IMG/VR virus record: IMGVR_UViG_3300035698_005503
Location: 1-59,129 of that record
DNA: 59,129 bases
Origin: a virus
Strand: one strand, 5' to 3'
Made by a program: the position numbers and the translations under genes. The notes under the pieces are model-generated. The model ran no database searches and was not told the DNA's origin. It was given only the letters and a program-made list of their open reading frames with translations. Below, one piece after another: positions 1-59,129 of the stretch; positions within the stretch are counted from its first letter, which is position 1; each line of letters opens with the position of its first letter.

Positions 1-24
1 GTTGGCATCTTATGATCTAAATCA

Positions 25-148
25 CAGCGGGTAGTATATAAGGTTCTAAGTGTTTCAGCGGGTAGTATATAAGGTTCTAAGTGCTTCAGCGGGTAGTATA
101 TAAGGTTCTAAGTGCTTCAGCGGGTAGTATATAAGGTTCTAAGTGCTA
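25..148. repeat. Four tandem 31-bp repeats
   Basis: Four head-to-tail copies of a 31-bp unit beginning CAGCGGGTAGTATATAAGG and ending TTCTAAGTGCTT, at 25-55, 56-86, 87-117 and 118-148. The copies differ only in the last few bases. No ORF is supported. The CTAAGTGCTT element recurs as CTAAGCACTT in the next array, so both arrays probably bind the same factor or serve as origin or packaging iterons; that role is inferred. Confidence 0.9.
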
Positions 149-240
149 GGTGCTATTCATAAACCTGAAATCTCGATAATAATGGTCGAACTCAGGGAGT
201 CTAAGCAGCTTAGATCTTTTAGATCATTTACAACACTAGC

Positions 241-320
241 ACTCTTATGACTAAGCACTTGACTAAGCACTCTTATGACTAAGCACTTGACTAAGCACTT
301 GACTAAGCACTTGACTAAGC
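241..320. repeat. Nested 28-bp and 12-bp tandem repeats
   Basis: Two perfect 28-bp units (241-268 and 269-296) built from ACTCTTATG plus GACTAAGCACTT elements, followed by two 12-bp units (297-308, 309-320). Each unit carries CTAAGCACTTGAC. TTGACT resembles a -35 hexamer but no convincing -10 follows. The rest of 149-564 is AT-rich, contains the palindrome GATTTAAATC (about 363-372), and shows no gene. Confidence 0.85.
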
Positions 321-564
321 ATAGTGTGCCAGATTTATCACATAGTGGTACTATCTCTATGATTTAAATCACTATATGATTCAGGATACTCGACAAGAAA
401 AAAATGCAACCACCTACTCTGTACTAGCTTAATGTATTACTTAATTATATAATTTAAAAAAGTTATATAATAGAAAAAAAGAAAATTACCAATATACAAA
501 CCTTTTCAACTCAGTTAATTAAGTAAGCAGCTAAGGGTTCCGACCATACCTCTATGATTCAATA

Positions 565-589
565 TTTTGCCGAGTTTTCTAAATCAAGG
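565..589 (+). promoter_or_regulatory. TTTGCCGAG box, left-end copy
   Basis: TTTTGCCGAG followed by TTTTCTAAATCAAGG. A close copy lies at 58684-58706 in the same orientation and an inverted copy at 58578-58597. If the ends join, all three fall in one intergenic region of about 1.2 kb. Function unknown; a protein-binding site is likely. Confidence 0.5.
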
Positions 590-618
590 AACCCTAGCCC
601 CATTAGAGCTAGGGTTCC
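588..618 (-). terminator. Hairpin terminator of the early operon
   Basis: Perfect 11-bp stem: GGAACCCTAGC at 588-598 pairs with GCTAGGGTTCC at 608-618, with a 9-nt loop. It sits just beyond the last leftward gene. The U-tract on the leftward transcript is poor, so it may be a weak or factor-assisted terminator, or protect the 3' end. Confidence 0.65.
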
Positions 619-627
619 CATCATGAT

Positions 628-1053
628 TTAAATGTACTTGCCGATCTGCTTCCCATCCTTGAGAAGCACAAGAGCCGTGAGTCCTTCACGCTTTTCAGAA
701 CCGACAGAGACAACCTTCTGATTCAAAGAAAACTTGACCGAAGTACCTTTGGGTATCTCGTTCATGATTGCTTTCGCTGTCGCCCGAAGTTCATCCTTCA
801 CGCGATCAACAGAATCAGCCACTGTCGGCAGGGCAACCGTTGCCAGGGCATCCGGTTCCTTGTCCTCCGATTCCTTAACGACACCCACACCCATGATTCT
901 CGACACATTGATATCGACCAATCCCGTATCGGTTCTGAGCATCCCATTCTCGATGGAACCCCATGCTCCGTCGATATTGACACGAAGACGACCAGCTGTG
1001 AGAGCAATGAGTTCATCATTGCTCAGCTTCTCAATGATTTTCCTTAGTGACAT
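628..1053 (-). CDS. Hypothetical protein, last gene of early operon
   Basis: I do not recognise this protein of about 141 residues. The ATG at 1053 is preferred over one at 1077 because AGGAGTAACTAC sits directly ahead of it, and the upstream ATG overlaps that ribosome site. The N-terminus is helical and charged (SLRKIIEKLSNDELIAL), followed by a mixed region and a C-terminal stretch with alternating hydrophobic residues ending in GKYI. No membrane segment or catalytic motif is visible. Its codons are richer in G/C than those of most neighbours, a feature it shares with the coat and ParB-like genes and which may mean high expression. The gene ends just before the strong hairpin at 588-618. 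Confidence 0.75.
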   Translation of the reverse strand: MSLRKIIEKLSNDELIALTAGRLRVNIDGAWGSIENGMLRTDTGLVDINVSRIMGVGVVKESEDKEPDALATVALPTVADSVDRVKDELRATAKAIMNEIPKGTSVKFSLNQKVVSVGSEKREGLTALVLLKDGKQIGKYI

Positions 1054-1076
1054 AATGTAGTTACTCCTATACTTCA

Positions 1077-1406
1077 CTATTCAGTGTGACTGAGTAAGTA
1101 GTTCTCAGCCGGAAATAATTTAAATTCTACTGCAATTGAAATCGTGCGCTTGCTTCCAGTAAGCCACGTTTTGCGGTGAAATCCAATGCTGGTTGCACAG
1201 CAACCAGCGACAGGAAAGCCCAAAGCATGAAGTTTATTTTTAACAGTTTTAACTATGCTAGAACTGTTAGTCATCGTCGACGGAAAGTAGAACCATCCAC
1301 GCTTACCGTCGCCGTTAAGCTCTAGCGACCATGGATGGGTAATCTCATGATTACCGAACTCATGCATCTCGCCATCTGCAATCTTACCATTGTCTAAAAG
1401 AATCAT
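1077..1406 (-). CDS. Hypothetical protein
   Basis: A 109-residue protein of unknown function. Its ATG is preceded by GGGAGTAAGTG, a ribosome-site context shared with the genes starting at 1053, 3002 and 9392. Visible features are an aromatic stretch (GWFYFPSTMTNSSS), an adjacent Cys pair (AGCCAT) and a basic C-terminal half. There is no signal peptide or membrane segment. Downstream lies the 1053 gene with a short gap; upstream lies the 27-bp repeat array, so the array could be an operator or attenuator for this pair. No homology is claimed. Confidence 0.7.
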   Translation of the reverse strand: MILLDNGKIADGEMHEFGNHEITHPWSLELNGDGKRGWFYFPSTMTNSSSIVKTVKNKLHALGFPVAGCCATSIGFHRKTWLTGSKRTISIAVEFKLFPAENYLLSHTE

Positions 1407-1429
1407 AACACTTACTCCCTTATATACGT

Positions 1430-1500
1430 AACACTTAGAATCTAAGCGCTGTTATCAACACTTAGAATCTAAGCGCTGTTATCAACACTTAGAATCTAAG
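1430..1500. repeat. 27-bp tandem repeat with CTTAGAATCTAAG palindrome
   Basis: Two full 27-bp units (1430-1456, 1457-1483) and a 17-bp partial third (1484-1500). Each begins AACACTTAGAATCTAAG. CTTAGA and TCTAAG form a 6-bp inverted repeat around one central A. The third copy overlaps the stop region of the upstream gene. Similar ACTTAGA/CTAAG strings occur in the arrays at both window ends and at 4481-4500. Confidence 0.85.
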
Positions 1501-1834
1501 CCTTGGGCACAGGCTCAGCGAAATCATCACTGTCAAGATCATGCATATACTTTTCGAAGGTATCCACCGTAGTCATAGCTACTGCAAATGGATAGTCGAT
1601 CAGTAGACCATCAGTCTTAGCGGCTAAGACTTTATGCCTCATGTCTCTAAGAATCGTAAGTTCTGATGTTCTCACCAGGTGAACTGCAAATCTTTCCATC
1701 TCAAGCTCGGCATGATTCAAGTGACCATACCCTAGCCAGAAATGATCCGGATACACTCCCGTATTGTACTCAGTGAAGTATATATCCGCCGTAGCAATGT
1801 GCTTGCGAACACAGTCTATACATGAATACATCAT
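1496..1834 (-). CDS. Hypothetical protein with N-terminal CxxC
   Basis: About 112 residues, starting at the ATG pair 1834/1831 rather than at the longer in-frame ATG, which lies deep inside the upstream nuclease gene. The AAAGG ribosome site overlaps the nuclease stop codon, implying translational coupling. The protein begins with a CIDC pair that could bind metal and has aromatic-rich middle segments (DHFWLGYGHLNHAELEMERF). The C-terminus is acidic (DLDSDDFAEPVPKA). No known domain is recognised. The 3' end runs into the third copy of the 27-bp repeat, which may matter for mRNA ending. Confidence 0.65.
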   Translation of the reverse strand: MMYSCIDCVRKHIATADIYFTEYNTGVYPDHFWLGYGHLNHAELEMERFAVHLVRTSELTILRDMRHKVLAAKTDGLLIDYPFAVAMTTVDTFEKYMHDLDSDDFAEPVPKA

Positions 1835-1838
1835 AGTG

Positions 1839-3002
1839 CTACCTTTGTCCTCTTGCCATCTCAGCCACCCAACGATCATCCGAACTCCCATCGTACATGG
1901 AAGCGAGATTGTCAAGTGACTTACCATATTCAATTGATTCTGCTTTCGTCCGATCAGTGAAAACATGGTTGTCCTTGATAGCTACCCACATAGCCTTCAA
2001 GTCTCCAAGTAAGTCCACCTGAAATTGTTCACTGATCTTCGCACGTTGCTGAGCAAGCCGCATGGTGGGATAGGTCGGAACGAAGCTCTGATCTACCACC
2101 ATCTGAACATTATCTTCCGACCAAGGCTTATCCTCACGTTGTTTCAACAACGTGATGTTTGAGACACCATTGCCACGACCACAGAACTGCTCGATGCCAG
2201 CCACAGTTTCCTCACCGACAGGTATGCCGGACACCCACTGATAGATGGCCAACTGAACAGCCCACTCCTTATGGAAATCCTCAAGGAACCAGCCGAGATT
2301 GTAAGACTCACCGCTTACTGGATCAATGTATGACTCGAAGTCTTTGTGAATCTTCCTAGTGATACTGGCCGCCGCAATTTGTGACCTCTCAAGGATAAGC
2401 AACTCAGGTGTAAGGCCATCGTAACAGATACGATAGCCCTTACGCGGTGAGAGTGGGCGCGTTGCCATGAAGCCATTGACCTTGAAGTCAAGAATTATGT
2501 GCTTTGAGACACCCTCAGGTGTCTCAAAAGTCAACACGAAATCAGGCTTGCCAAGCAAAGGCACACCACCGATAATCTTAGCCTCAGTTGTCTCAAGGCA
2601 GATGGACTGTGCTCTGATAGCACAACGAAGGACATTAGCCAATGCCCCACTGATCGCATATATTCCAAAGAGATATTCGCCGATGTCATGCAACTGCTTA
2701 CAATTGTTCGGCCCTTGAAGCTGATCTTCATACAGCTTATCTAAATCATATTCAGCCTCAATAGCCTCAGGCGTATCGAGACAGTCGCCGCCCTTCGGAC
2801 TGATGACACAAATACCATTGGTCAAAGCCCAGCTAGCAAGGAACGCTTTGATTCTTGCATCGAAAGCCGAGCCAACTGCCATCGGGATAGTCTGAGGGTC
2901 CTTCGGAGGACGGAAATCCGACAGGTACTTGAGGTAATACTCAGTCCTGTCTTTATTCCAACGACTATAGGCTGAGGGGGATATGTACTTAATTGTTCTC
3001 AT
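1839..3002 (-). CDS. PD-(D/E)XK nuclease, RecB/Cas4-like
   Basis: A 387-residue protein, likely a DNA exonuclease of the RecB/Cas4-like PD-(D/E)XK superfamily acting in phage recombination or end processing. The catalytic order is visible: a GKPDFV motif near residue 154, LDFKVNG near 171-177 (the D-x-K pair), and QLAIYQW near 250, the Q-x3-Y motif typical of RecB-type domains. The N-terminal SPSAYSRW resembles the opening helix of Cas4/AddB-type nucleases. I see no four-Cys iron-sulfur cluster. The ATG at 3002 is chosen because AGGAGTAATTACG precedes it; an ATG 42 nt upstream lies before that site. It is flanked by unknown early genes. Family assignment is fairly sure; the exact role is not. 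Confidence 0.75.
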   Translation of the reverse strand: MRTIKYISPSAYSRWNKDRTEYYLKYLSDFRPPKDPQTIPMAVGSAFDARIKAFLASWALTNGICVISPKGGDCLDTPEAIEAEYDLDKLYEDQLQGPNNCKQLHDIGEYLFGIYAISGALANVLRCAIRAQSICLETTEAKIIGGVPLLGKPDFVLTFETPEGVSKHIILDFKVNGFMATRPLSPRKGYRICYDGLTPELLILERSQIAAASITRKIHKDFESYIDPVSGESYNLGWFLEDFHKEWAVQLAIYQWVSGIPVGEETVAGIEQFCGRGNGVSNITLLKQREDKPWSEDNVQMVVDQSFVPTYPTMRLAQQRAKISEQFQVDLLGDLKAMWVAIKDNHVFTDRTKAESIEYGKSLDNLASMYDGSSDDRWVAEMARGQR

Positions 3003-3009
3003 AACGTAA

Positions 3010-3708
3010 TTACTCCTTATCTGCAATTTCAGCTGAAATTGCAATCAGAACTTCTGCCATTGAGGTCATGATAGTGTGCATCTCTGTGAGTGCAATCCTG
3101 AAATCAACCTCCATAGATGCAACACGCTTGTCCAGCCAGCCGATGGCAGCAAGACCACATTCGCTAGTCGACTTAGCACTTAGAATCTCAGGTGCAAGTT
3201 TCTCTGCCTCCTTGAACAGACGTATTAAGCCCATTGGGTTGAAACTAACCTTCCCCGAATTGTACATATCGAAGAATGGTACAAGAATCAATGTGAGATT
3301 GATATCAGGATTCTGCTTCTGATCGTTATGCATCCAGTTAACGAACCTCGGAGCAAGATGCCGTCTATTGGTCTCCTGATTCAAGAAACCTTGAGGGAAG
3401 TTGTCTAGACTTACACCCTCTAATGCCTCATCTCTGCCCTTTTCGAGCTTACGTATCTGAATCTCAATCTCCCTAGCAAGGACTACTGAATCCTTGTCAC
3501 TGAGGTCAGCATTGAAACGCTCCTTGACATCGTGAAAACGAGCAAGGAACTCAGCCCCAATACGATCACGCGTATCGTCAAGATCTATCTTGAAGGTCGC
3601 CTCCATCAAGATTCTAACCTTGTCATACTGTATCTGAAGCTGAGCCTGAACCTTAGACTCAGATACACCTTCAGGTATTGCTATTGTGCAAACATCTCCG
3701 TCTTTCAT
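3010..3708 (-). CDS. Hypothetical early protein, helical
   Basis: A 232-residue protein with an ATGA overlap with the upstream gene and a GGGGAGAAG ribosome site. Much of it looks like charged amphipathic helix (for example EIEIQIRKLEKGRDEALEG), with a hydrophobic helix near the C-terminus (MTSMAEVLIAISAEIAD). No catalytic motif or metal site is evident. It lies between a RecB-like nuclease and another unknown protein, so it might be an accessory recombination or replication factor, but that rests only on position. Confidence 0.7.
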   Translation of the reverse strand: MKDGDVCTIAIPEGVSESKVQAQLQIQYDKVRILMEATFKIDLDDTRDRIGAEFLARFHDVKERFNADLSDKDSVVLAREIEIQIRKLEKGRDEALEGVSLDNFPQGFLNQETNRRHLAPRFVNWMHNDQKQNPDINLTLILVPFFDMYNSGKVSFNPMGLIRLFKEAEKLAPEILSAKSTSECGLAAIGWLDKRVASMEVDFRIALTEMHTIMTSMAEVLIAISAEIADKE

Positions 3709-4427
3709 GCTTCAAACTTCTCCCCGACGATCGCTTTGACGATGCCGATGACATCGCTTTTCACACCAGCGATCTTATGTTGAAGGTTAAAGATTCGAGT
3801 TCCGACCGGCCCTTTGAATGTTTTCATCAGGTCGAATGCATCCGAGGCAACGCCAATGTGACACAGAATCTCTTGGAACTGCATACTGACTTCCTTGAGT
3901 TCCGCAATCTCTTCTGCCGATGTATTGGCATTGTTCCACTTCTTCTGATCGGCAAGGATTTCAATGACAACACCAATACTAAGGGAATTGACAATCGCCC
4001 CTGAGTCGATGTGCGTAACGAGTTCAGGATACTCCTGCATCAGGTTCAGGGCAATCTTGTCCCAACTCAGAGGGTCGGGGTACTGGTTGAGAAGCTCTGA
4101 CTTCTCACCCTTGACAGGTGTAACCCAAACGCACTTGCCTTGAGGATGCACGAAATCAATGATGAAGTGCGTCACCTTCTCGTCAATCTTTATCTTCGAG
4201 AAACACACAAGACCTTTGGCCTTGGTTGTCATGAAACGGCCGCCAAGCTCCCTTGCCCTGATGGCACGGAAAACATAGCATTTCTTTTCTTCGTTGTGAT
4301 CCACGGTAATAGACTGAACAACCTTTTGATATGTCGGTGACATACTTTTCTTCGTCTTCGGACTGACCCGAACTTCACGAAGAATGATTTCGCCTTGCGA
4401 GGTTGTCATAGATGCTAAGTCTAACAT
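3705..4427 (-). CDS. Hypothetical early protein
   Basis: A protein of about 240 residues without a recognised family. The start at 4427 is preferred because GGAG lies 7 nt upstream; the ATG at 4439 forms part of that ribosome site. Visible features are a basic N-terminal third with SPKTKKSMSPTY, a beta-rich middle (KVTHFIIDFVHPQGKCVWV) and a helical C-terminus. It overlaps the next gene by ATGA. A strong stem-loop at 4457-4481 separates it from the upstream gene, so it may have a separately tuned transcript level. Confidence 0.7.
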   Translation of the reverse strand: MLDLASMTTSQGEIILREVRVSPKTKKSMSPTYQKVVQSITVDHNEEKKCYVFRAIRARELGGRFMTTKAKGLVCFSKIKIDEKVTHFIIDFVHPQGKCVWVTPVKGEKSELLNQYPDPLSWDKIALNLMQEYPELVTHIDSGAIVNSLSIGVVIEILADQKKWNNANTSAEEIAELKEVSMQFQEILCHIGVASDAFDLMKTFKGPVGTRIFNLQHKIAGVKSDVIGIVKAIVGEKFEA

Positions 4428-4456
4428 GATATGCTCCATAAACGTAGTTTAAACTC

Positions 4457-4481
4457 TAGCTGGTCCAGCTTGGACCAGCTA
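4457..4481 (-). terminator. Intergenic hairpin
   Basis: TAGCTGGTCCA (4457-4467) and TGGACCAGCTA (4471-4481) form a perfect 11-bp stem around a 3-nt loop. It lies between the gene ending at 4501 and the one starting at 4427. There is no clear U-tract, so attenuation or RNA processing is as likely as termination. A CTTAGAATCTTAG motif adjoins it. Confidence 0.6.
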
Positions 4482-4500
4482 ACTCTTAGAATCTTAGTGC

Positions 4501-4827
4501 TTATTCAACTGGTTCAAAAACTACATAGGCAATGTCTCCTAGTATGTCGATCGTTAGAATCTTGTGTCTGTTCTTACCGAACTGAATAAGCACACCCTCT
4601 GACCAAAAACTGACCACATGCTTACTGAAGGTAAGTCCAAACGGCTTCTTAAAGGCTTCGACATTCCTCCTTACTACTTTCGCCCTCTCAGCCTCAATGT
4701 GTCTTGCCAACTCAAGAATCGTTTCATGTGGGATAGAGGCCGCACTGTGTCCACAGGCTATCTCAATGTAGACATCGTCCTGATGGATTTTGAACATGAC
4801 ATGTTCGAGTTTGATTTCTATGTTCAT
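4501..4827 (-). CDS. Hypothetical protein
   Basis: About 108 residues. A TTG at 4833 is too close to the strong GGAGG ribosome site, so the ATG at 4827 is preferred. The sequence alternates beta-type segments (VYIEIACGHSAASI, ILTIDILGDIAYVVF) with one basic helix (RHIEAERAKVVRRNVEAF). There is no signal, membrane segment or known motif. It is tightly packed behind the upstream gene, whose stop precedes this start by only a few bases, indicating shared translation. Confidence 0.65.
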   Translation of the reverse strand: MNIEIKLEHVMFKIHQDDVYIEIACGHSAASIPHETILELARHIEAERAKVVRRNVEAFKKPFGLTFSKHVVSFWSEGVLIQFGKNRHKILTIDILGDIAYVVFEPVE

Positions 4828-4829
4828 AA

Positions 4830-5111
4830 TCAATGGTCCTCCTTGCTTTCCGTCCTCGCTCTGTTCTCACAGATTCCAGCCCTGACACCACTACCGTGTT
4901 CCCTCCAATACTTAGCAAGCTCAGCCGTCGACTTTTGATTCTCATAATCAATGGAAGATATGGCTACACCTACCACTTCACCACTTTCACCCAGAAAGCG
5001 GGCAGGTATTGACTTGCCGCCTGACTCCAACATCATATCTATCCGCCCACGACCACAAATGAGTTGATGCTTTGGAGGTGCACGATTTATCAAAATTGGT
5101 TCTATGTCCAT
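4830..5111 (-). CDS. Hypothetical small protein
   Basis: About 93 residues, starting at the ATG at 5111 behind AGGTGGTAATC. The N-terminal half contains HQLICGRGRIDMML and GGKSIPARFLGESGE, short beta-hairpin-like stretches; the C-terminus is charged (RTESKEDH). The phrase CGRG resembles one in the protein encoded at 8761-9168 (YICGRGISKA), but I cannot say the two are related. No function is assigned. Confidence 0.6.
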   Translation of the reverse strand: MDIEPILINRAPPKHQLICGRGRIDMMLESGGKSIPARFLGESGEVVGVAISSIDYENQKSTAELAKYWREHGSGVRAGICENRARTESKEDH

Positions 5112-5113
5112 GA

Positions 5114-5326
5114 TTACCACCTAACCCTATCAAGTTCCATTTGAACTTTACGAGCTATCTGCCGTTCACGAGCACGAGTATCGTCGGGTAATTCAACTTG
5201 AACAACACGACTCTCAGGATAGTTCTCGCGGAATTTATCCCAAGCCTCTTCATGAGAATCAGCAGTGAGATCGGCTCCGAACTCGTCACCTAGTTCGTCA
5301 AGCATAACTGCATGAAACTTACTCAT
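5114..5326 (-). CDS. Hypothetical small acidic/basic protein
   Basis: A 70-residue protein with an acidic N-terminal half (LDELGDEFGADLTADSHEEA) and a basic C-terminal helix (RARERQIARKVQ). This split-charge pattern is common in small phage effectors and in crosstalk domains that bind nucleic acid, but no family is recognised. The gene overlaps its upstream neighbour by 8 nt, as expected inside one operon. Confidence 0.6.
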   Translation of the reverse strand: MSKFHAVMLDELGDEFGADLTADSHEEAWDKFRENYPESRVVQVELPDDTRARERQIARKVQMELDRVRW

Positions 5327-5687
5327 AGCTTACCTCATTGATACTAACAGTCTTGACTGTATTCCACTGGTCAATAATCTTTACCCTAGTCGACCCACGT
5401 ATCATAGGCGTAAAGATATCCATTGGATTAACTGCAACATAGATTTCTCCAATTAGAGTAACAGGTATTGGCTCAACGTTCTCGATCTTTTTTCTCCAAG
5501 GGTTCGACTTCGGCCACGGTTTCTTCTCCAAGGACAATGAGCTTAGCCAAGCTATGATACTTGGCACATCCTCATATGTGATACTGATGAAATCATCATA
5601 CTCACCATCAATATTCTCATGTTCAATATTGATAAAGTCATGCTCATTGTCCTCGAATGAATTATCACTTAATGATATCTTACTCAT
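5319..5687 (-). CDS. Hypothetical acidic protein
   Basis: A 122-residue protein. The first 45 residues are strongly acidic (EDNEHDFINIEHENIDGEYD); the remainder is beta-rich with a KPWPKSNPWRKK basic patch. An acidic N-terminus followed by a compact domain could mimic DNA, but this is only a compositional remark. It overlaps both neighbours by 8 nt, consistent with tight coupling in the early operon. Confidence 0.6.
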   Translation of the reverse strand: MSKISLSDNSFEDNEHDFINIEHENIDGEYDDFISITYEDVPSIIAWLSSLSLEKKPWPKSNPWRKKIENVEPIPVTLIGEIYVAVNPMDIFTPMIRGSTRVKIIDQWNTVKTVSINEVSYE

Positions 5688-6036
5688 AACAGAACTCAGG
5701 CATTGGACACCACTCGTTTATGCCTTCAATAATTTTACCAGGTTCGAGAACATATATATGATCTACACACTTGACGAGAACAACAACGTCACTGGGACGG
5801 GTGTTCGCCGGACGCCACCCAGTCTCAATGGCAGGGTTGACATCACAGCAGATGCAAAGAATCATATTTTGTGTAATATTCTTATCGTCCCTAAGTGTAG
5901 CCCAATCACCTATGTCATTGACATACTCAAGGCCTTCGTTAGGTGCATAGGACATAAGCATTTCTCTCTCTTTCTGAGTGAGGAACAGCCATGCACGTTG
6001 GTTCACTTTCAAGTCATGAAACATCTTGAGATTCAT
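5680..6036 (-). CDS. Hypothetical protein with Cys cluster
   Basis: About 118 residues from the ATG at 6036, which has AGGAG 9 nt upstream; a longer start at 6075 is less likely because it overlaps the neighbour. The sequence includes LTQKEREMLMSYAP (helix), an ILCICCD Cys cluster, GWRPANTRPSDVVVLVKCVD and a terminal CPMPEFC. The phrase WRPANTRPSD, with the following VVLV strand, resembles the DUF551-type pattern (W-x-P-x-x-x-x-P) seen in many phage proteins. That assignment is tentative. Confidence 0.6.
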   Translation of the reverse strand: MNLKMFHDLKVNQRAWLFLTQKEREMLMSYAPNEGLEYVNDIGDWATLRDDKNITQNMILCICCDVNPAIETGWRPANTRPSDVVVLVKCVDHIYVLEPGKIIEGINEWCPMPEFCYE

Positions 6037-6037
6037 A

Positions 6038-6253
6038 TCATCTACTCCTATAGACTTTGATCTTGAACGTACCATCTACGTTCTTAGTGATAATCATAGT
6101 TGTGAAATCTTTGTTGGCAAGCTCAACAACCTTATCTCCTAGTTTCTCTTGCTTCACTTTAACTTCATCACTGGTAAGCATAGACTTCCATGCAACTGAT
6201 GACAGTGTTACCAGTAACATTGTCATCAGCATTATAAAAGTCTTACGAGTCAT
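6038..6253 (-). CDS. Small membrane-anchored or secreted protein
   Basis: A 71-residue protein with a basic N-terminus (MTRKTF) and a hydrophobic stretch at about 7-22 (IMLMTMLLVTLSSVAW), which looks like a signal anchor or cleavable signal peptide. The rest is soluble and Lys-rich, ending in IKVYRSR. No lipobox is present. It may act at the inner membrane or periplasm, for example in superinfection exclusion, but nothing in the sequence proves that. Confidence 0.6.
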   Translation of the reverse strand: MTRKTFIMLMTMLLVTLSSVAWKSMLTSDEVKVKQEKLGDKVVELANKDFTTMIITKNVDGTFKIKVYRSR

Positions 6254-6258
6254 CAGAC

Positions 6259-6621
6259 CTATCCCCTCATGAAGTATTCGACATACTCTTCGTCGGTGAA
6301 TTCGCGGATTCGGCTAAATGAAAGTCTCTCAAATGTACCATCGGGCAACTGAAGCAATGCCTCAGTGTAATTGCCAGCACCGTTCTCGAATTCCTCGAAA
6401 TCTTGCATGACACTGACGAAATTGGCATGTGGCAAGCCTGATGTCCAACCAACAGTCTTGTTCTGCCGAATCTTGACCAAAGACCGAGTATACTTGACAT
6501 GAGTAGATAAGACTATAATGGTAATATTGCCATCAGCATTCACCACAATGGCATTGCCACTAGGTCTAATGTGCAACACAGTGAACACTTCACCGTTGGA
6601 AATTATCTTGTCTCGCAACAT
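6259..6621 (-). CDS. Hypothetical protein
   Basis: A 120-residue protein with a beta-rich N-terminus (EVFTVLHIRPSGNAIVVNADG) that resembles a small SH3-like or Tudor-like barrel, then a segment with GWTSGLPHANF and an acidic C-terminus (TDEEYVEYFMRG). It overlaps the kinase-like gene by 19 nt. No enzyme motif is found; the barrel suggestion is from residue pattern alone. Confidence 0.6.
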   Translation of the reverse strand: MLRDKIISNGEVFTVLHIRPSGNAIVVNADGNITIIVLSTHVKYTRSLVKIRQNKTVGWTSGLPHANFVSVMQDFEEFENGAGNYTEALLQLPDGTFERLSFSRIREFTDEEYVEYFMRG

Positions 6622-7082
6622 ACTAGGCTCCTTATTTCTTTGAGTGCAGACGCTTCATCTGAAACACCTGATATAAAACTATTGAGCTCTTTTGCTTTCT
6701 TGAATGATATGTCTCCACGCTTCTTAACTCGTTTTGATAATTCTCTTGACTTGACAGGCTTGAGACTGACACTTAGAACCTGAAAGTCATGTTTCAATGA
6801 TTTAATTGCACTGGACATCCATCGCCCTGTACCACTGTGCTCGATGATAAATACTGGCTTGTTATTCTTTTCTGCCGACAATACTTCTGCCACAAGTTCA
6901 GATTGCATGCCCCTTATCTTGTCCCAGAATTCGTCCCAATCCATCTTGCCATCAACTAGGATTCCAAATCTAATATAGAAATCCTTAGCGATGTCCCAGC
7001 TTCCAAAGAGGCTAGGGTCTAATTGCTTAATCAAATGAGACTTGCCACTACATATAGGTCCGGTGAGTGATACTATAATCAT
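6603..7082 (-). CDS. P-loop nucleotide or nucleoside kinase-like protein
   Basis: A 159-residue P-loop NTPase. The Walker A motif GPICSGKS occupies about residues 8-15 directly after a hydrophobic beta-1 strand (IIVSLT). The small size and later Arg/Lys-rich lid-like region (RELSKRVKKRGDISF) suit a (deoxy)nucleotide or polynucleotide kinase of the NK superfamily. The VFIIEHSGTGRWM segment would be the Walker B strand region. A role in dNTP supply is likely from context, but the substrate cannot be read. AAAGGAG lies ahead of the start, and the leader contains the stem-loop at 7105-7130. Confidence 0.65.
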   Translation of the reverse strand: MIIVSLTGPICSGKSHLIKQLDPSLFGSWDIAKDFYIRFGILVDGKMDWDEFWDKIRGMQSELVAEVLSAEKNNKPVFIIEHSGTGRWMSSAIKSLKHDFQVLSVSLKPVKSRELSKRVKKRGDISFKKAKELNSFISGVSDEASALKEIRSLVCCETR

Positions 7083-7104
7083 GATACTCCTTTGTTGATA
7101 AGAC

Positions 7105-7130
7105 CTGGGGCTAGACAGTTAGCCCCAGGT
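7105..7130 (-). terminator. Hairpin upstream of kinase gene
   Basis: CCTGGGGCTA (7105-7114) and TAGCCCCAGG (7121-7130) form a perfect 10-bp stem with the loop GACAGT. On the leftward transcript it follows the small genes at 7157-7612 and ends about 20 nt before the kinase ATG. It can act as terminator or attenuator; a following TCTTATC is only weakly U-rich. Confidence 0.7.
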
Positions 7131-7156
7131 GTAGTTATTCAATGCAGTCAACATAC

Positions 7157-7345
7157 CTAACCAAACCCTCCTTGCGCCTGCAGAGGGCGCGGGAGTTCCC
7201 GCGGCCTTTGTCGAGTTGCGATACCGTCCACTACAGACGGTATTAGGCTCACCCAGACCCGCTGAGGTATCTCAACTGGGTCAGGCGGCAAGTAAAGCAT
7301 GTCATCCATGCAAGTACGATCAATTGTATAGATACTTAAAATCAT
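7157..7345 (-). CDS. Possible small hypothetical protein
   Basis: About 62 residues if it starts at the ATG at 7345, which forms an ATGA overlap with the upstream stop and so is translationally coupled. The sequence is Pro- and Arg-rich towards the end (RPRELPRPLQAQGGFG) and lacks known motifs. The local DNA is unusually GC-rich (around 7165-7215) compared with both flanks, so this could instead be a non-coding insert. The evidence for a real gene is modest. Confidence 0.35.
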   Translation of the reverse strand: MILSIYTIDRTCMDDMLYLPPDPVEIPQRVWVSLIPSVVDGIATRQRPRELPRPLQAQGGFG

Positions 7346-7545
7346 TGAATCCTTACGATAAGAAGGTCTCTCCATACTTGATGTGTCCCAAGGAGTCCCA
7401 TTGTTCTGACGGCATGTCCATCGTGAGGACCAATACTCCTAAGGATGTCCTCTTCCTCATAGACCGGCATCTCAACTATGTCAATATGTACACTCATAAC
7501 CTCATACTCACGCTTTTCGGGTTCGAGTTTAAGAAATAGTTTCAT
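7342..7545 (-). CDS. Hypothetical small protein
   Basis: A 67-residue protein with a GGGAG ribosome site. The N-terminal half is beta-like with acidic residues (KREYEVMSVHIDIVEMPVY) and the C-terminus contains HDGHAVRTMGLLGTHQVW. It overlaps a very short membrane peptide gene upstream and couples to the next ORF downstream. No function can be given. Confidence 0.55.
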   Translation of the reverse strand: MKLFLKLEPEKREYEVMSVHIDIVEMPVYEEEDILRSIGPHDGHAVRTMGLLGTHQVWRDLLIVRIQ

Positions 7546-7612
7546 AATTTCTCCCTAATAATAGGATTACTGCTATAATAAGTGCAACAGCCATGATAAG
7601 TGAATTAGGCAT
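7529..7612 (-). CDS. Candidate 27-residue membrane microprotein
   Basis: A short ORF starting MPNSLIMAVALIIAVILLLG and ending RNYETIS. It is almost entirely one hydrophobic helix with a basic residue after it, the layout of phage membrane microproteins. It fills the gap between ligase (stop at 7625) and the 7545 gene, which it overlaps by 17 nt. No good ribosome site is seen ahead of its ATG (CTGATG follows the ligase stop), so translation is uncertain. Confidence 0.35.
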   Translation of the reverse strand: MPNSLIMAVALIIAVILLLGRNYETIS

Positions 7613-7624
7613 CAGATTTTCGGT

Positions 7625-8764
7625 TCAGCTTTCATTAGGTCTACCCCTATAGTAACGGGCTTCCTTAGGAACTCCATCGCGTGAGAGTTCCCGATATTTG
7701 AATGTCACGCGCATACCTCTTGGAAAATCTTTTGCCTCAATGAACTCAGGGCACTCGGTCTCAGGGAAAGCACAAGCCCAAGACTCAACAGTCTTAAATC
7801 TTTGACCGAACCCACCGTCGATTAAAACATTTTTAATGAATTGAAGCTCCCGCTCGGCATGGGTGAACCCACTAAGCTCAAGAACCTTACCGTTGTCAAG
7901 TCTAAGAATCAATGCTCCCATCTTGCCAAGAAGCTTTGATCCCTTATCTGTTTCCCTTCCAGTCACATACCCGATGACTGTCCCCTCCATATCCTCTGAT
8001 GGTTTCATCTTAAGTAGATAGTTGACACGATAAGGTATCCATTTGTAGTCAGGTTGAATGAGTATAGCTCCCTCACCCTTATTATCTAGTACAGCATGAT
8101 AGAAATGATTTGCTGTATCAATAGCATCACTATTCTTATAAGGCAAAGGTGTCTGCCTTATGGGTTGGAAAACTTCGTTCTCATACTTACGCATGAAAGG
8201 ATAGGCATACCGTATAGGTGAGCCGTCTCCGAAATGATTAAACAATTGATCTGTATCAAAGGCTCCCTCATTCTCCATGATATTGATCCGCGTTCTAATC
8301 CAAGCAGGGATGCCCTTGAATGTCTTCTTATAGTTCGTTGTGTTAATTATGCCATTCTCGAAGATGACATCATACGAAAGAAGCCCAATAGCTTTGAAGG
8401 ACACTTTGCCCCAATCGAAATCATCAGGTACATGCTGTTTGATGATTGAAGATAGCTCTTGAAACTGCTTACGCCCCATCCACAATTCACCGTCGCATGG
8501 GAACGGAGGAAGTTTAGCTAACCACCATCTCGGAGGAAATAATACATTACCATACTGAGTCCATAGACCTGTTGCTCTCTGTCTATCTACAAATCTTTCA
8601 TCCCCAATCATATTGGCCCAAGGAACTAGATTCTTCCAAAGACCAAAGCTGACTCCACCATCCCATATAGCGCGAACACCATCCAGCTTCTCAGAAATCC
8701 AATTACCACCAATACTGGACTTCTCAGTATAGTTCTTAGCTTTCATTACGAATTCGCGTTTCAT
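7625..8764 (-). CDS. ATP-dependent DNA ligase
   Basis: A 379-residue protein recognised as an ATP-dependent polynucleotide ligase: it seals nicks by adenylating an active-site Lys. The nucleotidyltransferase motif I K-x-D-G is present as KLDGVRAIWDGG with Lys at about residue 26. CDGELWMG fits motif III, EGAILIQPDYKW fits motif IV, and LLKMKPSEDMEGTVIGY fits motif V. A C-terminal OB-fold-like region with GKMGALILRL follows. The length suits a two-domain phage ligase without an extra DNA-binding domain. ATGA overlap with the upstream stop fixes the start. It belongs to the replication set with PolA and the primase-helicase. Confidence 0.9.
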   Translation of the reverse strand: MKREFVMKAKNYTEKSSIGGNWISEKLDGVRAIWDGGVSFGLWKNLVPWANMIGDERFVDRQRATGLWTQYGNVLFPPRWWLAKLPPFPCDGELWMGRKQFQELSSIIKQHVPDDFDWGKVSFKAIGLLSYDVIFENGIINTTNYKKTFKGIPAWIRTRINIMENEGAFDTDQLFNHFGDGSPIRYAYPFMRKYENEVFQPIRQTPLPYKNSDAIDTANHFYHAVLDNKGEGAILIQPDYKWIPYRVNYLLKMKPSEDMEGTVIGYVTGRETDKGSKLLGKMGALILRLDNGKVLELSGFTHAERELQFIKNVLIDGGFGQRFKTVESWACAFPETECPEFIEAKDFPRGMRVTFKYRELSRDGVPKEARYYRGRPNES

Positions 8765-9168
8765 TTCGTATACCCTTCTTTCCGCTCGGCGCTACGAAGT
8801 TCATAGTTAATCTTCTTACCACTGGCGATAGGCTGAACCCTATATGAGTAAGTCCTAGCCCCATACTTACTGACCAATGATTTAATGTGGATGACTTCAT
8901 CTGTCAATGTCGCATAGATGAACAATGCACCCTTTACAACCCTAAAGACTTGTTCATAGGGCACGACAGCCGCATTCACTCCTTTGAGCATGTCAGGACA
9001 GTTCGGTCCTTTCAGCCAAGCCATGATGATAGCCTTACTGATTCCACGACCACAGATGTAAAGCGAATGCTTTTTAGCCTCAGTCATTGTACCAAGGCCA
9101 CTGACTATCGCTTCAGTTATTTGGTCAACTTGATAGACACCTTCTGAACAGTATATGAGGATATTCAT
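8761..9168 (-). CDS. Hypothetical protein
   Basis: A 135-residue protein with alternating alpha/beta pattern: NILIYCSEGVYQ at the start resembles a first Rossmann-type strand and LYICGRGISKAIIMAWL a second. KGALFIYATLTDEVIHIKSLV may be a further strand-helix unit, followed by a basic beta tail. This could be a small nucleotide-binding fold, but no diagnostic motif is found. The gene overlaps ligase by ATGA and so is probably co-translated with it. Confidence 0.6.
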   Translation of the reverse strand: MNILIYCSEGVYQVDQITEAIVSGLGTMTEAKKHSLYICGRGISKAIIMAWLKGPNCPDMLKGVNAAVVPYEQVFRVVKGALFIYATLTDEVIHIKSLVSKYGARTYSYRVQPIASGKKINYELRSAERKEGYTK

Positions 9169-9170
9169 AG

Positions 9171-9392
9171 TTACATCTCAGAATTGATATTGACTACTAC
9201 TGTGAGTTCATGCTGTTGATCATAACGCAACTCAAGGATTCTTGGAAGTGATTTAGAATCACGAACCGAACACGGCTTACCGTTCCATTGAGACGATATG
9301 TCCCTTATGATAAAATCTTTGCCGCCATTCCAAGCCGCAAGAACTTCTGCCTTATTCTTGTAATCTTTTCCATATGCAGGTACGAGTGACAT
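9171..9392 (-). CDS. Hypothetical small protein
   Basis: About 73 residues from the ATG at 9392, behind AGGAGTAAGTG (the same ribosome-site context as genes at 1053, 1406 and 3002). It contains NKAEVLAAWNGGKDFIIRD, a pattern common in short phage proteins of unknown role, and a beta-rich end (HELTVVVNINSEM). The ribosome site overlaps the stop of the small zinc-finger gene upstream, so the two are coupled. Confidence 0.6.
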   Translation of the reverse strand: MSLVPAYGKDYKNKAEVLAAWNGGKDFIIRDISSQWNGKPCSVRDSKSLPRILELRYDQQHELTVVVNINSEM

Positions 9393-9398
9393 AATCAC

Positions 9399-9569
9399 TT
9401 ACTCCTCTTCACCATATTCATTATCATCAGCTTCCAACCACTTCTCGAAACAGTCTTGATCGCAGAACGGAAATCCCGATGCGTGATCATAGACATATGG
9501 TGTTCCGACAAGTATGAGACACTCACATTGAGTGCACGTCTTATGCTCCTTTGCGATATCATGCGGCAT
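9399..9569 (-). CDS. Small zinc-finger protein (56 aa)
   Basis: This short ORF has a clear zinc-finger pattern: CTQCEC near residues 12-17 and FCDQDCFEKWL near 35-45, that is C-x2-C followed 20 residues later by C-x3-C and an aromatic-rich helix. The second half resembles the FCS/YacG-type zinc ribbon in which FC-x3-CF-x2-WL caps a helix. The acidic tail ends EYGEEE. It overlaps the end of the sigma-like gene by 11 nt and its stop codon lies in the ribosome site of the next gene. Such small zinc proteins can bind nucleic acid or inhibit a host enzyme; which applies is unknown. Confidence 0.65.
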   Translation of the reverse strand: MPHDIAKEHKTCTQCECLILVGTPYVYDHASGFPFCDQDCFEKWLEADDNEYGEEE

Positions 9570-10242
9570 GTGTTGGAATCCTTTTTCTACTTATATGTGC
9601 CATTAGATAGTCCATATTCCTATCACGCATACGAGTTAGGATATTACGAACTGTTGACCAAGAACACCCAACAACAGATGCTATCTGCTTGAGTGTATAT
9701 CCATCTGCTTTCATAGTCACGCAGGTGACATCTCGTTCATCCTTACATACAATAGCTAGAAGTTCACGAACTTCCTCTTCCGATTCCAAATCATTGAATG
9801 TTTGAACTTGATACTCAGCCTTAGAGTCTAAGACCTCAGAGACACTTAGAGACTGCCACTCGAACATTCTCGGTGATAGGGAATCATTCTCTTGAGCCTT
9901 CTTGTATGCTCCCTTTGAAGCACGAACTACATGATCCCGTTGTATAAAGCGATACACCCTATTCCGCATGATAACATACAGATAGGGTGTGATGTTTTCG
10001 TTCTCAAGTTTCTCTTCCGCTTCTTCAATACCCATAACTAATCCAAAGTACGCTTCGGATAACATGTCGTCAAACGGATGAGAACAGTATGTACCATAGA
10101 TACGATATGCAATGATCTTTGCAAGTGGCATGTGTAATTCAATTAAATCAATCTTCTCCCTAGGTACGATGGTATGGTCCAGAATCTTTCCCGCTAGTCG
10201 AGCTATCTCTGCTACTGTTTCTTCATCTTCCCAGCTTGCCAT
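9559..10242 (-). CDS. RNA polymerase sigma-70-like factor
   Basis: A 227-residue protein that looks like a compact sigma-70 family factor. Region 2 is suggested by LIELHMPLAKIIAYRIYG and DDMLSEAYFGLVMGIEEAE (residues about 30-80), followed by PYLYVIMRNRVYRFIQRD, like region 2.3-2.4. Region 4 is suggested by DVTCVTMKADGYTLKQIASVVGCSWSTVRN-type residues at about 175-205, a clear helix-turn-helix. A linker of about 80 residues joins them. It could redirect host RNA polymerase to the TTGCAA-N18-TAATAY promoters. It has its own long leader with a candidate promoter and operator-like motifs. An alternative is a region-4-type DNA-binding regulator of another kind. Confidence 0.75.
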   Translation of the reverse strand: MASWEDEETVAEIARLAGKILDHTIVPREKIDLIELHMPLAKIIAYRIYGTYCSHPFDDMLSEAYFGLVMGIEEAEEKLENENITPYLYVIMRNRVYRFIQRDHVVRASKGAYKKAQENDSLSPRMFEWQSLSVSEVLDSKAEYQVQTFNDLESEEEVRELLAIVCKDERDVTCVTMKADGYTLKQIASVVGCSWSTVRNILTRMRDRNMDYLMAHISRKRIPTHAA

Positions 10243-10256
10243 CTCTAAGTCCTTTT

Positions 10257-10424
10257 GATATTGATTCCAAATCCGAACTGCCTGAATGATTTGATCTCTT
10301 ATGTTTTGAAACCGGAACGTAAACCCTTACCTTATACTATAGTGCGAAAAACGTAAAATACAAGCAGGTTTTTGCATTATTATCAAAAATAATTCCTAAC
10401 CATGATTTGATTTGGAATCATAAA
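10257..10424 (-). promoter_or_regulatory. Promoter/operator region of sigma-like gene
   Basis: This leader contains a candidate leftward promoter: TTGTAT (complement of 10358-10363), a 16-bp spacer, and TATAGT (complement of 10336-10341). It is flanked by degenerate copies of the GATTTGATTC/GAATCAAATC operator: TTGATTCCAAATC at about 10261-10273 and GATTTGATTTGGAATCA at 10404-10420. No ORF was found in 10243-10417. Confidence 0.5.
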
Positions 10425-10906
10425 CACCCAAAACCTGTTGGCTCTATTCGATGTAAGATATAATACTTCTTTACTTCCATAGTTATTTCTTCAACAGAAT
10501 AAATCTTTCCTATTGGGTCATACACCTTCCCGTCTATGTCAAAGGCAATACAATGACCCACACCACATGACTCACCCGTGATCAGACCACGCATACCTAT
10601 ACACATATGATTCAGCCTATAGGTGGCATATGGATATGTGTATATTGGACGCGGCTTAGATTCAGGATCACTTGTAATGAATGGGTAAGCTGTAAGAGTA
10701 ACTAGATAATGATTAAGTACGTAACATACGTCAATGATTTCCTCCATGTGTATGCTTCTGAACTGGCGGTGGTCATCGAACTGGGGCCACATTATTTCCA
10801 TTCCGTCGTGCCCTATCATACCAGCTAATATATCAGGCTCTATGCCTAACATCATAGATGCACTATACAGAACGCACTGAGGTTTGGGTGCTTTAAGGAG
10901 CTTCAT
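10418..10906 (-). CDS. Papain-like cysteine peptidase family protein
   Basis: About 162 residues, starting at the ATG at 10906 with AGGTG ahead of it. The order of a papain/C39-like cysteine peptidase is visible: KPQCVLYSASMML near the N-terminus supplies Gln and the nucleophile Cys at the head of a helix, GHCIAFDIDGKVYDPIGK near residue 125 supplies the His strand, and the Asp of YDP completes the triad. The protein is short and lacks a signal or membrane segment, so it would act in the cytosol. A host-takeover or maturation role is possible but unproven; a transglutaminase-like fold is the alternative. Confidence 0.6.
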   Translation of the reverse strand: MKLLKAPKPQCVLYSASMMLGIEPDILAGMIGHDGMEIMWPQFDDHRQFRSIHMEEIIDVCYVLNHYLVTLTAYPFITSDPESKPRPIYTYPYATYRLNHMCIGMRGLITGESCGVGHCIAFDIDGKVYDPIGKIYSVEEITMEVKKYYILHRIEPTGFGCL

Positions 10907-11255
10907 GGTAATCACCTACAGGAGTATCACCTGTTGATTTCTGTAGCGTTCGCATCTCTACTGCATTCCCCTCATTTCTTGCGGCATCAATACCGTACCA
11001 CATCCCATTAGAGACACCTAAATCAATATAGACGACAGTTTTCTTGGCTACAGTACGCCATGCCAAACCTGCCTTAATACCAAGTTCCCTTTCCTCAAGG
11101 ATATCGTCATTAAGGACACCCTCTTGAGTGTACAGCAAGTGACTTGCCATAGGTGACTCACCTCTGAGTAAGCAGTCACGAACACAAGCACGGGCATATT
11201 TGACGTTAGCTTCAACGTCCCCAGCATATGGGCTTTCAAGGATTACTAAAATCAT
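10893..11255 (-). CDS. DUF4406/DUF7768-like nucleoside 2-deoxyribosyltransferase-fold protein
   Basis: About 120 residues; the ATG at 11255 has GAGGG at a proper distance. It matches the common phage family with a nucleoside 2-deoxyribosyltransferase-type fold: LVILESPYAGDVEANVKYAR opens like the SPY motif, SPMASHLLYTQ follows, then EERELGIKAGL, a hydrophobic strand (TVVYIDLGVSNGMWYGI) and AARNEGN. The Glu of EERE and the S-x-GM-x-x-I segment are where the catalytic residues of the fold lie. It may salvage or remodel nucleosides, fitting the dNTP-supply theme with the kinase gene. Substrate unknown. Confidence 0.7.
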   Translation of the reverse strand: MILVILESPYAGDVEANVKYARACVRDCLLRGESPMASHLLYTQEGVLNDDILEERELGIKAGLAWRTVAKKTVVYIDLGVSNGMWYGIDAARNEGNAVEMRTLQKSTGDTPVGDYHEAP

Positions 11256-11659
11256 ATACATACCCTCTTAGTAAGTAAGAACCATAGTCTCTTGAAGAAG
11301 CCCATGCTTCTTATACTCATAATATCCAAGTTCAAAGTAATAATATTCTCTGCTTGTTTAACCATTATTTGGTTTTGATTTCTAAATGCCTCGAAAGGTA
11401 GTCCAAGTATCTTTTGTGCATCTTTGCACATACCTAAGCATACATAGCCACCATCGCTCGATACGAATTCTTCTAATTCAACTAACTCTATAGCAGTTGT
11501 CGCTTCCTCGAAGAGTATATCCCCAAAATGATCCATCTTTTTGTTATAATATTCTGGTTGTATTGTGTAGCTCATGCTATTAGGATTTGAAATCTTAATA
11601 AAACCATCTTTGTGTTCAACGTCGATAAATGTGATGCCTGTGACAACTCGCTTTTTCAT
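11252..11659 (-). CDS. Hypothetical protein
   Basis: A 135-residue protein without a recognised domain. It begins KKRVVTGITFIDVEHKDG, beta-rich, and ends with a basic aromatic helix (FFKRLWFLLTKRVCI) that could sit on the membrane surface. The middle holds GGYVCLGMCKDAQKILGLP. It overlaps both neighbours by 4-8 nt within the segment that also encodes the DUF3326 and AdoMetDC-like proteins, so it may belong to the same functional set, but that is only proximity. Confidence 0.6.
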   Translation of the reverse strand: MKKRVVTGITFIDVEHKDGFIKISNPNSMSYTIQPEYYNKKMDHFGDILFEEATTAIELVELEEFVSSDGGYVCLGMCKDAQKILGLPFEAFRNQNQIMVKQAENIITLNLDIMSIRSMGFFKRLWFLLTKRVCI

Positions 11660-11838
11660 GATTTACCTCTGCAATCAGAACACCCAGAACATTTAATCCC
11701 ATTAGGTAGAACCCTGTAGCCTGAGCAAAGAACTTCCTTAGAATCATCAGCTACCTGCTTAATGAGTTCCCTTAGTGCCTTAGACCCTTTAACTACAGTA
11801 TACCCTTCTCTTTGTAAGATTTCTGTGACCTCATTCAT
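11656..11838 (-). CDS. Small Cys-rich protein
   Basis: A 60-residue protein ending in IKCSGCSDCRGKS, with one more Cys in EVLCSGYRVLPNG. The C-x2-C-x2-C cluster at the extreme C-terminus could bind zinc or an iron-sulfur centre together with the upstream Cys. The N-terminal half is helical (NEVTEILQREGYTVVKGSKA). It lies directly behind and overlaps the DUF3326 gene by 4 nt. Confidence 0.6.
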   Translation of the reverse strand: MNEVTEILQREGYTVVKGSKALRELIKQVADDSKEVLCSGYRVLPNGIKCSGCSDCRGKS

Positions 11839-12833
11839 GATTCACTCCGGTATCTCACAGACTCAAAGGTAACTCCAGCGGCCAAGCAGGAAACAATCCC
11901 AGCCGCTTCGAGATAGTTCTCGACATATAAAATCCTATTATCATGATAAGATAAGACAGTTCTATTTTCCCTAACTGCTATTATCGGAATCCCTGCTTCC
12001 AAACAAGCTATGTGCGGACGTCCCACACAACCTGTTGGCGTTATCAGTGCCGACACAGTGGCCCTGCCCATACCACCCCCGAAAAGAAGCACACGTGGGG
12101 CACGATGCAGGCCTTTGAGTATACAATGAATATAACAGCTTGAACACACCTCAGCCGCCTTGCGGGGATCAACAACCTCGTTATACAGGATTGTGAATAG
12201 CTTTTTATTTGCTTTTGTAGACATAGATTCAATGGGTGCATGGGCCACAGGTTTGTCAAGTTGTGAGGCTATGTCACGCGATACTATTGCCTCAATTCCA
12301 CCCCATGGATTTGTTGAATTTATTGGACTGCGGAAATATGCTAGTGCAGCATTCTCTGAAACTTGAATTGGGGATGCCACAGCCAATGCATCAAACGAAT
12401 AAGGACGAACCTGCTCACATAATGAAGTGATTCCACTGGCTTCCCCAGTAGCTACCCCATCTTCAACCCATCCAGTCATCACCAATGGTTCATTCAGTAC
12501 AACTATATCATAATTTCCACCGATGGTAGCTCTGGCGGCGTTGATCGCATTCTCCGTCTCTGGCTTGAGCGGCGGATTCACAGCCACCAGCACCCTGTTT
12601 GATTGAATCTCTTGCAGTTCAATTCCTCCCTCAAGGAATCGGTCAAGTAGACTGCCTTCCACATATAGTGCATTTTCCGGCATCTCATTGATGTCACTGG
12701 CATTGACAACATTTGGATGTAAAATCAATTTATCACAGCATTGAGCAATCAGCTTTGCGGCAGGAGTAGCATCTCCTGCATGACCACCAATAGTGCATCC
12801 TAGACCTGTCGGAATGATAAAAGCAATATTCAT
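11835..12833 (-). CDS. DUF3326 family protein
   Basis: A 332-residue protein that I recognise as DUF3326, a family of cellular proteins (notably cyanobacteria and plant plastids) with no known reaction. Family-like blocks seen: IAFIIPTGLGCTIGGHAGDA at the N-terminus, HPNVVNASDINEMPENALYVEG near 40-60, NPWGGIEAIVSR with HAPIES near 175-205, VVDPRKAAEVCSSCYIHCIL near 220-240, and TPTGCVGRPHIACLEAGIPI with AVREN near 265-295. It is full length and intact. Its gene overlaps that of the AdoMetDC-like protein by 4 nt, implying linked function. As a phage gene it would be an auxiliary metabolic gene acquired from a host. The reaction remains unknown. Confidence 0.8.
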   Translation of the reverse strand: MNIAFIIPTGLGCTIGGHAGDATPAAKLIAQCCDKLILHPNVVNASDINEMPENALYVEGSLLDRFLEGGIELQEIQSNRVLVAVNPPLKPETENAINAARATIGGNYDIVVLNEPLVMTGWVEDGVATGEASGITSLCEQVRPYSFDALAVASPIQVSENAALAYFRSPINSTNPWGGIEAIVSRDIASQLDKPVAHAPIESMSTKANKKLFTILYNEVVDPRKAAEVCSSCYIHCILKGLHRAPRVLLFGGGMGRATVSALITPTGCVGRPHIACLEAGIPIIAVRENRTVLSYHDNRILYVENYLEAAGIVSCLAAGVTFESVRYRSES

Positions 12834-13204
12834 TTCCTGAATACCTCTACTTCTTGGACAATAATACCGTGAAAAGTTTTGATAGCGAAATCTTTAATCA
12901 TTTGGGAATTGAAATCATCACAGGAAAAGATGTTTATGTAAACATTATGTAGAACATCGAGAGTATGTATTGTAATATTGCTTACAAGAAGAAATTGAAC
13001 AGCACTACACCCCTTCCACCTATCGTCGGCGGCTTCATACTCCGTGGGCCTACCAGCATAATCCCAGAAATGAAGGTCAGCGACATCAACACCAAGTTTC
13101 TTGCAAAGTGTAACAAGGAATGCCTCGATCTTCTCCCTGTTGTCATAAGTAGTTGGGTCACAGGCATGAAGATCCAGTATCAACTCTTTTCCATATGTAT
13201 TCAT
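12830..13204 (-). CDS. S-adenosylmethionine decarboxylase-like protein (SpeD family)
   Basis: A 124-residue protein of the prokaryotic AdoMet decarboxylase length and layout. The processing region reads GCSAVQFLLVSNITIHTLD (about 65-83), aligning with the ESH-x-x-IHT segment of SpeD/SpeH. The Ser that becomes the pyruvoyl group (S75) and IHT are kept, but the preceding Glu is Val and the next His is Asn. NIFSCDD near 91-97 aligns with the FTCG segment that carries a catalytic Cys. The family makes decarboxylated AdoMet for spermidine; diverged homologues can decarboxylate ornithine or arginine. So polyamine-related chemistry is likely, and the substrate open. It overlaps DUF3326 by ATGA. Confidence 0.65.
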   Translation of the reverse strand: MNTYGKELILDLHACDPTTYDNREKIEAFLVTLCKKLGVDVADLHFWDYAGRPTEYEAADDRWKGCSAVQFLLVSNITIHTLDVLHNVYINIFSCDDFNSQMIKDFAIKTFHGIIVQEVEVFRK

Positions 13205-13392
13205 TTGATTCCAGTGCCCTTATTGGATGCCTCGATAATGGCCATCAATTCTTCATAGGTCATGCGGCCTTGTCGTTCTTGACAGATAGGGTCGTTGCAA
13301 GTACAATGAGGCTTGCTTTGCTTTCCATGACAGCGATGTTCCCAATGCCCACGCACATCACAACCACCACATATATGTGTGAGTTTACTCAC
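13201..13392 (-). CDS. Small zinc-binding protein
   Basis: A 63-residue protein starting at GTG (13392), chosen because GGAG precedes it and the GTG overlaps the upstream TGA. It is rich in Cys and His: CGGCDVRGHWEHRCHG followed by HCTCNDPICQERQG, enough ligands for one or two zinc ions. The C-terminus is a short acidic helix (TYEELMAIIEASN). Likely a nucleic-acid or protein adaptor; no family named. Confidence 0.6.
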   Translation of the reverse strand: MSKLTHICGGCDVRGHWEHRCHGKQSKPHCTCNDPICQERQGRMTYEELMAIIEASNKGTGIK

Positions 13393-13634
13393 TGCTTATC
13401 TCCTCGTTCTTTGCTAACTTGCACAGCAGAGAACGATCGGTCTCCGCGTCCAGTCGGCTGTACGGTCATGTGATCAAACCCCATTCGACGGCCAAGTTCG
13501 GCCCATGCGTCGTTCGCGTTCTCCTGCGGAGATCGTGACGGACGGCCACCGAAAACCATGTACGGGACCGGCTTGCACGCCTCCATAATCTTGTCCAAGT
13601 CCTCTTGCGTCATCTCGTACTCTTTGCGTTCCAT
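13389..13634 (-). CDS. Conserved small phage protein
   Basis: An 81-residue protein of a type I know from many phages: TQEDLDKIMEACKPVPYMVFGG, then a Ser/Pro-rich bend, ENANDAWAELGRRMGFDHMTVQP and a C-terminal FSAVQ. Function is not known. The start has AAGGGA ahead of it. The gene is G/C-richer than its neighbours, like the coat gene group. It overlaps the next gene by GTGA. Confidence 0.65.
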   Translation of the reverse strand: MERKEYEMTQEDLDKIMEACKPVPYMVFGGRPSRSPQENANDAWAELGRRMGFDHMTVQPTGRGDRSFSAVQVSKERGDKQ

Positions 13635-13676
13635 AGCTTTTCCCTTTCGCTTCGGATGCCCGGCGTTGTCATCATC

Positions 13677-13817
13677 TTAAGTATTTGAGAAATCCAGACC
13701 ATACGCGACTAGTGCAATCCCTACAGCTGGATACAGGCCAAATGCATGTATAGTAATGATGATTCCAATCAACCATATCATGCGCCCTATATTTATCATG
13801 TTTGATTTTTTTGTCAT
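13677..13817 (-). CDS. Small two-helix membrane protein
   Basis: A 46-residue protein beginning MTKKSNMINIG and consisting mainly of one or two membrane helices (MIWLIGIIITIHAFGL and YPAVGIALVAYGL). The ATG at 13817 overlaps the upstream TAA as TAATG, so translation is coupled; a longer start at 13883 would lie wholly inside the neighbour. Possibly a membrane effector; no lysis motif is seen. Confidence 0.5.
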   Translation of the reverse strand: MTKKSNMINIGRMIWLIGIIITIHAFGLYPAVGIALVAYGLDFSNT

Positions 13818-14026
13818 TAGGTGATGTCCATTATGCTCGCTTTTTGAAGCGCTTTGATTAGATTTTCCGAGTTTACAATGCAAAGAATTGAGTGTTCATT
13901 GTCAGCACTGTCTACCAATAAATGTACCATCTTACGACGCAACCCTTTATCATTAGGTGACACTTGTATACTTGCATTTGACCCATTAGCAGGCGTCGTT
14001 GCTTCGACAGTTGTGCTAGTTAGCAT
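13817..14026 (-). CDS. Hypothetical small protein
   Basis: A 69-residue protein with a Thr/Ser-rich N-terminus (TSTTVEATTPANGSNASIQ) and a soluble alpha/beta-like C-terminal half (HSILCIVNSENLIKALQKAS). No ribosome site stands out, and it overlaps the upstream gene by 11 nt, so re-initiation is likely. No function assigned. Confidence 0.5.
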   Translation of the reverse strand: MLTSTTVEATTPANGSNASIQVSPNDKGLRRKMVHLLVDSADNEHSILCIVNSENLIKALQKASIMDIT

Positions 14027-14231
14027 TGTCTTGTTTCTTCATGTGGCAATCCTGCACGGCCTTACCGCTACCGCAGGGACAGAGTTGACCATTGATCATT
14101 CGGGTACTGCCAGTCTCACGAAGTTGCTCACGTTGCATGGCAAACAAATTTGACTCTTGGACAGTTATATGCTGTGCCAGAAAATCAAGCATTTCATTGG
14201 ACGGTCTTATGTCACCTGTTTCACAATTCAT
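14016..14231 (-). CDS. SEC-C motif zinc protein
   Basis: A 71-residue protein with a good ribosome site (AAGGAGAAATC). The C-terminal CPCGSGKAVQDCHMK is the SEC-C motif found at the end of SecA (C-x-C-x8-C-H), which binds one zinc and contacts SecB or ribosomes. The N-terminal part is a plain helix (NEMLDFLAQHITVQESNLFAM). A phage SEC-C mini-protein could compete for a host partner; that is inference. The motif itself is unmistakable. Confidence 0.75.
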   Translation of the reverse strand: MNCETGDIRPSNEMLDFLAQHITVQESNLFAMQREQLRETGSTRMINGQLCPCGSGKAVQDCHMKKQDNAN

Positions 14232-14273
14232 GATTTCTCCTTAGCGTCTTAGATAGTTGACTCGGCATTAGCA

Positions 14274-14474
14274 TTATCTTCCTACAAGTGAAAGCAGTCT
14301 TGCTGAGTTAGGATTACTTCTAATGGGTGAGTGATCCGACATACTATGATTAACAATATAATGTAACTCCTGTAGGATTTCTCTTTCCTTTTCAGTCCAC
14401 CTACCATTCTGAATCATATATGCTGGGCAATCTACCCGAGTATGTCCATGTATTCCACACCACCCACATTTCAT
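14274..14474 (-). CDS. CCHC zinc-knuckle protein
   Basis: A 66-residue protein beginning KCGWCGIHGHTRVDCPAY, an exact C-x2-C-x4-H-x4-C zinc knuckle, the retroviral nucleocapsid type that binds single-stranded nucleic acid. The remainder is helical (WTEKEREILQELHYIVNH). A strong AGGAGG site and an ATGA overlap with the NYN gene set its start. It probably binds RNA or ssDNA, perhaps with the NYN protein encoded just upstream. Confidence 0.7.
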   Translation of the reverse strand: MKCGWCGIHGHTRVDCPAYMIQNGRWTEKEREILQELHYIVNHSMSDHSPIRSNPNSARLLSLVGR

Positions 14475-14968
14475 AAGTCTACCTCCTGGACACCCACCAA
14501 TAGCGACGGTGGAATCTCAATACTTTTCGAGGCAATGTTGATTAAATCACTTGAGATATTACAGGCAAGAATGACTACTTCAATGCCCCTCTCAACCAGC
14601 AGTTCAACAAGTGGTGCGAAATCACCATCTGCAGAACCCAATACAACCATGTCAAGTCTCTCTGATGCTCTGATAATATCTACAGCAATACCGACATCCC
14701 AATCTGCCTTAGCTGTCTGCCCACCCTCAGGATTTTCATAAATTTTGACATCCTTGTACTTTGCTCGGAATCCTATGTGTTGCAGAGCACAGATGAACTT
14801 CTGTGCCTGTTTCCCATGTTGAGCACCATATGCTACAGCGGTAGTGATTTCGCCCAAGTCAGCAACAAAGTCCCAAAAGGCTTTGTAATCGAGCTTCCTA
14901 CTGTCATACTTTGTCTGTAGCGTGTAGTACAGATTAGACACGTCCATGAAAAGACCAATTCGTTTCAT
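14471..14968 (-). CDS. NYN/LabA-like PIN-fold ribonuclease
   Basis: A 165-residue NYN-domain protein (DUF88/LabA-like, PIN-like fold). Acidic residues expected at the metal site are visible: GLFMDVSNLY (D9, N12), KADWDVGIAVDI (about 88-97) and VLGSADGDFAPLVELL (D114, D116). The closing VVILACNISSDLINIAS is also typical. Family members are metal-dependent RNases or RNA-binding proteins. It is the full length for a single domain. Overlaps with a zinc-knuckle protein and a VRR-NUC nuclease suggest a nucleic-acid processing cluster. Confidence 0.85.
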   Translation of the reverse strand: MKRIGLFMDVSNLYYTLQTKYDSRKLDYKAFWDFVADLGEITTAVAYGAQHGKQAQKFICALQHIGFRAKYKDVKIYENPEGGQTAKADWDVGIAVDIIRASERLDMVVLGSADGDFAPLVELLVERGIEVVILACNISSDLINIASKSIEIPPSLLVGVQEVDL

Positions 14969-15336
14969 CAGCCAATACCTTTTGATGATTGCATTACATT
15001 GTAGTACATGAAATAATTGTAATGTCTAAATAATAGTTCATACTCTGCCTCTGTCCCAGCAGTTAGAACCCATATTCCAGCACCATTGGCACAGAATTTA
15101 GGGAACTCTTCAAGCTGAGCCTTAGTGAATTTCCCCTTTGTAGGGTGTTTCACTTCAACCCATCTTTGGCCATGTGTACTATGTGTACAATATAAATCAG
15201 GGATACCCCATTGGAATTTATTGCCATGCATATTCTTGACAAACCAACCCTTAGCACGCATCATACCGGCAATGGCATTTTGAATTACATTCTCATACTC
15301 ATTGACTGAGCGTGGTGCTGGTCTCATTGCATCCAT
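14968..15336 (-). CDS. VRR-NUC domain nuclease
   Basis: A 122-residue protein matching the VRR-NUC branch of PD-(D/E)XK nucleases, commonly found in phages as a Holliday-junction or flap resolvase-like enzyme. WGIPDLYC supplies the P-D (D47), RWVEVKHPTKGK supplies the E-x-K (E61, K63), and TKAQLEEF supplies the downstream Gln. The N-terminal helix (EYENVIQNAIAGMMRAKG) is also characteristic. Its gene overlaps both neighbours by one or a few bases. Likely resolves replication or recombination intermediates before packaging. Confidence 0.85.
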   Translation of the reverse strand: MDAMRPAPRSVNEYENVIQNAIAGMMRAKGWFVKNMHGNKFQWGIPDLYCTHSTHGQRWVEVKHPTKGKFTKAQLEEFPKFCANGAGIWVLTAGTEAEYELLFRHYNYFMYYNVMQSSKGIG

Positions 15337-15761
15337 TATTTATGCATCTGCATGTCGCCAATCGTTTTGAGCTTCTTATGATTCAAGATCATACGATGTA
15401 GTTTACCACGTACAAATATATCCGGCCTGTTACGCGACACAATCATACTCTGTACTTCATTACGAAGCGTAAAGTATTTTTCAACATCAGGTGGTAGTAC
15501 CTCACCGCTATTGCGCCACTTTGCATAATTTTCCCAGGCAATGGAAGTTTGATAAGTCTTATATTGTATGAATTTATTGATACTTGCAACAACTGCTATA
15601 AGCCATGCATTGACCACATTTAGCTGTAAATCACTGACAGCATATACCCATCCTTCAAATAGGATAGGTCGTTGGCTCTCATTGATTTTAATCTCAGAAT
15701 AGAAATCCCTAAGAGTTTCAAGATCACCTAGTATCTCAGCAACTACTTTTTGTCTGTCCAT
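15336..15761 (-). CDS. Hypothetical protein
   Basis: A 141-residue, largely helical protein with several aromatic residues (QYKTYQTSIAWENYAKW). The C-terminus is basic (RGKLHRMILNHKKLK). A partly hydrophobic stretch (VVNAWLIAVVASINKFI) could be a buried helix or a weak membrane segment. It is encoded between a VRR-NUC nuclease and an SAP/Rho-N-like protein, so a role in replication or recombination is possible. No family recognised. Confidence 0.6.
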   Translation of the reverse strand: MDRQKVVAEILGDLETLRDFYSEIKINESQRPILFEGWVYAVSDLQLNVVNAWLIAVVASINKFIQYKTYQTSIAWENYAKWRNSGEVLPPDVEKYFTLRNEVQSMIVSRNRPDIFVRGKLHRMILNHKKLKTIGDMQMHK

Positions 15762-16132
15762 TGTACTTTCCCTATATGCTCACAAGTTGAAAGGTCAGCT
15801 ACGAGTTCGTGTCGTTCTTTCCGAGAGTAATTTGGTACTCCGAGATTCTTAGCCATCTCGCGTAACCTAGTGGTAGTCATATCATTATATTTGATAGTAG
15901 GGTGTGTCTGTACCCAATTCTTCAAAGCTACTAAGTCAATATTACTGACTGCATCCCCTAGTTTTTCTAAATCATCTTCGGATGAAAATATATGTAGTGA
16001 TTCGAATTGATCTGAATCAACGACCCGAAGAAAGGCACGTAGCTTCAAAGTTGCTTGCCTTATTGCCTCCTTTAGCTTATCTAGTGCCAAGCATGTATTA
16101 CCTAAGTTAGTGAATCTTATCTCTTTTGACAT
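15743..16132 (-). CDS. Rho-N/SAP-like domain protein
   Basis: A 129-residue protein. The C-terminal third, YNDMTTTRLREMAKNLGV and SRKERHELVADL, resembles the short helix-loop-helix of Rho N-terminal, SAP or HeH modules, which bind nucleic acid. The N-terminal part is a helical bundle (CLALDKLKEAIRQATLKLRAF). It precedes the nuclease genes and follows DNA polymerase with a short gap. A DNA-binding accessory function is likely; the partner is unknown. Confidence 0.6.
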   Translation of the reverse strand: MSKEIRFTNLGNTCLALDKLKEAIRQATLKLRAFLRVVDSDQFESLHIFSSEDDLEKLGDAVSNIDLVALKNWVQTHPTIKYNDMTTTRLREMAKNLGVPNYSRKERHELVADLSTCEHIGKVQWTDKK

Positions 16133-16142
16133 GTCATGAATC

Positions 16143-18575
16143 CTATTTCTCTGCCCATGAGCTTAGACCATTCTTCCACTTCATCTTCACTAATGGGATT
16201 GCTTTTTTCAGTCCTTCATTATAAGCATCTACAGTCTGATGAACTGCATCTGCAAGCATTACTACTTCTTCGCTCATTGATTCATATGATGATTCTTTCA
16301 GATACTCTTTATACTTAGTTAAGTATTCTTGATACTTTATCTTCATCATATTGGTTATTACTTCATCATGTGCATTGAACGGTTGCACAAACCAAGGATG
16401 TATTCCGTAGGGCTGTAAGTCCCATACCTTTACTTGGCATCCTTTTGTTGTTTCTCCACCTGGGGATTGGATAAGATGGTTGCCAGCGGCACGCATAATT
16501 GCGCCTTGAAGTCCGAAAGCGGCCCCGAATAGCGAAGAGCGTAATGCACCACACGCTGTTTGAATGCCTCTGTCATCGCGTCTAATGACCTTTGTCTTGA
16601 AACTTTTCCAGTCTTTCGGTGGTTCCTCTCCAAGTCTGAACAACGCTTCAACAACCTTGTTTTCCAAAGTAAAGAAACGTTTAAACCCGAAAATAGACTC
16701 AATGTAGTCAGCTGGTTCGGAGAACTCAACCTTAGAACCAATACCTCCGGGCTGAGAAAGAGTACAGAACATTTTGATGATTCTAGCACGCTCTCTAGCG
16801 AAATCGGGAAATCTTCGCATGATCTTTTCATATGCTATCCTTGACTGTTCCTCAGGGATACCTACCCTAGTATGAAGGGTGTAGTCATTACCGAAGTAAT
16901 AGATAGCGAACACACCGTTCTTGGATCTGAAATACTTATCTGCTTCACCTTCTAAATCTTTCGTAGCAAGTATTTCATCATAACTTAAGGATGGAAAGAA
17001 GAATTCGCTTCCGAAGACACCGTGAAGCTTAAATCCACTGAGTATGATTCTTCTGATGTTTGGGTCATGATATACTTTATCTGCAATTGCGACTTCTTGT
17101 CCATCATAATCTCCACCGCCAAGTTCTTCTCCGTCCCAAGCGAAAAGGAAACACTTTCTGACGTCCTTGGCTCGCTTGATTCCTTGCGGGTTGAGCCCGT
17201 CGCTACCAGCCATACGTGAAGACTTAGTGCCAATAACAACAAAACTTGCATGGAACCGTCCAGCGTCACAAAGTTTCTGAAAGACCTCCACTTCTTTTTT
17301 AGCAGTTCTTGCATCGAGAATCTCCGTTGCCCTAATGGCGGCTTTATGTTTTACTTCGGTAGGTACTAGTCCTTCTTGATTGCAGTCATCACAACCGAAA
17401 CCAGTACACTTGGGACATACATCAGTTAATTTCCATCTTGATATTGATTCAAGTATTAACTTCTTTGTTGACTTAGCAATCGTCATCTTCTCAGTATCAT
17501 CCATGACTTCTATAAGATAACGCTTACAATCATTGCTCGTATTTGGATTGAATGATTTACGTAACTCAGTATACCTGTCTTTTTGTTTCTGCATCTGTGC
17601 GGTTGTAGCTTCCATGTCTAATTTATAGCCACGCCAACGTGAAGTACCTACAGCATATGCAAGAATACTATCGTTGTCATCTATCTCAGGGTCGCCGAAG
17701 AAGTGATACAGACCACGAGTATCGACGACATCATCAGACCCATACTCTCTAGCTGGCTTATAATAGCCCCAATGATCTATATGATGTTGGATAACATCAG
17801 GCCACTTGCCCATCCAATTCCCAGGTTTTGGTTGGTATTTAAATCCTTTCTTAGTCCTGAGAGGCGCTGTTGCAAAAGGAGCATAACCCAATTCAACAGG
17901 TCTCCATCTCTTATCTACTTCTACCTGTGAATACAGATACCTACTATTAGGTTCACGTACACCAGTGTCAACCGCAAGAGCCTTAAGTGCCGATGAAGGT
18001 GCAAACTTTAATATGACATCACGGAACTCAGGTATGTTCTCACCTAAATCATTCTTAACAGGTACTACTTGCCAACGTCTAGTTGGGTCTGCGAACCTAG
18101 CGAAGTAGATATCTTTAAGCGGGATTCTTTTAGTGAGTTCATCTGCTAATTTGCTGGCCAGCATTACAGGTACGCGTCTAATGCGTATGGGCTTCCTATT
18201 CATAGTAGATTGATATGGGCCTTTGCGAGCGTGAAGCATTAAATCAAAGCAACCCTTAGGCTTTAGACACGGGCCATCACGAGCCTCAGACTCAAGCACA
18301 GCATATTCATCTATATGATCTACTGGATATTTGTCATATCCGATCTGTTTACCGAGTAATAGTAAGGTAGTATATTGTTGACAGATATGAAACCAGTCAA
18401 ATGCTCCGTTAAAGGTACATAAGTCGCCTTCAACAAACATACGAATGATTTCTATTGTGTCTTCAATGGGGTTTAACCATACGTCATGTAGGTCAATAGG
18501 CCCATCATTGACAGCGTACTGCATTAGGACTATAGGTCCGTGCAATCCGCAAGTTTCTGTATCAAGATATATCAT
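16143..18575 (-). CDS. Family A DNA polymerase with 3'-5' exonuclease and zinc insert
   Basis: The phage replicative polymerase, 810 residues. Exonuclease motif I is YLDTET (D5, E7), and motif II NGAFD lies at 56-60. Polymerase motif A is GGDYDGQEVAIA (about 487-498), where the usual Ser-Gln is replaced by Asp-Gly-Gln. Motif B lies around RSKNGVFAIYYFGNDY (550-565), and motif C is HDE at 736-738. An unusual CPKCTGFGCDDC zinc-like insert lies at 387-398, between exonuclease and palm. The overlap of 14 nt with the upstream gene and its position between SNF2 helicase/ParB and nuclease genes fit a replication operon. No separate 5' nuclease domain is fused. Confidence 0.95.
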   Translation of the reverse strand: MIYLDTETCGLHGPIVLMQYAVNDGPIDLHDVWLNPIEDTIEIIRMFVEGDLCTFNGAFDWFHICQQYTTLLLLGKQIGYDKYPVDHIDEYAVLESEARDGPCLKPKGCFDLMLHARKGPYQSTMNRKPIRIRRVPVMLASKLADELTKRIPLKDIYFARFADPTRRWQVVPVKNDLGENIPEFRDVILKFAPSSALKALAVDTGVREPNSRYLYSQVEVDKRWRPVELGYAPFATAPLRTKKGFKYQPKPGNWMGKWPDVIQHHIDHWGYYKPAREYGSDDVVDTRGLYHFFGDPEIDDNDSILAYAVGTSRWRGYKLDMEATTAQMQKQKDRYTELRKSFNPNTSNDCKRYLIEVMDDTEKMTIAKSTKKLILESISRWKLTDVCPKCTGFGCDDCNQEGLVPTEVKHKAAIRATEILDARTAKKEVEVFQKLCDAGRFHASFVVIGTKSSRMAGSDGLNPQGIKRAKDVRKCFLFAWDGEELGGGDYDGQEVAIADKVYHDPNIRRIILSGFKLHGVFGSEFFFPSLSYDEILATKDLEGEADKYFRSKNGVFAIYYFGNDYTLHTRVGIPEEQSRIAYEKIMRRFPDFARERARIIKMFCTLSQPGGIGSKVEFSEPADYIESIFGFKRFFTLENKVVEALFRLGEEPPKDWKSFKTKVIRRDDRGIQTACGALRSSLFGAAFGLQGAIMRAAGNHLIQSPGGETTKGCQVKVWDLQPYGIHPWFVQPFNAHDEVITNMMKIKYQEYLTKYKEYLKESSYESMSEEVVMLADAVHQTVDAYNEGLKKAIPLVKMKWKNGLSSWAEK

Positions 18576-19068
18576 GTGCTAGATCAATAGCCTCTCGCGC
18601 TAACTTCTGCATTTCACATATTTGTACTTGCATATCACTAATAGAATTTCCAGTGTATACCCTCCTACAACTTGTAATTTGATTCAACTTGATGAACAAT
18701 TTACCCTTTGGGGTTTCACTGGCCTCTGCAACGGTCAGAGCGGCGAGTCGTGGTTGGTATGGGATGTATTCACCATCTGTATGCTTACGAGCAACGAATG
18801 GTGGTGGTGTTATATCATGGAACTCATCACCACGCTTCCAAATTCTACCCCTTATACCACCAGGTTTTCCCATGCTTGTAAGCATTTCCTCAGTTGCAAG
18901 TCCAACATATTGATATTTAAAAGGACGACCAAATGTCGGATTGCAAACACCGATCTCACCTATGACTCTTAGTGCATCAGCCGGTGATGTTGCCTCGATC
19001 ATATGTACAGTCACCCCACCACTGTGATAGCATTTTACCCTATGTACCTTAGTTTTCATAGGTCGCAT
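18562..19068 (-). CDS. Hypothetical protein upstream of DNA polymerase
   Basis: A 168-residue protein with alternating beta strands and loops (KVHRVKCYHSGGVTVHMIEA, FKYQYVGLATEEML) and a Pro-rich middle (DITPPPFVARKH). The C-terminus is a helical tail (QVQICEMQKLAREAIDLAHD). The start is uncertain between ATGs at 19068 and 19059. It overlaps DNA polymerase by 14 nt and so is likely to be made in a ratio to it; it may be a polymerase accessory factor, but no fold is recognised. Confidence 0.6.
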   Translation of the reverse strand: MRPMKTKVHRVKCYHSGGVTVHMIEATSPADALRVIGEIGVCNPTFGRPFKYQYVGLATEEMLTSMGKPGGIRGRIWKRGDEFHDITPPPFVARKHTDGEYIPYQPRLAALTVAEASETPKGKLFIKLNQITSCRRVYTGNSISDMQVQICEMQKLAREAIDLAHDIS

Positions 19069-19925
19069 GTGTCCACCATTATCTCGCTACGATAAATCCT
19101 ACCAGTCTTGGCGAAGGCTTCTTTGGCGCGAGCATGAAGTGTATTTAAATCAATTTCACCAGCACACCATGCTAAAGCAGAAGTGGTAAGATTGTTACCA
19201 ACCTGCTGGCGTAAATGTGCCATGAGTGAGAAGATTTCTTTCTTCGTTCTCACTTTCTTGACCGTTGGGTCTAGACTCGCCTTAGGTTTGGGCTTACGTA
19301 CACCACGCTGGCGCTGATCTTTAATGTTGGTGGCATCAAGAATGCACTGATTCTCACCGACATTTTGGAGAGTGGTGTAAAGCTCTCTGATTTCTGTCTG
19401 CTTAACAAGTCCAGCGGCCGCCATCTGTTGAACTGGCTCAGGCAATTTGATAAGCATATTGCGAACTTGAATCCATCCGCGAGTCTTACCAAGTTCTTCC
19501 ATTATCTCTGCCTCAGTCATATGACCGGCAACTTTCTTGAGCTTTGCAATCGCTTGTGCTTCTTCAAGTATATTGAGGTCTTTCCTCAAGGTATTCTCAT
19601 TGATATTCATGATCAAAGCATGGACGACATCTATTCCGGGCATAACCTGACATAGAATCCTGTCCATCTTGTTGACTTTGTGGGCGAAAGTCCTACGAAA
19701 GCCAGCAAGCAAACGATGAGTACAGCCTTGACTATATCCTTCTTGATCATCCTCTCTTTCAGGATCAAGTACACAAACATTAACTGGATTTGTTAATCCA
19801 TTATTCTTAATATCTTGAGCCAAGTCAAGTACATTAGATGGAATGATACTGCTACGACTGTTCGACTCTTCGTCAACATAAATGTCAGTCAACTTAAGTC
19901 TGAGAAATTCTTTATTAGCGTTCAA
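19056..19925 (-). CDS. ParB-like nuclease/CTPase-domain protein 1
   Basis: A ParB/Srx-domain protein of 289 to 307 residues. The N-terminal domain has DIYVDEESNSRSS and VLDLAQDIKNNGLTNPVNV, then a GCTHRLLAGFRR segment, which is the ParB box II (G-x-R-R) variant, and NINENTLRKDLNILEEAQAI, box III. A helix-turn-helix follows (MTEAEIMEELGKTRGWIQ). The start may be TTG at 19925, with AAGGGAG 10 nt ahead and overlap of the helicase stop; ATGs at 19946 and 19979 are alternatives. No ParA is present, so plasmid-type partition is unlikely; a DNA-binding or nuclease role in replication or transcription is more plausible. Confidence 0.8.
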   Translation of the reverse strand: MNANKEFLRLKLTDIYVDEESNSRSSIIPSNVLDLAQDIKNNGLTNPVNVCVLDPEREDDQEGYSQGCTHRLLAGFRRTFAHKVNKMDRILCQVMPGIDVVHALIMNINENTLRKDLNILEEAQAIAKLKKVAGHMTEAEIMEELGKTRGWIQVRNMLIKLPEPVQQMAAAGLVKQTEIRELYTTLQNVGENQCILDATNIKDQRQRGVRKPKPKASLDPTVKKVRTKKEIFSLMAHLRQQVGNNLTTSALAWCAGEIDLNTLHARAKEAFAKTGRIYRSEIMVDTCDL

Positions 19926-21990
19926 AGTAGGTAATCTCCCTTTCATCTTCGGACTGTTCCAAGGCATCTTTGAGTTCACCCATTGTCATACCCTGTAACA
20001 TGCCCTTAACATTGTTGTTGTCTAGCACTATCATATCTGATTTCAAGTGAATAATATCTGTAACTTTAGGTGATACATTCTCGTCCATACCTGGTCTATG
20101 GAATCTAGGTATAGCCTGCATACGATTCTCGCCATTAAAAGTATTTGAATAAAAGACTTCAATAGGTGAAGCTGTCAAATTCAAGCCCATACCACCAGCA
20201 CCTGGCTGTCCGACAAAGACTAATTTCGGGAACTCTTTGAATAATTCGGCTTGGTTAGGTGATGATCTATCCATAGCCGCAAGCATTTCTTTAACTAAAT
20301 CTTTATCATTTTGGTCAAATGGTGTTGGTGATACCTTATAAGGATTCCAACCACTTCCATCTACCTTTATAACATCCCACCCTTGTTGGGCACATATACG
20401 GACAATCTTTTCCAAACTAGCTGTAAAACCACACCATATTATCATGCGCCCAACATCTTCCATTTCATCAAGTAAACTGATGAGATAGTCATCTTTTGGG
20501 CATGGTACTTCTTCTACCATACGTTTCTTAATTGGTTGCTTCTTAGTACCATTACATACTTGACACTCTACTTGCCCATCTTCGAAATCATCTTTAGTAA
20601 TATCAGAAGTTATGATATGGCTCATATCACCTTCCATGAACTTCTCTTCTGCGTCCTCAAGGCTCATGTAGTTGGCACTTGACTCATCATATGTTTTTGA
20701 ATCTTCTGATATGACTTTCCCGACTTGGACACCTGAACCCTTACACGCTGGGCATGGGTCGATATGTCCTACAACCCTTTCAACATATTGAAACCCATCA
20801 CTTAACTCACGCAGTAAGGTAAAAGCCTTTAGAGCAGTTGAACTCGTATCTACAATAGTCTTAGCAACTCTGAGAACTGATGGTGTGGGCTTGACCCTAA
20901 CAATCTCAAACTGTATGTCAGGAAGATTCTTAAGACAATCCTTCTTACGCTTGACTAGGACAAGCCCACCCATTCTGCGGTATAGTTTTGATACTTCATT
21001 CACTGACTCACCGTAATCATGTAAGTGGTCAGTGCTTAAGCCCGTAAGTTCTGCAAATGATGGGTCTGCATGATTCTCATGCATCCTTTGTTCACCACAC
21101 TTAGCACACTTAGTTTCATCATCAAGCCAAGTTACGACATGCGGGTACATACCCGTGAGACCCTCACGTTCTTCAATAAGACACATTCTGCGCTTGAGCT
21201 TATGGGAACTACCTTCCTTTAGGTATCCAGGTCTAGCGATCTCACATTGATGCCACCAATCTACAGGATCTTTAGGTGCTGGCGAACCGGACATCTCGAT
21301 AATAATACAATCATCACCATGCTCATTACGCATTGCATCTGCAACATATTTGGCCGCTTTACTGCGTTGTGACGTTGTGTTCTTAACTTTAGATGATTCA
21401 TCAAGTATCAGAACCTTAGGTGCTGGTTTGCCGGCTGGCCAATTACGTGCGAGTATTGATAGCCCTTCGTAGGTATACATTTGGGGGTGTATTGTGGATT
21501 TCCACTTTTCAAGTTCTCTATATACAGCAAAGAGACCTGAACGTGGACCGACATAAATACATTCATGTGGTAGGGCACCACTTCTTTCCATGATTTCGAT
21601 AGCCGCTAGAGTCTTACCTGTTCCCATTTCACATGCTAGGATACAGTGTCTCTTTGCTAGGCCGAAGGCAACCATCTCTTTTTGATGGTCGAAGAGAGGA
21701 CGTTTAAAGGTAGGTATGACAGGTTCCAAGTCGTATTTTACATACGGGTCGAAACCACGCATGAAATCAAATACAAACATGTTTCTATGTGATGTAGCGG
21801 AAACTGACCATAATTTACGCTTGGGATCCCATTGTGGATTAGACCCAGTCCCCATTACTCCCTCAAAAGATTCCTTAATATCTTTTACTAAGGTCTTATT
21901 ATATCCAAACTTGAGTAATAGTTTACTCCCTTCATTGTCGATTTTGATAGGTACAAGAATACCATTGATTATTACTTTGATAGTTTCCAT
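19915..21990 (-). CDS. SNF2-type superfamily 2 helicase with DnaJ-like zinc inserts
   Basis: A 691-residue SF2 DNA translocase of the SNF2/SMARCAL1-like type common in phages. The N-terminal WDPKRKLWSV (54-63) resembles a HARP-type module. Walker A is EMGTGKT (121-127), the DEAH-type motif II is LDESS (196-200), motif III is MSGSPAP (233-239), and the C-terminal lobe has QPGAGGMGLNLTAS (595-608) and the arginine-finger region QAIPRFHRPG (625-634). Three CxxC sites (CAKC 295, CPACKGSG 413, CQVCNGT 476) interrupt the core and look like DnaJ-type zinc ribbons. Probably remodels forks or strips proteins; it overlaps the ParB-like gene. Confidence 0.9.
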   Translation of the reverse strand: METIKVIINGILVPIKIDNEGSKLLLKFGYNKTLVKDIKESFEGVMGTGSNPQWDPKRKLWSVSATSHRNMFVFDFMRGFDPYVKYDLEPVIPTFKRPLFDHQKEMVAFGLAKRHCILACEMGTGKTLAAIEIMERSGALPHECIYVGPRSGLFAVYRELEKWKSTIHPQMYTYEGLSILARNWPAGKPAPKVLILDESSKVKNTTSQRSKAAKYVADAMRNEHGDDCIIIEMSGSPAPKDPVDWWHQCEIARPGYLKEGSSHKLKRRMCLIEEREGLTGMYPHVVTWLDDETKCAKCGEQRMHENHADPSFAELTGLSTDHLHDYGESVNEVSKLYRRMGGLVLVKRKKDCLKNLPDIQFEIVRVKPTPSVLRVAKTIVDTSSTALKAFTLLRELSDGFQYVERVVGHIDPCPACKGSGVQVGKVISEDSKTYDESSANYMSLEDAEEKFMEGDMSHIITSDITKDDFEDGQVECQVCNGTKKQPIKKRMVEEVPCPKDDYLISLLDEMEDVGRMIIWCGFTASLEKIVRICAQQGWDVIKVDGSGWNPYKVSPTPFDQNDKDLVKEMLAAMDRSSPNQAELFKEFPKLVFVGQPGAGGMGLNLTASPIEVFYSNTFNGENRMQAIPRFHRPGMDENVSPKVTDIIHLKSDMIVLDNNNVKGMLQGMTMGELKDALEQSEDEREITYFER

Positions 21991-22451
21991 AATACGAAGG
22001 TGCCATCTCCCATAGTACGTCTTTTATATTCTGACCAAAGACTGCTTAGATTTTGTTCCGTAAAACAATTGTAGATATCATTAAACATTTGTCTAGATGA
22101 TTTACTTAAAATATCAGAGCAACCATTAGCCACGCACTCTTTCCACTCCAACAGAGAACCAACACATATGACCATAAAGTTACGTATCCGGTCATCCCTG
22201 TAAATAAGACCATCAGGAAGATAATTGAGAACTTCAACTTCACTTAAGTCGGCGGTAATTGAGTATCCAACATGAATAAGATTTAGAATCTTTGGATTTG
22301 TCTCAAATGCTTTTACAATAGCGTCAAATCTTTTAAGGTCAATATGTTTAGAATCTAATTCTGCTATAGGACTCCAAGACAAGAGGGACTGGCAGGCCCC
22401 ATCCAGGGCCTGCCAGTCGATTACTGGAAACATTATTGGGACAGCAACCAT
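21972..22451 (-). CDS. Hypothetical protein with hairpin in its 5' coding region
   Basis: A 159-residue protein with no recognised family. TAATG overlap with the upstream gene sets the start. The first 25 codons contain a 13-bp perfect stem-loop (22387-22418), so the true N-terminus could lie further in. The body is a helical protein with three Cys in the middle (MVICVGSLLEWKECVANGC) and a basic aromatic tail (WSEYKRRTMGDGTFVLWKL). It sits between the candidate SSB and the helicase and is probably a replication accessory protein. Confidence 0.55.
   Translation of the reverse strand: MVAVPIMFPVIDWQALDGACQSLLSWSPIAELDSKHIDLKRFDAIVKAFETNPKILNLIHVGYSITADLSEVEVLNYLPDGLIYRDDRIRNFMVICVGSLLEWKECVANGCSDILSKSSRQMFNDIYNCFTEQNLSSLWSEYKRRTMGDGTFVLWKLSK
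22387..22418 (-). promoter_or_regulatory. 13-bp perfect hairpin inside coding start
   Basis: GACTGGCAGGCCC (22387-22399) pairs fully with GGGCCTGCCAGTC (22406-22418) around a 6-nt loop. It is the most stable stem-loop seen in the early operon. On the leftward RNA it is followed by CCTCTTGTCTTGG. It could attenuate transcription after the GC-rich gene upstream, stabilise that gene's mRNA, or control the overlapping ORF. Confidence 0.6.
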
Positions 22452-23116
22452 TAGCGTTCGCGTTCTTGGCCTTTTCCTTCTTCGGGAGTGGCGCGCTCGA
22501 TCGTGGAAGCGGGAGGATTATTAAATGCCTCCACCTGCTTCTCTAAATCTTCCTTCGTCGGAAGCGGTTCGAGCTTCTGACTGCAAGCGATGCCAGTCGG
22601 AATGTACCACTTATACTTGGGCGTCTCGATCTTCTTCGCCTTGAGAGTACAGCCCTTACCCATGAGGCGGTGGACCGTATGTGCCTCACGGCGCGATGAC
22701 TTGGAGCCAAAGAAGAAGGTGAAGAACTCACTGAGGGAGGGAACCCAAATGAGGAATTGAACCCCAAACATGCAACCCGAATCTTTCTCGCCAGATTGTT
22801 CCTCAATCCGCACGAACTCAGGATGCTTGCGGTCGTAGACACTGATGACCTGATCACCTGACGTGTCGAGTGCCAGCGGTCTGAATAAGATTGGTATGCA
22901 ACTTATGGACTCACCGAGGTCGATCAACTCTTTGCCGTCAACCTTAGCGAAATGATTCATCGGAAACAACCCGTCCTTGACGGTATCGTTATTGGAAGTC
23001 ATCAATTGAATTCGCGAAAGCCAGTCACCTGCCTTTGCGAGTTCTTCAAATTCCTCATCTGACCACTTCTGTGTGGCCGCTGATGGCATCTTGATTAGTT
23101 CTTTACCGTCTGCCAT
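22451..23116 (-). CDS. Candidate single-stranded DNA-binding protein
   Basis: A 221-residue protein of unknown family but suggestive make-up: a globular middle with beta-rich stretches (FGVQFLIWVPSLSEFFTFFFG and HTVHRLMGKGCTLKAK), and a flexible charged C-terminal tail (TIERATPEEGKGQERER). Replicative SSBs of phages often have this shape, although the usual acidic tip is replaced by a mixed-charge one. Its codons are noticeably G/C-richer than those of its neighbours, as in coat and ParB-like genes, which points to high expression. It lies among replication genes with its own AAGGAG site and an AT-rich leader. The SSB call is inference. Confidence 0.5.
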   Translation of the reverse strand: MADGKELIKMPSAATQKWSDEEFEELAKAGDWLSRIQLMTSNNDTVKDGLFPMNHFAKVDGKELIDLGESISCIPILFRPLALDTSGDQVISVYDRKHPEFVRIEEQSGEKDSGCMFGVQFLIWVPSLSEFFTFFFGSKSSRREAHTVHRLMGKGCTLKAKKIETPKYKWYIPTGIACSQKLEPLPTKEDLEKQVEAFNNPPASTIERATPEEGKGQERER

Positions 23117-23268
23117 TGCTTAATGCTCCTTGCTATGGACCGTATGCGTCTCATGACACGCTGGCCTTGCTTTCGCTTAGGCTTTTGCTTTTTGTCTTTA
23201 ACAAATGGAACCGTAATGTTTATTGTGAATGAATTATTAAATCTATATTGGTATACTAAAGAGGACAA

Positions 23269-23323
23269 GCCCCAACACCCAGAACCAACGCTCTGTCGTG
23301 ATTGATTATTTGGGTGCTGGGGC
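23269..23323 (-). terminator. Inverted repeat after ParB-like gene 2
   Basis: GCCCCAACACCCA (23269-23281) and TGGGTGCTGGGGC (23311-23323) pair over 13 bp on the leftward RNA with one G-U wobble, and with one mismatch on the other strand, which suggests selection on the leftward transcript. The 29-nt loop is long. It ends the ParB-like gene unit; the remaining 23117-23268 is an AT-rich leader with no convincing gene. Confidence 0.6.
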
Positions 23324-23335
23324 AAGTACATGAAA

Positions 23336-24352
23336 TCAGACTACTTCTTCGCCAGGAGTGCTGACATCGTTGTCGCCGACAACACTTGCAGCTTCCTCAG
23401 CTTCGATAGTTGCAGCGGCGGCTTCCTTCGTTTTCTTGTCGGCGAGTTCCTTCTTCTTGCGGGCCTTCTCCTCTGCCTTGGCTTTTGCCTTGGCTTCATA
23501 CCGCGCTACCTGCTCCGCCTGGCTGATTGGGTCCATCTTGACGGCAAATCGGAGTGCCATCTCGAATCCTTGCTCGGCGGAATTCAAATCTTTGGTGAGT
23601 GCCTTGCTGGCATCACCCGATTCGAGAGCCTGCACCAGCTCCTTGACCGTGCGGCTGTGGGGCTGAGGCTCGAATACCGGAGGTCCGGCATCATCACCCG
23701 AACGCCGTGCTTCACGGATGGCCTTCTGCCGAGCATTGACAGCGGCCAGGAACGTTTCCGTATCCTCAGAGATGGCGCGATCAACCCATGCGTCATGTTC
23801 ATCCGAGGGGAGGCGAGCCAAAGCATAAGCCTTGGACAGAGCGATTTTGCCGTCGTCGACAAGTTCCTTGATTTTCTCGTTGGAGATACGAGTGAGACCA
23901 AGGCGTTGGGAAACCCACTGGAGAGACATACCGACCCGATCGGCCAAGTCCACTTCGGTCATGCCGGGATTGCGCATGATGATTTTGCGAAGCTGGGCAC
24001 TGTACTGGATGGGTTTGGTGTCGACCTTGTGGATATTCGTAATGATCTGAGCTTCGAGCAACAAATCATCGTCCATGTCCTTGACATTGCAAGGAATCGT
24101 CTCAAGTCCAGCATCACGCGATGCTGTGACACGATGCAGGCCATCTACCAACTCGTAGAAGGGAGCCTGGGTGACAGGATCAGTATTCCGACGAACGACG
24201 ACAGGATTCAGAATCCCTTGACGGACGACGGAAGTGACCAATCCCCGATATTTCTCGCTTTCACGATCAACGGCGCGGAGAGCGATAGGATTCAGAATGA
24301 TGAGTTCTGACGCGATCTCTTGAAGACCTAGTTTCAACTTCGATGCGGACAT
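23336..24352 (-). CDS. ParB-like DNA-binding protein 2
   Basis: A 338-residue ParB-family protein. The N-terminal domain shows YRGLVTSVVRQGILNPVVVR, then YELVDGLHRVTASRDAGL, which is box II in the G-x-H-R variant, then IPCNVKDMDDDLLLEAQIITN (box III region). A ParB-type helix-turn-helix follows: MTEVDLADRVGMSLQWVSQRLGL. The last 90 residues are a highly charged Ala/Lys/Glu helix (EAKAKAKAEEKARKKKELAD), unlike the dimer domain of chromosomal ParB. The gene is G/C-rich and second in the leftward operon, so it is made early and probably in quantity. No ParA is encoded nearby. It might bind the palindromes at 24736 and 24970. Confidence 0.85.
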   Translation of the reverse strand: MSASKLKLGLQEIASELIILNPIALRAVDRESEKYRGLVTSVVRQGILNPVVVRRNTDPVTQAPFYELVDGLHRVTASRDAGLETIPCNVKDMDDDLLLEAQIITNIHKVDTKPIQYSAQLRKIIMRNPGMTEVDLADRVGMSLQWVSQRLGLTRISNEKIKELVDDGKIALSKAYALARLPSDEHDAWVDRAISEDTETFLAAVNARQKAIREARRSGDDAGPPVFEPQPHSRTVKELVQALESGDASKALTKDLNSAEQGFEMALRFAVKMDPISQAEQVARYEAKAKAKAEEKARKKKELADKKTKEAAAATIEAEEAASVVGDNDVSTPGEEVV

Positions 24353-24367
24353 AGTTAGCTTTCCTCG

Positions 24368-24682
24368 TTAGACCAACTTCATAATGGTCTTTTGCGGGTG
24401 TTGACGTTTGGCGCAAGCAAGTTCATACTTGCACTTCAGTCGGGATAAAATTCTAGGATCAATTCCAATTATCAATGAAAGTATATATAGATTTTTAACT
24501 GCAATAGTAGCATCACCCGCTAGGAATGCTTTAAGAGAATCAACACTATTAAAAATCATTGTTTCTGAATTTAACTTTGCGGTAGCATTGTGTGCTTTGA
24601 ATATTGATTCAAGATCAATATCCAAGACACTAATGATTCCAGATGCGAACACACCTGGATGGGTAGGCATACGCTTTGGCAT
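24368..24682 (-). CDS. XRE/HigA-like transcriptional regulator
   Basis: A 104-residue protein whose pattern resembles HigA-type XRE regulators: THPGVFASGIISVLDIDL opens as in the HPGE-x-L-x-E-x-L family, FNSVDSLKAFLAGDATIAVKNLYILSLIIGIDPRIL follows the helix-turn-helix and stabilising-helix spacing, and the final LSRLKCKYELACAKRQ matches the usual W-x-x-x-Q-x-x-Y-x-L-x-x-A end. It is the first gene leftwards of the divergent control region and is the natural candidate to bind its palindromes. The recognition helix is divergent, so the family call is moderate. No toxin gene adjoins it. Confidence 0.6.
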   Translation of the reverse strand: MPKRMPTHPGVFASGIISVLDIDLESIFKAHNATAKLNSETMIFNSVDSLKAFLAGDATIAVKNLYILSLIIGIDPRILSRLKCKYELACAKRQHPQKTIMKLV

Positions 24683-24735
24683 CTTCCATACTCCATAAGG
24701 GTTAAATGATACAGAATCAATTTACAATCAATTTA

Positions 24736-24756
24736 GATTTGATTCGGAATCAAATC
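24736..24756. promoter_or_regulatory. Palindromic operator 1
   Basis: Perfect inverted repeat with 10-bp arms: GATTTGATTC, a single central G, GAATCAAATC. It lies 34 bp beyond the -10 of the leftward promoter, within the transcribed leader. An identical site in opposite orientation (central C) lies at 24970-24990. Likely binding site of the XRE-like or a ParB-like protein. Confidence 0.75.
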
Positions 24757-24789
24757 ATACTCAACATACAGTATACAACTCACTATCCT

Positions 24790-24819
24790 ATATTATGCCA
24801 TAAATTAAAATAATTGCAA
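24790..24819 (-). promoter_or_regulatory. Early leftward promoter
   Basis: On the minus strand: TTGCAA (24814-24819), an 18-bp spacer ending GGCA, and TAATAT (24790-24795). It drives the leftward operon starting at 24682. The same hexamers, spacer length and GGCA appear in the rightward promoter here and in the late promoter at 58637-58666. Confidence 0.75.
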
Positions 24820-24903
24820 CTATTACTAAATTACTTAATTCTTTAAATTGAAAAGGTTTTATACTAAAATAAACGTCTTTTTTTGCATTTAAAACCTTTT
24901 ATT

Positions 24904-24933
24904 TTGCAATAATTAAGTAACTAGGCATAATAC
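24904..24933 (+). promoter_or_regulatory. Rightward promoter for primase operon
   Basis: TTGCAA (24904-24909), an 18-bp spacer ending GGCA, and TAATAC (24928-24933). It is about 100 bp upstream of the primase ATG, with palindromic operator 2 between. The region 24820-24903 between the two promoters is very AT-rich with T and A tracts, a candidate site for melting or origin function. Confidence 0.75.
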
Positions 24934-24969
24934 TGTATGTAATGTCACGCCCCCGCGAGACTGGCAAGT

Positions 24970-24990
24970 GATTTGATTCCGAATCAAATC
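24970..24990. promoter_or_regulatory. Palindromic operator 2
   Basis: GATTTGATTC, central C, GAATCAAATC: the reverse-complement twin of operator 1. It lies about 37 bp downstream of the rightward -10, a position that would let a bound protein block transcription into the primase operon. Confidence 0.75.
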
Positions 24991-25030
24991 CTTTTCAAAT
25001 GTAACCGTTCAATGATATGGAATCTAAACT

Positions 25031-27709
25031 ATGATACAGACTGAGGCAATAAAAAGATTCTTAACTGCAAAGACTCTGCCTGACTTTGCATTACTATATA
25101 CACCTGATATGGAAGTACAGGTGAATGTCGCGCAGGATAATGGTGAACGCATAGACGGTGAGTTCCGTGGTCGTTCATGGCATGGCTGGTCGGATAGTGT
25201 AACCACCTGGAAATCATTTCGGATTCCGTATAATGCCAACATAAGCCCTGAGTATAAAGAGAAGGATTTACAGTTTGATTTAGAATCACATGTAGAGGCT
25301 ATAGGTATGACTGGGTGGGACTGGAAACATCAAGTCAGTAAATGGATTGCATTTGATTTCGACTCTATCATCACACATAAAGACGGGCTTACGCACTCGG
25401 ACATGCAAGAGGTACGTAAGGGTGTTGAATCATTGGACTGGGTGACTATACGCAAGTCCACATCAGGTACAGGCTTACACCTATATATCTTCCTAGATGA
25501 TGTACCCACAGAGACACACACAGAACACGCGGCACTCGCACGTGCGATACTGTGGAAGATGTCAGCCCTAACAGGTATTGATTTCGAAAGTAAAGTAGAT
25601 GTGTGCGGGAGTAACATGTGGGTGTGGCATCGTAAGATGATCGGCACTGATGGTCTTACATTATTAAAAGAGGGCAATGTACTTACTGAGATACTACCTA
25701 ATTGGAAAGACCATGTTAAAATTATATCAGGACGTCAAAAGAGGATAATACCTAAAGAAACTAAGGAGGTAGGTGCTGATGATTTATTTGAACAATTAAC
25801 ATCACAACGCCTACGCGTAGCACTCGGGGATGAGCATAAGAAACTTTTAGAATATCTTGAGAGATCAAGACATATGTGGTGTTGGGATAATCAGCAAAAT
25901 ATGCTTATCACCCACACAATGCATTTGAAGAGTGCACATGAGGAACTTGGATTTAAAGGAATCTTTGACACTAACTCTACAGGGAAAGATTTAAATGAAC
26001 AAAACTGCTTTGCCTTTCCAATCAGAGGTGGTGCCTGGGCAGTACGTAGGTACACGCCTGGTGTCACTGAGCACGATTCATGGGATCAAGATGGTGCTGG
26101 ATGGACCCGAACGTACCTCAATCGTGAGCCTACTATTGAAACCGCCGCCAAGTCGGCAGGAGGATTAGAGAGTCCTAAGGGAGGATTCATCTTCCGAGAA
26201 GCAGAGATTGCCCAAAAAGCAGCAAGAGACATCGGGGTCAAGTTTGAAGTCGGTCGTCCACTTGCAGGAAGGCGTACAAAACTCAAAGAACATAAAGATG
26301 GTAGACTGCTTGTTGAAGTCGAGCGAGATGAAAATGACATTCCGAACGACATGCAAGGGTGGCTTGCCGACAAAGGCAATTGGACACGACTTTTCAGAGT
26401 ACCAAAATCATTGCCTGTCGAAAGTGAGAATCTTGATTGTGACGACGTTGTTAGGCACCTTGTCACAGAATCAAATGAAGACTTTGGTTGGATGGTTAAA
26501 TCTGATAACATATGGCGAAGGGAACCATTACAACACGTCCGTGTAGTACTCTCTAGTCTTGGTCTCAATAATCAAGAATTAACAGGGGCACTAGGCTCTG
26601 CTGTTCTCAAAGCTTGGAAAGTAGTAAACGTACCATTTGCACCTGAGTATCCTGGAGGTCGTGTTTGGAATATTGACTCAGCACAACTACGTTTCGTACC
26701 TACTGCCAACACTGAGAATCTTAACTATCCTACTTGGCAAAAGATTCTTGTGCATTGTGGGTATGGGTTAGATGAGGCTGTGCGTATCAATCCTTGGGCT
26801 AAAGCTAATGGAATTATTAGTGGTGCTGACTATTTGAAATGTTGGATAGCTTCATTATTCCAAGACCCAATGGAGCCACTACCTTACCTATTCTTTTATG
26901 GTCCTCAGAACAGCGGTAAATCAATCTTTCATGAGGCAATAAATCTTCTACTCACTAAGGGTTATAGGAGGGCTGATGTATCCCTCACTAATCCAAGTGG
27001 ATTTAATGGTGAGCTTGAGGGTGCATTATTGTGTGTAGTTGAGGAAACTGACTTACGCGTTAACAAAGGTGCTTATAATCTTATTAAAGATTGGGTAACG
27101 GCACGTGAGATATTGATTCATTTCAAGCACAGAACTCCGTACCATACACCTAATTCAACACATTGGATTCAGTGTGCCAATGACTATCAAGCATGTCCCA
27201 TATTCCCAGGTGACACACGCATTACGATGTGTTATGTGGACTTGTTGGAGCCTGAGGATATTATTATCAAACGTAAGATTATTGGGTTACTTGAAAAAGA
27301 GGCTCCTGACTTTCTAGCTTCGATTCTGAATCTTGATATGCCTGAGTCTAATGACCGTCTTGGGGTACCGATCATATCTACCGAAGATAAACAAATGATT
27401 GCGTCGTTCCAACAGACACCACTTGATAACTTTATTGATGAAAGGGGTGACTATCAAGAAGGGGCTATCATGGAGATGTCAGAGTTCTATGAACACTTCT
27501 CCAACTGGCTAGACCCAAATGATTTAGGTTATTGGACAAAGGTTCGTACCGGTAAGGAACTACCTAGGCAATATCCACGCGGTAGGTTACACAAGAATAA
27601 CCATACTGCTGTTGGGAATCTTAAGTGGAAAGGTACAAGAGATTTCGAGAAACTGGGTGATGCCAAAATAGTCCTACGTAAAGGACTATTAGAGGTGCAC
27701 AATGATTAA
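25031..27709 (+). CDS. Primase-helicase (AEP-like primase plus SF3/D5-like helicase)
   Basis: An 892-residue protein combining priming and unwinding. The N-terminal domain has WIAFDFDSI (105-113) and RKSTSGTGLHLYIFL (141-155), which match the metal-binding acidic pair and S-x-G-x-H motif of archaeo-eukaryotic-type primases. The C-terminal part has a Walker A motif FFYGPQNSGKSIF at about 622-634, LLCVVEETDL as Walker B, and TPNSTHWIQCAND as the SF3 motif C region, as in D5/poxvirus-like helicases. It is the first gene of the rightward operon, with weak ribosome site, behind promoter and operator 2. It should initiate replication with the PolA encoded divergently. Confidence 0.9.
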   Translation: MIQTEAIKRFLTAKTLPDFALLYTPDMEVQVNVAQDNGERIDGEFRGRSWHGWSDSVTTWKSFRIPYNANISPEYKEKDLQFDLESHVEAIGMTGWDWKHQVSKWIAFDFDSIITHKDGLTHSDMQEVRKGVESLDWVTIRKSTSGTGLHLYIFLDDVPTETHTEHAALARAILWKMSALTGIDFESKVDVCGSNMWVWHRKMIGTDGLTLLKEGNVLTEILPNWKDHVKIISGRQKRIIPKETKEVGADDLFEQLTSQRLRVALGDEHKKLLEYLERSRHMWCWDNQQNMLITHTMHLKSAHEELGFKGIFDTNSTGKDLNEQNCFAFPIRGGAWAVRRYTPGVTEHDSWDQDGAGWTRTYLNREPTIETAAKSAGGLESPKGGFIFREAEIAQKAARDIGVKFEVGRPLAGRRTKLKEHKDGRLLVEVERDENDIPNDMQGWLADKGNWTRLFRVPKSLPVESENLDCDDVVRHLVTESNEDFGWMVKSDNIWRREPLQHVRVVLSSLGLNNQELTGALGSAVLKAWKVVNVPFAPEYPGGRVWNIDSAQLRFVPTANTENLNYPTWQKILVHCGYGLDEAVRINPWAKANGIISGADYLKCWIASLFQDPMEPLPYLFFYGPQNSGKSIFHEAINLLLTKGYRRADVSLTNPSGFNGELEGALLCVVEETDLRVNKGAYNLIKDWVTAREILIHFKHRTPYHTPNSTHWIQCANDYQACPIFPGDTRITMCYVDLLEPEDIIIKRKIIGLLEKEAPDFLASILNLDMPESNDRLGVPIISTEDKQMIASFQQTPLDNFIDERGDYQEGAIMEMSEFYEHFSNWLDPNDLGYWTKVRTGKELPRQYPRGRLHKNNHTAVGNLKWKGTRDFEKLGDAKIVLRKGLLEVHND

Positions 27710-27902
27710 AGATATATTAGACAAATTACCCGATCTAGAACGTAGGCGCCTGTACTATGCCCATGAACATGAGATTCCTCAAGTAGTATACTATGATGAG
27801 AAACGTAAATTTATAGGTGTACATGTTACCGAAAGCCCTGTCTTGAAAGTTAATGAATCACGTGGCACATGGAGTGTGGGAGAAGTTTGTGGCAACAAAT
27901 AA
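27702..27902 (+). CDS. Hypothetical small protein
   Basis: A 66-residue protein overlapping the end of the primase-helicase gene by 8 nt. It opens with a charged helix (IKDILDKLPDLERRRLYYAHEHE) and continues with short strands (IPQVVYYDEKRKFIGVHV). No known family. Its close coupling suggests a helper of the primase-helicase, but only by position. Confidence 0.6.
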   Translation: MIKDILDKLPDLERRRLYYAHEHEIPQVVYYDEKRKFIGVHVTESPVLKVNESRGTWSVGEVCGNK

Positions 27903-28155
27903 GATATCCCTGAATCCAACACTAGATGCCTTTAGAAGTGAGATAAGGCATTTTGGAATTGAATTTGATTCTAGTGAAGAGTTTAGAAATAGCATATTAG
28001 TTTTTCATAGTCGAAAAAGAGGTATGGCATCAGACTGTGCCCAATGGTGTCAGAGAGCTGTTGAACTTCATTTATTGGATAGAGAACCATATGATCCAAT
28101 AGAAGCTCTATCAGATTTAATGTGTGGCATAAACAGAGTGTATCCGTTTCTCTAG
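27889..28155 (+). CDS. Hypothetical small protein
   Basis: About 88 residues if read from GTG at 27889, which has GGGAG 7-8 nt ahead; the ATG at 27853 lacks such a site and lies further inside the previous gene. The sequence has two Cys near the middle (SDCAQWCQRAVELHLL) and a basic patch (FHSRKRGMA). Probably a small helical protein. Function unknown. Confidence 0.6.
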   Translation: MATNKISLNPTLDAFRSEIRHFGIEFDSSEEFRNSILVFHSRKRGMASDCAQWCQRAVELHLLDREPYDPIEALSDLMCGINRVYPFL

Positions 28156-28167
28156 GAGAAGTGACAA

Positions 28168-28530
28168 ATGCAAAATAGTTGTTATAACTGTATACATGAA
28201 CCGGTATGTGGTATTTTTAGTAAATTTAAATCAGCTATTGCTATGTCTCATGAATTGACATTTTTGCCAGATCGAATTGACGAACTCGGTAACTTGGTAG
28301 CTAGTTCGTGCAGTAAATATGCACCGATAAATATTTGGTTCAAGAAGTGTGAACATGAGAGTCTTACTCTTTGGCGTCGAAATAACCAAATAATGATGAC
28401 TTCCAGGAGATGCAATACTTGTAATGAAGTTCAGATGATATCAATTGATTTCTTTGAAAGCCATAAAATTATTAATATGGATTGGAAAGCAGTAGAAGAA
28501 AAGTTGGAGAAGCACAATGCCCCAGTCTGA
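28168..28530 (+). CDS. Hypothetical protein with two Cys pairs
   Basis: A 120-residue protein with CYNCIHEPVC at the N-terminus and SRRCNTCNEVQMI near residue 80, giving two C-x2-C pairs plus further Cys (SSCSKYA, KKCEHE). It could form one or two zinc sites. AGGAG precedes the start. It overlaps the methylase gene by 14 nt. The zinc assumption is from spacing only. Confidence 0.65.
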   Translation: MQNSCYNCIHEPVCGIFSKFKSAIAMSHELTFLPDRIDELGNLVASSCSKYAPINIWFKKCEHESLTLWRRNNQIMMTSRRCNTCNEVQMISIDFFESHKIINMDWKAVEEKLEKHNAPV

Positions 28531-29416
28531 AATTGAAAGACTCTTTAACGAAGTTGATCGAGATGCTGACGTTGTTACGCGTGAGTATTACCTACGTGCT
28601 CCATTCAATTACCCAGGAGGAAAATCACGTTCTCTTGGAAACATACTACCTTTGCTACCATTCGACGAATTGTATGTCGAGCCATTTGGTGGTAGTGCCG
28701 CTGTAATGGTAGCACGTAACACTTCACCACTTGAAGTCTATAATGATAGATATAGCGGAGTTAATGCTTTCTATCGTTGCATCCGTGACCCTAAACTTTC
28801 AGTTCAATTGGCTGAGAGGCTTGACCTTTGTGTCCACTCACGTGAGGAATTGATTTGGTGTAGGGAAACATGGGAGGATGTTACTGATTTAGTTGAGCGT
28901 GCCGCACGTTGGTACTATCTTCTTACCTATTCTTTCGCTGGTCTTGGAAGGAACTTCGGTAGAGCATTAAGAGCCAATGGTAGACTCTCAGGTAAATTGA
29001 GGGGTAGGCTGAAAAGATTCTCAGACATTCACACACGATTCATGCGTGTACAAGTTGAGAATCAAGATTGGCGTCAATGTATTACCGATTATGATTCTGA
29101 TGTAACAATCTTTTATATTGATCCACCTTATCTAGGAACTGATCAAAGCCTATATGGTGGGTTGTCAATGACTGTCGAAGAGCACCAAGAACTTTTAAGC
29201 ATGATTATGAGCATCAAAGGATTTGCGGCTATATCGGGTTATGATAATCCGGTATACAATGCTTATGATTGGGACTCAAGACATACCTGGGGTTCATTTG
29301 TATCTATTAAGAGTCTTGCATACCAAGATTCAAATCATAAGTCGCGCTTAGAAGGGATAGAAAAACGTAACAAAGCTGAGGAAGTCCTATGGATAAAAGA
29401 CAACAGACACTGTTGA
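28517..29416 (+). CDS. DNA adenine methyltransferase, D12 (Dam-like) class
   Basis: A 299-residue N6-adenine methyltransferase. Motif I and its lead-in are FNYPGGKSRSL (30-40) and VEPFGGSAAV (54-63), and the catalytic motif IV is IDPPYLGTD (201-209, DPPY at 202-205). These are in the order alpha class D12/Dam. A target such as GATC is possible but cannot be read. It probably protects phage DNA from host restriction or marks it. Two tail motifs (AISGYDNPVYN and the basic C-terminus) are also family-like. No partner endonuclease is found, so it looks like an orphan methylase. Confidence 0.9.
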   Translation: MPQSEIERLFNEVDRDADVVTREYYLRAPFNYPGGKSRSLGNILPLLPFDELYVEPFGGSAAVMVARNTSPLEVYNDRYSGVNAFYRCIRDPKLSVQLAERLDLCVHSREELIWCRETWEDVTDLVERAARWYYLLTYSFAGLGRNFGRALRANGRLSGKLRGRLKRFSDIHTRFMRVQVENQDWRQCITDYDSDVTIFYIDPPYLGTDQSLYGGLSMTVEEHQELLSMIMSIKGFAAISGYDNPVYNAYDWDSRHTWGSFVSIKSLAYQDSNHKSRLEGIEKRNKAEEVLWIKDNRHC

Positions 29417-29661
29417 GAAGCAGGGTACGTAGAATCATTGATAGAAGAAACTGCCCTAAATGTAGTAATGGATTGAAGTATAATACACGTAAGTTAACGG
29501 ACAAGTTAACTCACTATATTTATACTTGCCCACATTGTGATTTTAAGATAAGACTAATGCTTAACATTGTATCTGTAATTAGATTCGGACTGACTGGTGC
29601 CCTCAAGAACATATGCTTTGTAGAATTGGAGAAAAGACATGGCCGCAATATGTCCCGATAG
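29389..29661 (+). CDS. Zinc-ribbon protein
   Basis: A 90-residue protein with a very basic N-terminus (KRQQTLLRSRVRRIIDRR), then CPKCSNGLKYN and TCPHCDFKIRL, a classical zinc ribbon of two C-x2-C knuckles about 25 residues apart. The basic helix plus ribbon suggests nucleic-acid binding. The gene overlaps both the methylase and sulfotransferase genes by about 25 nt, so it is translated with them. Confidence 0.65.
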   Translation: MDKRQQTLLRSRVRRIIDRRNCPKCSNGLKYNTRKLTDKLTHYIYTCPHCDFKIRLMLNIVSVIRFGLTGALKNICFVELEKRHGRNMSR

Positions 29662-30244
29662 ATTTATCTATCTAGCACACCCTAGGACTGCTGGCTGTGC
29701 AACACAATTTATACTGAGTGAGATGTTTGATAGTTGTATCATTACAGCCCATCAACACATACAACTAGCTGAACTGAAACTGGCTTATAAGAATCAACTC
29801 ACAGGTAAAGAGGTAGTCTTCACTACGATTCGGAATCCATATGACCTCATGGTTAGCTGGTGGCTTTTGAACAAAGCACTCAACTGGACCTTCATTAAAT
29901 TTATCAATGAATATAATCACTCATATCTGACTGTCGATGACAGACTATTCTATCATCTAGGGGATGGCGTTAGTGTCCTCAAGTATGAGAACTTAGTTGC
30001 TGATTTAAATCATTTGTTGGCTTTCAAACTAGAGACTAGGATTGAACACAATGGATGGTGGACCAAGTCTGAAACTAGGAAAGTAATCAAAATACCGAAA
30101 AGCAATGTAACACCTGACAAGGAGGAATATATAACTTACTATACTGAGGAAACGGTAGATGCCGTTTGCTATAGATTTGACCAAGATTTAACTGCCGGAC
30201 AATACTACCTCAACAAAGGGGCACTATGCAATCCAACTCAATGA
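29639..30244 (+). CDS. Sulfotransferase-like protein 1
   Basis: A 201-residue protein with the two PAPS-binding signatures of sulfotransferases: RFIYLAHPRTAGCATQFIL at 8-26 is the 5'-phosphosulfate loop (H-x-(K/R)-T-x-G type of the Sulfotransfer_2 group), and VVFTTIRNPYDLMVSWW at about 58-74 is the 3'-phosphate-binding R-N-P-x4-S segment. YHLGDGVSVLKYENL continues the family pattern. The family moves sulfate from PAPS to sugars or proteins. It is short but all core parts are present. It is encoded early with the methylase, so a cytosolic target such as a nascent glycan or metabolite is possible. Acceptor unknown. Confidence 0.75.
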   Translation: MAAICPDRFIYLAHPRTAGCATQFILSEMFDSCIITAHQHIQLAELKLAYKNQLTGKEVVFTTIRNPYDLMVSWWLLNKALNWTFIKFINEYNHSYLTVDDRLFYHLGDGVSVLKYENLVADLNHLLAFKLETRIEHNGWWTKSETRKVIKIPKSNVTPDKEEYITYYTEETVDAVCYRFDQDLTAGQYYLNKGALCNPTQ

Positions 30245-30861
30245 CTCATTGGAATGGTTCAGTATGCTGTGCTATAGACACAGAGACAACTGGGCTTCGA
30301 CCGTACTACCACGAAGTGATTCAGGTGGCGATTGTGCCACTTGATTCCAATTTTGAAGTTCGTAGAGATGTGAACCCGTTGTGTCTCAATCTGAAACCCG
30401 AACACCCTGAGAGGGTAGAACCCGAAGCCTTGAGGAAACAAGGCAAGAAGATGTCGGACATTATTATCAATTCATTTGATAGGATTAAGGCGATAGACCT
30501 ATTGATTCAATGGGTTGAGGGTCTTGGGCTACCTCTTAATAATGATGGTAGTATCAAGAGAATCATACCGATCGGATTCAACTACGGTGGGTTTGACTTG
30601 TGGTTCCTAAAGCATTGGCTCGGCATGGAACAGTACGATGAAATCTTTCACTACCTATACCGTGATGCTTTCAGGTTTGCATTGAGCATGAATGATTCTG
30701 CAGCAATGCACGGTGAGAAAGTTCCCTTCCCCAAACTAAAATTAACAAACATAGCGTCAAGGCTAGGAGTGCAACTACTCAATGCCCATGACGCTATGTC
30801 TGATTCCGTGGCAACCGCGAAAGTCTATGCCGCTATGACAAAAAAGTTCTTGGCTATTTAG
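30226..30861 (+). CDS. DnaQ-like 3'-5' exonuclease
   Basis: A 211-residue DEDD-family exonuclease. Exo I is CAIDTETTGL (D18, E20), Exo II lies in FNYGGFDLWFL (around 121-131), and Exo III is NAHDAMSDSVATAKVY near residue 186, with the His-Asp of the DEDDh subtype. Such enzymes proofread or trim RNA/DNA ends. PolA already has an exonuclease domain, so this one likely works in end processing or RNA turnover. ATG 30226 has AAAGGGG ahead; an ATG at 30241 in an ATGA overlap is the alternative. The gene end overlaps the convergent late operon by 8 nt. Confidence 0.85.
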   Translation: MQSNSMTHWNGSVCCAIDTETTGLRPYYHEVIQVAIVPLDSNFEVRRDVNPLCLNLKPEHPERVEPEALRKQGKKMSDIIINSFDRIKAIDLLIQWVEGLGLPLNNDGSIKRIIPIGFNYGGFDLWFLKHWLGMEQYDEIFHYLYRDAFRFALSMNDSAAMHGEKVPFPKLKLTNIASRLGVQLLNAHDAMSDSVATAKVYAAMTKKFLAI

Positions 30862-31177
30862 CTAGTAACCCTGCTATGAAATCTCTGATAACAGGGCTAT
30901 AGAGAATTATAGCTGTAATAGCTAGGAGTGCTACTGCCGGTGATTTAAGAATACATCGCTTTATAACATCTGACCATGAGAGGTCCTTTAGTGTCGAACA
31001 CTTTAGGGCCTCTGTCCAAAGCCTAGCTACTTTTGCAACAACAGAATCTTGAGGTACTCCATTGCCATATAGGGTAAGATTCACTTTGTCCCTATCTGTT
31101 TTAAGGGATTCAAGTGATTCTTTAATTTGTCCTAGTAGCTCAAATAGTTTTGTTATTTGATCTGACGATAGGAGCAT
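30854..31177 (-). CDS. Membrane-anchored protein, possible holin-like
   Basis: A 107-residue protein. The first 70 residues are helical and charged (LFELLGQIKESLESLKTDRDK), and a single hydrophobic segment lies near the C-terminus (VALLAITAIILYSPVIRDFIAGLL). C-tail-anchored layout with the bulk in the cytosol. It is the last gene of the late operon, where lysis or release genes are sometimes found, but I see no dual-start motif. Holin, spanin-like or assembly-scaffold anchor are all possible. GAGGA lies ahead of the ATG, inside the cupin gene. Confidence 0.6.
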   Translation of the reverse strand: MLLSSDQITKLFELLGQIKESLESLKTDRDKVNLTLYGNGVPQDSVVAKVARLWTEALKCSTLKDLSWSDVIKRCILKSPAVALLAITAIILYSPVIRDFIAGLLAK

Positions 31178-31337
31178 TTGGGAATTCCTCTGATGATGGT
31201 ATCGTTATCGCTAATATCTTTGCGTTTCCTTCAAAAGCCACAATATGTGATTTCTTTGGATGTATAATAGCAGTAGCACCTTGTTTACATTGCATCTCAT
31301 GTATAACATTTTCACCATTTAATATCCTGACACACAC
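31140..31337 (-). CDS. Cupin domain protein, C-terminal part (frameshifted)
   Basis: Reading frame that continues the cupin gene after the frameshift: it opens with an in-frame GTG and reads CVRILNGENVIHEM, then GATAIIHPKKSHIVAF. That supplies the second half of the beta barrel, including the His of the PKKSH motif 2. It ends 38 nt inside the next gene. Alone it lacks motif 1 and cannot be a working cupin. Confidence 0.65.
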   Translation of the reverse strand: MCVRILNGENVIHEMQCKQGATAIIHPKKSHIVAFEGNAKILAITIPSSEEFPNAPIVRSNNKTI

Positions 31338-31600
31338 ATCGAACCCTCAACTACATATAAAATCTCGAACTCTGAGTGGCTATGTGCTTGACATATATTT
31401 GGGCCTTCGATACTAACAATACATGCCGAGAAGTAATCACTATCACTAAGTGGCATCATTTCTACAGGTTCACCACTCTGAAACATAATATGCGTTGTAT
31501 CTGTTTTGATTTCTTTAAAGTCAAGAGACTTATGTAAATCATCTATGGCGGCAGTTATCTTCGTGAGACCAATCGTGTCGGTACTAGTATATTTTTTCAT
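31319..31600 (-). CDS. Cupin domain protein, N-terminal part (frameshifted)
   Basis: About 93 residues from the ATG at 31600, which overlaps the upstream TGA. The end reads NICQAHSHSEFEILYVVEGSM, the cupin motif 1 (H-x-H-x4-E-x6-G). The frame then stops, while the next frame carries on with cupin motif 2. A 2-nt excess in the run TGTGTGT at about 31330-31336 accounts for the shift. A joined protein of about 150 residues would be a single-domain cupin, possibly a sugar isomerase/epimerase or a metal-dependent dioxygenase, in line with the glycosyltransferase gene two positions upstream. Either a sequencing error, a recent mutation, or real recoding. Confidence 0.7.
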   Translation of the reverse strand: MKKYTSTDTIGLTKITAAIDDLHKSLDFKEIKTDTTHIMFQSGEPVEMMPLSDSDYFSACIVSIEGPNICQAHSHSEFEILYVVEGSMCVSGY

Positions 31601-32367
31601 GGTAAGAACCACTCTATTGGGACATCCATTGCCTGCCTAATAATCTTCTTCCTGTGACTTTTGAATCTTGTAGCCTTACCACCCCTAGTATTCTCATACG
31701 GAATACCCGAGGCATAACCACAATTTCCATTCATACTGCCATCAAAACAATATAGTCTGAATCCAATCGCGCCGTGTCTAACGGCTAAGCCTAGAGCACA
31801 ACATACTGTCAGGCTCCCTACTCTACACCCACAGAGTGCCGGTAGAAAAACATACATATTCTTCATATCCTTACATCTAGGATATGCTTGTCTCGATATA
31901 AAAGCCAATGTATCTTCTTTCTTTGGGCGACATGTGTCTCCCAATGATCTATCTTGCTGAAATAATGCAACCGGATTTCTTAAGTCTAATTTCTCTACAG
32001 CAAATACTGATTCATTACAGCAAATTATTGGTGACCCATCTTGGATAAATGTATCTTTCGTTATCCTATCAAGACTAGGACCCTTACCCACTATGTTGAT
32101 AATTCTCCCCTCAAAGAATCTTTGTAGCGACATACTTTGATTCAGAGTATTTACATTATATGCCATATAGGCATTTATCTTGGGATATCTAACTGCTCCA
32201 ATAACTTTCCATCTAGGAGTAGTTCCTTGCCTATCATATAATGCGTCTAATTTATCCTCAACAGTCCTATTGGGCCTTGTAAGTGAGAATGATCCATCGT
32301 CATATGTTTTGGTGCGTATGACACCGATTCTATGTGGTATTTTCTTTGGGTCTATTCTAGAGACCAT
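31597..32367 (-). CDS. MptE-like/DUF115-like protein of glycan island
   Basis: A 256-residue protein with a strong AGGAGG site. Its centre, RIINIVGKGPSLDRITKDTF, followed by PIICCNESVFAVEKL, is the pattern of MptE-like/DUF115 proteins (G-x-GPSL near a nucleotide-like site), which sit with glycosyltransferases in glycan and flagellin modification loci. The segment RVGSLTVCCALGLAVRHGA and LYCFDGSMNGNCGYA is also reminiscent of that family. The basic C-terminus reads RFKSHRKKIIRQA. It likely acts on a sugar or nucleotide-linked substrate; its partner is probably the glycosyltransferase encoded just upstream, overlapping by 16 nt. Confidence 0.6.
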   Translation of the reverse strand: MVSRIDPKKIPHRIGVIRTKTYDDGSFSLTRPNRTVEDKLDALYDRQGTTPRWKVIGAVRYPKINAYMAYNVNTLNQSMSLQRFFEGRIINIVGKGPSLDRITKDTFIQDGSPIICCNESVFAVEKLDLRNPVALFQQDRSLGDTCRPKKEDTLAFISRQAYPRCKDMKNMYVFLPALCGCRVGSLTVCCALGLAVRHGAIGFRLYCFDGSMNGNCGYASGIPYENTRGGKATRFKSHRKKIIRQAMDVPIEWFLP

Positions 32368-33836
32368 ACTAACCTCCTACCTTCTCGAATAAAATGAGCA
32401 TCCAAATACTCTATTGCCTTACGATTATTGCGTATAATTGCGAAGCTAGTATCACTGACTGGAAAGATACGAGCACCCAGGATGCTTTCAGGAAATGATC
32501 CTTTTTCAAAGACACCGGACTCATTAGGGATATTTATGGGCACCCTCTGCTTCCGCTTACTTTTTACAGGTTGTGATATTTTCCCACCCCTATCCATCCC
32601 TCTTTTAAATCTTCTGCTTGCTTGGTTATGCTGTATGACAGGTTGACCAAACTTTTTCATAATATCAAATATCTGAGTATACTGTGGTGGTAAGTCAAGT
32701 ATATTGAGTTCAGGATGATTCGCAAGAAGTTTTTGAAGTGTTTTCTGATCCGTATGCGTGAGTAATCTACACTCCCTATCCCACTCTTGTATTATCTGAT
32801 ACATCTTCCAAGTATTGTTAATATAGATAGTCCCCGACAGTAGTTCAAGCCTACCACCTGATTTCTTCATATAGTGAACACCAATATCTTCACTTATGGT
32901 ATTGAACAATGTCGGTTCTGATTTCACTACCGCGTCGGCGTCTAGATATATGATATTAAACCCAGGAAAATCACCCATTGCCTCTAGGATTATTTGAGGC
33001 TTCATGTTGACGTTCTTGAGCCAAGAACCCTGTGACTTCATTGGATACAATTTGAACGGTATGTGCAAAAGATTCAATGAAGCAGTAAGATTCATCACCT
33101 CAGTTTCATAAGGCGAATCAACAGTATAATATGATATTACAATATACTTCCTATTAGCTAGGAATTCTTTATGTAATTGACTATGGGAACTAGCAATCTT
33201 CTTCCTATCTTTGAGGTTACTTGTACCGAGACTATAGGTATATAGATTAGCGGGACAATGGCCCCAAGAGCGAAAGAGTTTGAGTGCATCGAAGTTCCAG
33301 CCAGCATCAGGAGCAATAAATACATGCTCGGGGAAATGACACTGAGAATCAATATCCCTAGTGGTGAATATCGTGCCAGTGTTGGGGCAAGTAGTTGAGT
33401 CACCCTTGAGACCATACTTAATGAAATCAATACCCTTAGGATCAGCGATTCTTTTGATTCCATTCTGACGCATAGTCGTTGATCGACAAGTGATTATATC
33501 AAACTTATTGGATATATAGAAGTCCAACATGGTTTCTAGGTACTTAGGACTATAGTAGTCATCGGTACTGAGTCGACACACATACCTACCTTGGGCAAGG
33601 TTATGTGCCCTATTACGATTCTTCGCCTCAGACCAACCTTCATGGGGTCTAGTGTCTAAGAGTTGAATCTTTTCAGGTAGATTAAATCCTTTGACAATTG
33701 CGGCAATTTCTGCATGGTCATCACTATCATCAGCAATGATAAGTTCCCAGTCCTTATATGTCTGATTAGTAACGGACTCAATAGCACGTGCAATATACTG
33801 AGCATGATTATGGGATGGCATACATATACTAATCAT
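32352..33836 (-). CDS. Two-domain glycosyltransferase (GT2 plus GT-A like)
   Basis: A 494-residue protein. Residues 1-200 are a family 2 glycosyltransferase: ISICMPSHNHAQYIARAIES, LIIADDSDD, and RYVCRLSTDDYYSPKYLE with the D-x-D-like TDD. Residues 220-400 form a second GT-A-type domain: VISYYTVDSPYETEVMNL, then NIIYLDADAVVKSEP with the metal-binding D-A-D, and ELLSGTIYINNT, resembling nucleotide-diphospho-sugar transferases. Both halves appear complete, so two sugars may be added in sequence. There is no membrane segment, so the substrate is cytosolic, maybe a virion protein or phage-encoded glycan. A KRGMDRGGKIS linker leads to the C-terminus. Confidence 0.85.
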   Translation of the reverse strand: MISICMPSHNHAQYIARAIESVTNQTYKDWELIIADDSDDHAEIAAIVKGFNLPEKIQLLDTRPHEGWSEAKNRNRAHNLAQGRYVCRLSTDDYYSPKYLETMLDFYISNKFDIITCRSTTMRQNGIKRIADPKGIDFIKYGLKGDSTTCPNTGTIFTTRDIDSQCHFPEHVFIAPDAGWNFDALKLFRSWGHCPANLYTYSLGTSNLKDRKKIASSHSQLHKEFLANRKYIVISYYTVDSPYETEVMNLTASLNLLHIPFKLYPMKSQGSWLKNVNMKPQIILEAMGDFPGFNIIYLDADAVVKSEPTLFNTISEDIGVHYMKKSGGRLELLSGTIYINNTWKMYQIIQEWDRECRLLTHTDQKTLQKLLANHPELNILDLPPQYTQIFDIMKKFGQPVIQHNQASRRFKRGMDRGGKISQPVKSKRKQRVPINIPNESGVFEKGSFPESILGARIFPVSDTSFAIIRNNRKAIEYLDAHFIREGRRLVWSLE

Positions 33837-34272
33837 TGTTTTTACTCTCTTCTTGACAAGTCTTACAGATGCCTGGATTGCGTTCCTTATCGAACTTACT
33901 GCACCAGTCTATTTTGACTTTCTTTTTGCAACGCTTGCACTTGCTAGGTTGCATTGATGTGGTCATATTCAAACAGTCAGTAACTATTGGATGGAAAATC
34001 TTATGATACTTTTCATCACGGACATAACCATCAGGTACATCTTTCGCATTCCCACGAATGACATGCAGATCGCCTTGAGTATCTTTAAATACTGTTTGTC
34101 CCATATTTTCACCCCATAAACTATTTAGGTACTTATGATTTTCTTTAGTTAAAACACAGACATCATTGGCCCAAGAAATAGATCGTTCTCTATATTTCTG
34201 AATCATATCAAGGCGACCTAGTCGCCTTGCCTTGGCCTCAATACAATGAATACGTACTTCAATTGTTTCCAT
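33829..34272 (-). CDS. Hypothetical protein with C-terminal zinc site
   Basis: About 147 residues, starting at the ATG at 34272 in a TGATG overlap with the tail gene. The C-terminal part CKRCKKKVKIDWCSKFD followed by GICKTCQEE has two C-x2-C pairs with a Cys between them and likely binds zinc. The N-terminal portion is helical (IEAKARRLGRLDMIQKYRERS), and a central stretch reads QTVFKDTQGDLHVIRGNAKDVPDGY. It links the tail genes to the glycosyltransferase island; role unknown. Confidence 0.6.
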   Translation of the reverse strand: METIEVRIHCIEAKARRLGRLDMIQKYRERSISWANDVCVLTKENHKYLNSLWGENMGQTVFKDTQGDLHVIRGNAKDVPDGYVRDEKYHKIFHPIVTDCLNMTTSMQPSKCKRCKKKVKIDWCSKFDKERNPGICKTCQEESKNND

Positions 34273-37200
34273 CAAGTGGATTCTTCAACTTTAACTTCGG
34301 CAGTATGCACATAATCATTACCACCACTTGTTGTAATTTCATCATTGACATAGTATCCTACTGGTGTTCTGCCAATTTCCTTATTCGGATAATTATCAGC
34401 ACCTGCTGATGGAAACTGGTATATTTCCCATCTGCTATTAAACCACCCAACAACTAAAGTGAAGCCAACATACCCCCAAGCACCACCGTCATAACGAACT
34501 CGCCAACCACCTAAAGACGGGGCAGCGTACCAGAAACAATCAGAAGCATCATTCTCACCATCAACTATATTATCTTTTGCAGGATCTAACTTCCATTCCC
34601 TCCATTCTATAATCGAACCGGTAGCAGAGCCATCATCAGAAGACCATATTACGCGGCGACCAGATATCACTTCGCCATCATATGGTGAGATAGCGGCATC
34701 TATCACTTGATAATTCTGTACGAGTCCATTACATGGGAATGTAGCAGGTGGCCAACTTTCACATGGACAATCAGATGGCATACATAGTTGACCAGAAGTA
34801 CGAACCCATAGAATCCCATAATCTGTTGAAGCAGCAGAGCCTCTGACACTTAGGTAACCAGTTACAGAATCTATATATGCCGTGTATACACCCTCTGTAC
34901 ACAGGTCAGCATCTGCAGGAATTGTGGCACCTACAAATGCTTTATGCTCAGTTGGTGTCTCAGTTGTTGAAGTTGGTATAGGCTCAGTTATCCATGATTC
35001 AATGAACCTACACCTATAGTCCATAGTGGCATCTAACACTATATCAAATGAGGCATTAGGGCTAATAAATCCCCAAATATTACCGGCAAGTGTTGTAGTC
35101 GGATTTATACTTTCTTTTTCAACAAAGAATCTATTTCTGCTTTCTCCGGCATGATCTACTTTTTCAACTTCTATGATTGCATCATTATCAGAATCATATG
35201 TGCCATGATCACGGAACTTAGTATTTAGGTAATTAGGAGGGTCACATACTTCATTTGATACGAGTTCATCTTCACAACTTGATTCAGCGTCACTACTCTC
35301 ACCCGATGATTCACCGGTAGAACCAGGAGGCAATGTACAGTCGATGGTAACACGATCAGATGTTGCTTTAGGGTATCTACGGTTCTCTTTATATAGAATA
35401 ATACCATCACTTGAATCTAGGGCGGTGCTTCTAACTCCTTCTACCTCAAAAGCAACATGTGCACATTCAGTACCGCCACCAGTAAATAAGTTGGTCCCAC
35501 CAATAGTCCATATGCCATTAGTAAATACAATGATTCCTTCTTCACTATAGTCGATGCCAAGAGCGTTTAATGCTGGCACCATACGCAGGTATGCCCGTAT
35601 ATTCCTTCTGACAATATTGCCTTCATCATCAACTAACCAAATCTCATAGTCAAAATTGATTCCTCTCCATGTATTTATTGGTAGTAAATAGAAAATGAAT
35701 TTATATACTTTACCACGTGAGCGAGAGTTTCTACTCCCATCATTATCATCAGGTTCAGGTACTGGTACGTAATAGTCTACTTCCGATAATCCTTCACCTG
35801 GGTCATCAGGAGCACTAAATGATTCACATGCTGAATTGTCAGGGTCACCACACCAGAATCCAATATCCTGCCCTTCACTATCTGACTCACCTGACGCCCC
35901 CTCGAAGTGTCTAGCAAGAGTGGCATTGATGGTTAGCTTCAATGATTTAGGATCATATTCAACGCTGTCGATAGATGATCCTATAGAATCTACGCCAATG
36001 ATATCTATTGAATGTATAATGTTATCAAATACATCAAATCCTAGATTCTCTAGATATGTAACATATTGTACTTTTCTCCATGCGTGTGAGTATCTATAAC
36101 CCCAAAAGTCTACTGACTTTTCCAAACATTCTTTGAGATTATATATAAAGAAATCTTTCTCTAGTTCCCTATCACCAAAGACATCTACATTTCTTGTATA
36201 GACATATTCACGCTCAGATACTACGCGTTGTGTATAGTCTTTTCTCCACTTAGCCTTGAGCCTAGTATACACATCCTCAATAGGTGTACTAGTCATAACT
36301 AATGATTTGTTATCTATATTATCTTCATTAACAGTAATTGCTGACGATGACCCTGATGATTCTATTTCTATAAGTAAATCAGGGAAATACTGGAAATAGA
36401 TTACGTCGTTTCTTATTGTAAGAACACAGCGTGCTTGCCACGCAATATCTTCACATAATTCTAAGGAGTTTCTTTCATTAAATAAACAGAAACTGGAGGG
36501 GAATTCCTCTACGTCTGCCTGTACAATAAGATGTGACGCAGAATCAACTGCGAAGTCAGTGAACTCTTCTATAATCCACTTTATGATATCAGCTGTATTA
36601 TACCCTACAGATGATTTATATGATACATATACTGACCCATCCCACCCCTCATTCTCTCTCTCACCTAATGGGATATCGAAGGTAATAGTAGTAGCATCAA
36701 CAGTCGTGCCGCTATTGAACTCAAGTGTATCGTTCAGTGAAACAGTATAATACGATGATGGTATCGGTACTAATTTAGTTACCTGTGTAATATCGTCAGC
36801 TTTACTTGAGTTACCGCTTCTTTTCCTACGTGTCTCGTGTATCGCATCTTCATATACTTTTGTCTCTGTTGATATAGTTCTGAAACCCCATACCTCTAGA
36901 GTTTCGTCCGACGGAATCATATTAGCAACATACTTATCAGGGAGGGCACCAGTTGTATCTTTATTGATAAGTATGACATTCATACCGGTGAGCAGTTCCC
37001 AGTTGTCACTCTCTAGGACTTCACCAGTAAACTCACCATCATCACCTGTTTCAACTTGTGACCATGAAACATATGAAATTGTATAATCATTCCAACTGGT
37101 TCTAGGATACTTAGCCACTTCATCAAGATTACCAGACCCTACACCAGTTGAAACTGTCTCACTATCATAACTCAGATGCCACGGCTGTGCAAGCCAGCAT

Positions 37201-38054
37201 TTCTTACCTTCTTGCCTCATTATAAAATTAGTCATACCATCAAGGTATATGAATCTTCCCTCAATTCGCTCATTATTTACAAGCGTGAGGAACTTCTGAC
37301 TACCATCTATAAAAGCTACGTCTTCATATATGGCCGTGTTCATACTTGATGGTGTGAATACGTTACCACTGAACTGGCCCTCTAAATGGACACCAGCTAT
37401 TGACAATGTTACAGTTACTGATTGAGGGAATCTATCACCACCATCAATAACGAAACTAGCTGTATCATAATTGATATCCTCAGCCAAAATACCTTCTATA
37501 GATCCCTGCAACTTTAGTGCTGGTGCTTTGATAACTGTACCAAATCCTAATGGCAATGATGAACCAATTGCATCAGGATTTAGATACTCGATATCCCCTT
37601 CTTCTACAGTATAACCGGCAGTTGTTTCTTCTATCTTAGACTCGATAGTCATAGATAGAGTCCTATCATTTTCCTTCCATTCAAAGTTGCCGTTTATGAT
37701 TCCCTTAAATAATAGATCATTATTACTTCCTGAGTGTTGATATATAGAGCAATCTATTCCTTCTATTCTTTCATTAGTTACAATACCCTTTACTGTATCT
37801 TCAGGGTCATCAGAAATAGTGAGTGTCAGTGACGAAGTAATACCAATAGATTTATCTTTCTTCTGCTGTGTGAACCGACCTATCCTAACTATCTCACTTT
37901 CATTCTCCAACCCCGATGATTCGACACCTAAGTCGAAATTGGACATTGAACAATATGTCCTGGTACCGGATAGCCACTCAATGACAATAGTGAGATACGG
38001 TGCTACCCCGTTAGTTCCTAAGTCAATCAATAATCCTGAATCTAAATCTTTCAT
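34272..38054 (-). CDS. Large tail tip or tail hub protein
   Basis: A 1260-residue protein lying directly after tape measure and two small tail genes, the usual site of a tail tip/hub or receptor-binding protein. The N-terminal third is beta-rich, for example SLTLTISDDPEDTVKGIVTN and LTMTIESKI. Around residue 610 a motif-like stretch EDVYTRLKAKWRKDYTQRVV resembles the hub core. From about 790 on there are Ser/Gly/Asp-rich linkers (GESSGESSDAESSCEDE) and domains with GDPDNSACES. Late Cys-rich parts (CMPSDCPCESW) could be disulfide-stabilised. It probably holds the tail end and contacts the host. Precise hub or fibre assignment is uncertain. Confidence 0.7.
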   Translation of the reverse strand: MKDLDSGLLIDLGTNGVAPYLTIVIEWLSGTRTYCSMSNFDLGVESSGLENESEIVRIGRFTQQKKDKSIGITSSLTLTISDDPEDTVKGIVTNERIEGIDCSIYQHSGSNNDLLFKGIINGNFEWKENDRTLSMTIESKIEETTAGYTVEEGDIEYLNPDAIGSSLPLGFGTVIKAPALKLQGSIEGILAEDINYDTASFVIDGGDRFPQSVTVTLSIAGVHLEGQFSGNVFTPSSMNTAIYEDVAFIDGSQKFLTLVNNERIEGRFIYLDGMTNFIMRQEGKKCWLAQPWHLSYDSETVSTGVGSGNLDEVAKYPRTSWNDYTISYVSWSQVETGDDGEFTGEVLESDNWELLTGMNVILINKDTTGALPDKYVANMIPSDETLEVWGFRTISTETKVYEDAIHETRRKRSGNSSKADDITQVTKLVPIPSSYYTVSLNDTLEFNSGTTVDATTITFDIPLGERENEGWDGSVYVSYKSSVGYNTADIIKWIIEEFTDFAVDSASHLIVQADVEEFPSSFCLFNERNSLELCEDIAWQARCVLTIRNDVIYFQYFPDLLIEIESSGSSSAITVNEDNIDNKSLVMTSTPIEDVYTRLKAKWRKDYTQRVVSEREYVYTRNVDVFGDRELEKDFFIYNLKECLEKSVDFWGYRYSHAWRKVQYVTYLENLGFDVFDNIIHSIDIIGVDSIGSSIDSVEYDPKSLKLTINATLARHFEGASGESDSEGQDIGFWCGDPDNSACESFSAPDDPGEGLSEVDYYVPVPEPDDNDGSRNSRSRGKVYKFIFYLLPINTWRGINFDYEIWLVDDEGNIVRRNIRAYLRMVPALNALGIDYSEEGIIVFTNGIWTIGGTNLFTGGGTECAHVAFEVEGVRSTALDSSDGIILYKENRRYPKATSDRVTIDCTLPPGSTGESSGESSDAESSCEDELVSNEVCDPPNYLNTKFRDHGTYDSDNDAIIEVEKVDHAGESRNRFFVEKESINPTTTLAGNIWGFISPNASFDIVLDATMDYRCRFIESWITEPIPTSTTETPTEHKAFVGATIPADADLCTEGVYTAYIDSVTGYLSVRGSAASTDYGILWVRTSGQLCMPSDCPCESWPPATFPCNGLVQNYQVIDAAISPYDGEVISGRRVIWSSDDGSATGSIIEWREWKLDPAKDNIVDGENDASDCFWYAAPSLGGWRVRYDGGAWGYVGFTLVVGWFNSRWEIYQFPSAGADNYPNKEIGRTPVGYYVNDEITTSGGNDYVHTAEVKVEEST

Positions 38055-38437
38055 GTACCCTCTATGTAGCCTCTGACAACGAAACTAGTACTGAATCTAT
38101 GACAATCATTATCAGTTACTAATTTATTATCGGAAGTAAAAGTCAGTTTCGGATGGTCAAGAATACAGGTCCAATCATCACTATCGTAATCAGTATATGT
38201 GAATATGGTAGCACCTATCGCTAAGAAGAAAGCATCTAAATCATCTTTCTCAGTTGCCGTTAGGTTCTTGAATGTGAGACTAAATACTCTATTTGCAATT
38301 ACTCTTTTACGATAAGTCCGTACACCGCCATTCATATTAAAACTGATTATTGCGTCATTTAATATAGTGTTAGAGTTACCATGCTCAGGATTTCTGAGAA
38401 CAGCAGTATTGGCTCCTGATGTAAAAGTAACACTCAT
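38051..38437 (-). CDS. Small tail protein (distal tail-like)
   Basis: A 128-residue, beta-rich protein between tape measure and the large tail-tip gene. It begins VTFTSGANTAVLRNPEHGNS and contains a conserved-looking RVFSLTFKNLTATEKDDLDAFF, a pattern seen in minor tail/distal-tail proteins that dock on the tail tube. The C-terminal half (WTCILDHPKLTFTSDNKLV) suggests a beta-sandwich. Tail adaptor role is inferred from position and fold pattern. Confidence 0.6.
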   Translation of the reverse strand: MSVTFTSGANTAVLRNPEHGNSNTILNDAIISFNMNGGVRTYRKRVIANRVFSLTFKNLTATEKDDLDAFFLAIGATIFTYTDYDSDDWTCILDHPKLTFTSDNKLVTDNDCHRFSTSFVVRGYIEGT

Positions 38438-38439
38438 GT

Positions 38440-38775
38440 TTAATTGACTTCCATAATTCTGATATCAAAGTTATTACTATCTGTCCTCATAGTTTTCATA
38501 CCAACATTACCCAACATAATACCATTCCACGATTCACCATATAGGTCTGTTATAGCAATAACTATTCCTATATTATTGATTAGCATATTAAGAAACTCAT
38601 TAGCCTTATTATCTTGGATGCCGACCCATGTATATGAGTACAGTCTGAATACAGTCCAGTTACGAGATACAACGACTAGTGAATCATTGATTGAACTGAG
38701 ACTGACATTTTGAGGGTCTATCTCAACAGAATCTTCGAATTCAGGATTCTTTATTGTAACACCACCTATAATCAT
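38440..38775 (-). CDS. Small tail protein
   Basis: A 111-residue protein coupled by ATGA to the tape measure C-terminal frame. It begins IIGGVTIKNPEFEDSVEIDP and ends in NNFDIRIMEVN, beta-rich throughout. Small tail genes in this position usually code for a distal tail or tail-tip adaptor; no sequence signature allows more. Confidence 0.6.
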   Translation of the reverse strand: MIIGGVTIKNPEFEDSVEIDPQNVSLSSINDSLVVVSRNWTVFRLYSYTWVGIQDNKANEFLNMLINNIGIVIAITDLYGESWNGIMLGNVGMKTMRTDSNNFDIRIMEVN

Positions 38776-39305
38776 GGTAGTGAAATCTCACCTCTACGTA
38801 TCGCTCTACGAAGTTGTAAACCGATCTCTTGTATGTCGGCTTGTGTATTACCTGTAGATGCTAGTGATATGTTGATATCACCAATGCTAGTATTACTAGA
38901 ACTTGTACTATTGAATAATGGAACCTTACCAACATTCATATCCTGGAGTTGAGAGGCAAACCTATTGGTTGCTTCCCTACTCATAACAAATTCACCAGGC
39001 ATCAATGCTGCAAGAACAGAATCAGTAGCTGTGGCACCACCTACTAATCCACCGATGGCATTACCCTGTGGTGGTGTAGTCGGCGGTGTACCACCATTAC
39101 CACCAAAGAAATCAGCGTTACTAAATGTTTCAACAGCATCATTAAGTAACTCAATAGCTTTTGTTAGGGCATCAACTTCCCCTACCGCTTCATCAGTATC
39201 TACCTCAAGTTTATATTGTCCTTGAACGGCTTCATTTGCTTGTTTGAGTTGGTTATCTGCTATTACTAATTGTTCAGCTGTTTTAGACTGAGTTAAGAAT
39301 AGCAT
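38772..39305 (-). CDS. Tape measure protein, C-terminal part (frameshifted)
   Basis: This 177-residue frame is the C-terminal end of the tape measure protein: GGLVGGATATDSVLAALMPG followed by EFVMSREATNRFASQLQDMN is the usual closing motif of phage tape measures. The same frame is open back to 39590, reading KYFKGRVPVLPGG onward directly after the PPWMK of the main ORF. Read together they give about 1364 residues. If made separately, the first ATG would be that at 39305. The C-terminus normally contacts the tail tip. Confidence 0.75.
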   Translation of the reverse strand: MLFLTQSKTAEQLVIADNQLKQANEAVQGQYKLEVDTDEAVGEVDALTKAIELLNDAVETFSNADFFGGNGGTPPTTPPQGNAIGGLVGGATATDSVLAALMPGEFVMSREATNRFASQLQDMNVGKVPLFNSTSSSNTSIGDINISLASTGNTQADIQEIGLQLRRAIRRGEISLP

Positions 39306-39579
39306 ATAAAGTCTACTTAATTCATTTTGGAATTCTTCCGGTGCCTTAGTCCCCTTAACATGACCATAGATTCTTTTTACTACCTCTTTGGCTTTATTAA
39401 GTTGCTCTATAAATCCAGGGCTTGTTAATGCGTCCTTTTTCGCTGAATATTTTAAGAATTCATCGAGATTTGCGATGTCAGCTTTTAATGCTTCTTGTGG
39501 ATAATTACCTCCTATACGATGTTTCTTATCTAATGAAAGACTAGCTGCAACACCACCAGGTAGAACAGGTACTCTACCT

Positions 39580-42500
39580 TTAAAATATTTTCATCCAAGG
39601 AGGTACTACACTTGTTTCCAATACACCCTTTGCATGTGCTATACCTTCTACTTGTACAGCCGCAAGATCATGGAAAGTATCCCTTAATTCTTCAACAATC
39701 CTTTTTCTAGCCTCAAGATTCTTAACCTTATCTACTTGTAACTTTTGTTCAAGATTAAGATCTTCGCTACTGTGTACTAACGTCTCAGACTCTGCTATTT
39801 GATTCTTTAGAGCATTAAGAGCAACATTATTAACTTCAAGATTAGCTTCCTTAGCTAATGCAAGTAGTCTCTCTACCTTTGCAATCATTATATCGGCTTG
39901 TAGGCCAATCTTTTGCTGTTTTATTGAACTCTCTAATATTGTTAACTCAGTAGCCTCATCAGTTGAGAGACCCTTCTCCTCACCCTTTTCATTAAGAGCC
40001 GTAGCCGATTCTATATCTTTGCGTAATGCATCAAGTTTCGCTAACTCCATGCCAGCTTCCGCGAAGTCCCTAGCAAGATTCTTGAGCGTTATATTTTCTA
40101 CATCACCCAACTTAGATATATCGAAACCTGATATTTCATCATTTAGTTTCTCTGCCGAACGTGCGGCAAGATCAAGATTGTCTAAATTCTCTTGGGAAAT
40201 AATTGATACATCACTATATCCCTTTGCAATTTCATCTAAAGCAATTACTCTATCTGCCTCGGCGTTAAGAAGATCATTCACATAATTTCTTTGATACTTT
40301 TTCTCTATCGTTAACTCTTGTTCCTTCTTCTTCATCTGACGAATAGATTCTTCGTGGCGCTGACCTTCTCTCTTAAGATTTGTTTCGTATCTAGCGCGTT
40401 CTTCGTCAGAGATATCTTTACTTTTACCAGCAGCTTTTGCCATAGCCTTTTCACGGGCCTGTTCAAGTTTGATAACCTTTTCAGTATGTCTCTCTGATTC
40501 TTTTTCTCTTTCCTCAGACAATTTTGCAAGATCTTTCTTTGTCTGTTTATATAGAGAATTCATATCATTTATCAAGGAATAAATTTCCTTGTAATATGCA
40601 TCGAATCCTTCTTTATCCCTAGTTATTACAGCATTTTCTGCTTGTGCTTGTAGTTTATCTATCCTATTAGAGATTTCCTCCATCTTACCTTGAGGAAACA
40701 TGTCATCTATGTTCATCTGAAATCTATCAGACTCACCCGACATCTCTATCTCACGTATTTCATCGGCAATATCTAATATCTTATCTTTAAACCCATCAAT
40801 CTTTCCCTCGAGATCAGAGAACTTATCACTGAAGGACTTAACTATACGCTTCATAGACCTTTCAGCAGCAAATACTAAATCATCATATACCTCTGACTCA
40901 TCATCAATTGCCTTATTCATTTCGGCAATTCTTCTAGTAAAATGCTTACGTATACGCCTTTCTATATCCGTAAGATGTCTATTCGTATCAGAAGATACCT
41001 CTGTATATGCTTCTTTATTCGCTTGTACTATCTCTCTAAATGCTGTGTTATATTCATTCGCAAATTTATTAGCTGCAATAATGGCATCAGATTGGGTAGT
41101 CAGTAATTTCTTTATTGTATAAGTCAATACCAAAATAGTAGCGGCTACTCCGAGCAGTACCGGATTTGCTTTTGTAAACATACCAAGCCAATGTAATCCT
41201 TTGGCTGAACCCAATATAACTAAAGTACCAGCTAGTAATGCCGCTGATTTCGAAGCCATAATCATTGCAGATGATAGACCCTTAAACCCATCAGACATAT
41301 CGAATAGAGTCATCATAATTGTTTGAGCAAAATCTTGTCTAAAATAGTTTTTGACCTTATTCATTTCAATTTCAATAGATTTACCTACATTTCCCATTAC
41401 CTTCTTAGTTGCTTTTTCATAGTCTTCAAGTGCATTTCGAATTTCAGCAAGATTACTTTTGGCATCAGCAATACCTCGCTTATCGAATAACATAGCACCA
41501 GTGATGGCCCTGATTCTACCAAATAATTCACCGAGTTCAGAGGAACTGCCCTTAGTTCTCTTTTCTAATTCAGACATAAGTTCAATGAGACCATAAGTAG
41601 CAATAGCCTCTTCACCAGTAGCTACTCCTAAGTCTCTGAATACTTCCTTCATAGCATCAGTAGGCCGAATCAATTTCATAAATACATTACGTAAAGCAGT
41701 CTGTTGCTCTGTGGCTTTAATACCACGAATAGTCATCATAGCCATAGTGGCTTGAAGTTCGTCTAATTGGACATTAAGTCTCTGTGCTGGTACTGCTAAT
41801 CTACCGATATTCTCTAAATCAGTAAGTCTCATACGACCAAGCTCAATAGTCTTAAAGAACTGGGCCGCAGTTTGTCTAGTCTCACTGACAGTTAGATCAA
41901 AGGCATTTAAAGCGGCAGTAAGTGTATTTACCGCTGTCTCGGTATCACTAACAGTTGTAACAGCCAACATATTAGCTTCGTTCATGAAGTAGAATACTTC
42001 AATATTTTTGGCTACTTGATTAGATAATGTTTGATAAGCTCCCTCAGCTTGGTGAATTGTGTCAATCCCCCAAGTGTCAGATAGTGTTCTAAGCTGATTA
42101 GACCACTCTAAGAAGGGCATCTCCTTTGGACCCTCAATAGTTTGGATCTCAGAGATCTTCTTTTGTAATTCAATAGTGTGCTTTACGCCTTCACGAACAG
42201 CATTGATAAATGAGTATACTGCTTTATGAAGCATTTGAATTGCCGCTATTCTCATGATAGAATGCCATGAGAGCAACAATTGCTTTGTACTATTATTTAC
42301 TTCTTTTTGAGCTGTATTGCCCTTCTTAAGAGTTGCACTATATTTTGCTGCTATACGTACTCCCTCTGCCATACGCTTATTATTCTCAGCAATAAGTACC
42401 CCTTTTGCTGTAATAGATGATGCATCTGTAGCTCCCTTACCACCAAGACCCCAAGACGGTTGTGCTATCGGACGATTGCCAGTTGGTGTTGGCGGTAAAG

Positions 42501-42867
42501 CCTCTTTGAAGGCTGGTGGCTTTTTCATCCATAATGGAAGTCTTGACTGCTCCAGTATTTTCTTATTATATCTGTCAACAGCAATACCAGCCTCTAACCA
42601 GCGTGTTTTATGTGTTATTAGAGCAATACCTTGCTCATGGAATTTCCGCTTCATAGTCTCAAGCGGGGCAACAACATTCTTGTGTTGCTGAATCAATGCA
42701 TCCATAGCAGTAGTATACTGCTTAGTGCTGGTAGCACTATTTTCAAACATCGTTGAAGCGGATCTTATCTGTTCCTCAACAGATTTTATGGCGGCATTTG
42801 TCTTTGCAATAGACGCCATTACTCCGTCAATGTTGATAGTCCATTTTGCTAGGTCTTGACCGGCCAT
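39580..42867 (-). CDS. Tape measure protein, main part
   Basis: A 1095-residue protein that sets tail length. The middle has the TP901-type core: RTLSDTWGIDTIHQAEGAY, MNEANMLAVTTVSDTETAVN, LTDLENIGRLAVPAQRLN and FDKRGIADAKS. Hydrophobic segments lie at about residues 540-600 (SAALLAGTLVILGSA; LLGVAATILVLTYTI), as expected for a protein that may reach the host membrane. After residue 600 it is long coiled-coil, including SEEREKESERHTEKVIKLEQ. The frame ends WMKIF then TAA, and the C-terminal part continues in the +1 frame at 39587, so the natural protein should be longer. It starts in an overlap with the previous stop. Confidence 0.9.
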   Translation of the reverse strand: MAGQDLAKWTINIDGVMASIAKTNAAIKSVEEQIRSASTMFENSATSTKQYTTAMDALIQQHKNVVAPLETMKRKFHEQGIALITHKTRWLEAGIAVDRYNKKILEQSRLPLWMKKPPAFKEALPPTPTGNRPIAQPSWGLGGKGATDASSITAKGVLIAENNKRMAEGVRIAAKYSATLKKGNTAQKEVNNSTKQLLLSWHSIMRIAAIQMLHKAVYSFINAVREGVKHTIELQKKISEIQTIEGPKEMPFLEWSNQLRTLSDTWGIDTIHQAEGAYQTLSNQVAKNIEVFYFMNEANMLAVTTVSDTETAVNTLTAALNAFDLTVSETRQTAAQFFKTIELGRMRLTDLENIGRLAVPAQRLNVQLDELQATMAMMTIRGIKATEQQTALRNVFMKLIRPTDAMKEVFRDLGVATGEEAIATYGLIELMSELEKRTKGSSSELGELFGRIRAITGAMLFDKRGIADAKSNLAEIRNALEDYEKATKKVMGNVGKSIEIEMNKVKNYFRQDFAQTIMMTLFDMSDGFKGLSSAMIMASKSAALLAGTLVILGSAKGLHWLGMFTKANPVLLGVAATILVLTYTIKKLLTTQSDAIIAANKFANEYNTAFREIVQANKEAYTEVSSDTNRHLTDIERRIRKHFTRRIAEMNKAIDDESEVYDDLVFAAERSMKRIVKSFSDKFSDLEGKIDGFKDKILDIADEIREIEMSGESDRFQMNIDDMFPQGKMEEISNRIDKLQAQAENAVITRDKEGFDAYYKEIYSLINDMNSLYKQTKKDLAKLSEEREKESERHTEKVIKLEQAREKAMAKAAGKSKDISDEERARYETNLKREGQRHEESIRQMKKKEQELTIEKKYQRNYVNDLLNAEADRVIALDEIAKGYSDVSIISQENLDNLDLAARSAEKLNDEISGFDISKLGDVENITLKNLARDFAEAGMELAKLDALRKDIESATALNEKGEEKGLSTDEATELTILESSIKQQKIGLQADIMIAKVERLLALAKEANLEVNNVALNALKNQIAESETLVHSSEDLNLEQKLQVDKVKNLEARKRIVEELRDTFHDLAAVQVEGIAHAKGVLETSVVPPWMKIF

Positions 42868-43406
42868 CAGTTTACCTTCATGAAGCTGGCTATACTAACT
42901 GGTATGATTTTATGCATATTTTTTCTTATGTACTCTTCAAAAGCTCTATTGGCTAACTCAAGTGCTAGCCATTTGCCTTCATGAAATGCCCACTCATAGA
43001 TAACGATACTGAATTCAAATTTCCAAGTAGGCGAACCGGAGTTACCATACTCAATATCAAAAGCTTTTTCACCTAATCGTTTACCTTGGGCCTGTGATTT
43101 CCAAATACCCTTATGGTAGACACCATTGATATCCGTAAAACCTCTTTGATATGTTCTACCCTTATGTGGTCCGCCTTTGAATTTCGGGCTGATATTTATA
43201 TGTGACATGAGTCGAACGGCCCTAGCAAGAGGGAGGATTGAAGCCTTGGCTTGACCTGTCCATACTTGAATCAATCCCTCTGATGCTAGGGTCATCACGA
43301 ACTCTTTAATGCTATCCTTCCATAACTTATCCATACTACTTACGATATTGGCTGTAAGTGCCTCAGTGCTTATTCCGAAGTTGGATATTTTGGTCACTGA
43401 CAGCAT
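42867..43406 (-). CDS. Minor tail or neck protein (HK97 gp10-like)
   Basis: A 179-residue protein encoded between the tail chaperone and tape measure genes. WTGQAKASILPLARAVRL near residue 49 resembles the TGxLKxSI motif of HK97 gp10-type neck proteins, and the C-terminal NRAFEEYIRKNMHKIIPVS is a helical tail. Tail-completion proteins usually lie before the tail tube gene, so its place here is unusual; it may be a tail tube initiator or a relocated neck gene. The start overlaps the frameshift extension of the chaperone gene. Confidence 0.55.
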   Translation of the reverse strand: MLSVTKISNFGISTEALTANIVSSMDKLWKDSIKEFVMTLASEGLIQVWTGQAKASILPLARAVRLMSHINISPKFKGGPHKGRTYQRGFTDINGVYHKGIWKSQAQGKRLGEKAFDIEYGNSGSPTWKFEFSIVIYEWAFHEGKWLALELANRAFEEYIRKNMHKIIPVSIASFMKVN

Positions 43407-44048
43407 CGGCTTCCGCTTCCTCTGTTTGCCTAAGTAACTCGTAAGCTAGTAAGTCTGATCTGCCATCTACTTTGATATCGTCCCATTTAGATTCTATAGA
43501 TGGCGGAAGAATATTAAATCGTTCACATGAACGCCAAATTAGGTACTTTTCTTTGCGGTACTTGGGGATTGACCGGCTGATGCTCCTTGCCGGAGAGCGA
43601 CTAAAAAAGATTCAGTCGCCGTGTCGATCTTAGCTTGGCTGAGTCCACATACTTCTTGTGAGTCCTGGATCAATCTGATGACTTCGCCCTCTGAGAGGCC
43701 AGCCTCATAGAGTTCTTCGCGCCAGTTACTCCAAGTAGTTGGGTCAGAATAATCAACCTTGTCCCATTCGATACCTTCTGATTGCCGAAGGGAAGTAATA
43801 AACATCCAATCAGTTTTATTGGTTGCCCAATCACCGATCTTCTCTTGAAACTTCGGGTCTTCAACATTCATTTGTGGAGTTGATTGTCCTGGGACTTGAC
43901 GCATTGGCGGCTGTGGTCTTGGACAAAGTTTATCAAAATCATTCGAGTCCAATACTGCCTGAACTATAAAAATCAAATTACCTTCGGGGCGTGGGATAAC
44001 ACAATACTTTGTGTATGGCCCTTGAACTTTTTTACCTGCGAGTTTCAT
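43363..44048 (-). CDS. Tail assembly chaperone GT fusion (-1 frameshift)
   Basis: The -1 frame from about 43552 is open down to TGA at 43363-43365 and gives a 62-residue extension: EKYLIWRSCERFNILPPSIE, then SKWDDIKVDGRSDLLAYEL, then an acidic end. This is typical of GT-type tail-chaperone C-termini (aromatic, PPS, LLAYELLRQTEEAEA). The shift would occur near GCA AAG AAA AGT just before the G stop codon. The fused protein (about 228 residues) binds tape measure during tail assembly, while the unshifted form (to 43539) coats the tube precursor. Equivalent -1 frameshifts are well known for lambda G/GT and many others. Confidence 0.8.
43539..44048 (-). CDS. Tail assembly chaperone G
   Basis: A 169-residue protein encoded between the major tail protein and tape measure, the usual tail chaperone position. 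It starts at an AGGAG-preceded ATG. The end SPSTAKKST precedes a short linker; the C-terminal half is helical (LSEGEVIRLIQDSQEVCGL). Together with the frameshifted GT form it helps package tape measure into the growing tail. Family assignment rests on position and the open -1 frame. Confidence 0.75.
   Translation of the reverse strand: MKLAGKKVQGPYTKYCVIPRPEGNLIFIVQAVLDSNDFDKLCPRPQPPMRQVPGQSTPQMNVEDPKFQEKIGDWATNKTDWMFITSLRQSEGIEWDKVDYSDPTTWSNWREELYEAGLSEGEVIRLIQDSQEVCGLSQAKIDTATESFLVALRQGASAGQSPSTAKKST
43546..43560 (-). promoter_or_regulatory. Candidate -1 ribosomal frameshift site
   Basis: The mRNA reads ACC GCA AAG AAA AGT ACC TAA. AAA GAA AAG TAC is read after a -1 slip at A-AAG, the P-site Lys tRNA re-pairing with AAA. 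It is not a textbook X-XXY-YYZ heptamer, but it is A-rich and lies 3-4 codons before the stop. No stable downstream pseudoknot could be confirmed by eye. Confidence 0.6.
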
Positions 44049-44098
44049 TATCTTGCTCCTGTTACCTCATTTTACCCTATGAGTAAGGTGGGAAAGTA

Positions 44099-44120
44099 GG
44101 CGCCCTCCCATGAGGGCACC
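44099..44120 (-). terminator. Hairpin after major tail gene
   Basis: GGCGCCCTC (44099-44107) and GAGGGCACC (44112-44120) form a 9-bp stem with a 4-nt loop. On the leftward RNA the only non-Watson-Crick pair is G-U, while the other strand has an A-C mismatch. It lies between major tail protein and chaperone genes and would partly end transcription, raising tube protein relative to chaperone. Confidence 0.65.
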
Positions 44121-44138
44121 ACGAAAATAGAATTGGAA

Positions 44139-44606
44139 TCAGGAATAGACTGGTGCAATAGCATTGCACTTGCCGCTACAGGAAATCGTTCCTGCCTTGG
44201 CATCGAATGAGAGTTTCTCCCAACGGAAGTCGGGGAACGTAATCACACCGTCGCTGGCGGTGGAATTACAATTCGGGTCATACGTGAAAACCAAGTCACA
44301 CGCGTAGGGGCGGCAATCATCGCTATCCGAGCTAGGAGTGCTGTCTTCGCCAGTGATTTTGTCACGCAAGTCGCCGCCGTCGATTTCAGTCCAACTTGCA
44401 TCGAAGTTGACTTCCATCGGCACTTGATCGCCTTCCTTGACGTCATCAAGATTCCCGCGATCCAAAACATAATTGATATTTCGACCCTCAGTCCACTGAA
44501 GGTTTCCCTCACCAAGCGTTGCAGTCACACCCGCAACGGCAAGTGTGCCGTTCTTGAGGTCGATGACTGCATACAATGCTTGATCAACTGTGCCTACGAA
44601 TTTCAT
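44139..44606 (-). CDS. Major tail (tube) protein
   Basis: A 155-residue protein placed between head-tail genes and the tail chaperone, the standard position of the tail tube gene. Beta-rich pattern with VDQALYAVIDLKNGTLAVAG and PMEVNFDASWTEIDGG, and a negative loop (STPSSDSDDCRPYAC). Three or four Cys near the C-terminus (CSGKCN) could matter for stability. AGGAG ribosome site, and a stem-loop behind it, suggest high dosage. Its codons are GC-richer than most. Function by position. Confidence 0.7.
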   Translation of the reverse strand: MKFVGTVDQALYAVIDLKNGTLAVAGVTATLGEGNLQWTEGRNINYVLDRGNLDDVKEGDQVPMEVNFDASWTEIDGGDLRDKITGEDSTPSSDSDDCRPYACDLVFTYDPNCNSTASDGVITFPDFRWEKLSFDAKAGTISCSGKCNAIAPVYS

Positions 44607-44609
44607 TCT

Positions 44610-45083
44610 TTACACTCCTGTTAGGGTTACTGTGTAGGTCGCTTCTACACAGTGTTGTTGTTCTTTGGTGCCTGTTTCTATTTGCCCGTAGTTAAAGGAC
44701 CTGATGGATGTTTTACCTTTCTTTACTATAGTGAGACATTCGCCAACGAAAGATCCATCATCTGACACTCCGGGACCTAGCTTCAAGATTTGGATATCAC
44801 TAAATATAGCTGTGAGTCCACCAATCAATGAAGACATTGAATATATGTTACCACCTTCAAGTGCTAGTTTGATTAGAATATTAACTTCAAAGTCAAGTTT
44901 GTATTCATTCGCCGAATACTCGGTTGTCTCAGGCCCATCTATACGAAGTTCATAGACCTCTGATTCCACGTCAGGTCCACGTGTTTGTGGGTCAACTAGT
45001 AAACTTTTACCACTTAACCCAACTCTAAAGTGTTTACATATGGATGCATAGCACCATTTTTGCCATTCACTATTCAGAGCCAT
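44610..45083 (-). CDS. Tail terminator-like protein
   Basis: A 157-residue protein immediately upstream of the tube gene. It has the pattern FEVNILIKLALEGGNIYSM, HCVEATYTVTLTGV (C-terminal beta strands), fitting a tail-terminator or tail-completion protein of the gpU type. It overlaps the previous gene by 14 nt and has its own AGGAG site. No catalytic or metal motif. The role is from position and strand pattern. Confidence 0.6.
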   Translation of the reverse strand: MALNSEWQKWCYASICKHFRVGLSGKSLLVDPQTRGPDVESEVYELRIDGPETTEYSANEYKLDFEVNILIKLALEGGNIYSMSSLIGGLTAIFSDIQILKLGPGVSDDGSFVGECLTIVKKGKTSIRSFNYGQIETGTKEQQHCVEATYTVTLTGV

Positions 45084-45513
45084 CGTTAGACTCCTGACCC
45101 TTAGCTTTTATTAGATAAGCTGTACCGGAAGTAGTTTCACCAAATTGAGTTACATCATATTTCTTACCATCAACTTCAAACCACCATGTAGAATCAACTT
45201 CATGGTATACCTTGATATCTCCCGATTCAATAGTGAATAATGATTTCTTTTGGACTATAATAAGTATTGTATTCTCATCACTATAACCACCATATTCAAA
45301 ATTATTGAACACATAGCTGTATTCTTTCTTCTGAGTGGGTGGTATGATCGCACACTTTCTAGAAGTCATATCATCGGTTGTAATACTCTGAGCACCAGTA
45401 TCAAAATCAATATTACCCACAGTCTTTTTGTGGAAAGTAATTGATATCCTATGATCTCTAAAGAGATTATAGAGTATCTGTTTTTCTATTTGTTTTTGAT
45501 TTCGTCCGGCCAT
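45070..45513 (-). CDS. Head closure/head-tail connector-like protein
   Basis: A 147-residue beta-rich protein encoded just after the coat gene. Segments ISITFHKKTVGNIDFDTGA and WWFEVDGKKYDVTQFGET are of the type seen in head-closure (gp16/gpFII-like) adaptors. The N-terminal helix is basic (RNQKQIEKQILYNLFRDH). It is separated from the coat gene by a hairpin, implying lower dosage. Function inferred. Confidence 0.6.
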   Translation of the reverse strand: MAGRNQKQIEKQILYNLFRDHRISITFHKKTVGNIDFDTGAQSITTDDMTSRKCAIIPPTQKKEYSYVFNNFEYGGYSDENTILIIVQKKSLFTIESGDIKVYHEVDSTWWFEVDGKKYDVTQFGETTSGTAYLIKAKGQESNDGSE

Positions 45514-45534
45514 TTAACTGTTCCCTAGGGGAGC

Positions 45535-45560
45535 GGGTACGGGCCTCATGGCCCGTACCC
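45535..45560 (-). terminator. Hairpin after major capsid gene
   Basis: GGGTACGGGCC (45535-45545) and GGCCCGTACCC (45550-45560) form a perfect 11-bp stem with the loop TCAT, 16 bases after the capsid stop. No strong U-tract follows on the leftward RNA. A partial terminator or mRNA-stability element that favours capsid expression is likely. Confidence 0.75.
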
Positions 45561-45575
45561 TAATAATTCAAATGT

Positions 45576-46975
45576 TTACGACAGGAGCAAGCAACCCAAA
45601 CTCGGGTTGAGCGTCTTGATGCCGGCGAGCAGGTCAAGGGTAACCAGCAAGCCCTGGCCGCGTCCCTCGTACTGCATGGAAATACGAATGGAAAGACCAT
45701 TGTAATTGACGACCGCTTGCTTGACACCGAAGCTCGAAGGAATCTGTGCCAACGGACGAGATACGAATGAAATTGCGTTCCGGTGGAAGCCGAAACCGTA
45801 ATTACCCGCAGGGCCAAGTGCAAGTGGCGCATCATTGGCAATAGACGTATCGAGACTGCGTGAGGTCCACAGTTCGGTAGTCGTCGGCGTATTGAATGCC
45901 GCATAGGTCTCCAACAGGGCTACGGTCGCTCCTGCAGTAACCATCTGACCTGACTTTGGAGCGACACTGAACACGTCTGTGACCATTGCCCTCGACCAAC
46001 CAGCGACATAACCAGCACCGAGGTTAATCTGTCCAGGAGTGTAAATGGTGAGAACTGCGGTGTGGAGTACCGCATTGTTCAGTCCAGGTGTGATGACAAC
46101 CTCGGTAGGTGTGGCACCACCAGTGCTGGAAAGAATCATCTGAGGTGACATGTCACCTGCAAATGTGCACCACGAGCCAGCAACGATAGCGGCCGAGAGG
46201 CCATTAACGGTAATGGTGGCTGTGCCGGCCGCATAACCGGAGGCATTATTGACGGCACCAGTGACAACCGTACTGCCAGCGGCAATATTCGGCTGATGGT
46301 CGGCCTGGAAAATATTGAACCCGTACTTCCGTCCGAGGGAACCTTCACGGAGGGCAGACCCTTGGTCGCCAACCTTGTCGGCTTCGACGAAAGTATCGAC
46401 ATCGAGGAGATTCTTCTCCTGAGCCGATGTGATGAGAAGATTCCTGCCGACCTTGGGGACCAAGTTCGTATTCATCGTCTCACGGAGTTCGGTCAGACTG
46501 CCAGCAGTCAGGTCAGTCCCGAGCTTGCCAGCACAATTCGCGTAGAAACTGTAAATCTCACCAGTGATGACTTGCTCAACGCCGTCGACGATGGCATCCA
46601 TTGCTGGCACGAGGTACATCTCAACGAGATCCTGGAATGAATATGCCATTTCGTCATCACTGATGATGAACGGAACGTTGATGTGCTGGTCCAAGCGGAC
46701 AGGCACATTCGTGGCATCTGCGGCCTGCGGAACAATGTCATCACGATTGTGTTTCCGTGATGCAGTGAATCCAACGGGCTGGCGAGTATTGACGACATCG
46801 CCGAATTTTGCGACCGAATTCTCGAAGTCGCGGTGAACGAGATGCAACGCCACTGAGTTCTTCTCAAGAATCATCAGAGATTCCTGTGCCCAAACTTCAG
46901 GAAAGAAAGCATCCAAATCATTGTCCGCGTCGGCATAACGGGCAATCTCAACTGTCGGAATGAAAGCTACGAATT

Positions 46976-46979
<4 letters not shown>
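45576..46979 (-). CDS. Major capsid protein, P22 coat-like HK97 fold
   Basis: A 467-residue coat protein. The stretch RLDQHINVPFIISDDEMAYS followed by FQDLVEMYLVPAMDAIVDGV is the pattern of the P22 coat/gene 5 family with HK97 fold (spine helix). The N-terminal DNDLDAFFPEVWAQESLMIL and the late VPFII/AVNYNGLSIRISMQYE are also family-like. About residues 235-320 hold a Gly/Ala/Thr-rich beta section (NGLSAAIVAGSWCTFAGDMS), possibly the telokin-like insertion. It forms the capsid shell on the scaffold encoded just upstream, with a start in ATGA overlap. Codons are GC-rich compared with the operon, consistent with high expression. Confidence 0.85.
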
Positions 46980-47871
<892 letters not shown>

Positions 47872-47875
<4 letters not shown>

Positions 47876-48321
47876 GAGACCCTTTTTAGTCGCACAGTGC
47901 TAGGATTTCTTAGGTATGGCCTAAGGAAGGTCCATGCGGACCTGCAGGGAATACTGGACCCTACATCTTCACGTTGCACTGTGCTTCGGTCAAAAGTAGA
48001 CCGGATTGAGGCTACACCGTAGCCAGTTAGGTAAGCATTTCTAATTTCATTATCGACATCAACGCCACTAAGAAAAGCCAGTGCCAGTTCGGCACATGCC
48101 CATTGAATAGTGTCAGGAACATCAGTATCGCCGCCACGTGGGAAGTCTAAATCTTGAGTAGATACAGATCTCTCACCTACGAAATTCAATTGTGAAATTA
48201 AATTTGAAGCCATAGTCAGAGATGCAGTTTTTTCATCTGCAGAAGCATCATCCCAATCGTCAGTATCAAGACGAGTTGTGAAGTAAGTCTCTGCATTAAC
48301 TACTGAGATATAGGGTGCCAT
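47872..48321 (-). CDS. Head-tail adaptor-like protein
   Basis: A 149-residue protein between portal and scaffold genes. Motifs SVVNAETYFTTRLDTDDWDD, ASLTMASNLISQLNFVGER and DVPDTIQWACAELALAFLSG match the family often called DnaT-like or gp6-type adaptor, which sits on the portal. Overlaps of 1-4 nt on both sides. It usually follows the capsid gene, so its place before scaffold is a small rearrangement. Confidence 0.7.
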
Positions 48322-50105
48322 CAGTCTGCGTCTCCACGCTGTCTAGTTGCTATTGAATCTTTGTCATCAATTTGCTTCCCATTCACTTTCTCACCAGAAG
48401 CATCCAATTTAGGTGAACCACCCTCATCAGTAATACCCCTAGCAGATTCATTTCCTTCTGCCTGAGAATCTTTAATCCTGGCCAGTCTTTCTGCATGATC
48501 TGCCTTGGCCTTATCTGCTTCACCATCGGGATAGCCACGTAGTTTACTACCCAAAGTATTCCCAAGCAATCCATTCTCGATATCTTGTGAAAGGACATCA
48601 GGGTCAGTGACAACTGTTGCCATTTCATCAATGATTTTATAATAATTATCAAGTTCATCCTGTGTCTTGATGTGACCGAGCAAGATTTTAACTGCTTGCT
48701 TGACTAAGTCTTTTTGAGCTTCTTTACACGCAAGCCTTGGAACTTCGTCCAAAATCAATTTGGCTTCTTCAAGTCTTTCCTTACTTGATTTCACGTTATA
48801 TGTTGCTGGGTATTGTACAATATAATCCCCTGCTGTAACATCATATAGTCCCCAAAAGTAAACAAGTCTGCGTTCACCTGCTTCAAGGATAGAGGCAATA
48901 TAAGCTAGTCCAGCTTCCAAGCCCCTATCGTTATATTCCTTACTATCGGCAGATGCACGCTGTGGGTCCATATTGTATATGGCAAGATTGACAAGTTTTC
49001 TGATTTCATTTTCAATCTTACTCTGCTTGTCCATACTGATTTTAAGGGGTTCGGGAGAAGGATGGATAAACTTAGGTCTTTCCATATCCTTAGTGTATCT
49101 TCTTCCGTGCCTTGCGCCTACTGGTGCTTCTTTCAGTTTCGCAAGTTTTTCCTCTGCCTTACTACCAGCATCTGACCCATTACTTGCACCAGTTGATTCA
49201 GCTTCAAGATCGTACTCAGTTGATTTCAGGTACGCCAATTCAGCAATTGGATCAAATTGCTCAGTATAGAACGTAAAATTGTTACCGATAGCCGCCGCCA
49301 TATCGGATGAAGCAAGATTCAATAATGCTATTTGATGATCGGCAACATCAGTGAGTAAACTGCATGGAATTTCAAGAACAACAAACGGAATTGTTGTTAT
49401 TGGTAATACTGTATTTTTGTGTAATTCATCCACAAAGGGTTGGTTGTCAGCATCGAAGTATTGTATTGTTACTCCAGCTTCTTCTTTACGGACATACTTA
49501 TATACTGTTTGCGTGCCAATAACTAGACCCGAAACTGGATCTATTTCATCGACATCCTCAGTCAATAGTAAGAATAAATATTCCTTAGTTTTTGGATTTA
49601 CTTTCCATGATTTTATACTTTCGGCAGTATAGTGGTAGATGTATGGGTGCATCCCAACTGTATCGGCCTTAGTTGACCCATCAGCTATCTCATAATTGTC
49701 CACCCAAATGCCGACTTTACTGATAGATAATAGTTCAGGTAGGATAACCCCACCAATAAAAGCATTGAGAGAACGACTCTCAAGATCAACACCACCCTGC
49801 TGACCACCCATACAATTCTTTAATGATTCGGGCATACCCTCGCGTGTTATGTCTGCCATTCTGAGGAAAATAGAGTTTTTGACATCGACTATTGCGGCTT
49901 TTGCATAAGCAGGATTATATGTGACAGACTTTCTTCCATTAAAATCTTCTATTTCCTCTTTGTCCGTGAAGTGATGCAGATATTTCCCTATAAATCGTTT
50001 GCCACCCTCATAGACATAACGAAACTTAGTCCAATCAGAAATAGACTGAACATACTTGGGGTGTCTGATTTCGCTATAATCAGTTTTAATTTCGTCAGCC
50101 ATCAT
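48321..50105 (-). CDS. Portal protein (DUF4055-like)
   Basis: A 594-residue portal protein of the DUF4055-like group. TDYSEIRHPKYVQSISDWTK and FTDKEEIEDFNGRKSVTYNP open as in that group. Mid-sequence segments SISKVGIWVDNYEI and TIPFVVLEIPCSLLTDVADH are the wing/stem region. An acidic charged C-terminal tail (DEGGSPKLDASGEKVNGK) follows. Twelve copies would form the DNA channel at the capsid vertex. The start is an ATGATG pair overlapping the TerL stop (50105 or 50102). Intact length. Confidence 0.8.
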   Translation of the reverse strand: MMADEIKTDYSEIRHPKYVQSISDWTKFRYVYEGGKRFIGKYLHHFTDKEEIEDFNGRKSVTYNPAYAKAAIVDVKNSIFLRMADITREGMPESLKNCMGGQQGGVDLESRSLNAFIGGVILPELLSISKVGIWVDNYEIADGSTKADTVGMHPYIYHYTAESIKSWKVNPKTKEYLFLLLTEDVDEIDPVSGLVIGTQTVYKYVRKEEAGVTIQYFDADNQPFVDELHKNTVLPITTIPFVVLEIPCSLLTDVADHQIALLNLASSDMAAAIGNNFTFYTEQFDPIAELAYLKSTEYDLEAESTGASNGSDAGSKAEEKLAKLKEAPVGARHGRRYTKDMERPKFIHPSPEPLKISMDKQSKIENEIRKLVNLAIYNMDPQRASADSKEYNDRGLEAGLAYIASILEAGERRLVYFWGLYDVTAGDYIVQYPATYNVKSSKERLEEAKLILDEVPRLACKEAQKDLVKQAVKILLGHIKTQDELDNYYKIIDEMATVVTDPDVLSQDIENGLLGNTLGSKLRGYPDGEADKAKADHAERLARIKDSQAEGNESARGITDEGGSPKLDASGEKVNGKQIDDKDSIATRQRGDAD

Positions 50106-51796
50106 TGTCCCCTAACGAAGTCTTGGTTTCTAGATAATTTCACAGCGTGGACTAATGCAATCTCATTGTACACACGGCAATGCGCCAAATGATCCGGTTC
50201 ATTTTCTTTCTTCACGTAACTACCAAGCATATTACCGGTAATCGGGTCGCGCTTATATGATTTTATTAAGGCTGTCATATGCCTAGGATACTCTATCCCT
50301 AAGTCTTTAGGTAGTTTGATATCTCTTCTTCCAGGTTTGAAACGACCTAGTGCAATATCTAGCCAATATGTTCTATCAACTGTAACCGCAAACTCTTCAT
50401 CTTCATGTTCTTTTATCTGTTTACCATATCCTGACCGTTCATGAACATAGAATACTCTCTTTGCACGACCGCGTTGTCTTTGGCAAAGCTTATATGATTC
50501 TCTCTTCTCAGGGATAGCATCTACAACTAAATATATTGCATAATACTTTTGCATAAAATCATCAACGTCTTCAAAGTGATCAACAGTTCCAGTCCAAATT
50601 ACTCTTGGAAAGAACATTTCACTTAAATCAGCATCCGGTCTTGCTTTCGTATTGCGATACCATTCAACTATTTCCACATGTAATACATTGCCCACATCAA
50701 CACCTATTGTGGTCAGTCTACCTGTATTGCCTCGTTCTAACGTAGTGTAGTTACCTTTACATGCTTCTATATCAGCATGAGTAACTTTTGAACCCTTAGG
50801 AGTATATGTCGTACCTCGTTTATTGTTATGATATTCTTGAAGCAAATCTTCTGAGTGTTGTGCTTTCAGAAATGCAATAGCAAGGCGTCCTGGGTGACAA
50901 GCATCCATAGTCGAATATAGTTGGTTAATAGTAAAGCCCGAGTTAATTGATTCTCTAGTAGGTACCCATTTATACCCTAATTTATAGTACTCAGCCTTTT
51001 CCTCATGCTTAAGGATTCCGTGACATGATGGGCGAGGACAAATAATATACGAGCCCATAATCTTAAGGTCATCAGCCGAGTCCGCTGTAATGATAAGGCA
51101 ATTGTTTTCATCCTCAGTATGGTCAAGTTCTATGAACTTATTACAATGTGGACATCTAAAGAAGAAATGCTCTTGTGTAGAACTCTTAAAGTAGAAATTG
51201 ATTCCAATGCCTTCGATAGATGGTGTTGATAGTAAGAACGCTTGAGTAACATCTTGACCTGACATACGTTCTAGAGCTAACTCAATATTGACGTATACCA
51301 TTTCCTCAACTTCATCAAAAATCATTATAGGTGCAGGGTCAGACTTCAACTGTGTTCTTGACCTTGACCCACGTAAGAACAGATTAGCACTACCAGCCCT
51401 CTTATGCCCAACGTTCTTGACATCAGTAAAGAGCTTATTCAAATGTGGACTCATTTCTAATGCAGGGTCGAAACGAGATGTAGAAAAATCAGACGCTCCA
51501 GGATTCTTACTAGGCAATACATACAGTACAGAATACCCATTGATGTCCATATGAAAGAATGCTTTGTTAAGAGCAGACTCAGTAAATGACATCTGAGCGG
51601 CTTTCTGACCTACCTCAATAGGTGTATCACAGTCAGTTACACGAATAGACCACGGGTGTCTGTCATATCGGCATGGTCCAGGAATCGGAGGCCCCATGAT
51701 TCGATAATTCATAGCCCATTGTGTCGGTAAAGTTACAGCTTTACGCGACAGGCCAGCGGCTACTCTTTCTTTAAATTGTTGTCTAAGTGTCGGCAT
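50102..51796 (-). CDS. Large terminase subunit (GpA-like)
   Basis: The DNA packaging motor, 564 residues from the ATG at 51796; a longer frame to 51859 lies inside the amidase gene and is probably not used. It is a GpA/phage lambda-type terminase: PIEVGQKAAQMSFTESAL is a deviant Walker A region, PAPIMIFDEVEEM is the Walker B, and LLSTPSIEGIGINFYF is motif III (coupling). A zinc-finger-like FRCPHCNKFIEL and YIICPRPSCHGIL pair lies between. The nuclease part contains TTIGVDVGNVLHVEIVEW and YLVVDAIPEKRESYKL with the acidic residues. Full length. TerS candidate lies far upstream, at 57837. Confidence 0.85.
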   Translation of the reverse strand: MPTLRQQFKERVAAGLSRKAVTLPTQWAMNYRIMGPPIPGPCRYDRHPWSIRVTDCDTPIEVGQKAAQMSFTESALNKAFFHMDINGYSVLYVLPSKNPGASDFSTSRFDPALEMSPHLNKLFTDVKNVGHKRAGSANLFLRGSRSRTQLKSDPAPIMIFDEVEEMVYVNIELALERMSGQDVTQAFLLSTPSIEGIGINFYFKSSTQEHFFFRCPHCNKFIELDHTEDENNCLIITADSADDLKIMGSYIICPRPSCHGILKHEEKAEYYKLGYKWVPTRESINSGFTINQLYSTMDACHPGRLAIAFLKAQHSEDLLQEYHNNKRGTTYTPKGSKVTHADIEACKGNYTTLERGNTGRLTTIGVDVGNVLHVEIVEWYRNTKARPDADLSEMFFPRVIWTGTVDHFEDVDDFMQKYYAIYLVVDAIPEKRESYKLCQRQRGRAKRVFYVHERSGYGKQIKEHEDEEFAVTVDRTYWLDIALGRFKPGRRDIKLPKDLGIEYPRHMTALIKSYKRDPITGNMLGSYVKKENEPDHLAHCRVYNEIALVHAVKLSRNQDFVRGQ

Positions 51797-52289
51797 GTAA
51801 TATCTTAATTGATGGGCGAAATAATGGACTCCATGTAATATTCTCAGGGCTGAGAGCAAATCCCTTTACGTTATTAAATAATACTATGCCACCAGCCTTA
51901 AGGGCATTGAAAACGAACTCAGAGCATATTTGCTTATGATACGAAGAATCTTTCTTTGTCTTAGTTACGAAACCAAGAATATTACCCCAATCATATTTGT
52001 CACTTGCGTGTTTGATACAGTATTGTCTTATATACCCAATAGTTTTCTTGTCTGTAAATAATGAGAAACGATGTACAACTGTACCTGGATTATGTTTAAA
52101 GTCAAATGAATCAATAGATCTAATTCCACCGTTGAATAGTGGTTTGTGCCATGACTCCCAAATCTCAGAGTCACTGAGTTGCAAGGCTACATGACTGTAC
52201 TTGCTCCTAGTGAATAGGCGTATTAGCCTACTCGGGAGGGAAGTCCCGAGATAGGCTAACACACTAATTTGAAGTAATTCTTCGTTCAT
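51783..52289 (-). CDS. Permuted papain-like amidase (YiiX/NlpC-P60-like), candidate lysin
   Basis: A 168-residue protein of the permuted NlpC/P60 or YiiX type. The His (SKYSHVALQLSD, H33) comes before the Cys (HKQICSEFVFNALKAGG, C122), which is the circular permutation. The acidic residue of SEIWESW follows the His. No signal peptide. Such enzymes cleave peptide amide bonds; in a phage the target is likely cell-wall peptide, making this a lysin or tail-associated enzyme, though cytosolic protein substrates are possible. ATGA overlap with the lipoprotein gene upstream suggests a lysis pair. Its end overlaps the TerL start by 14 nt. Confidence 0.7.
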   Translation of the reverse strand: MNEELLQISVLAYLGTSLPSRLIRLFTRSKYSHVALQLSDSEIWESWHKPLFNGGIRSIDSFDFKHNPGTVVHRFSLFTDKKTIGYIRQYCIKHASDKYDWGNILGFVTKTKKDSSYHKQICSEFVFNALKAGGIVLFNNVKGFALSPENITWSPLFRPSIKILHADT

Positions 52290-53005
52290 TCAACAATGGG
52301 TTCCGGTTCAGGCTCAGGTTCCGGTTCAGGCTCAGGTTCCGGTTCCGGTTCAGGCTCGGGTGTAATGGTGCCACCAGTCGCCGTACTATCCTCACCTGGA
52401 GTCACCGTAGCATTTGTAATTGGCTTGGCAATACCTCCTGGAGCAATGGCTACAGCAGGTGCAATCACAGGTGCGATGGTATCGTCATCAGTAACCGTAC
52501 CTTTTGCCCCACCACTCTTAGCCTTTGATTCTCGTTGAGCCAGGTCACTTTCAGTACCCAGATTAGACTTAGCAATGTCGGCTATTCGCGTAGATGCGAG
52601 TGCCGCATCCAGTTCGCGAACCGATACTGTGCTGTTGCCGGCTTTAATCATGTCAGCAGTCAATCGAATCTTTGTAAGTCCGTCGGCACCATCAGCCGCA
52701 CCTGGAGTTTCAAGGAGTGGGTCGGTTTCACCTTCGGTAAGACTTATCATACCACCAGCTGATTTTCCTAGACCACTGTCATCGTGAACCATGCCGTCCG
52801 TAGACCCCTGCATAGAGATGCTATCAGCATTTGGAGCATAGAAAGTCGGATAGCCGCCGATCAGTACGATGCCCTTTTCCTCGATGACCTTTGCCATCGC
52901 TTGCTCGAAGGACAGGGGAGTCCTGCACCCCGACAATAGCATCATCGCGATCATCACCACGACGAGTAGTGCTGTTGCACCTAATGATTTTAGAAATGTG
53001 TTCAT
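52286..53005 (-). CDS. Lipoprotein with Glu-Pro repeat tail
   Basis: A 239-residue lipoprotein. The signal is MNTFLKSLGATALLVVVMIA, then MMLLSGC, giving a LSGC lipobox with Cys 27 as the anchor. The mature chain is acidic and low in hydrophobics, with a Pro/Ala-rich part (PVIAPAVAIAPGG), and ends in about nine Glu-Pro repeats. Phage lipoproteins of this kind can be outer-membrane spanins or superinfection exclusion factors; the EP tail resembles periplasm-spanning rods. It directly precedes the amidase gene, supporting a lysis-linked function. The start has AAGGAG. Confidence 0.7.
   Translation of the reverse strand: MNTFLKSLGATALLVVVMIAMMLLSGCRTPLSFEQAMAKVIEEKGIVLIGGYPTFYAPNADSISMQGSTDGMVHDDSGLGKSAGGMISLTEGETDPLLETPGAADGADGLTKIRLTADMIKAGNSTVSVRELDAALASTRIADIAKSNLGTESDLAQRESKAKSGGAKGTVTDDDTIAPVIAPAVAIAPGGIAKPITNATVTPGEDSTATGGTITPEPEPEPEPEPEPEPEPEPEPIVE
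52299..52358. repeat. GGTTCC/GGTTCAGGCTCA hexamer repeats (Glu-Pro tail)
   Basis: Imperfect tandem 6/12-bp units encode the Pro-Glu tail of the lipoprotein on the minus strand. Length variation would lengthen or shorten the rod-like tail. Confidence 0.8.
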
Positions 53006-53051
53006 GACATACTCCTTGTTTTGATTTAGGAAGTCGAACTGTTCGACAACC

Positions 53052-53183
53052 TTACTTCTTGCGGCGTGGAATGAGCTTCACACCCCAATTCACACAGCCT
53101 GTTTTGTCTTGGTTCGCGGCCCGAGCGGCGGCCTTCTTTGCAGAACGACGAGAGAGATGTCGTTTCCACCAGTTCATTCTCAT
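53052..53183 (-). CDS. Small highly basic protein (43 aa)
   Basis: Starts RMNWWKRHLSRRSAKKAA and ends KLIPRRKK, with almost one residue in three Lys or Arg. AAGGAGTCAGACA directly precedes the ATG at 53183, a clear ribosome site. A basic micro-protein in the late operon could bind nucleic acid (packaging) or membranes (lysis). The longer frame starting at 53249 lies in the neighbouring gene and is not needed. Confidence 0.6.
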   Translation of the reverse strand: MRMNWWKRHLSRRSAKKAAARAANQDKTGCVNWGVKLIPRRKK

Positions 53184-53197
53184 TGTCTGACTCCTTA

Positions 53198-54010
53198 TTA
53201 GTTGTACCGAAAATCCTCTTGATATGCCGCGCATATCTCGAAAAGCCACTTGCAGGTTTCTTTTCCGAGAATTTCACGATAATCCGGATTGACCCAAGTG
53301 ATCTTCTTCCGAACTTTGTGCAGGTCTTTGAACCCATACACAGTATCATCTTCCTGCGTGGCCTGTTCAACATTATCGAAATCATGCATGAACAGAGGGA
53401 GATCGAGGTACTCATAGGCCCGCCGCATTTCTTTGGCGGGGTCTTTGCACAGATCCTCATACCGGATGAACAGGCACTTGTCGGAAATCCCTTCCAGCTT
53501 CATTTGCTGGAGACGCTCCAATGCCAAGCCTACTGGAGGGCCGTTCAACCAAGCTTGAAGACGTTTCGGCGTAGTCGTTCCGGTCATCTTCATGTGATTA
53601 ACAATGCTCTGTGATCTTTCCGGATTTGCCCGAAATTGCTTTTCCATGGACGACATTATAGCACGGACATCCCGTACCATGCAGATGATTTTGGGATCAC
53701 CAAGGAAACTGTCATACCAAGCATGATGAATACCAATCCCGCGACTCTTGATGCAGATATGCTCTGCATCTCTCTTGACTGTATCAGCATATGCTGTCAG
53801 TCCTTCGCGACAAAAGGCAAGCCATGCGCGTTTCATTAGCTCGGCATCTTGTGCCTTGAACTCAGCACAATTAGTGTAATTGACGCGAGCGGCTATAAGT
53901 AGTTCCAAGGAACCGTCTGTAGGTGTCGCGGCAATCTGCGGGTTCTGTGCCAGTATGTTCTGAATCAGTGTAGAACCCGCCCGTGGCATAGATGAGTTAA
54001 AGAAAATCAT
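53198..54010 (-). CDS. Sulfotransferase 2 (Sulfotransfer_1/3-like)
   Basis: A 270-residue sulfotransferase. The 5'-phosphosulfate loop is FFNSSMPRAGSTLIQNIL (3-20), P-R-A-G-S-T being the P-x-S/A-G-S-T/S loop, and the 3'-phosphate site is IICMVRDVRAIMSSMEKQ (about 105-122). LFIRYEDLCKDPAKEMRRAYEYLDL is the later family pattern. It differs from the gene at 29639 in loop type and length. It would transfer sulfate from PAPS to a carbohydrate or Tyr/protein acceptor, perhaps a virion or fibre target because it sits next to fibre genes. Higher G/C than neighbours. ATGA overlap with the upstream gene. Confidence 0.85.
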   Translation of the reverse strand: MIFFNSSMPRAGSTLIQNILAQNPQIAATPTDGSLELLIAARVNYTNCAEFKAQDAELMKRAWLAFCREGLTAYADTVKRDAEHICIKSRGIGIHHAWYDSFLGDPKIICMVRDVRAIMSSMEKQFRANPERSQSIVNHMKMTGTTTPKRLQAWLNGPPVGLALERLQQMKLEGISDKCLFIRYEDLCKDPAKEMRRAYEYLDLPLFMHDFDNVEQATQEDDTVYGFKDLHKVRKKITWVNPDYREILGKETCKWLFEICAAYQEDFRYN

Positions 54011-54258
54011 GTTACGTCCTCAAGTATATCGGAAGGAACGGGCAGACCCGCGATTCCTTGTGAACGAACGAAACCATTGCATCTTGCCTTGACTCCACGA
54101 ATGCCGATCAGACGCACGCAGTTCGTGAAACGGTTAATGTAATCACCACCTGCGTTCTCCTTGTCAAATCTCTCATCAAGGAAGTCCTTGAAGTTCTGCT
54201 GAACGGTGGCGTTATCCGGTACTGTGACTGATCCAAGTTCTACGACTATAGCGGGCAT
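54007..54258 (-). CDS. Hypothetical protein next to sulfotransferase
   Basis: An 83-residue protein with an AAGGAG site. PAIVVELGSVTVPDNATVQQ opens, then FKDFLDERFDKENAGGDYIN, then CVRLIGIRGVKARCNGFVRS. Two Cys and a basic patch near the middle. No known domain. Located between fibre and sulfotransferase genes; it could be a fibre chaperone or virion factor, but there is no direct support. Confidence 0.55.
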   Translation of the reverse strand: MPAIVVELGSVTVPDNATVQQNFKDFLDERFDKENAGGDYINRFTNCVRLIGIRGVKARCNGFVRSQGIAGLPVPSDILEDVT

Positions 54259-54328
54259 GATTTAACTCCTTAATGCGATTTTGTTGAGTAGTGAGAACAT
54301 AAGACGCATCAGCTTAAGTCTCAATAGT

Positions 54329-56440
54329 CTATGCGAAAGTTAGTTCACTAAGATTGATCGTAGCTACAGAACGTGTCGTCGGAGTACCTGCGCCAGTTGT
54401 TCTCACTTGGACATTTATACAGTCATTTGCATCATCCGCGACAATCTGACATTCCATGTCACCAGCGGAATCATAAATCTCTGTGACAGTCTGTGCCTGT
54501 ACTGCGGTTGTCCCGCCATCATTAGATGCAACAAACTCAATTCTCCAACCTGCCTTGGCGGCAAGACCAGCCGTGGCTTGTGTCACAATAATTACGCCAG
54601 TAACAATTTGATCTGAAGCTAGCGTAAGTCTGTCTACAGCAACAGATGCAGGATCACCGCCACTAAGGCCAAGGCCATACCACGTATTCTGAACCATCGT
54701 TGCAACAGACCTACGAGTAATGTAAGTACCGTTCTGAGCATCACCCTGAGCCGCAAACTTACCAGATGCATGGATTCGAGCACCCCACTTATCATTCTTA
54801 ACTGCGTAACCAGAGAGAACTGAGTAGTGGCCAGTGTTTCCGAGGTTGTCCCTACCGGAAATATTACAATAATCACCGGAGTTCGTGTTGTTTCCTTGAC
54901 CGGAAATGTTGCAAAAATGCCCTGAGTTGGTATGATTGTAAGTACCGGAGATAGAACAAGAGTAGCCAGAATTCCCATAGTTAAAAGAACCAGAAAGTGT
55001 GCAGTAATTACCTTCGTTAGCTGCATTTGTCCGACCAGAAATCGAACAATGAGTACCAACATTACCTGCATGGCCTTGACCAGAGAGAACTGAGTAGTGG
55101 CCAGTGTTTCCGAGGTTGTCCCTACCGGAAATATTACAATAATCACCGGAGTTCGTGTTGTTTCTTTGACCGGAAATGTTGCAAAAATGCCCTGAGTTGG
55201 TATGATTGTAAGTACCGGAGATAGAACAGTGGTCACCTAGATTCCCATAGTTAAAAGAACCAGAAAGTGTGCAATAATCCCCTTCGTTAGCTACGATAAT
55301 CCAACCAGAAATCGAACAGAAAGAGCCAGAATTGTCGGTGTTGGCGGAACCTGAAATAAGGGTATGAGTACCAGAGTTGGAAGTGTTATTAACTCCTGAG
55401 ATATTGCTATAATTACCAGTATTTCCATAGTTACCTGCACCGGAAATTATGCAATGAGTACCTGAGTTCGTATGGTTACCTGCACCGGATATATTACAAT
55501 GAGTACCTGAGTTCGTATTGTGGCCTACACCAGCAATAATGGTGTGAGTTCCGGTATTTGTATGGTGCCCTGCACCAAAGATAGCGCAATGATGCCCAGA
55601 GTTGGAATAATGGCCCTCACCGCCAATGACGCAGTAGTACCCTGAATTGGAATAATTAGAATCACCGCCAATAATGCACTTGTGCCCACTATTGCCATAG
55701 TTATTATTACCAGTAAGTAGACAATAATTACCTGTGTTAGTATGATTATTAATACCAGCCGCATAAAATGTATGAGTACCGGCACCACCATTATTTTCTC
55801 CAGCAACTGCGCCAGAATTAACGCCAGCCGCTATATAAGCGGCATCGCTTCTTTCTGTACAAAGGTCTACTGCGTTCTCACCACGAGCATTACCAGCCGT
55901 CGCGCCTTCAAGAACGGCTTCAATGTCATAAGTTCCATCTGTCCCTTGAACAGTTCCACCAGGATTTCCTTGGATACCTTGGACACCCTTGGCTCCCTGT
56001 GCGGCTATGACGACCAAAGATGCATTATTGACTCCAGGAGTAGCCGCTCCGGAAACTCTCCGGAATCTTAACTTGACCGTGTAAGTACCAGCCGCCAGTG
56101 CGACAGTGGTACGGTGAACAAGACAACCAATCCCAGCATCAGAAACCCCGGACAAGTATTTTTGTGTCTCGGCATGATCAGTCCCGTCGATATTTATTGC
56201 TATAGCGATAGTTGATGGTACAGCACCTGCTTGAGTAGCTACCCCAAAAGAGCACGTAGCAATAATATTCACAGCTTCATCAAGTGTGATGGTTGTGGAG
56301 ACTCCAGCGACATCCTCAAGTGTCGCAGACGTTGTCCCGACAGGGGTCGCCATTTCCACAATAGCACTAGGCAATTCACCAGCTACAGCATCAGCACCAG
56401 CTAAGCCAGCAGGTCCAACAGTTACAGGACTGTATTTCAT
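54329..56440 (-). CDS. Repeat-rich tail fibre/adhesin-like protein
   Basis: A 703-residue protein. A Gly/Ala-rich N-terminus (VGPAGLAGADAVAGELPSAI) and a collagen-like VQGIQGNPGG near 155 lead to about 21 tandem 15-residue repeats (about 230-550) with consensus N-x-G-x-x-C-x-I-S-G, the strand pattern of a beta-solenoid or trimeric-adhesin stalk. Nearly every repeat keeps Cys or a substitute in the same slot. The end (GARIHASGKFAAQGDAQNGT and later beta stretches) may be the receptor-binding or trimerisation head. The best start is the ATG at 56440 behind GAGAG. Within the gene a 270-bp block is duplicated. Probably binds the host surface. Confidence 0.7.
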   Translation of the reverse strand: MKYSPVTVGPAGLAGADAVAGELPSAIVEMATPVGTTSATLEDVAGVSTTITLDEAVNIIATCSFGVATQAGAVPSTIAIAINIDGTDHAETQKYLSGVSDAGIGCLVHRTTVALAAGTYTVKLRFRRVSGAATPGVNNASLVVIAAQGAKGVQGIQGNPGGTVQGTDGTYDIEAVLEGATAGNARGENAVDLCTERSDAAYIAAGVNSGAVAGENNGGAGTHTFYAAGINNHTNTGNYCLLTGNNNYGNSGHKCIIGGDSNYSNSGYYCVIGGEGHYSNSGHHCAIFGAGHHTNTGTHTIIAGVGHNTNSGTHCNISGAGNHTNSGTHCIISGAGNYGNTGNYSNISGVNNTSNSGTHTLISGSANTDNSGSFCSISGWIIVANEGDYCTLSGSFNYGNLGDHCSISGTYNHTNSGHFCNISGQRNNTNSGDYCNISGRDNLGNTGHYSVLSGQGHAGNVGTHCSISGRTNAANEGNYCTLSGSFNYGNSGYSCSISGTYNHTNSGHFCNISGQGNNTNSGDYCNISGRDNLGNTGHYSVLSGYAVKNDKWGARIHASGKFAAQGDAQNGTYITRRSVATMVQNTWYGLGLSGGDPASVAVDRLTLASDQIVTGVIIVTQATAGLAAKAGWRIEFVASNDGGTTAVQAQTVTEIYDSAGDMECQIVADDANDCINVQVRTTGAGTPTTRSVATINLSELTFA
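54809..55348. repeat. 270-bp tandem duplication in fibre gene
   Basis: Bases 54809-55078 and 55079-55348 are nearly identical at many positions (first halves best matched), representing six 15-residue repeats duplicated as a block. The two copies differ at scattered codons, for example GWIIV against GRTNA at the block edge, indicating recent unequal recombination. Confidence 0.85.
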
Positions 56441-56455
56441 CAATAAATCTCTCTT

Positions 56456-57523
56456 TTAGGGGACGAAGTTAACATGTGGCGGTTCTTGTTCCAGGCAGTA
56501 GTTAATGATTTCGTTCTTCCCTTGATACATGCACGGGAACTGACAGTGCATACGTGGAGTATGATTCTTAAAGAAGTCTACCTTCCTAGGTGACTCCCAT
56601 GCTTTAACGAAGTCGTAGTCATATTTTTGCAGATCGACTATCCGACCCATTGCATTATAGGCTAAAGTACAGCACGTGTATAAGCAACTATCAGCACCAA
56701 CATATGTTTGTAAATCTTTAGTGTGACAGGTATCATAGTCCTGACAACCATGAAACATATCACTTAGCCTATCGTTCATAAGATTAAAGACAGTGAAGCA
56801 ATCGTCACTCAGCTTCTCTGCTTGTCTAGCATCCGCAATAGCGGATGCTAACCAACCGTCAAAGTAATCCATGCCTTGAGGCGTAAATGCCGCAGAGATT
56901 CTAAAGTTATCGACACCAAGACCCTTAGCCAGTTGTGCCGCTTTCAGTATCTCACGATGATTCTCATAGCAAACGACGAAGCCTATGCCAAGAGTTGGTC
57001 CGTTTGCGGACCGACTTTCAATTAGTTTCCTAATATTTTGTATTACCTTCTCGAAGTCATCAGCCGACCGAATCATTTTATAAGTGTCACGTGTCCCTGC
57101 ATCCAAACTGATTCTGACCCAGGTGGCTTTATTCGCAAGTGTATATATGAGGCTGTCAGTTAATAGTGCACCATTAGATACAAGAGCCAGGTCACGCTTA
57201 CTAAAGATAATTTCATCAATGATTTCTTTAATATTCGGATGTGCAAGGGGTTCACCACCACCAGTAAGTTGAATAGCTTTTACGCCTTTAGGCAATGAAC
57301 TAATAAGATTCACTATACCTTCAATAGTAATTGAGTGCTTGCAATTAAACTCTGAGTTAGATAGGTACCCATTCATCCTGTAAGCACAGAATAGACATCT
57401 GTGATTACAGGCATTGGTAGGCACCAAGTGCAGGTGTACTGGCGGGATGGGTAAATTGAGTTTCAATTTACCCATCACACCTGGGTGGTGCAATACTTTT
57501 AATGGGCTATACTCAGGTCTCAT
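56456..57523 (-). CDS. Radical SAM enzyme with SPASM-like C-terminus
   Basis: A 355-residue radical SAM enzyme. The cluster motif is PTNACNHRCLFCAYRM (C39, C43, C46; C-x3-C-x2-C), and ITGGGEPL-type QLTGGGEPLAHPN near 87-99 is the AdoMet GGE motif. The barrel continues with VSNGALLTD and WVRISLDAGT. The C-terminal end has extra Cys (CQDYDTCHTK, SCLYTCCTLAYN, HCQFPCMYQGK), like a SPASM/twitch domain binding auxiliary clusters. Such enzymes modify peptides, tRNA or small molecules. It is third in the late operon, just upstream of the Cys-rich repeat fibre, so protein modification is a possible role, unproven. Confidence 0.85.
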   Translation of the reverse strand: MRPEYSPLKVLHHPGVMGKLKLNLPIPPVHLHLVPTNACNHRCLFCAYRMNGYLSNSEFNCKHSITIEGIVNLISSLPKGVKAIQLTGGGEPLAHPNIKEIIDEIIFSKRDLALVSNGALLTDSLIYTLANKATWVRISLDAGTRDTYKMIRSADDFEKVIQNIRKLIESRSANGPTLGIGFVVCYENHREILKAAQLAKGLGVDNFRISAAFTPQGMDYFDGWLASAIADARQAEKLSDDCFTVFNLMNDRLSDMFHGCQDYDTCHTKDLQTYVGADSCLYTCCTLAYNAMGRIVDLQKYDYDFVKAWESPRKVDFFKNHTPRMHCQFPCMYQGKNEIINYCLEQEPPHVNFVP

Positions 57524-57526
57524 GTG

Positions 57527-57826
57527 TTATCGTGCTTCACCATTGATCGTCACGTGCATTGTGGAATTGTCGCCAGTTTCACGGATGGCTTTAAAACCCC
57601 TGACTTCTTCGTAATTCTCAAGGGAAATGACACTGTCGACTTTGGCCAGGTGTCCTGTCGTGGCGGCAACAGGGTCAGTACCATCAACAGTATAGCGTGC
57701 CTCGAATCCTTCTACCGTAATGATGGCACCATGAACTTCATTCAACTGCTCATAGGTGACCGGAGTGATTCTCTTCACAGCGTTAGATACTGTGAGCTTT
57801 TCATAAGTGTTTGCAGGTGTTGACAT
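57527..57826 (-). CDS. Hypothetical late protein
   Basis: About 99 residues from the ATG at 57826, behind AAAGGAAAGATA; a longer start at 57877 lies in the upstream gene. STPANTYEKLTVSNAVKRIT opens, then a beta-rich middle (HGAIITVEGFEARYTVDGTD) and an acidic/basic C-terminal half ending STMHVTINGEAR. The pattern suggests a small structural or assembly protein. Its place between TerS-like and radical SAM genes gives no function. Confidence 0.6.
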   Translation of the reverse strand: MSTPANTYEKLTVSNAVKRITPVTYEQLNEVHGAIITVEGFEARYTVDGTDPVAATTGHLAKVDSVISLENYEEVRGFKAIRETGDNSTMHVTINGEAR

Positions 57827-57836
57827 TATCTTTCCT

Positions 57837-58574
57837 TTAGTCAGATGATTCGGAATCAGAATCGGAATCGGAATCACGTCCTATGATTGTACCCAACACA
57901 CGACCAGCAACGGTCTCAACTATTTTCGACGCTAGATCATCGTCGTCGATCATATCACCGATGGTCGTATTTACAGTCTCAACAATCTCCATCGCAATCT
58001 GCATGAGTTCAGATTTACTCATGAGATCGCCCATAGATGCTTCAATCTTATGGCAACCAGTGACAGTTTTTTGAATCTGATCGACAAGCTGACCAATGGC
58101 AGGTGTCATGCTGATTAACTCAGCAGTATTATCAATATGATTGAGTCTTTCTTCAAGAACCATACGGAGGATACCGACTTCCTCACGTAGGTTAGTAAGA
58201 TCATTGGAGGTTGAGTGACGTGCGACGCGACCGCGCCATTTTGTCAGACGATAATTGCGTAAGTGCCGTCTGTTGTGTGCTTCCTGTTCTTTATTACCGC
58301 CATGACAGATACAGTGTTTACCATATATTGTTTGTTCATAAAGTTCTTCATCACTTGGGTCTTGAATAATACCTAGCTCTTCTAAATCTTTTATGTTTAA
58401 TACATTAAGAGGCATACCATCAATCTTCATTGAATCAAGTGTTTCTTGATCAATGAGATTTTGGGCAAGTTCAACAGCAAGATTCCGGCACTGACCTGTT
58501 TTTTCGTTGTGATCCTCACAACGGAACGGGTTATCGGCCTTGCACTTAGTTACTGGTGAATCATGTGTTGCCAT
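57837..58574 (-). CDS. TerS-like or zinc-containing first late protein
   Basis: A 245-residue protein, the first gene of the late operon. The N-terminus has Cys/His positions (CKADNPFRCEDHNEKTGQC; later HCICHGG) of the type seen in the C-x-HGG proteins that accompany terminases. Then a basic part (RRHLRNYRLTKWRGRVARH), then helical LREEVGILRMVLEERLNHID and QLVDQIQKTVTGCHKIEAS, and an acidic tail of Asp/Ser. These resemble family patterns of small terminase-like DNA-binding subunits (LREEIALLR). No terminase small subunit lies next to TerL, so this is the best candidate. It may recognise packaging sites in the adjacent repeats. Confidence 0.55.
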   Translation of the reverse strand: MATHDSPVTKCKADNPFRCEDHNEKTGQCRNLAVELAQNLIDQETLDSMKIDGMPLNVLNIKDLEELGIIQDPSDEELYEQTIYGKHCICHGGNKEQEAHNRRHLRNYRLTKWRGRVARHSTSNDLTNLREEVGILRMVLEERLNHIDNTAELISMTPAIGQLVDQIQKTVTGCHKIEASMGDLMSKSELMQIAMEIVETVNTTIGDMIDDDDLASKIVETVAGRVLGTIIGRDSDSDSDSESSD

Positions 58575-58577
58575 CGT

Positions 58578-58597
58578 GATTTGGAATCCTCGGCAAA
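58578..58597 (-). promoter_or_regulatory. TTTGCCGAG box, inverted copy at late leader
   Basis: On the minus strand: TTTGCCGAGGATTCCAAATC, starting 4 bp upstream of the TerS-like ATG. The same sequence in direct orientation lies at 58684-58706, so the late promoter is enclosed by an inverted pair. Contains the GGATTCCAAATC half of the operator motif. Confidence 0.55.
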
Positions 58598-58636
58598 TAC
58601 TTAAATCATTAAGTGTATGTCATACCATCTTACTGT

Positions 58637-58666
58637 ATATTATGCCGATAATTGCAATAGTTGCAA
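58637..58666 (-). promoter_or_regulatory. Late promoter
   Basis: On the minus strand: TTGCAA (58661-58666), an 18-bp spacer ending CGGCA, and TAATAT (58637-58642). It precedes the late operon by about 65 bp. It shares hexamers, spacing and GGCA with the two early promoters at 24.8-24.9 kb. A second TTGCAA lies inside the spacer. Confidence 0.75.
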
Positions 58667-58683
58667 CATGTTAGTTCAAAAAA

Positions 58684-58706
58684 TTTGCCGAGGTTTTCAA
58701 ATCAAA
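58684..58706 (+). promoter_or_regulatory. TTTGCCGAG box, right-end copy
   Basis: TTTGCCGAGGTTTTCAAATCAAA, upstream of the late promoter -35. It is the direct counterpart of 565-589. A GATTCTAATTTGATTTG-type motif overlaps it on the other strand. Confidence 0.55.
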
Positions 58707-58717
58707 TTAGAATCAGC

Positions 58718-58736
58718 CGGCTGTTTAAGACAGCCG
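58718..58736. terminator. CGGCTGT stem-loop
   Basis: CGGCTGT (58718-58724) and ACAGCCG (58730-58736) form a 7-bp stem around TTAAG, upstream of the late promoter. It may end transcription from the left if the ends join, or act as a DNA element. No U-tract. Confidence 0.45.
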
Positions 58737-58793
58737 CCTAAAGTCAATTTAACCCCTACACCCCTACTGCATACGGTAGATGCTTTATGATTC

Positions 58794-58855
58794 TTTGCAT
58801 CATGATACTTAGGTACTTAGATGTACCGCTTTGCATCATGCTACTTTGCATCATG
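58794..58855. repeat. TTTGCATCATG repeats
   Basis: Three copies of TTTGCATCATG at 58794-58804, 58830-58840 and 58845-58855, the last two followed by CTACTT. A GGTAC-TTAGAT-GTACC stem-loop (about 58812-58827) lies between the first two. Confidence 0.75.
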
Positions 58856-58862
58856 CTACTTT

Positions 58863-58996
58863 CAGCACACCTAGATGTGCTACTTCAGCACACCTAGATG
58901 TGCTACTTTCAGCACACCTAGATGTGCTACTTTCAGCACACCTAGATGTGCTACTTTCAGCACACCTAGATGTGCTACTTTCAGCACACCTAGATA
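58863..58996. repeat. Six tandem 23-24-bp hairpin repeats
   Basis: Copies of CAGCACACCTAGATGTGCTAC start at 58863, 58886, 58910, 58934, 58958 and 58982 (last partial). AGCACA and TGTGCT in each form a 6-bp stem around CCTAGA, so the array is a series of identical hairpins. 58997-59129 shows no gene. Confidence 0.9.
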
Positions 58997-59129
58997 GGTA
59001 CATAAGAGTCTAAGTGTTTTCAAAAATATGGCGGGGTTCATAGTCTAGGTAGCGTAAGGTACATAAATCATTGATGGGCAGTCACTTACAGCATTTGACC
59101 CCTCCCCATAGCCTATCGAATAATAGCTA

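Follow-up and report, generated by a model that had tools for sequence, protein, structure and literature searches.

A SpeD-like protein and a protein of the uncharacterized family DUF3326, encoded by neighboring genes of a phage, probably form a two-enzyme auxiliary metabolic module which phages took from bacteria and which produces an amine. The SpeD-like protein would be a pyruvoyl-dependent decarboxylase of an amino acid (not of AdoMet) and the DUF3326 protein its partner enzyme. The same linkage is seen in bacteria of many phyla and in dozens of unrelated phages, and SpeD is repeatedly replaced in these loci by decarboxylases of unrelated families. Of all the observations, these repeated exchanges point most strongly to decarboxylation as the function that goes with DUF3326.

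A gene pair in a phage genome

The window, i.e., the whole stretch of DNA analyzed here, corresponds to a linear virus contig from IMG/VR (59,129 bases). Both open reading frames of the pair are present on its minus strand, with the following features:

12830..13204, minus strand: predicted SpeD-like (AdoMet_dc fold) pyruvoyl-type decarboxylase, 124 aa (PF02675; AlphaFold2 model compared with T. maritima AdoMetDC)
11835..12833, minus strand: DUF3326 protein, short form, 332 aa (PF11805; alignments; comparison of long and short forms)
12830..12833, minus strand: ATGA overlap (4 nt) of the SpeD-like and DUF3326 genes (coordinates)
12980..12982, minus strand: codon of Ser75, predicted pyruvoyl-forming residue, equivalent to T. 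maritima Ser63 (profile alignment to 1vr7/1tlu; 102/102 relatives)
12965..12967, minus strand: codon of His80, equivalent to T. maritima His68 (profile alignment; invariant in 102 relatives)
12920..12922, minus strand: codon of Cys95, equivalent to T. maritima Cys83 (profile alignment; 100/102 relatives)

Terminase large subunit, portal, DNA polymerase and helicase are encoded on the same record, and the pair is located inside the phage genome between phage genes, as is expected of a phage auxiliary metabolic gene. Compared with terminases of GenBank phages, that of the window was at best about 25% identical over most of its length. The initial annotation had pointed to the 4-nt overlap between the two genes. 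This overlap exists, but it is not special: the flanking genes at 13201-13392 and 11656-11838 each overlap the pair by 4 nt as well, and we set the overlap aside as a sign of specific coupling. Neither of these small flanking ORFs recurred beside the pair in an initial comparison of ten related viral loci, and the core of the module therefore consists of two genes. A DUF7768 protein and an NYN-domain nuclease-like protein are also encoded nearby (10896-11261 and 14474-14968, respectively, both on the minus strand).

The DUF3326 protein

The initial description of this protein as a full-length DUF3326 member was correct: it matched PF11805 with E=1.3e-64 and 218.7 bits (cut-off 25), and residues 5-326 of 332 covered model positions 4-336 of 337. 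An alignment of 32 diverse DUF3326 sequences contained 35 invariant columns. Most chromosomal copies are of a long form with an N-terminal extension of roughly 90 aa, and viral sequences, which lack this extension, were mostly found in a short-form clade (tree support 100). The predicted structure (pLDDT 82) is that of an alpha/beta protein with no confident match among solved structures, and neither PDB profile searches nor a Pfam tally over 32 members detected a relative. A Rossmann/GT-B-like fold was considered, but matches in PDB and BFVD were weak and the active-site loops were modeled with low confidence, and no fold was assigned. A remote relationship to LOR/SDH (AgrE-like ornithine cyclodeaminase, TIGR00300) seemed attractive on visual inspection but was rejected because its hhalign score (18.2) was below those of column-shuffled controls (up to 23.8).

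DUF3326 is spread over many bacterial phyla, including cyanobacteria. It was absent from 50,697 GenBank phage records and, with the chromosomal long form as query, from PLSDB plasmids. The family is rarely named in the open literature searched, where no SpeD paper names it; a cyanobacterial gene cluster lists DUF3326 with ferredoxin 3 and DUF650, and a plant study also names it.

Linkage of SpeD and DUF3326 in viruses

A DUF3326 profile search of IMG/VR identified 66 loci, 53 of which had SpeD within the fetched flank; viral and bacterial SpeD tallies are from stop-to-stop searches, and the gene caller used for neighborhoods missed some SpeD genes. SpeD was immediately upstream of DUF3326, mostly with an overlap or a gap within 3 nt, in 41 viral loci in which the gene caller resolved both genes. 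The reverse scan, starting from SpeD, detected DUF3326 in 33 of 42 viral loci, and nine contigs had no DUF3326 anywhere. When flanks of non-redundant viral loci were compared, other genes were common to 41 of 1035 locus pairs. Since the flanks are mostly unrelated, shared phage ancestry fails to explain adjacency of the two genes.

Other families occupied the position of SpeD in several viral loci. A gene of the phosphatidylserine decarboxylase (PSD) family was found there in seven of them (PF02666; E 5.5e-17 in L065-L070 and 2.9e-26 in L058), and the L058 gene overlapped DUF3326 by 4 nt. The genes of the L065-L070 group retained the PSD-like YHxxHSP and GS motifs. In three further loci (L059, L073 and L074), the gene belonged to the ornithine cyclodeaminase/mu-crystallin (OCD) family, with archaeal alanine dehydrogenase as the closest match. 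Three contigs (L029, L037 and L072) had SpeD nowhere, and no recognized partner was found near their DUF3326. An agmatinase-like gene of the arginase family and a second, divergent SpeD-like gene were observed within 4 kb of PSD-type DUF3326 loci (L065, 9426-10373, minus strand; L066, 5078-5488, minus strand).

Partner replacement in bacteria and archaea

The 80 DUF3326 loci examined here came from assemblies of bacteria and archaea and included prophage-like ones. The same SpeD type was found beside DUF3326 in 30 loci and an NspC-like PLP decarboxylase in its place in 27; as loci were chosen by DUF3326 similarity, these fractions describe close relatives of the window protein, with cyanobacterial and plant members outside the sample. 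A genomic link between DUF3326 and SpeD elsewhere had been proposed initially as the decisive test of a functional module, and it was thus found both here and in IMG/VR contigs.

SpeD and NspC-like partners were mutually exclusive in the first 35 genomes examined (largely draft metagenome assemblies), with two exceptions: G002 has a second, phage-like copy of the module (L113, L177), and G001 has a canonical, unlinked nspC in the host. Other SpeD-module genomes had no NspC-like gene above background, and NspC-type genomes had only canonical SpeD. In G002, a member of Neomarinimicrobiota, an NspC-DUF3326 pair occurs together with a SpeD-DUF3326 pair that has phage-like genes nearby (L177 and L113). 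In genome G299, a SpeD-type pair is accompanied by a DUF3326 gene that stands alone and by an NspC-like gene that is not linked to it. Solitary short-form DUF3326 genes near the viral clade were also detected in 14 chromosomal loci (L111, L112, L114-L124 and L126), mostly in Planctomycetota but also in other phyla.

Partner type changed at least 12 times on the DUF3326 tree, or 7 times if only branches with support of at least 95 were counted, compared to about 30 changes for shuffled labels. Distances of SpeD and DUF3326 were correlated over all loci (Mantel r 0.36 vs a permutation maximum of 0.15) but uncorrelated within phages (r 0.09). As the correlation vanishes inside the phage clade, strict co-transfer of the two genes is not claimed.

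The best-matching family of the NspC-like partner was nspC, at about 250-330 bits, and its best solved relatives were carboxynorspermidine decarboxylases (245 bits). This relationship would fit a special case of the amino acid decarboxylase module, in which DUF3326 would take the place of carboxyspermidine dehydrogenase without being homologous to it, and the SpeD, NspC-like or PSD-like protein would be the decarboxylase that yields spermidine or an analogue. Location of the NspC-like gene beside DUF3326 in the genomes checked, except G299/G300, is consistent with such a pathway. However, DUF3326 had neither detectable homology to dehydrogenases nor a confident fold match, and NspC-like proteins scored under the equivalog cut-off of 409 bits, and we consider this special case rather unlikely.

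Operon contexts in hosts

Both decarboxylase types swap with each other behind the same upstream genes. This was observed in GspS-(SpeD or NspC)-DUF3326 operons, where GspS is glutathionylspermidine-synthase-like, and in PtuA-PtuB-(SpeD or NspC)-DUF3326 operons, which start with Septu genes. In Rhodospirillales, the module forms the tail of GspS/PspA/DUF350 envelope clusters. PtuA, with PtuB, was directly upstream of the decarboxylase-DUF3326 pair in 10 chromosomal loci from several phyla, including SpeD-type (L110, L125, L130, L145, L162, L168 and L170, with the PtuB frame of L162 left unresolved by the gene caller) and NspC-type loci (L178, L179 and L182). This link to PtuAB defense is real as gene order, and an extended Septu operon is possible. 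Neither such an extension of PtuAB nor the SpeD-DUF3326 pair is mentioned in the open literature searched, and PADLOC contains zero models for the SpeD-like or DUF3326 protein.

Class III nucleotide cyclase (Guanylate_cyc) plus TPR genes also directly precede the SpeD-DUF3326 pair in L155 (3873-5339) and L176 (135-1676), and a DUF3326 gene that lacks a decarboxylase in L183 (7069-9711).

These neighborhoods raise the question of a role in defense or counter-defense, in which PtuA-PtuB and similar systems would be controlled by, or depend on, a small molecule produced by the pair, with phage copies serving as antidote or decoy against host systems that contain the module themselves. The ten Septu-linked loci, the cyclase-TPR loci and wide carriage of the module by phages are in line with this idea. 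On the other hand, most chromosomal copies lie outside defense contexts and neither protein has a PADLOC model, and we consider this role improbable.

Features of the SpeD-like protein

The SpeD-like protein is a member of the AdoMet_dc superfamily (PF02675, E=8.7e-14, 52.2 bits vs the Pfam gathering cut-off of 25). Its AlphaFold2 model (pLDDT 93.9) aligned with T. maritima AdoMetDC over 111 residues (Z 14.8, rmsd 2.0-2.1), the matches at this Z score being 1tmi/1vr7/1tlu, and the fold is thus that of AdoMetDC. Ser63, His68 and Cys83 of the T. maritima enzyme are essential for self-processing (PMC10407285). All three have equivalents in the window protein, in the motif V74-S75-N76-I-T-I-H80 and in C95. 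In an alignment of 102 subfamily sequences, some of them duplicates from a single locus, the Ser75 and His80 positions were invariant and the Cys95 position was conserved in 100. The claim of a SpeD-like protein with its pyruvoyl Ser kept was therefore upheld, and the protein is predicted to self-cleave at Ser75 and generate a pyruvoyl cofactor. The initial annotation had also read a change of ESH to VSN; the motif is as it was read, but it comprises two different changes. Asn76 agrees with the commonest residue after Ser in the subfamily (65/102), whereas Val74 is unusual, as Thr precedes Ser in 95/102. The subfamily signature QF(I/L)xTSNI(T/V)(I/V)HTLD...YxN(I/V)FSC replaces canonical ESHxxIHTWPE.

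Several features place the window protein apart from AdoMetDC. Its match to the TIGR03330 equivalog (31.9 bits) was far under the cut-off of 75.65, and in the same set of genomes PF02675 scores were 45-57 bits for module SpeDs vs 89-155 for canonical SpeDs. A conserved Pro in the WPE region separates AdoMetDC from ADC (PMC10407285); at this position, located in our own alignment, the window protein has HTLD without Pro, and Asp or Glu occupies the aligned column in 93/102 relatives. Four residues, Gln, Thr, Phe and Tyr, are diagnostic of pyruvoyl ornithine decarboxylases (SpeDC) (PMC10407285). We located these positions via a probable SpeDC from Leptospira that adjoins canonical SpeD and SpeE. 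The module subfamily has Gln, Thr and Tyr but not Phe, and the window protein retains Gln70 and Tyr89, with Val74 for Thr and Thr81 for Phe, and thus does not carry the full set of four. In the SpeD tree, which has few labeled references and long branches, module SpeDs grouped with SpeDC away from canonical SpeD (split support 91/99). The window SpeD appears to resemble the neofunctionalized, ornithine-decarboxylase side of the family rather than AdoMetDC. SpeD, another SpeD-like gene and SpeE follow one another in Leptospira (L202) and in Microcystis phage MaAM05 (L204), as has been reported for SpeD plus SpeDC.

Distribution of SpeE was also assessed. In SpeD-module genomes such as G003, G004, G006, G007 and G018, a strong SpeE adjoined canonical SpeD and not the module, and PF01564 (SpeE) had zero matches in seven SpeD-module genomes, largely draft assemblies (G002, G005, G008, G009, G010, G021 and G022). 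SpeE was absent from all 15 viral records tested, including that of the window, a record that may be a fragment and whose host could supply the enzyme; the usual partner of AdoMetDC is thus missing from the record.

A true AdoMetDC, whose decarboxylated AdoMet would be consumed by DUF3326 (e.g., as an unrecognized aminopropyltransferase acting on an unknown acceptor), has to be weighed against these features. Fold and catalytic residues are retained, and GspS/DUF350 clusters have been linked to AdoMetDC (PMC11237479). Phage phiN3 AdoMetDC complements E. coli speD (PMC9992855), and because it falls, on a long branch and in a loose grouping, on the module/SpeDC side of the SpeD tree, AdoMetDC activity is still compatible with the phylogeny. 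However, the Pro of the WPE motif and the Glu at P1 are missing, and NspC-like, PSD-family and OCD-family partners, none of which would make decarboxylated AdoMet, pair equally with DUF3326. We regard this alternative as distinctly improbable. That the pair consists of decayed pseudoenzymes which lost their catalytic role is hardly credible: Val74 at P1 and Asn76 do differ from canonical ESH, but conservation of Ser, His and Cys is complete or almost complete among 102 relatives, and DUF3326 has 35 invariant columns.

Proposed function of the module

Because the linkage recurs and unrelated decarboxylases replace SpeD, DUF3326 appears to work with a decarboxylase. An auxiliary metabolic module is the best reading of the phage copy, and such a module of DUF3326 and a decarboxylase, which had been suggested initially, has strong support from two observations: the genes are linked in bacteria as well as in unrelated phages, and SpeD has been replaced repeatedly. 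In the proposed mechanism, the SpeD-like protein, after processing at Ser75, would decarboxylate an amino acid rather than AdoMet to give an amine, and its likeliest substrate would be L-ornithine or a basic amino acid resembling ornithine or a carboxy-polyamine. An ornithine-like amino acid is favored by ODC-type residues and the cyclodeaminase-family alternative, and a carboxy-polyamine by the relationship to NspC. A link to polyamines or related amines is supported indirectly by the ODC-type residues, NspC-like replacement and GspS neighbors, and, as these operons also contain GspS, further conjugation of the amine in hosts seems possible.

DUF3326 would be a dedicated partner enzyme that catalyzes a neighboring step of the same small-molecule pathway. 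As the decarboxylase can be exchanged and, in three loci, an enzyme of the OCD/alanine dehydrogenase family replaces it, DUF3326 more likely acts before it and would supply or activate the amino acid. Phages presumably acquired the pair from bacteria, where it occurs in GspS/PspA/DUF350 envelope operons and behind PtuA-PtuB, and may thereby increase the level of a polyamine-like amine in infected cells. We more tentatively propose, as a possibility on the unlikely side, that DUF3326 makes the amino acid for interchangeable SpeD-, NspC- and PSD-type decarboxylases, with the product directed to GspS conjugation or to an extended PtuAB operon, and that phages tap or counter this pathway.

The recurrent decarboxylase partner is the first clear functional context for DUF3326, and its pairing with decarboxylases that belong to three unrelated folds provides a testable enzyme hypothesis for this family. 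In addition, the SpeD-DUF3326 module extends the set of known phage polyamine genes.

Comparison with known systems

Class 1b AdoMetDC (SpeD, PF02675; T. maritima 1tlu) is similar to the window protein in fold (Z 14.8), Ser/His/Cys processing and catalytic residues and small size; however, the window protein lacks the WPE motif, P1 Glu and a SpeE partner, scores far under the TIGR03330 cut-off and has DUF3326 as its partner. Bacterial and phage pyruvoyl ODC/ADC (SpeDC/SpeDA; PMC10407285, PMC9992855) are comparable in that module SpeDs probably lie on the SpeDC side of the tree and have Gln and Tyr, with Thr in most relatives. They differ at the Phe position, which is Thr in the window protein (HTLD), at the Thr position, which is Val, and in linkage to DUF3326. 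NspC (TIGR01047; 3n29, 9eaf) has an unrelated PLP fold, is absent from the window phage and has a dehydrogenase (CASDH) rather than DUF3326 as its known partner, but a divergent relative takes the position of SpeD beside DUF3326 in 27 chromosomal loci.

GspS/DUF350/DUF1190/PspA envelope-stress clusters (PMC11237479) combine polyamine-metabolism genes, including AdoMet decarboxylase and spermine synthase, with a GspS-like ATP-grasp protein. That paper does not name DUF3326, and phage copies have none of these neighbors, whereas clusters of this kind end with the module in Rhodospirillales. Finally, Septu in its known form, PtuA-PtuB (also effectors of retron Ec78), consists of two genes and is absent near the window pair, but in 10 chromosomal loci it directly precedes the module. 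Operons of the PtuA-PtuB-decarboxylase-DUF3326 type point to a possible role of an amine metabolite in some Septu-type defense systems.
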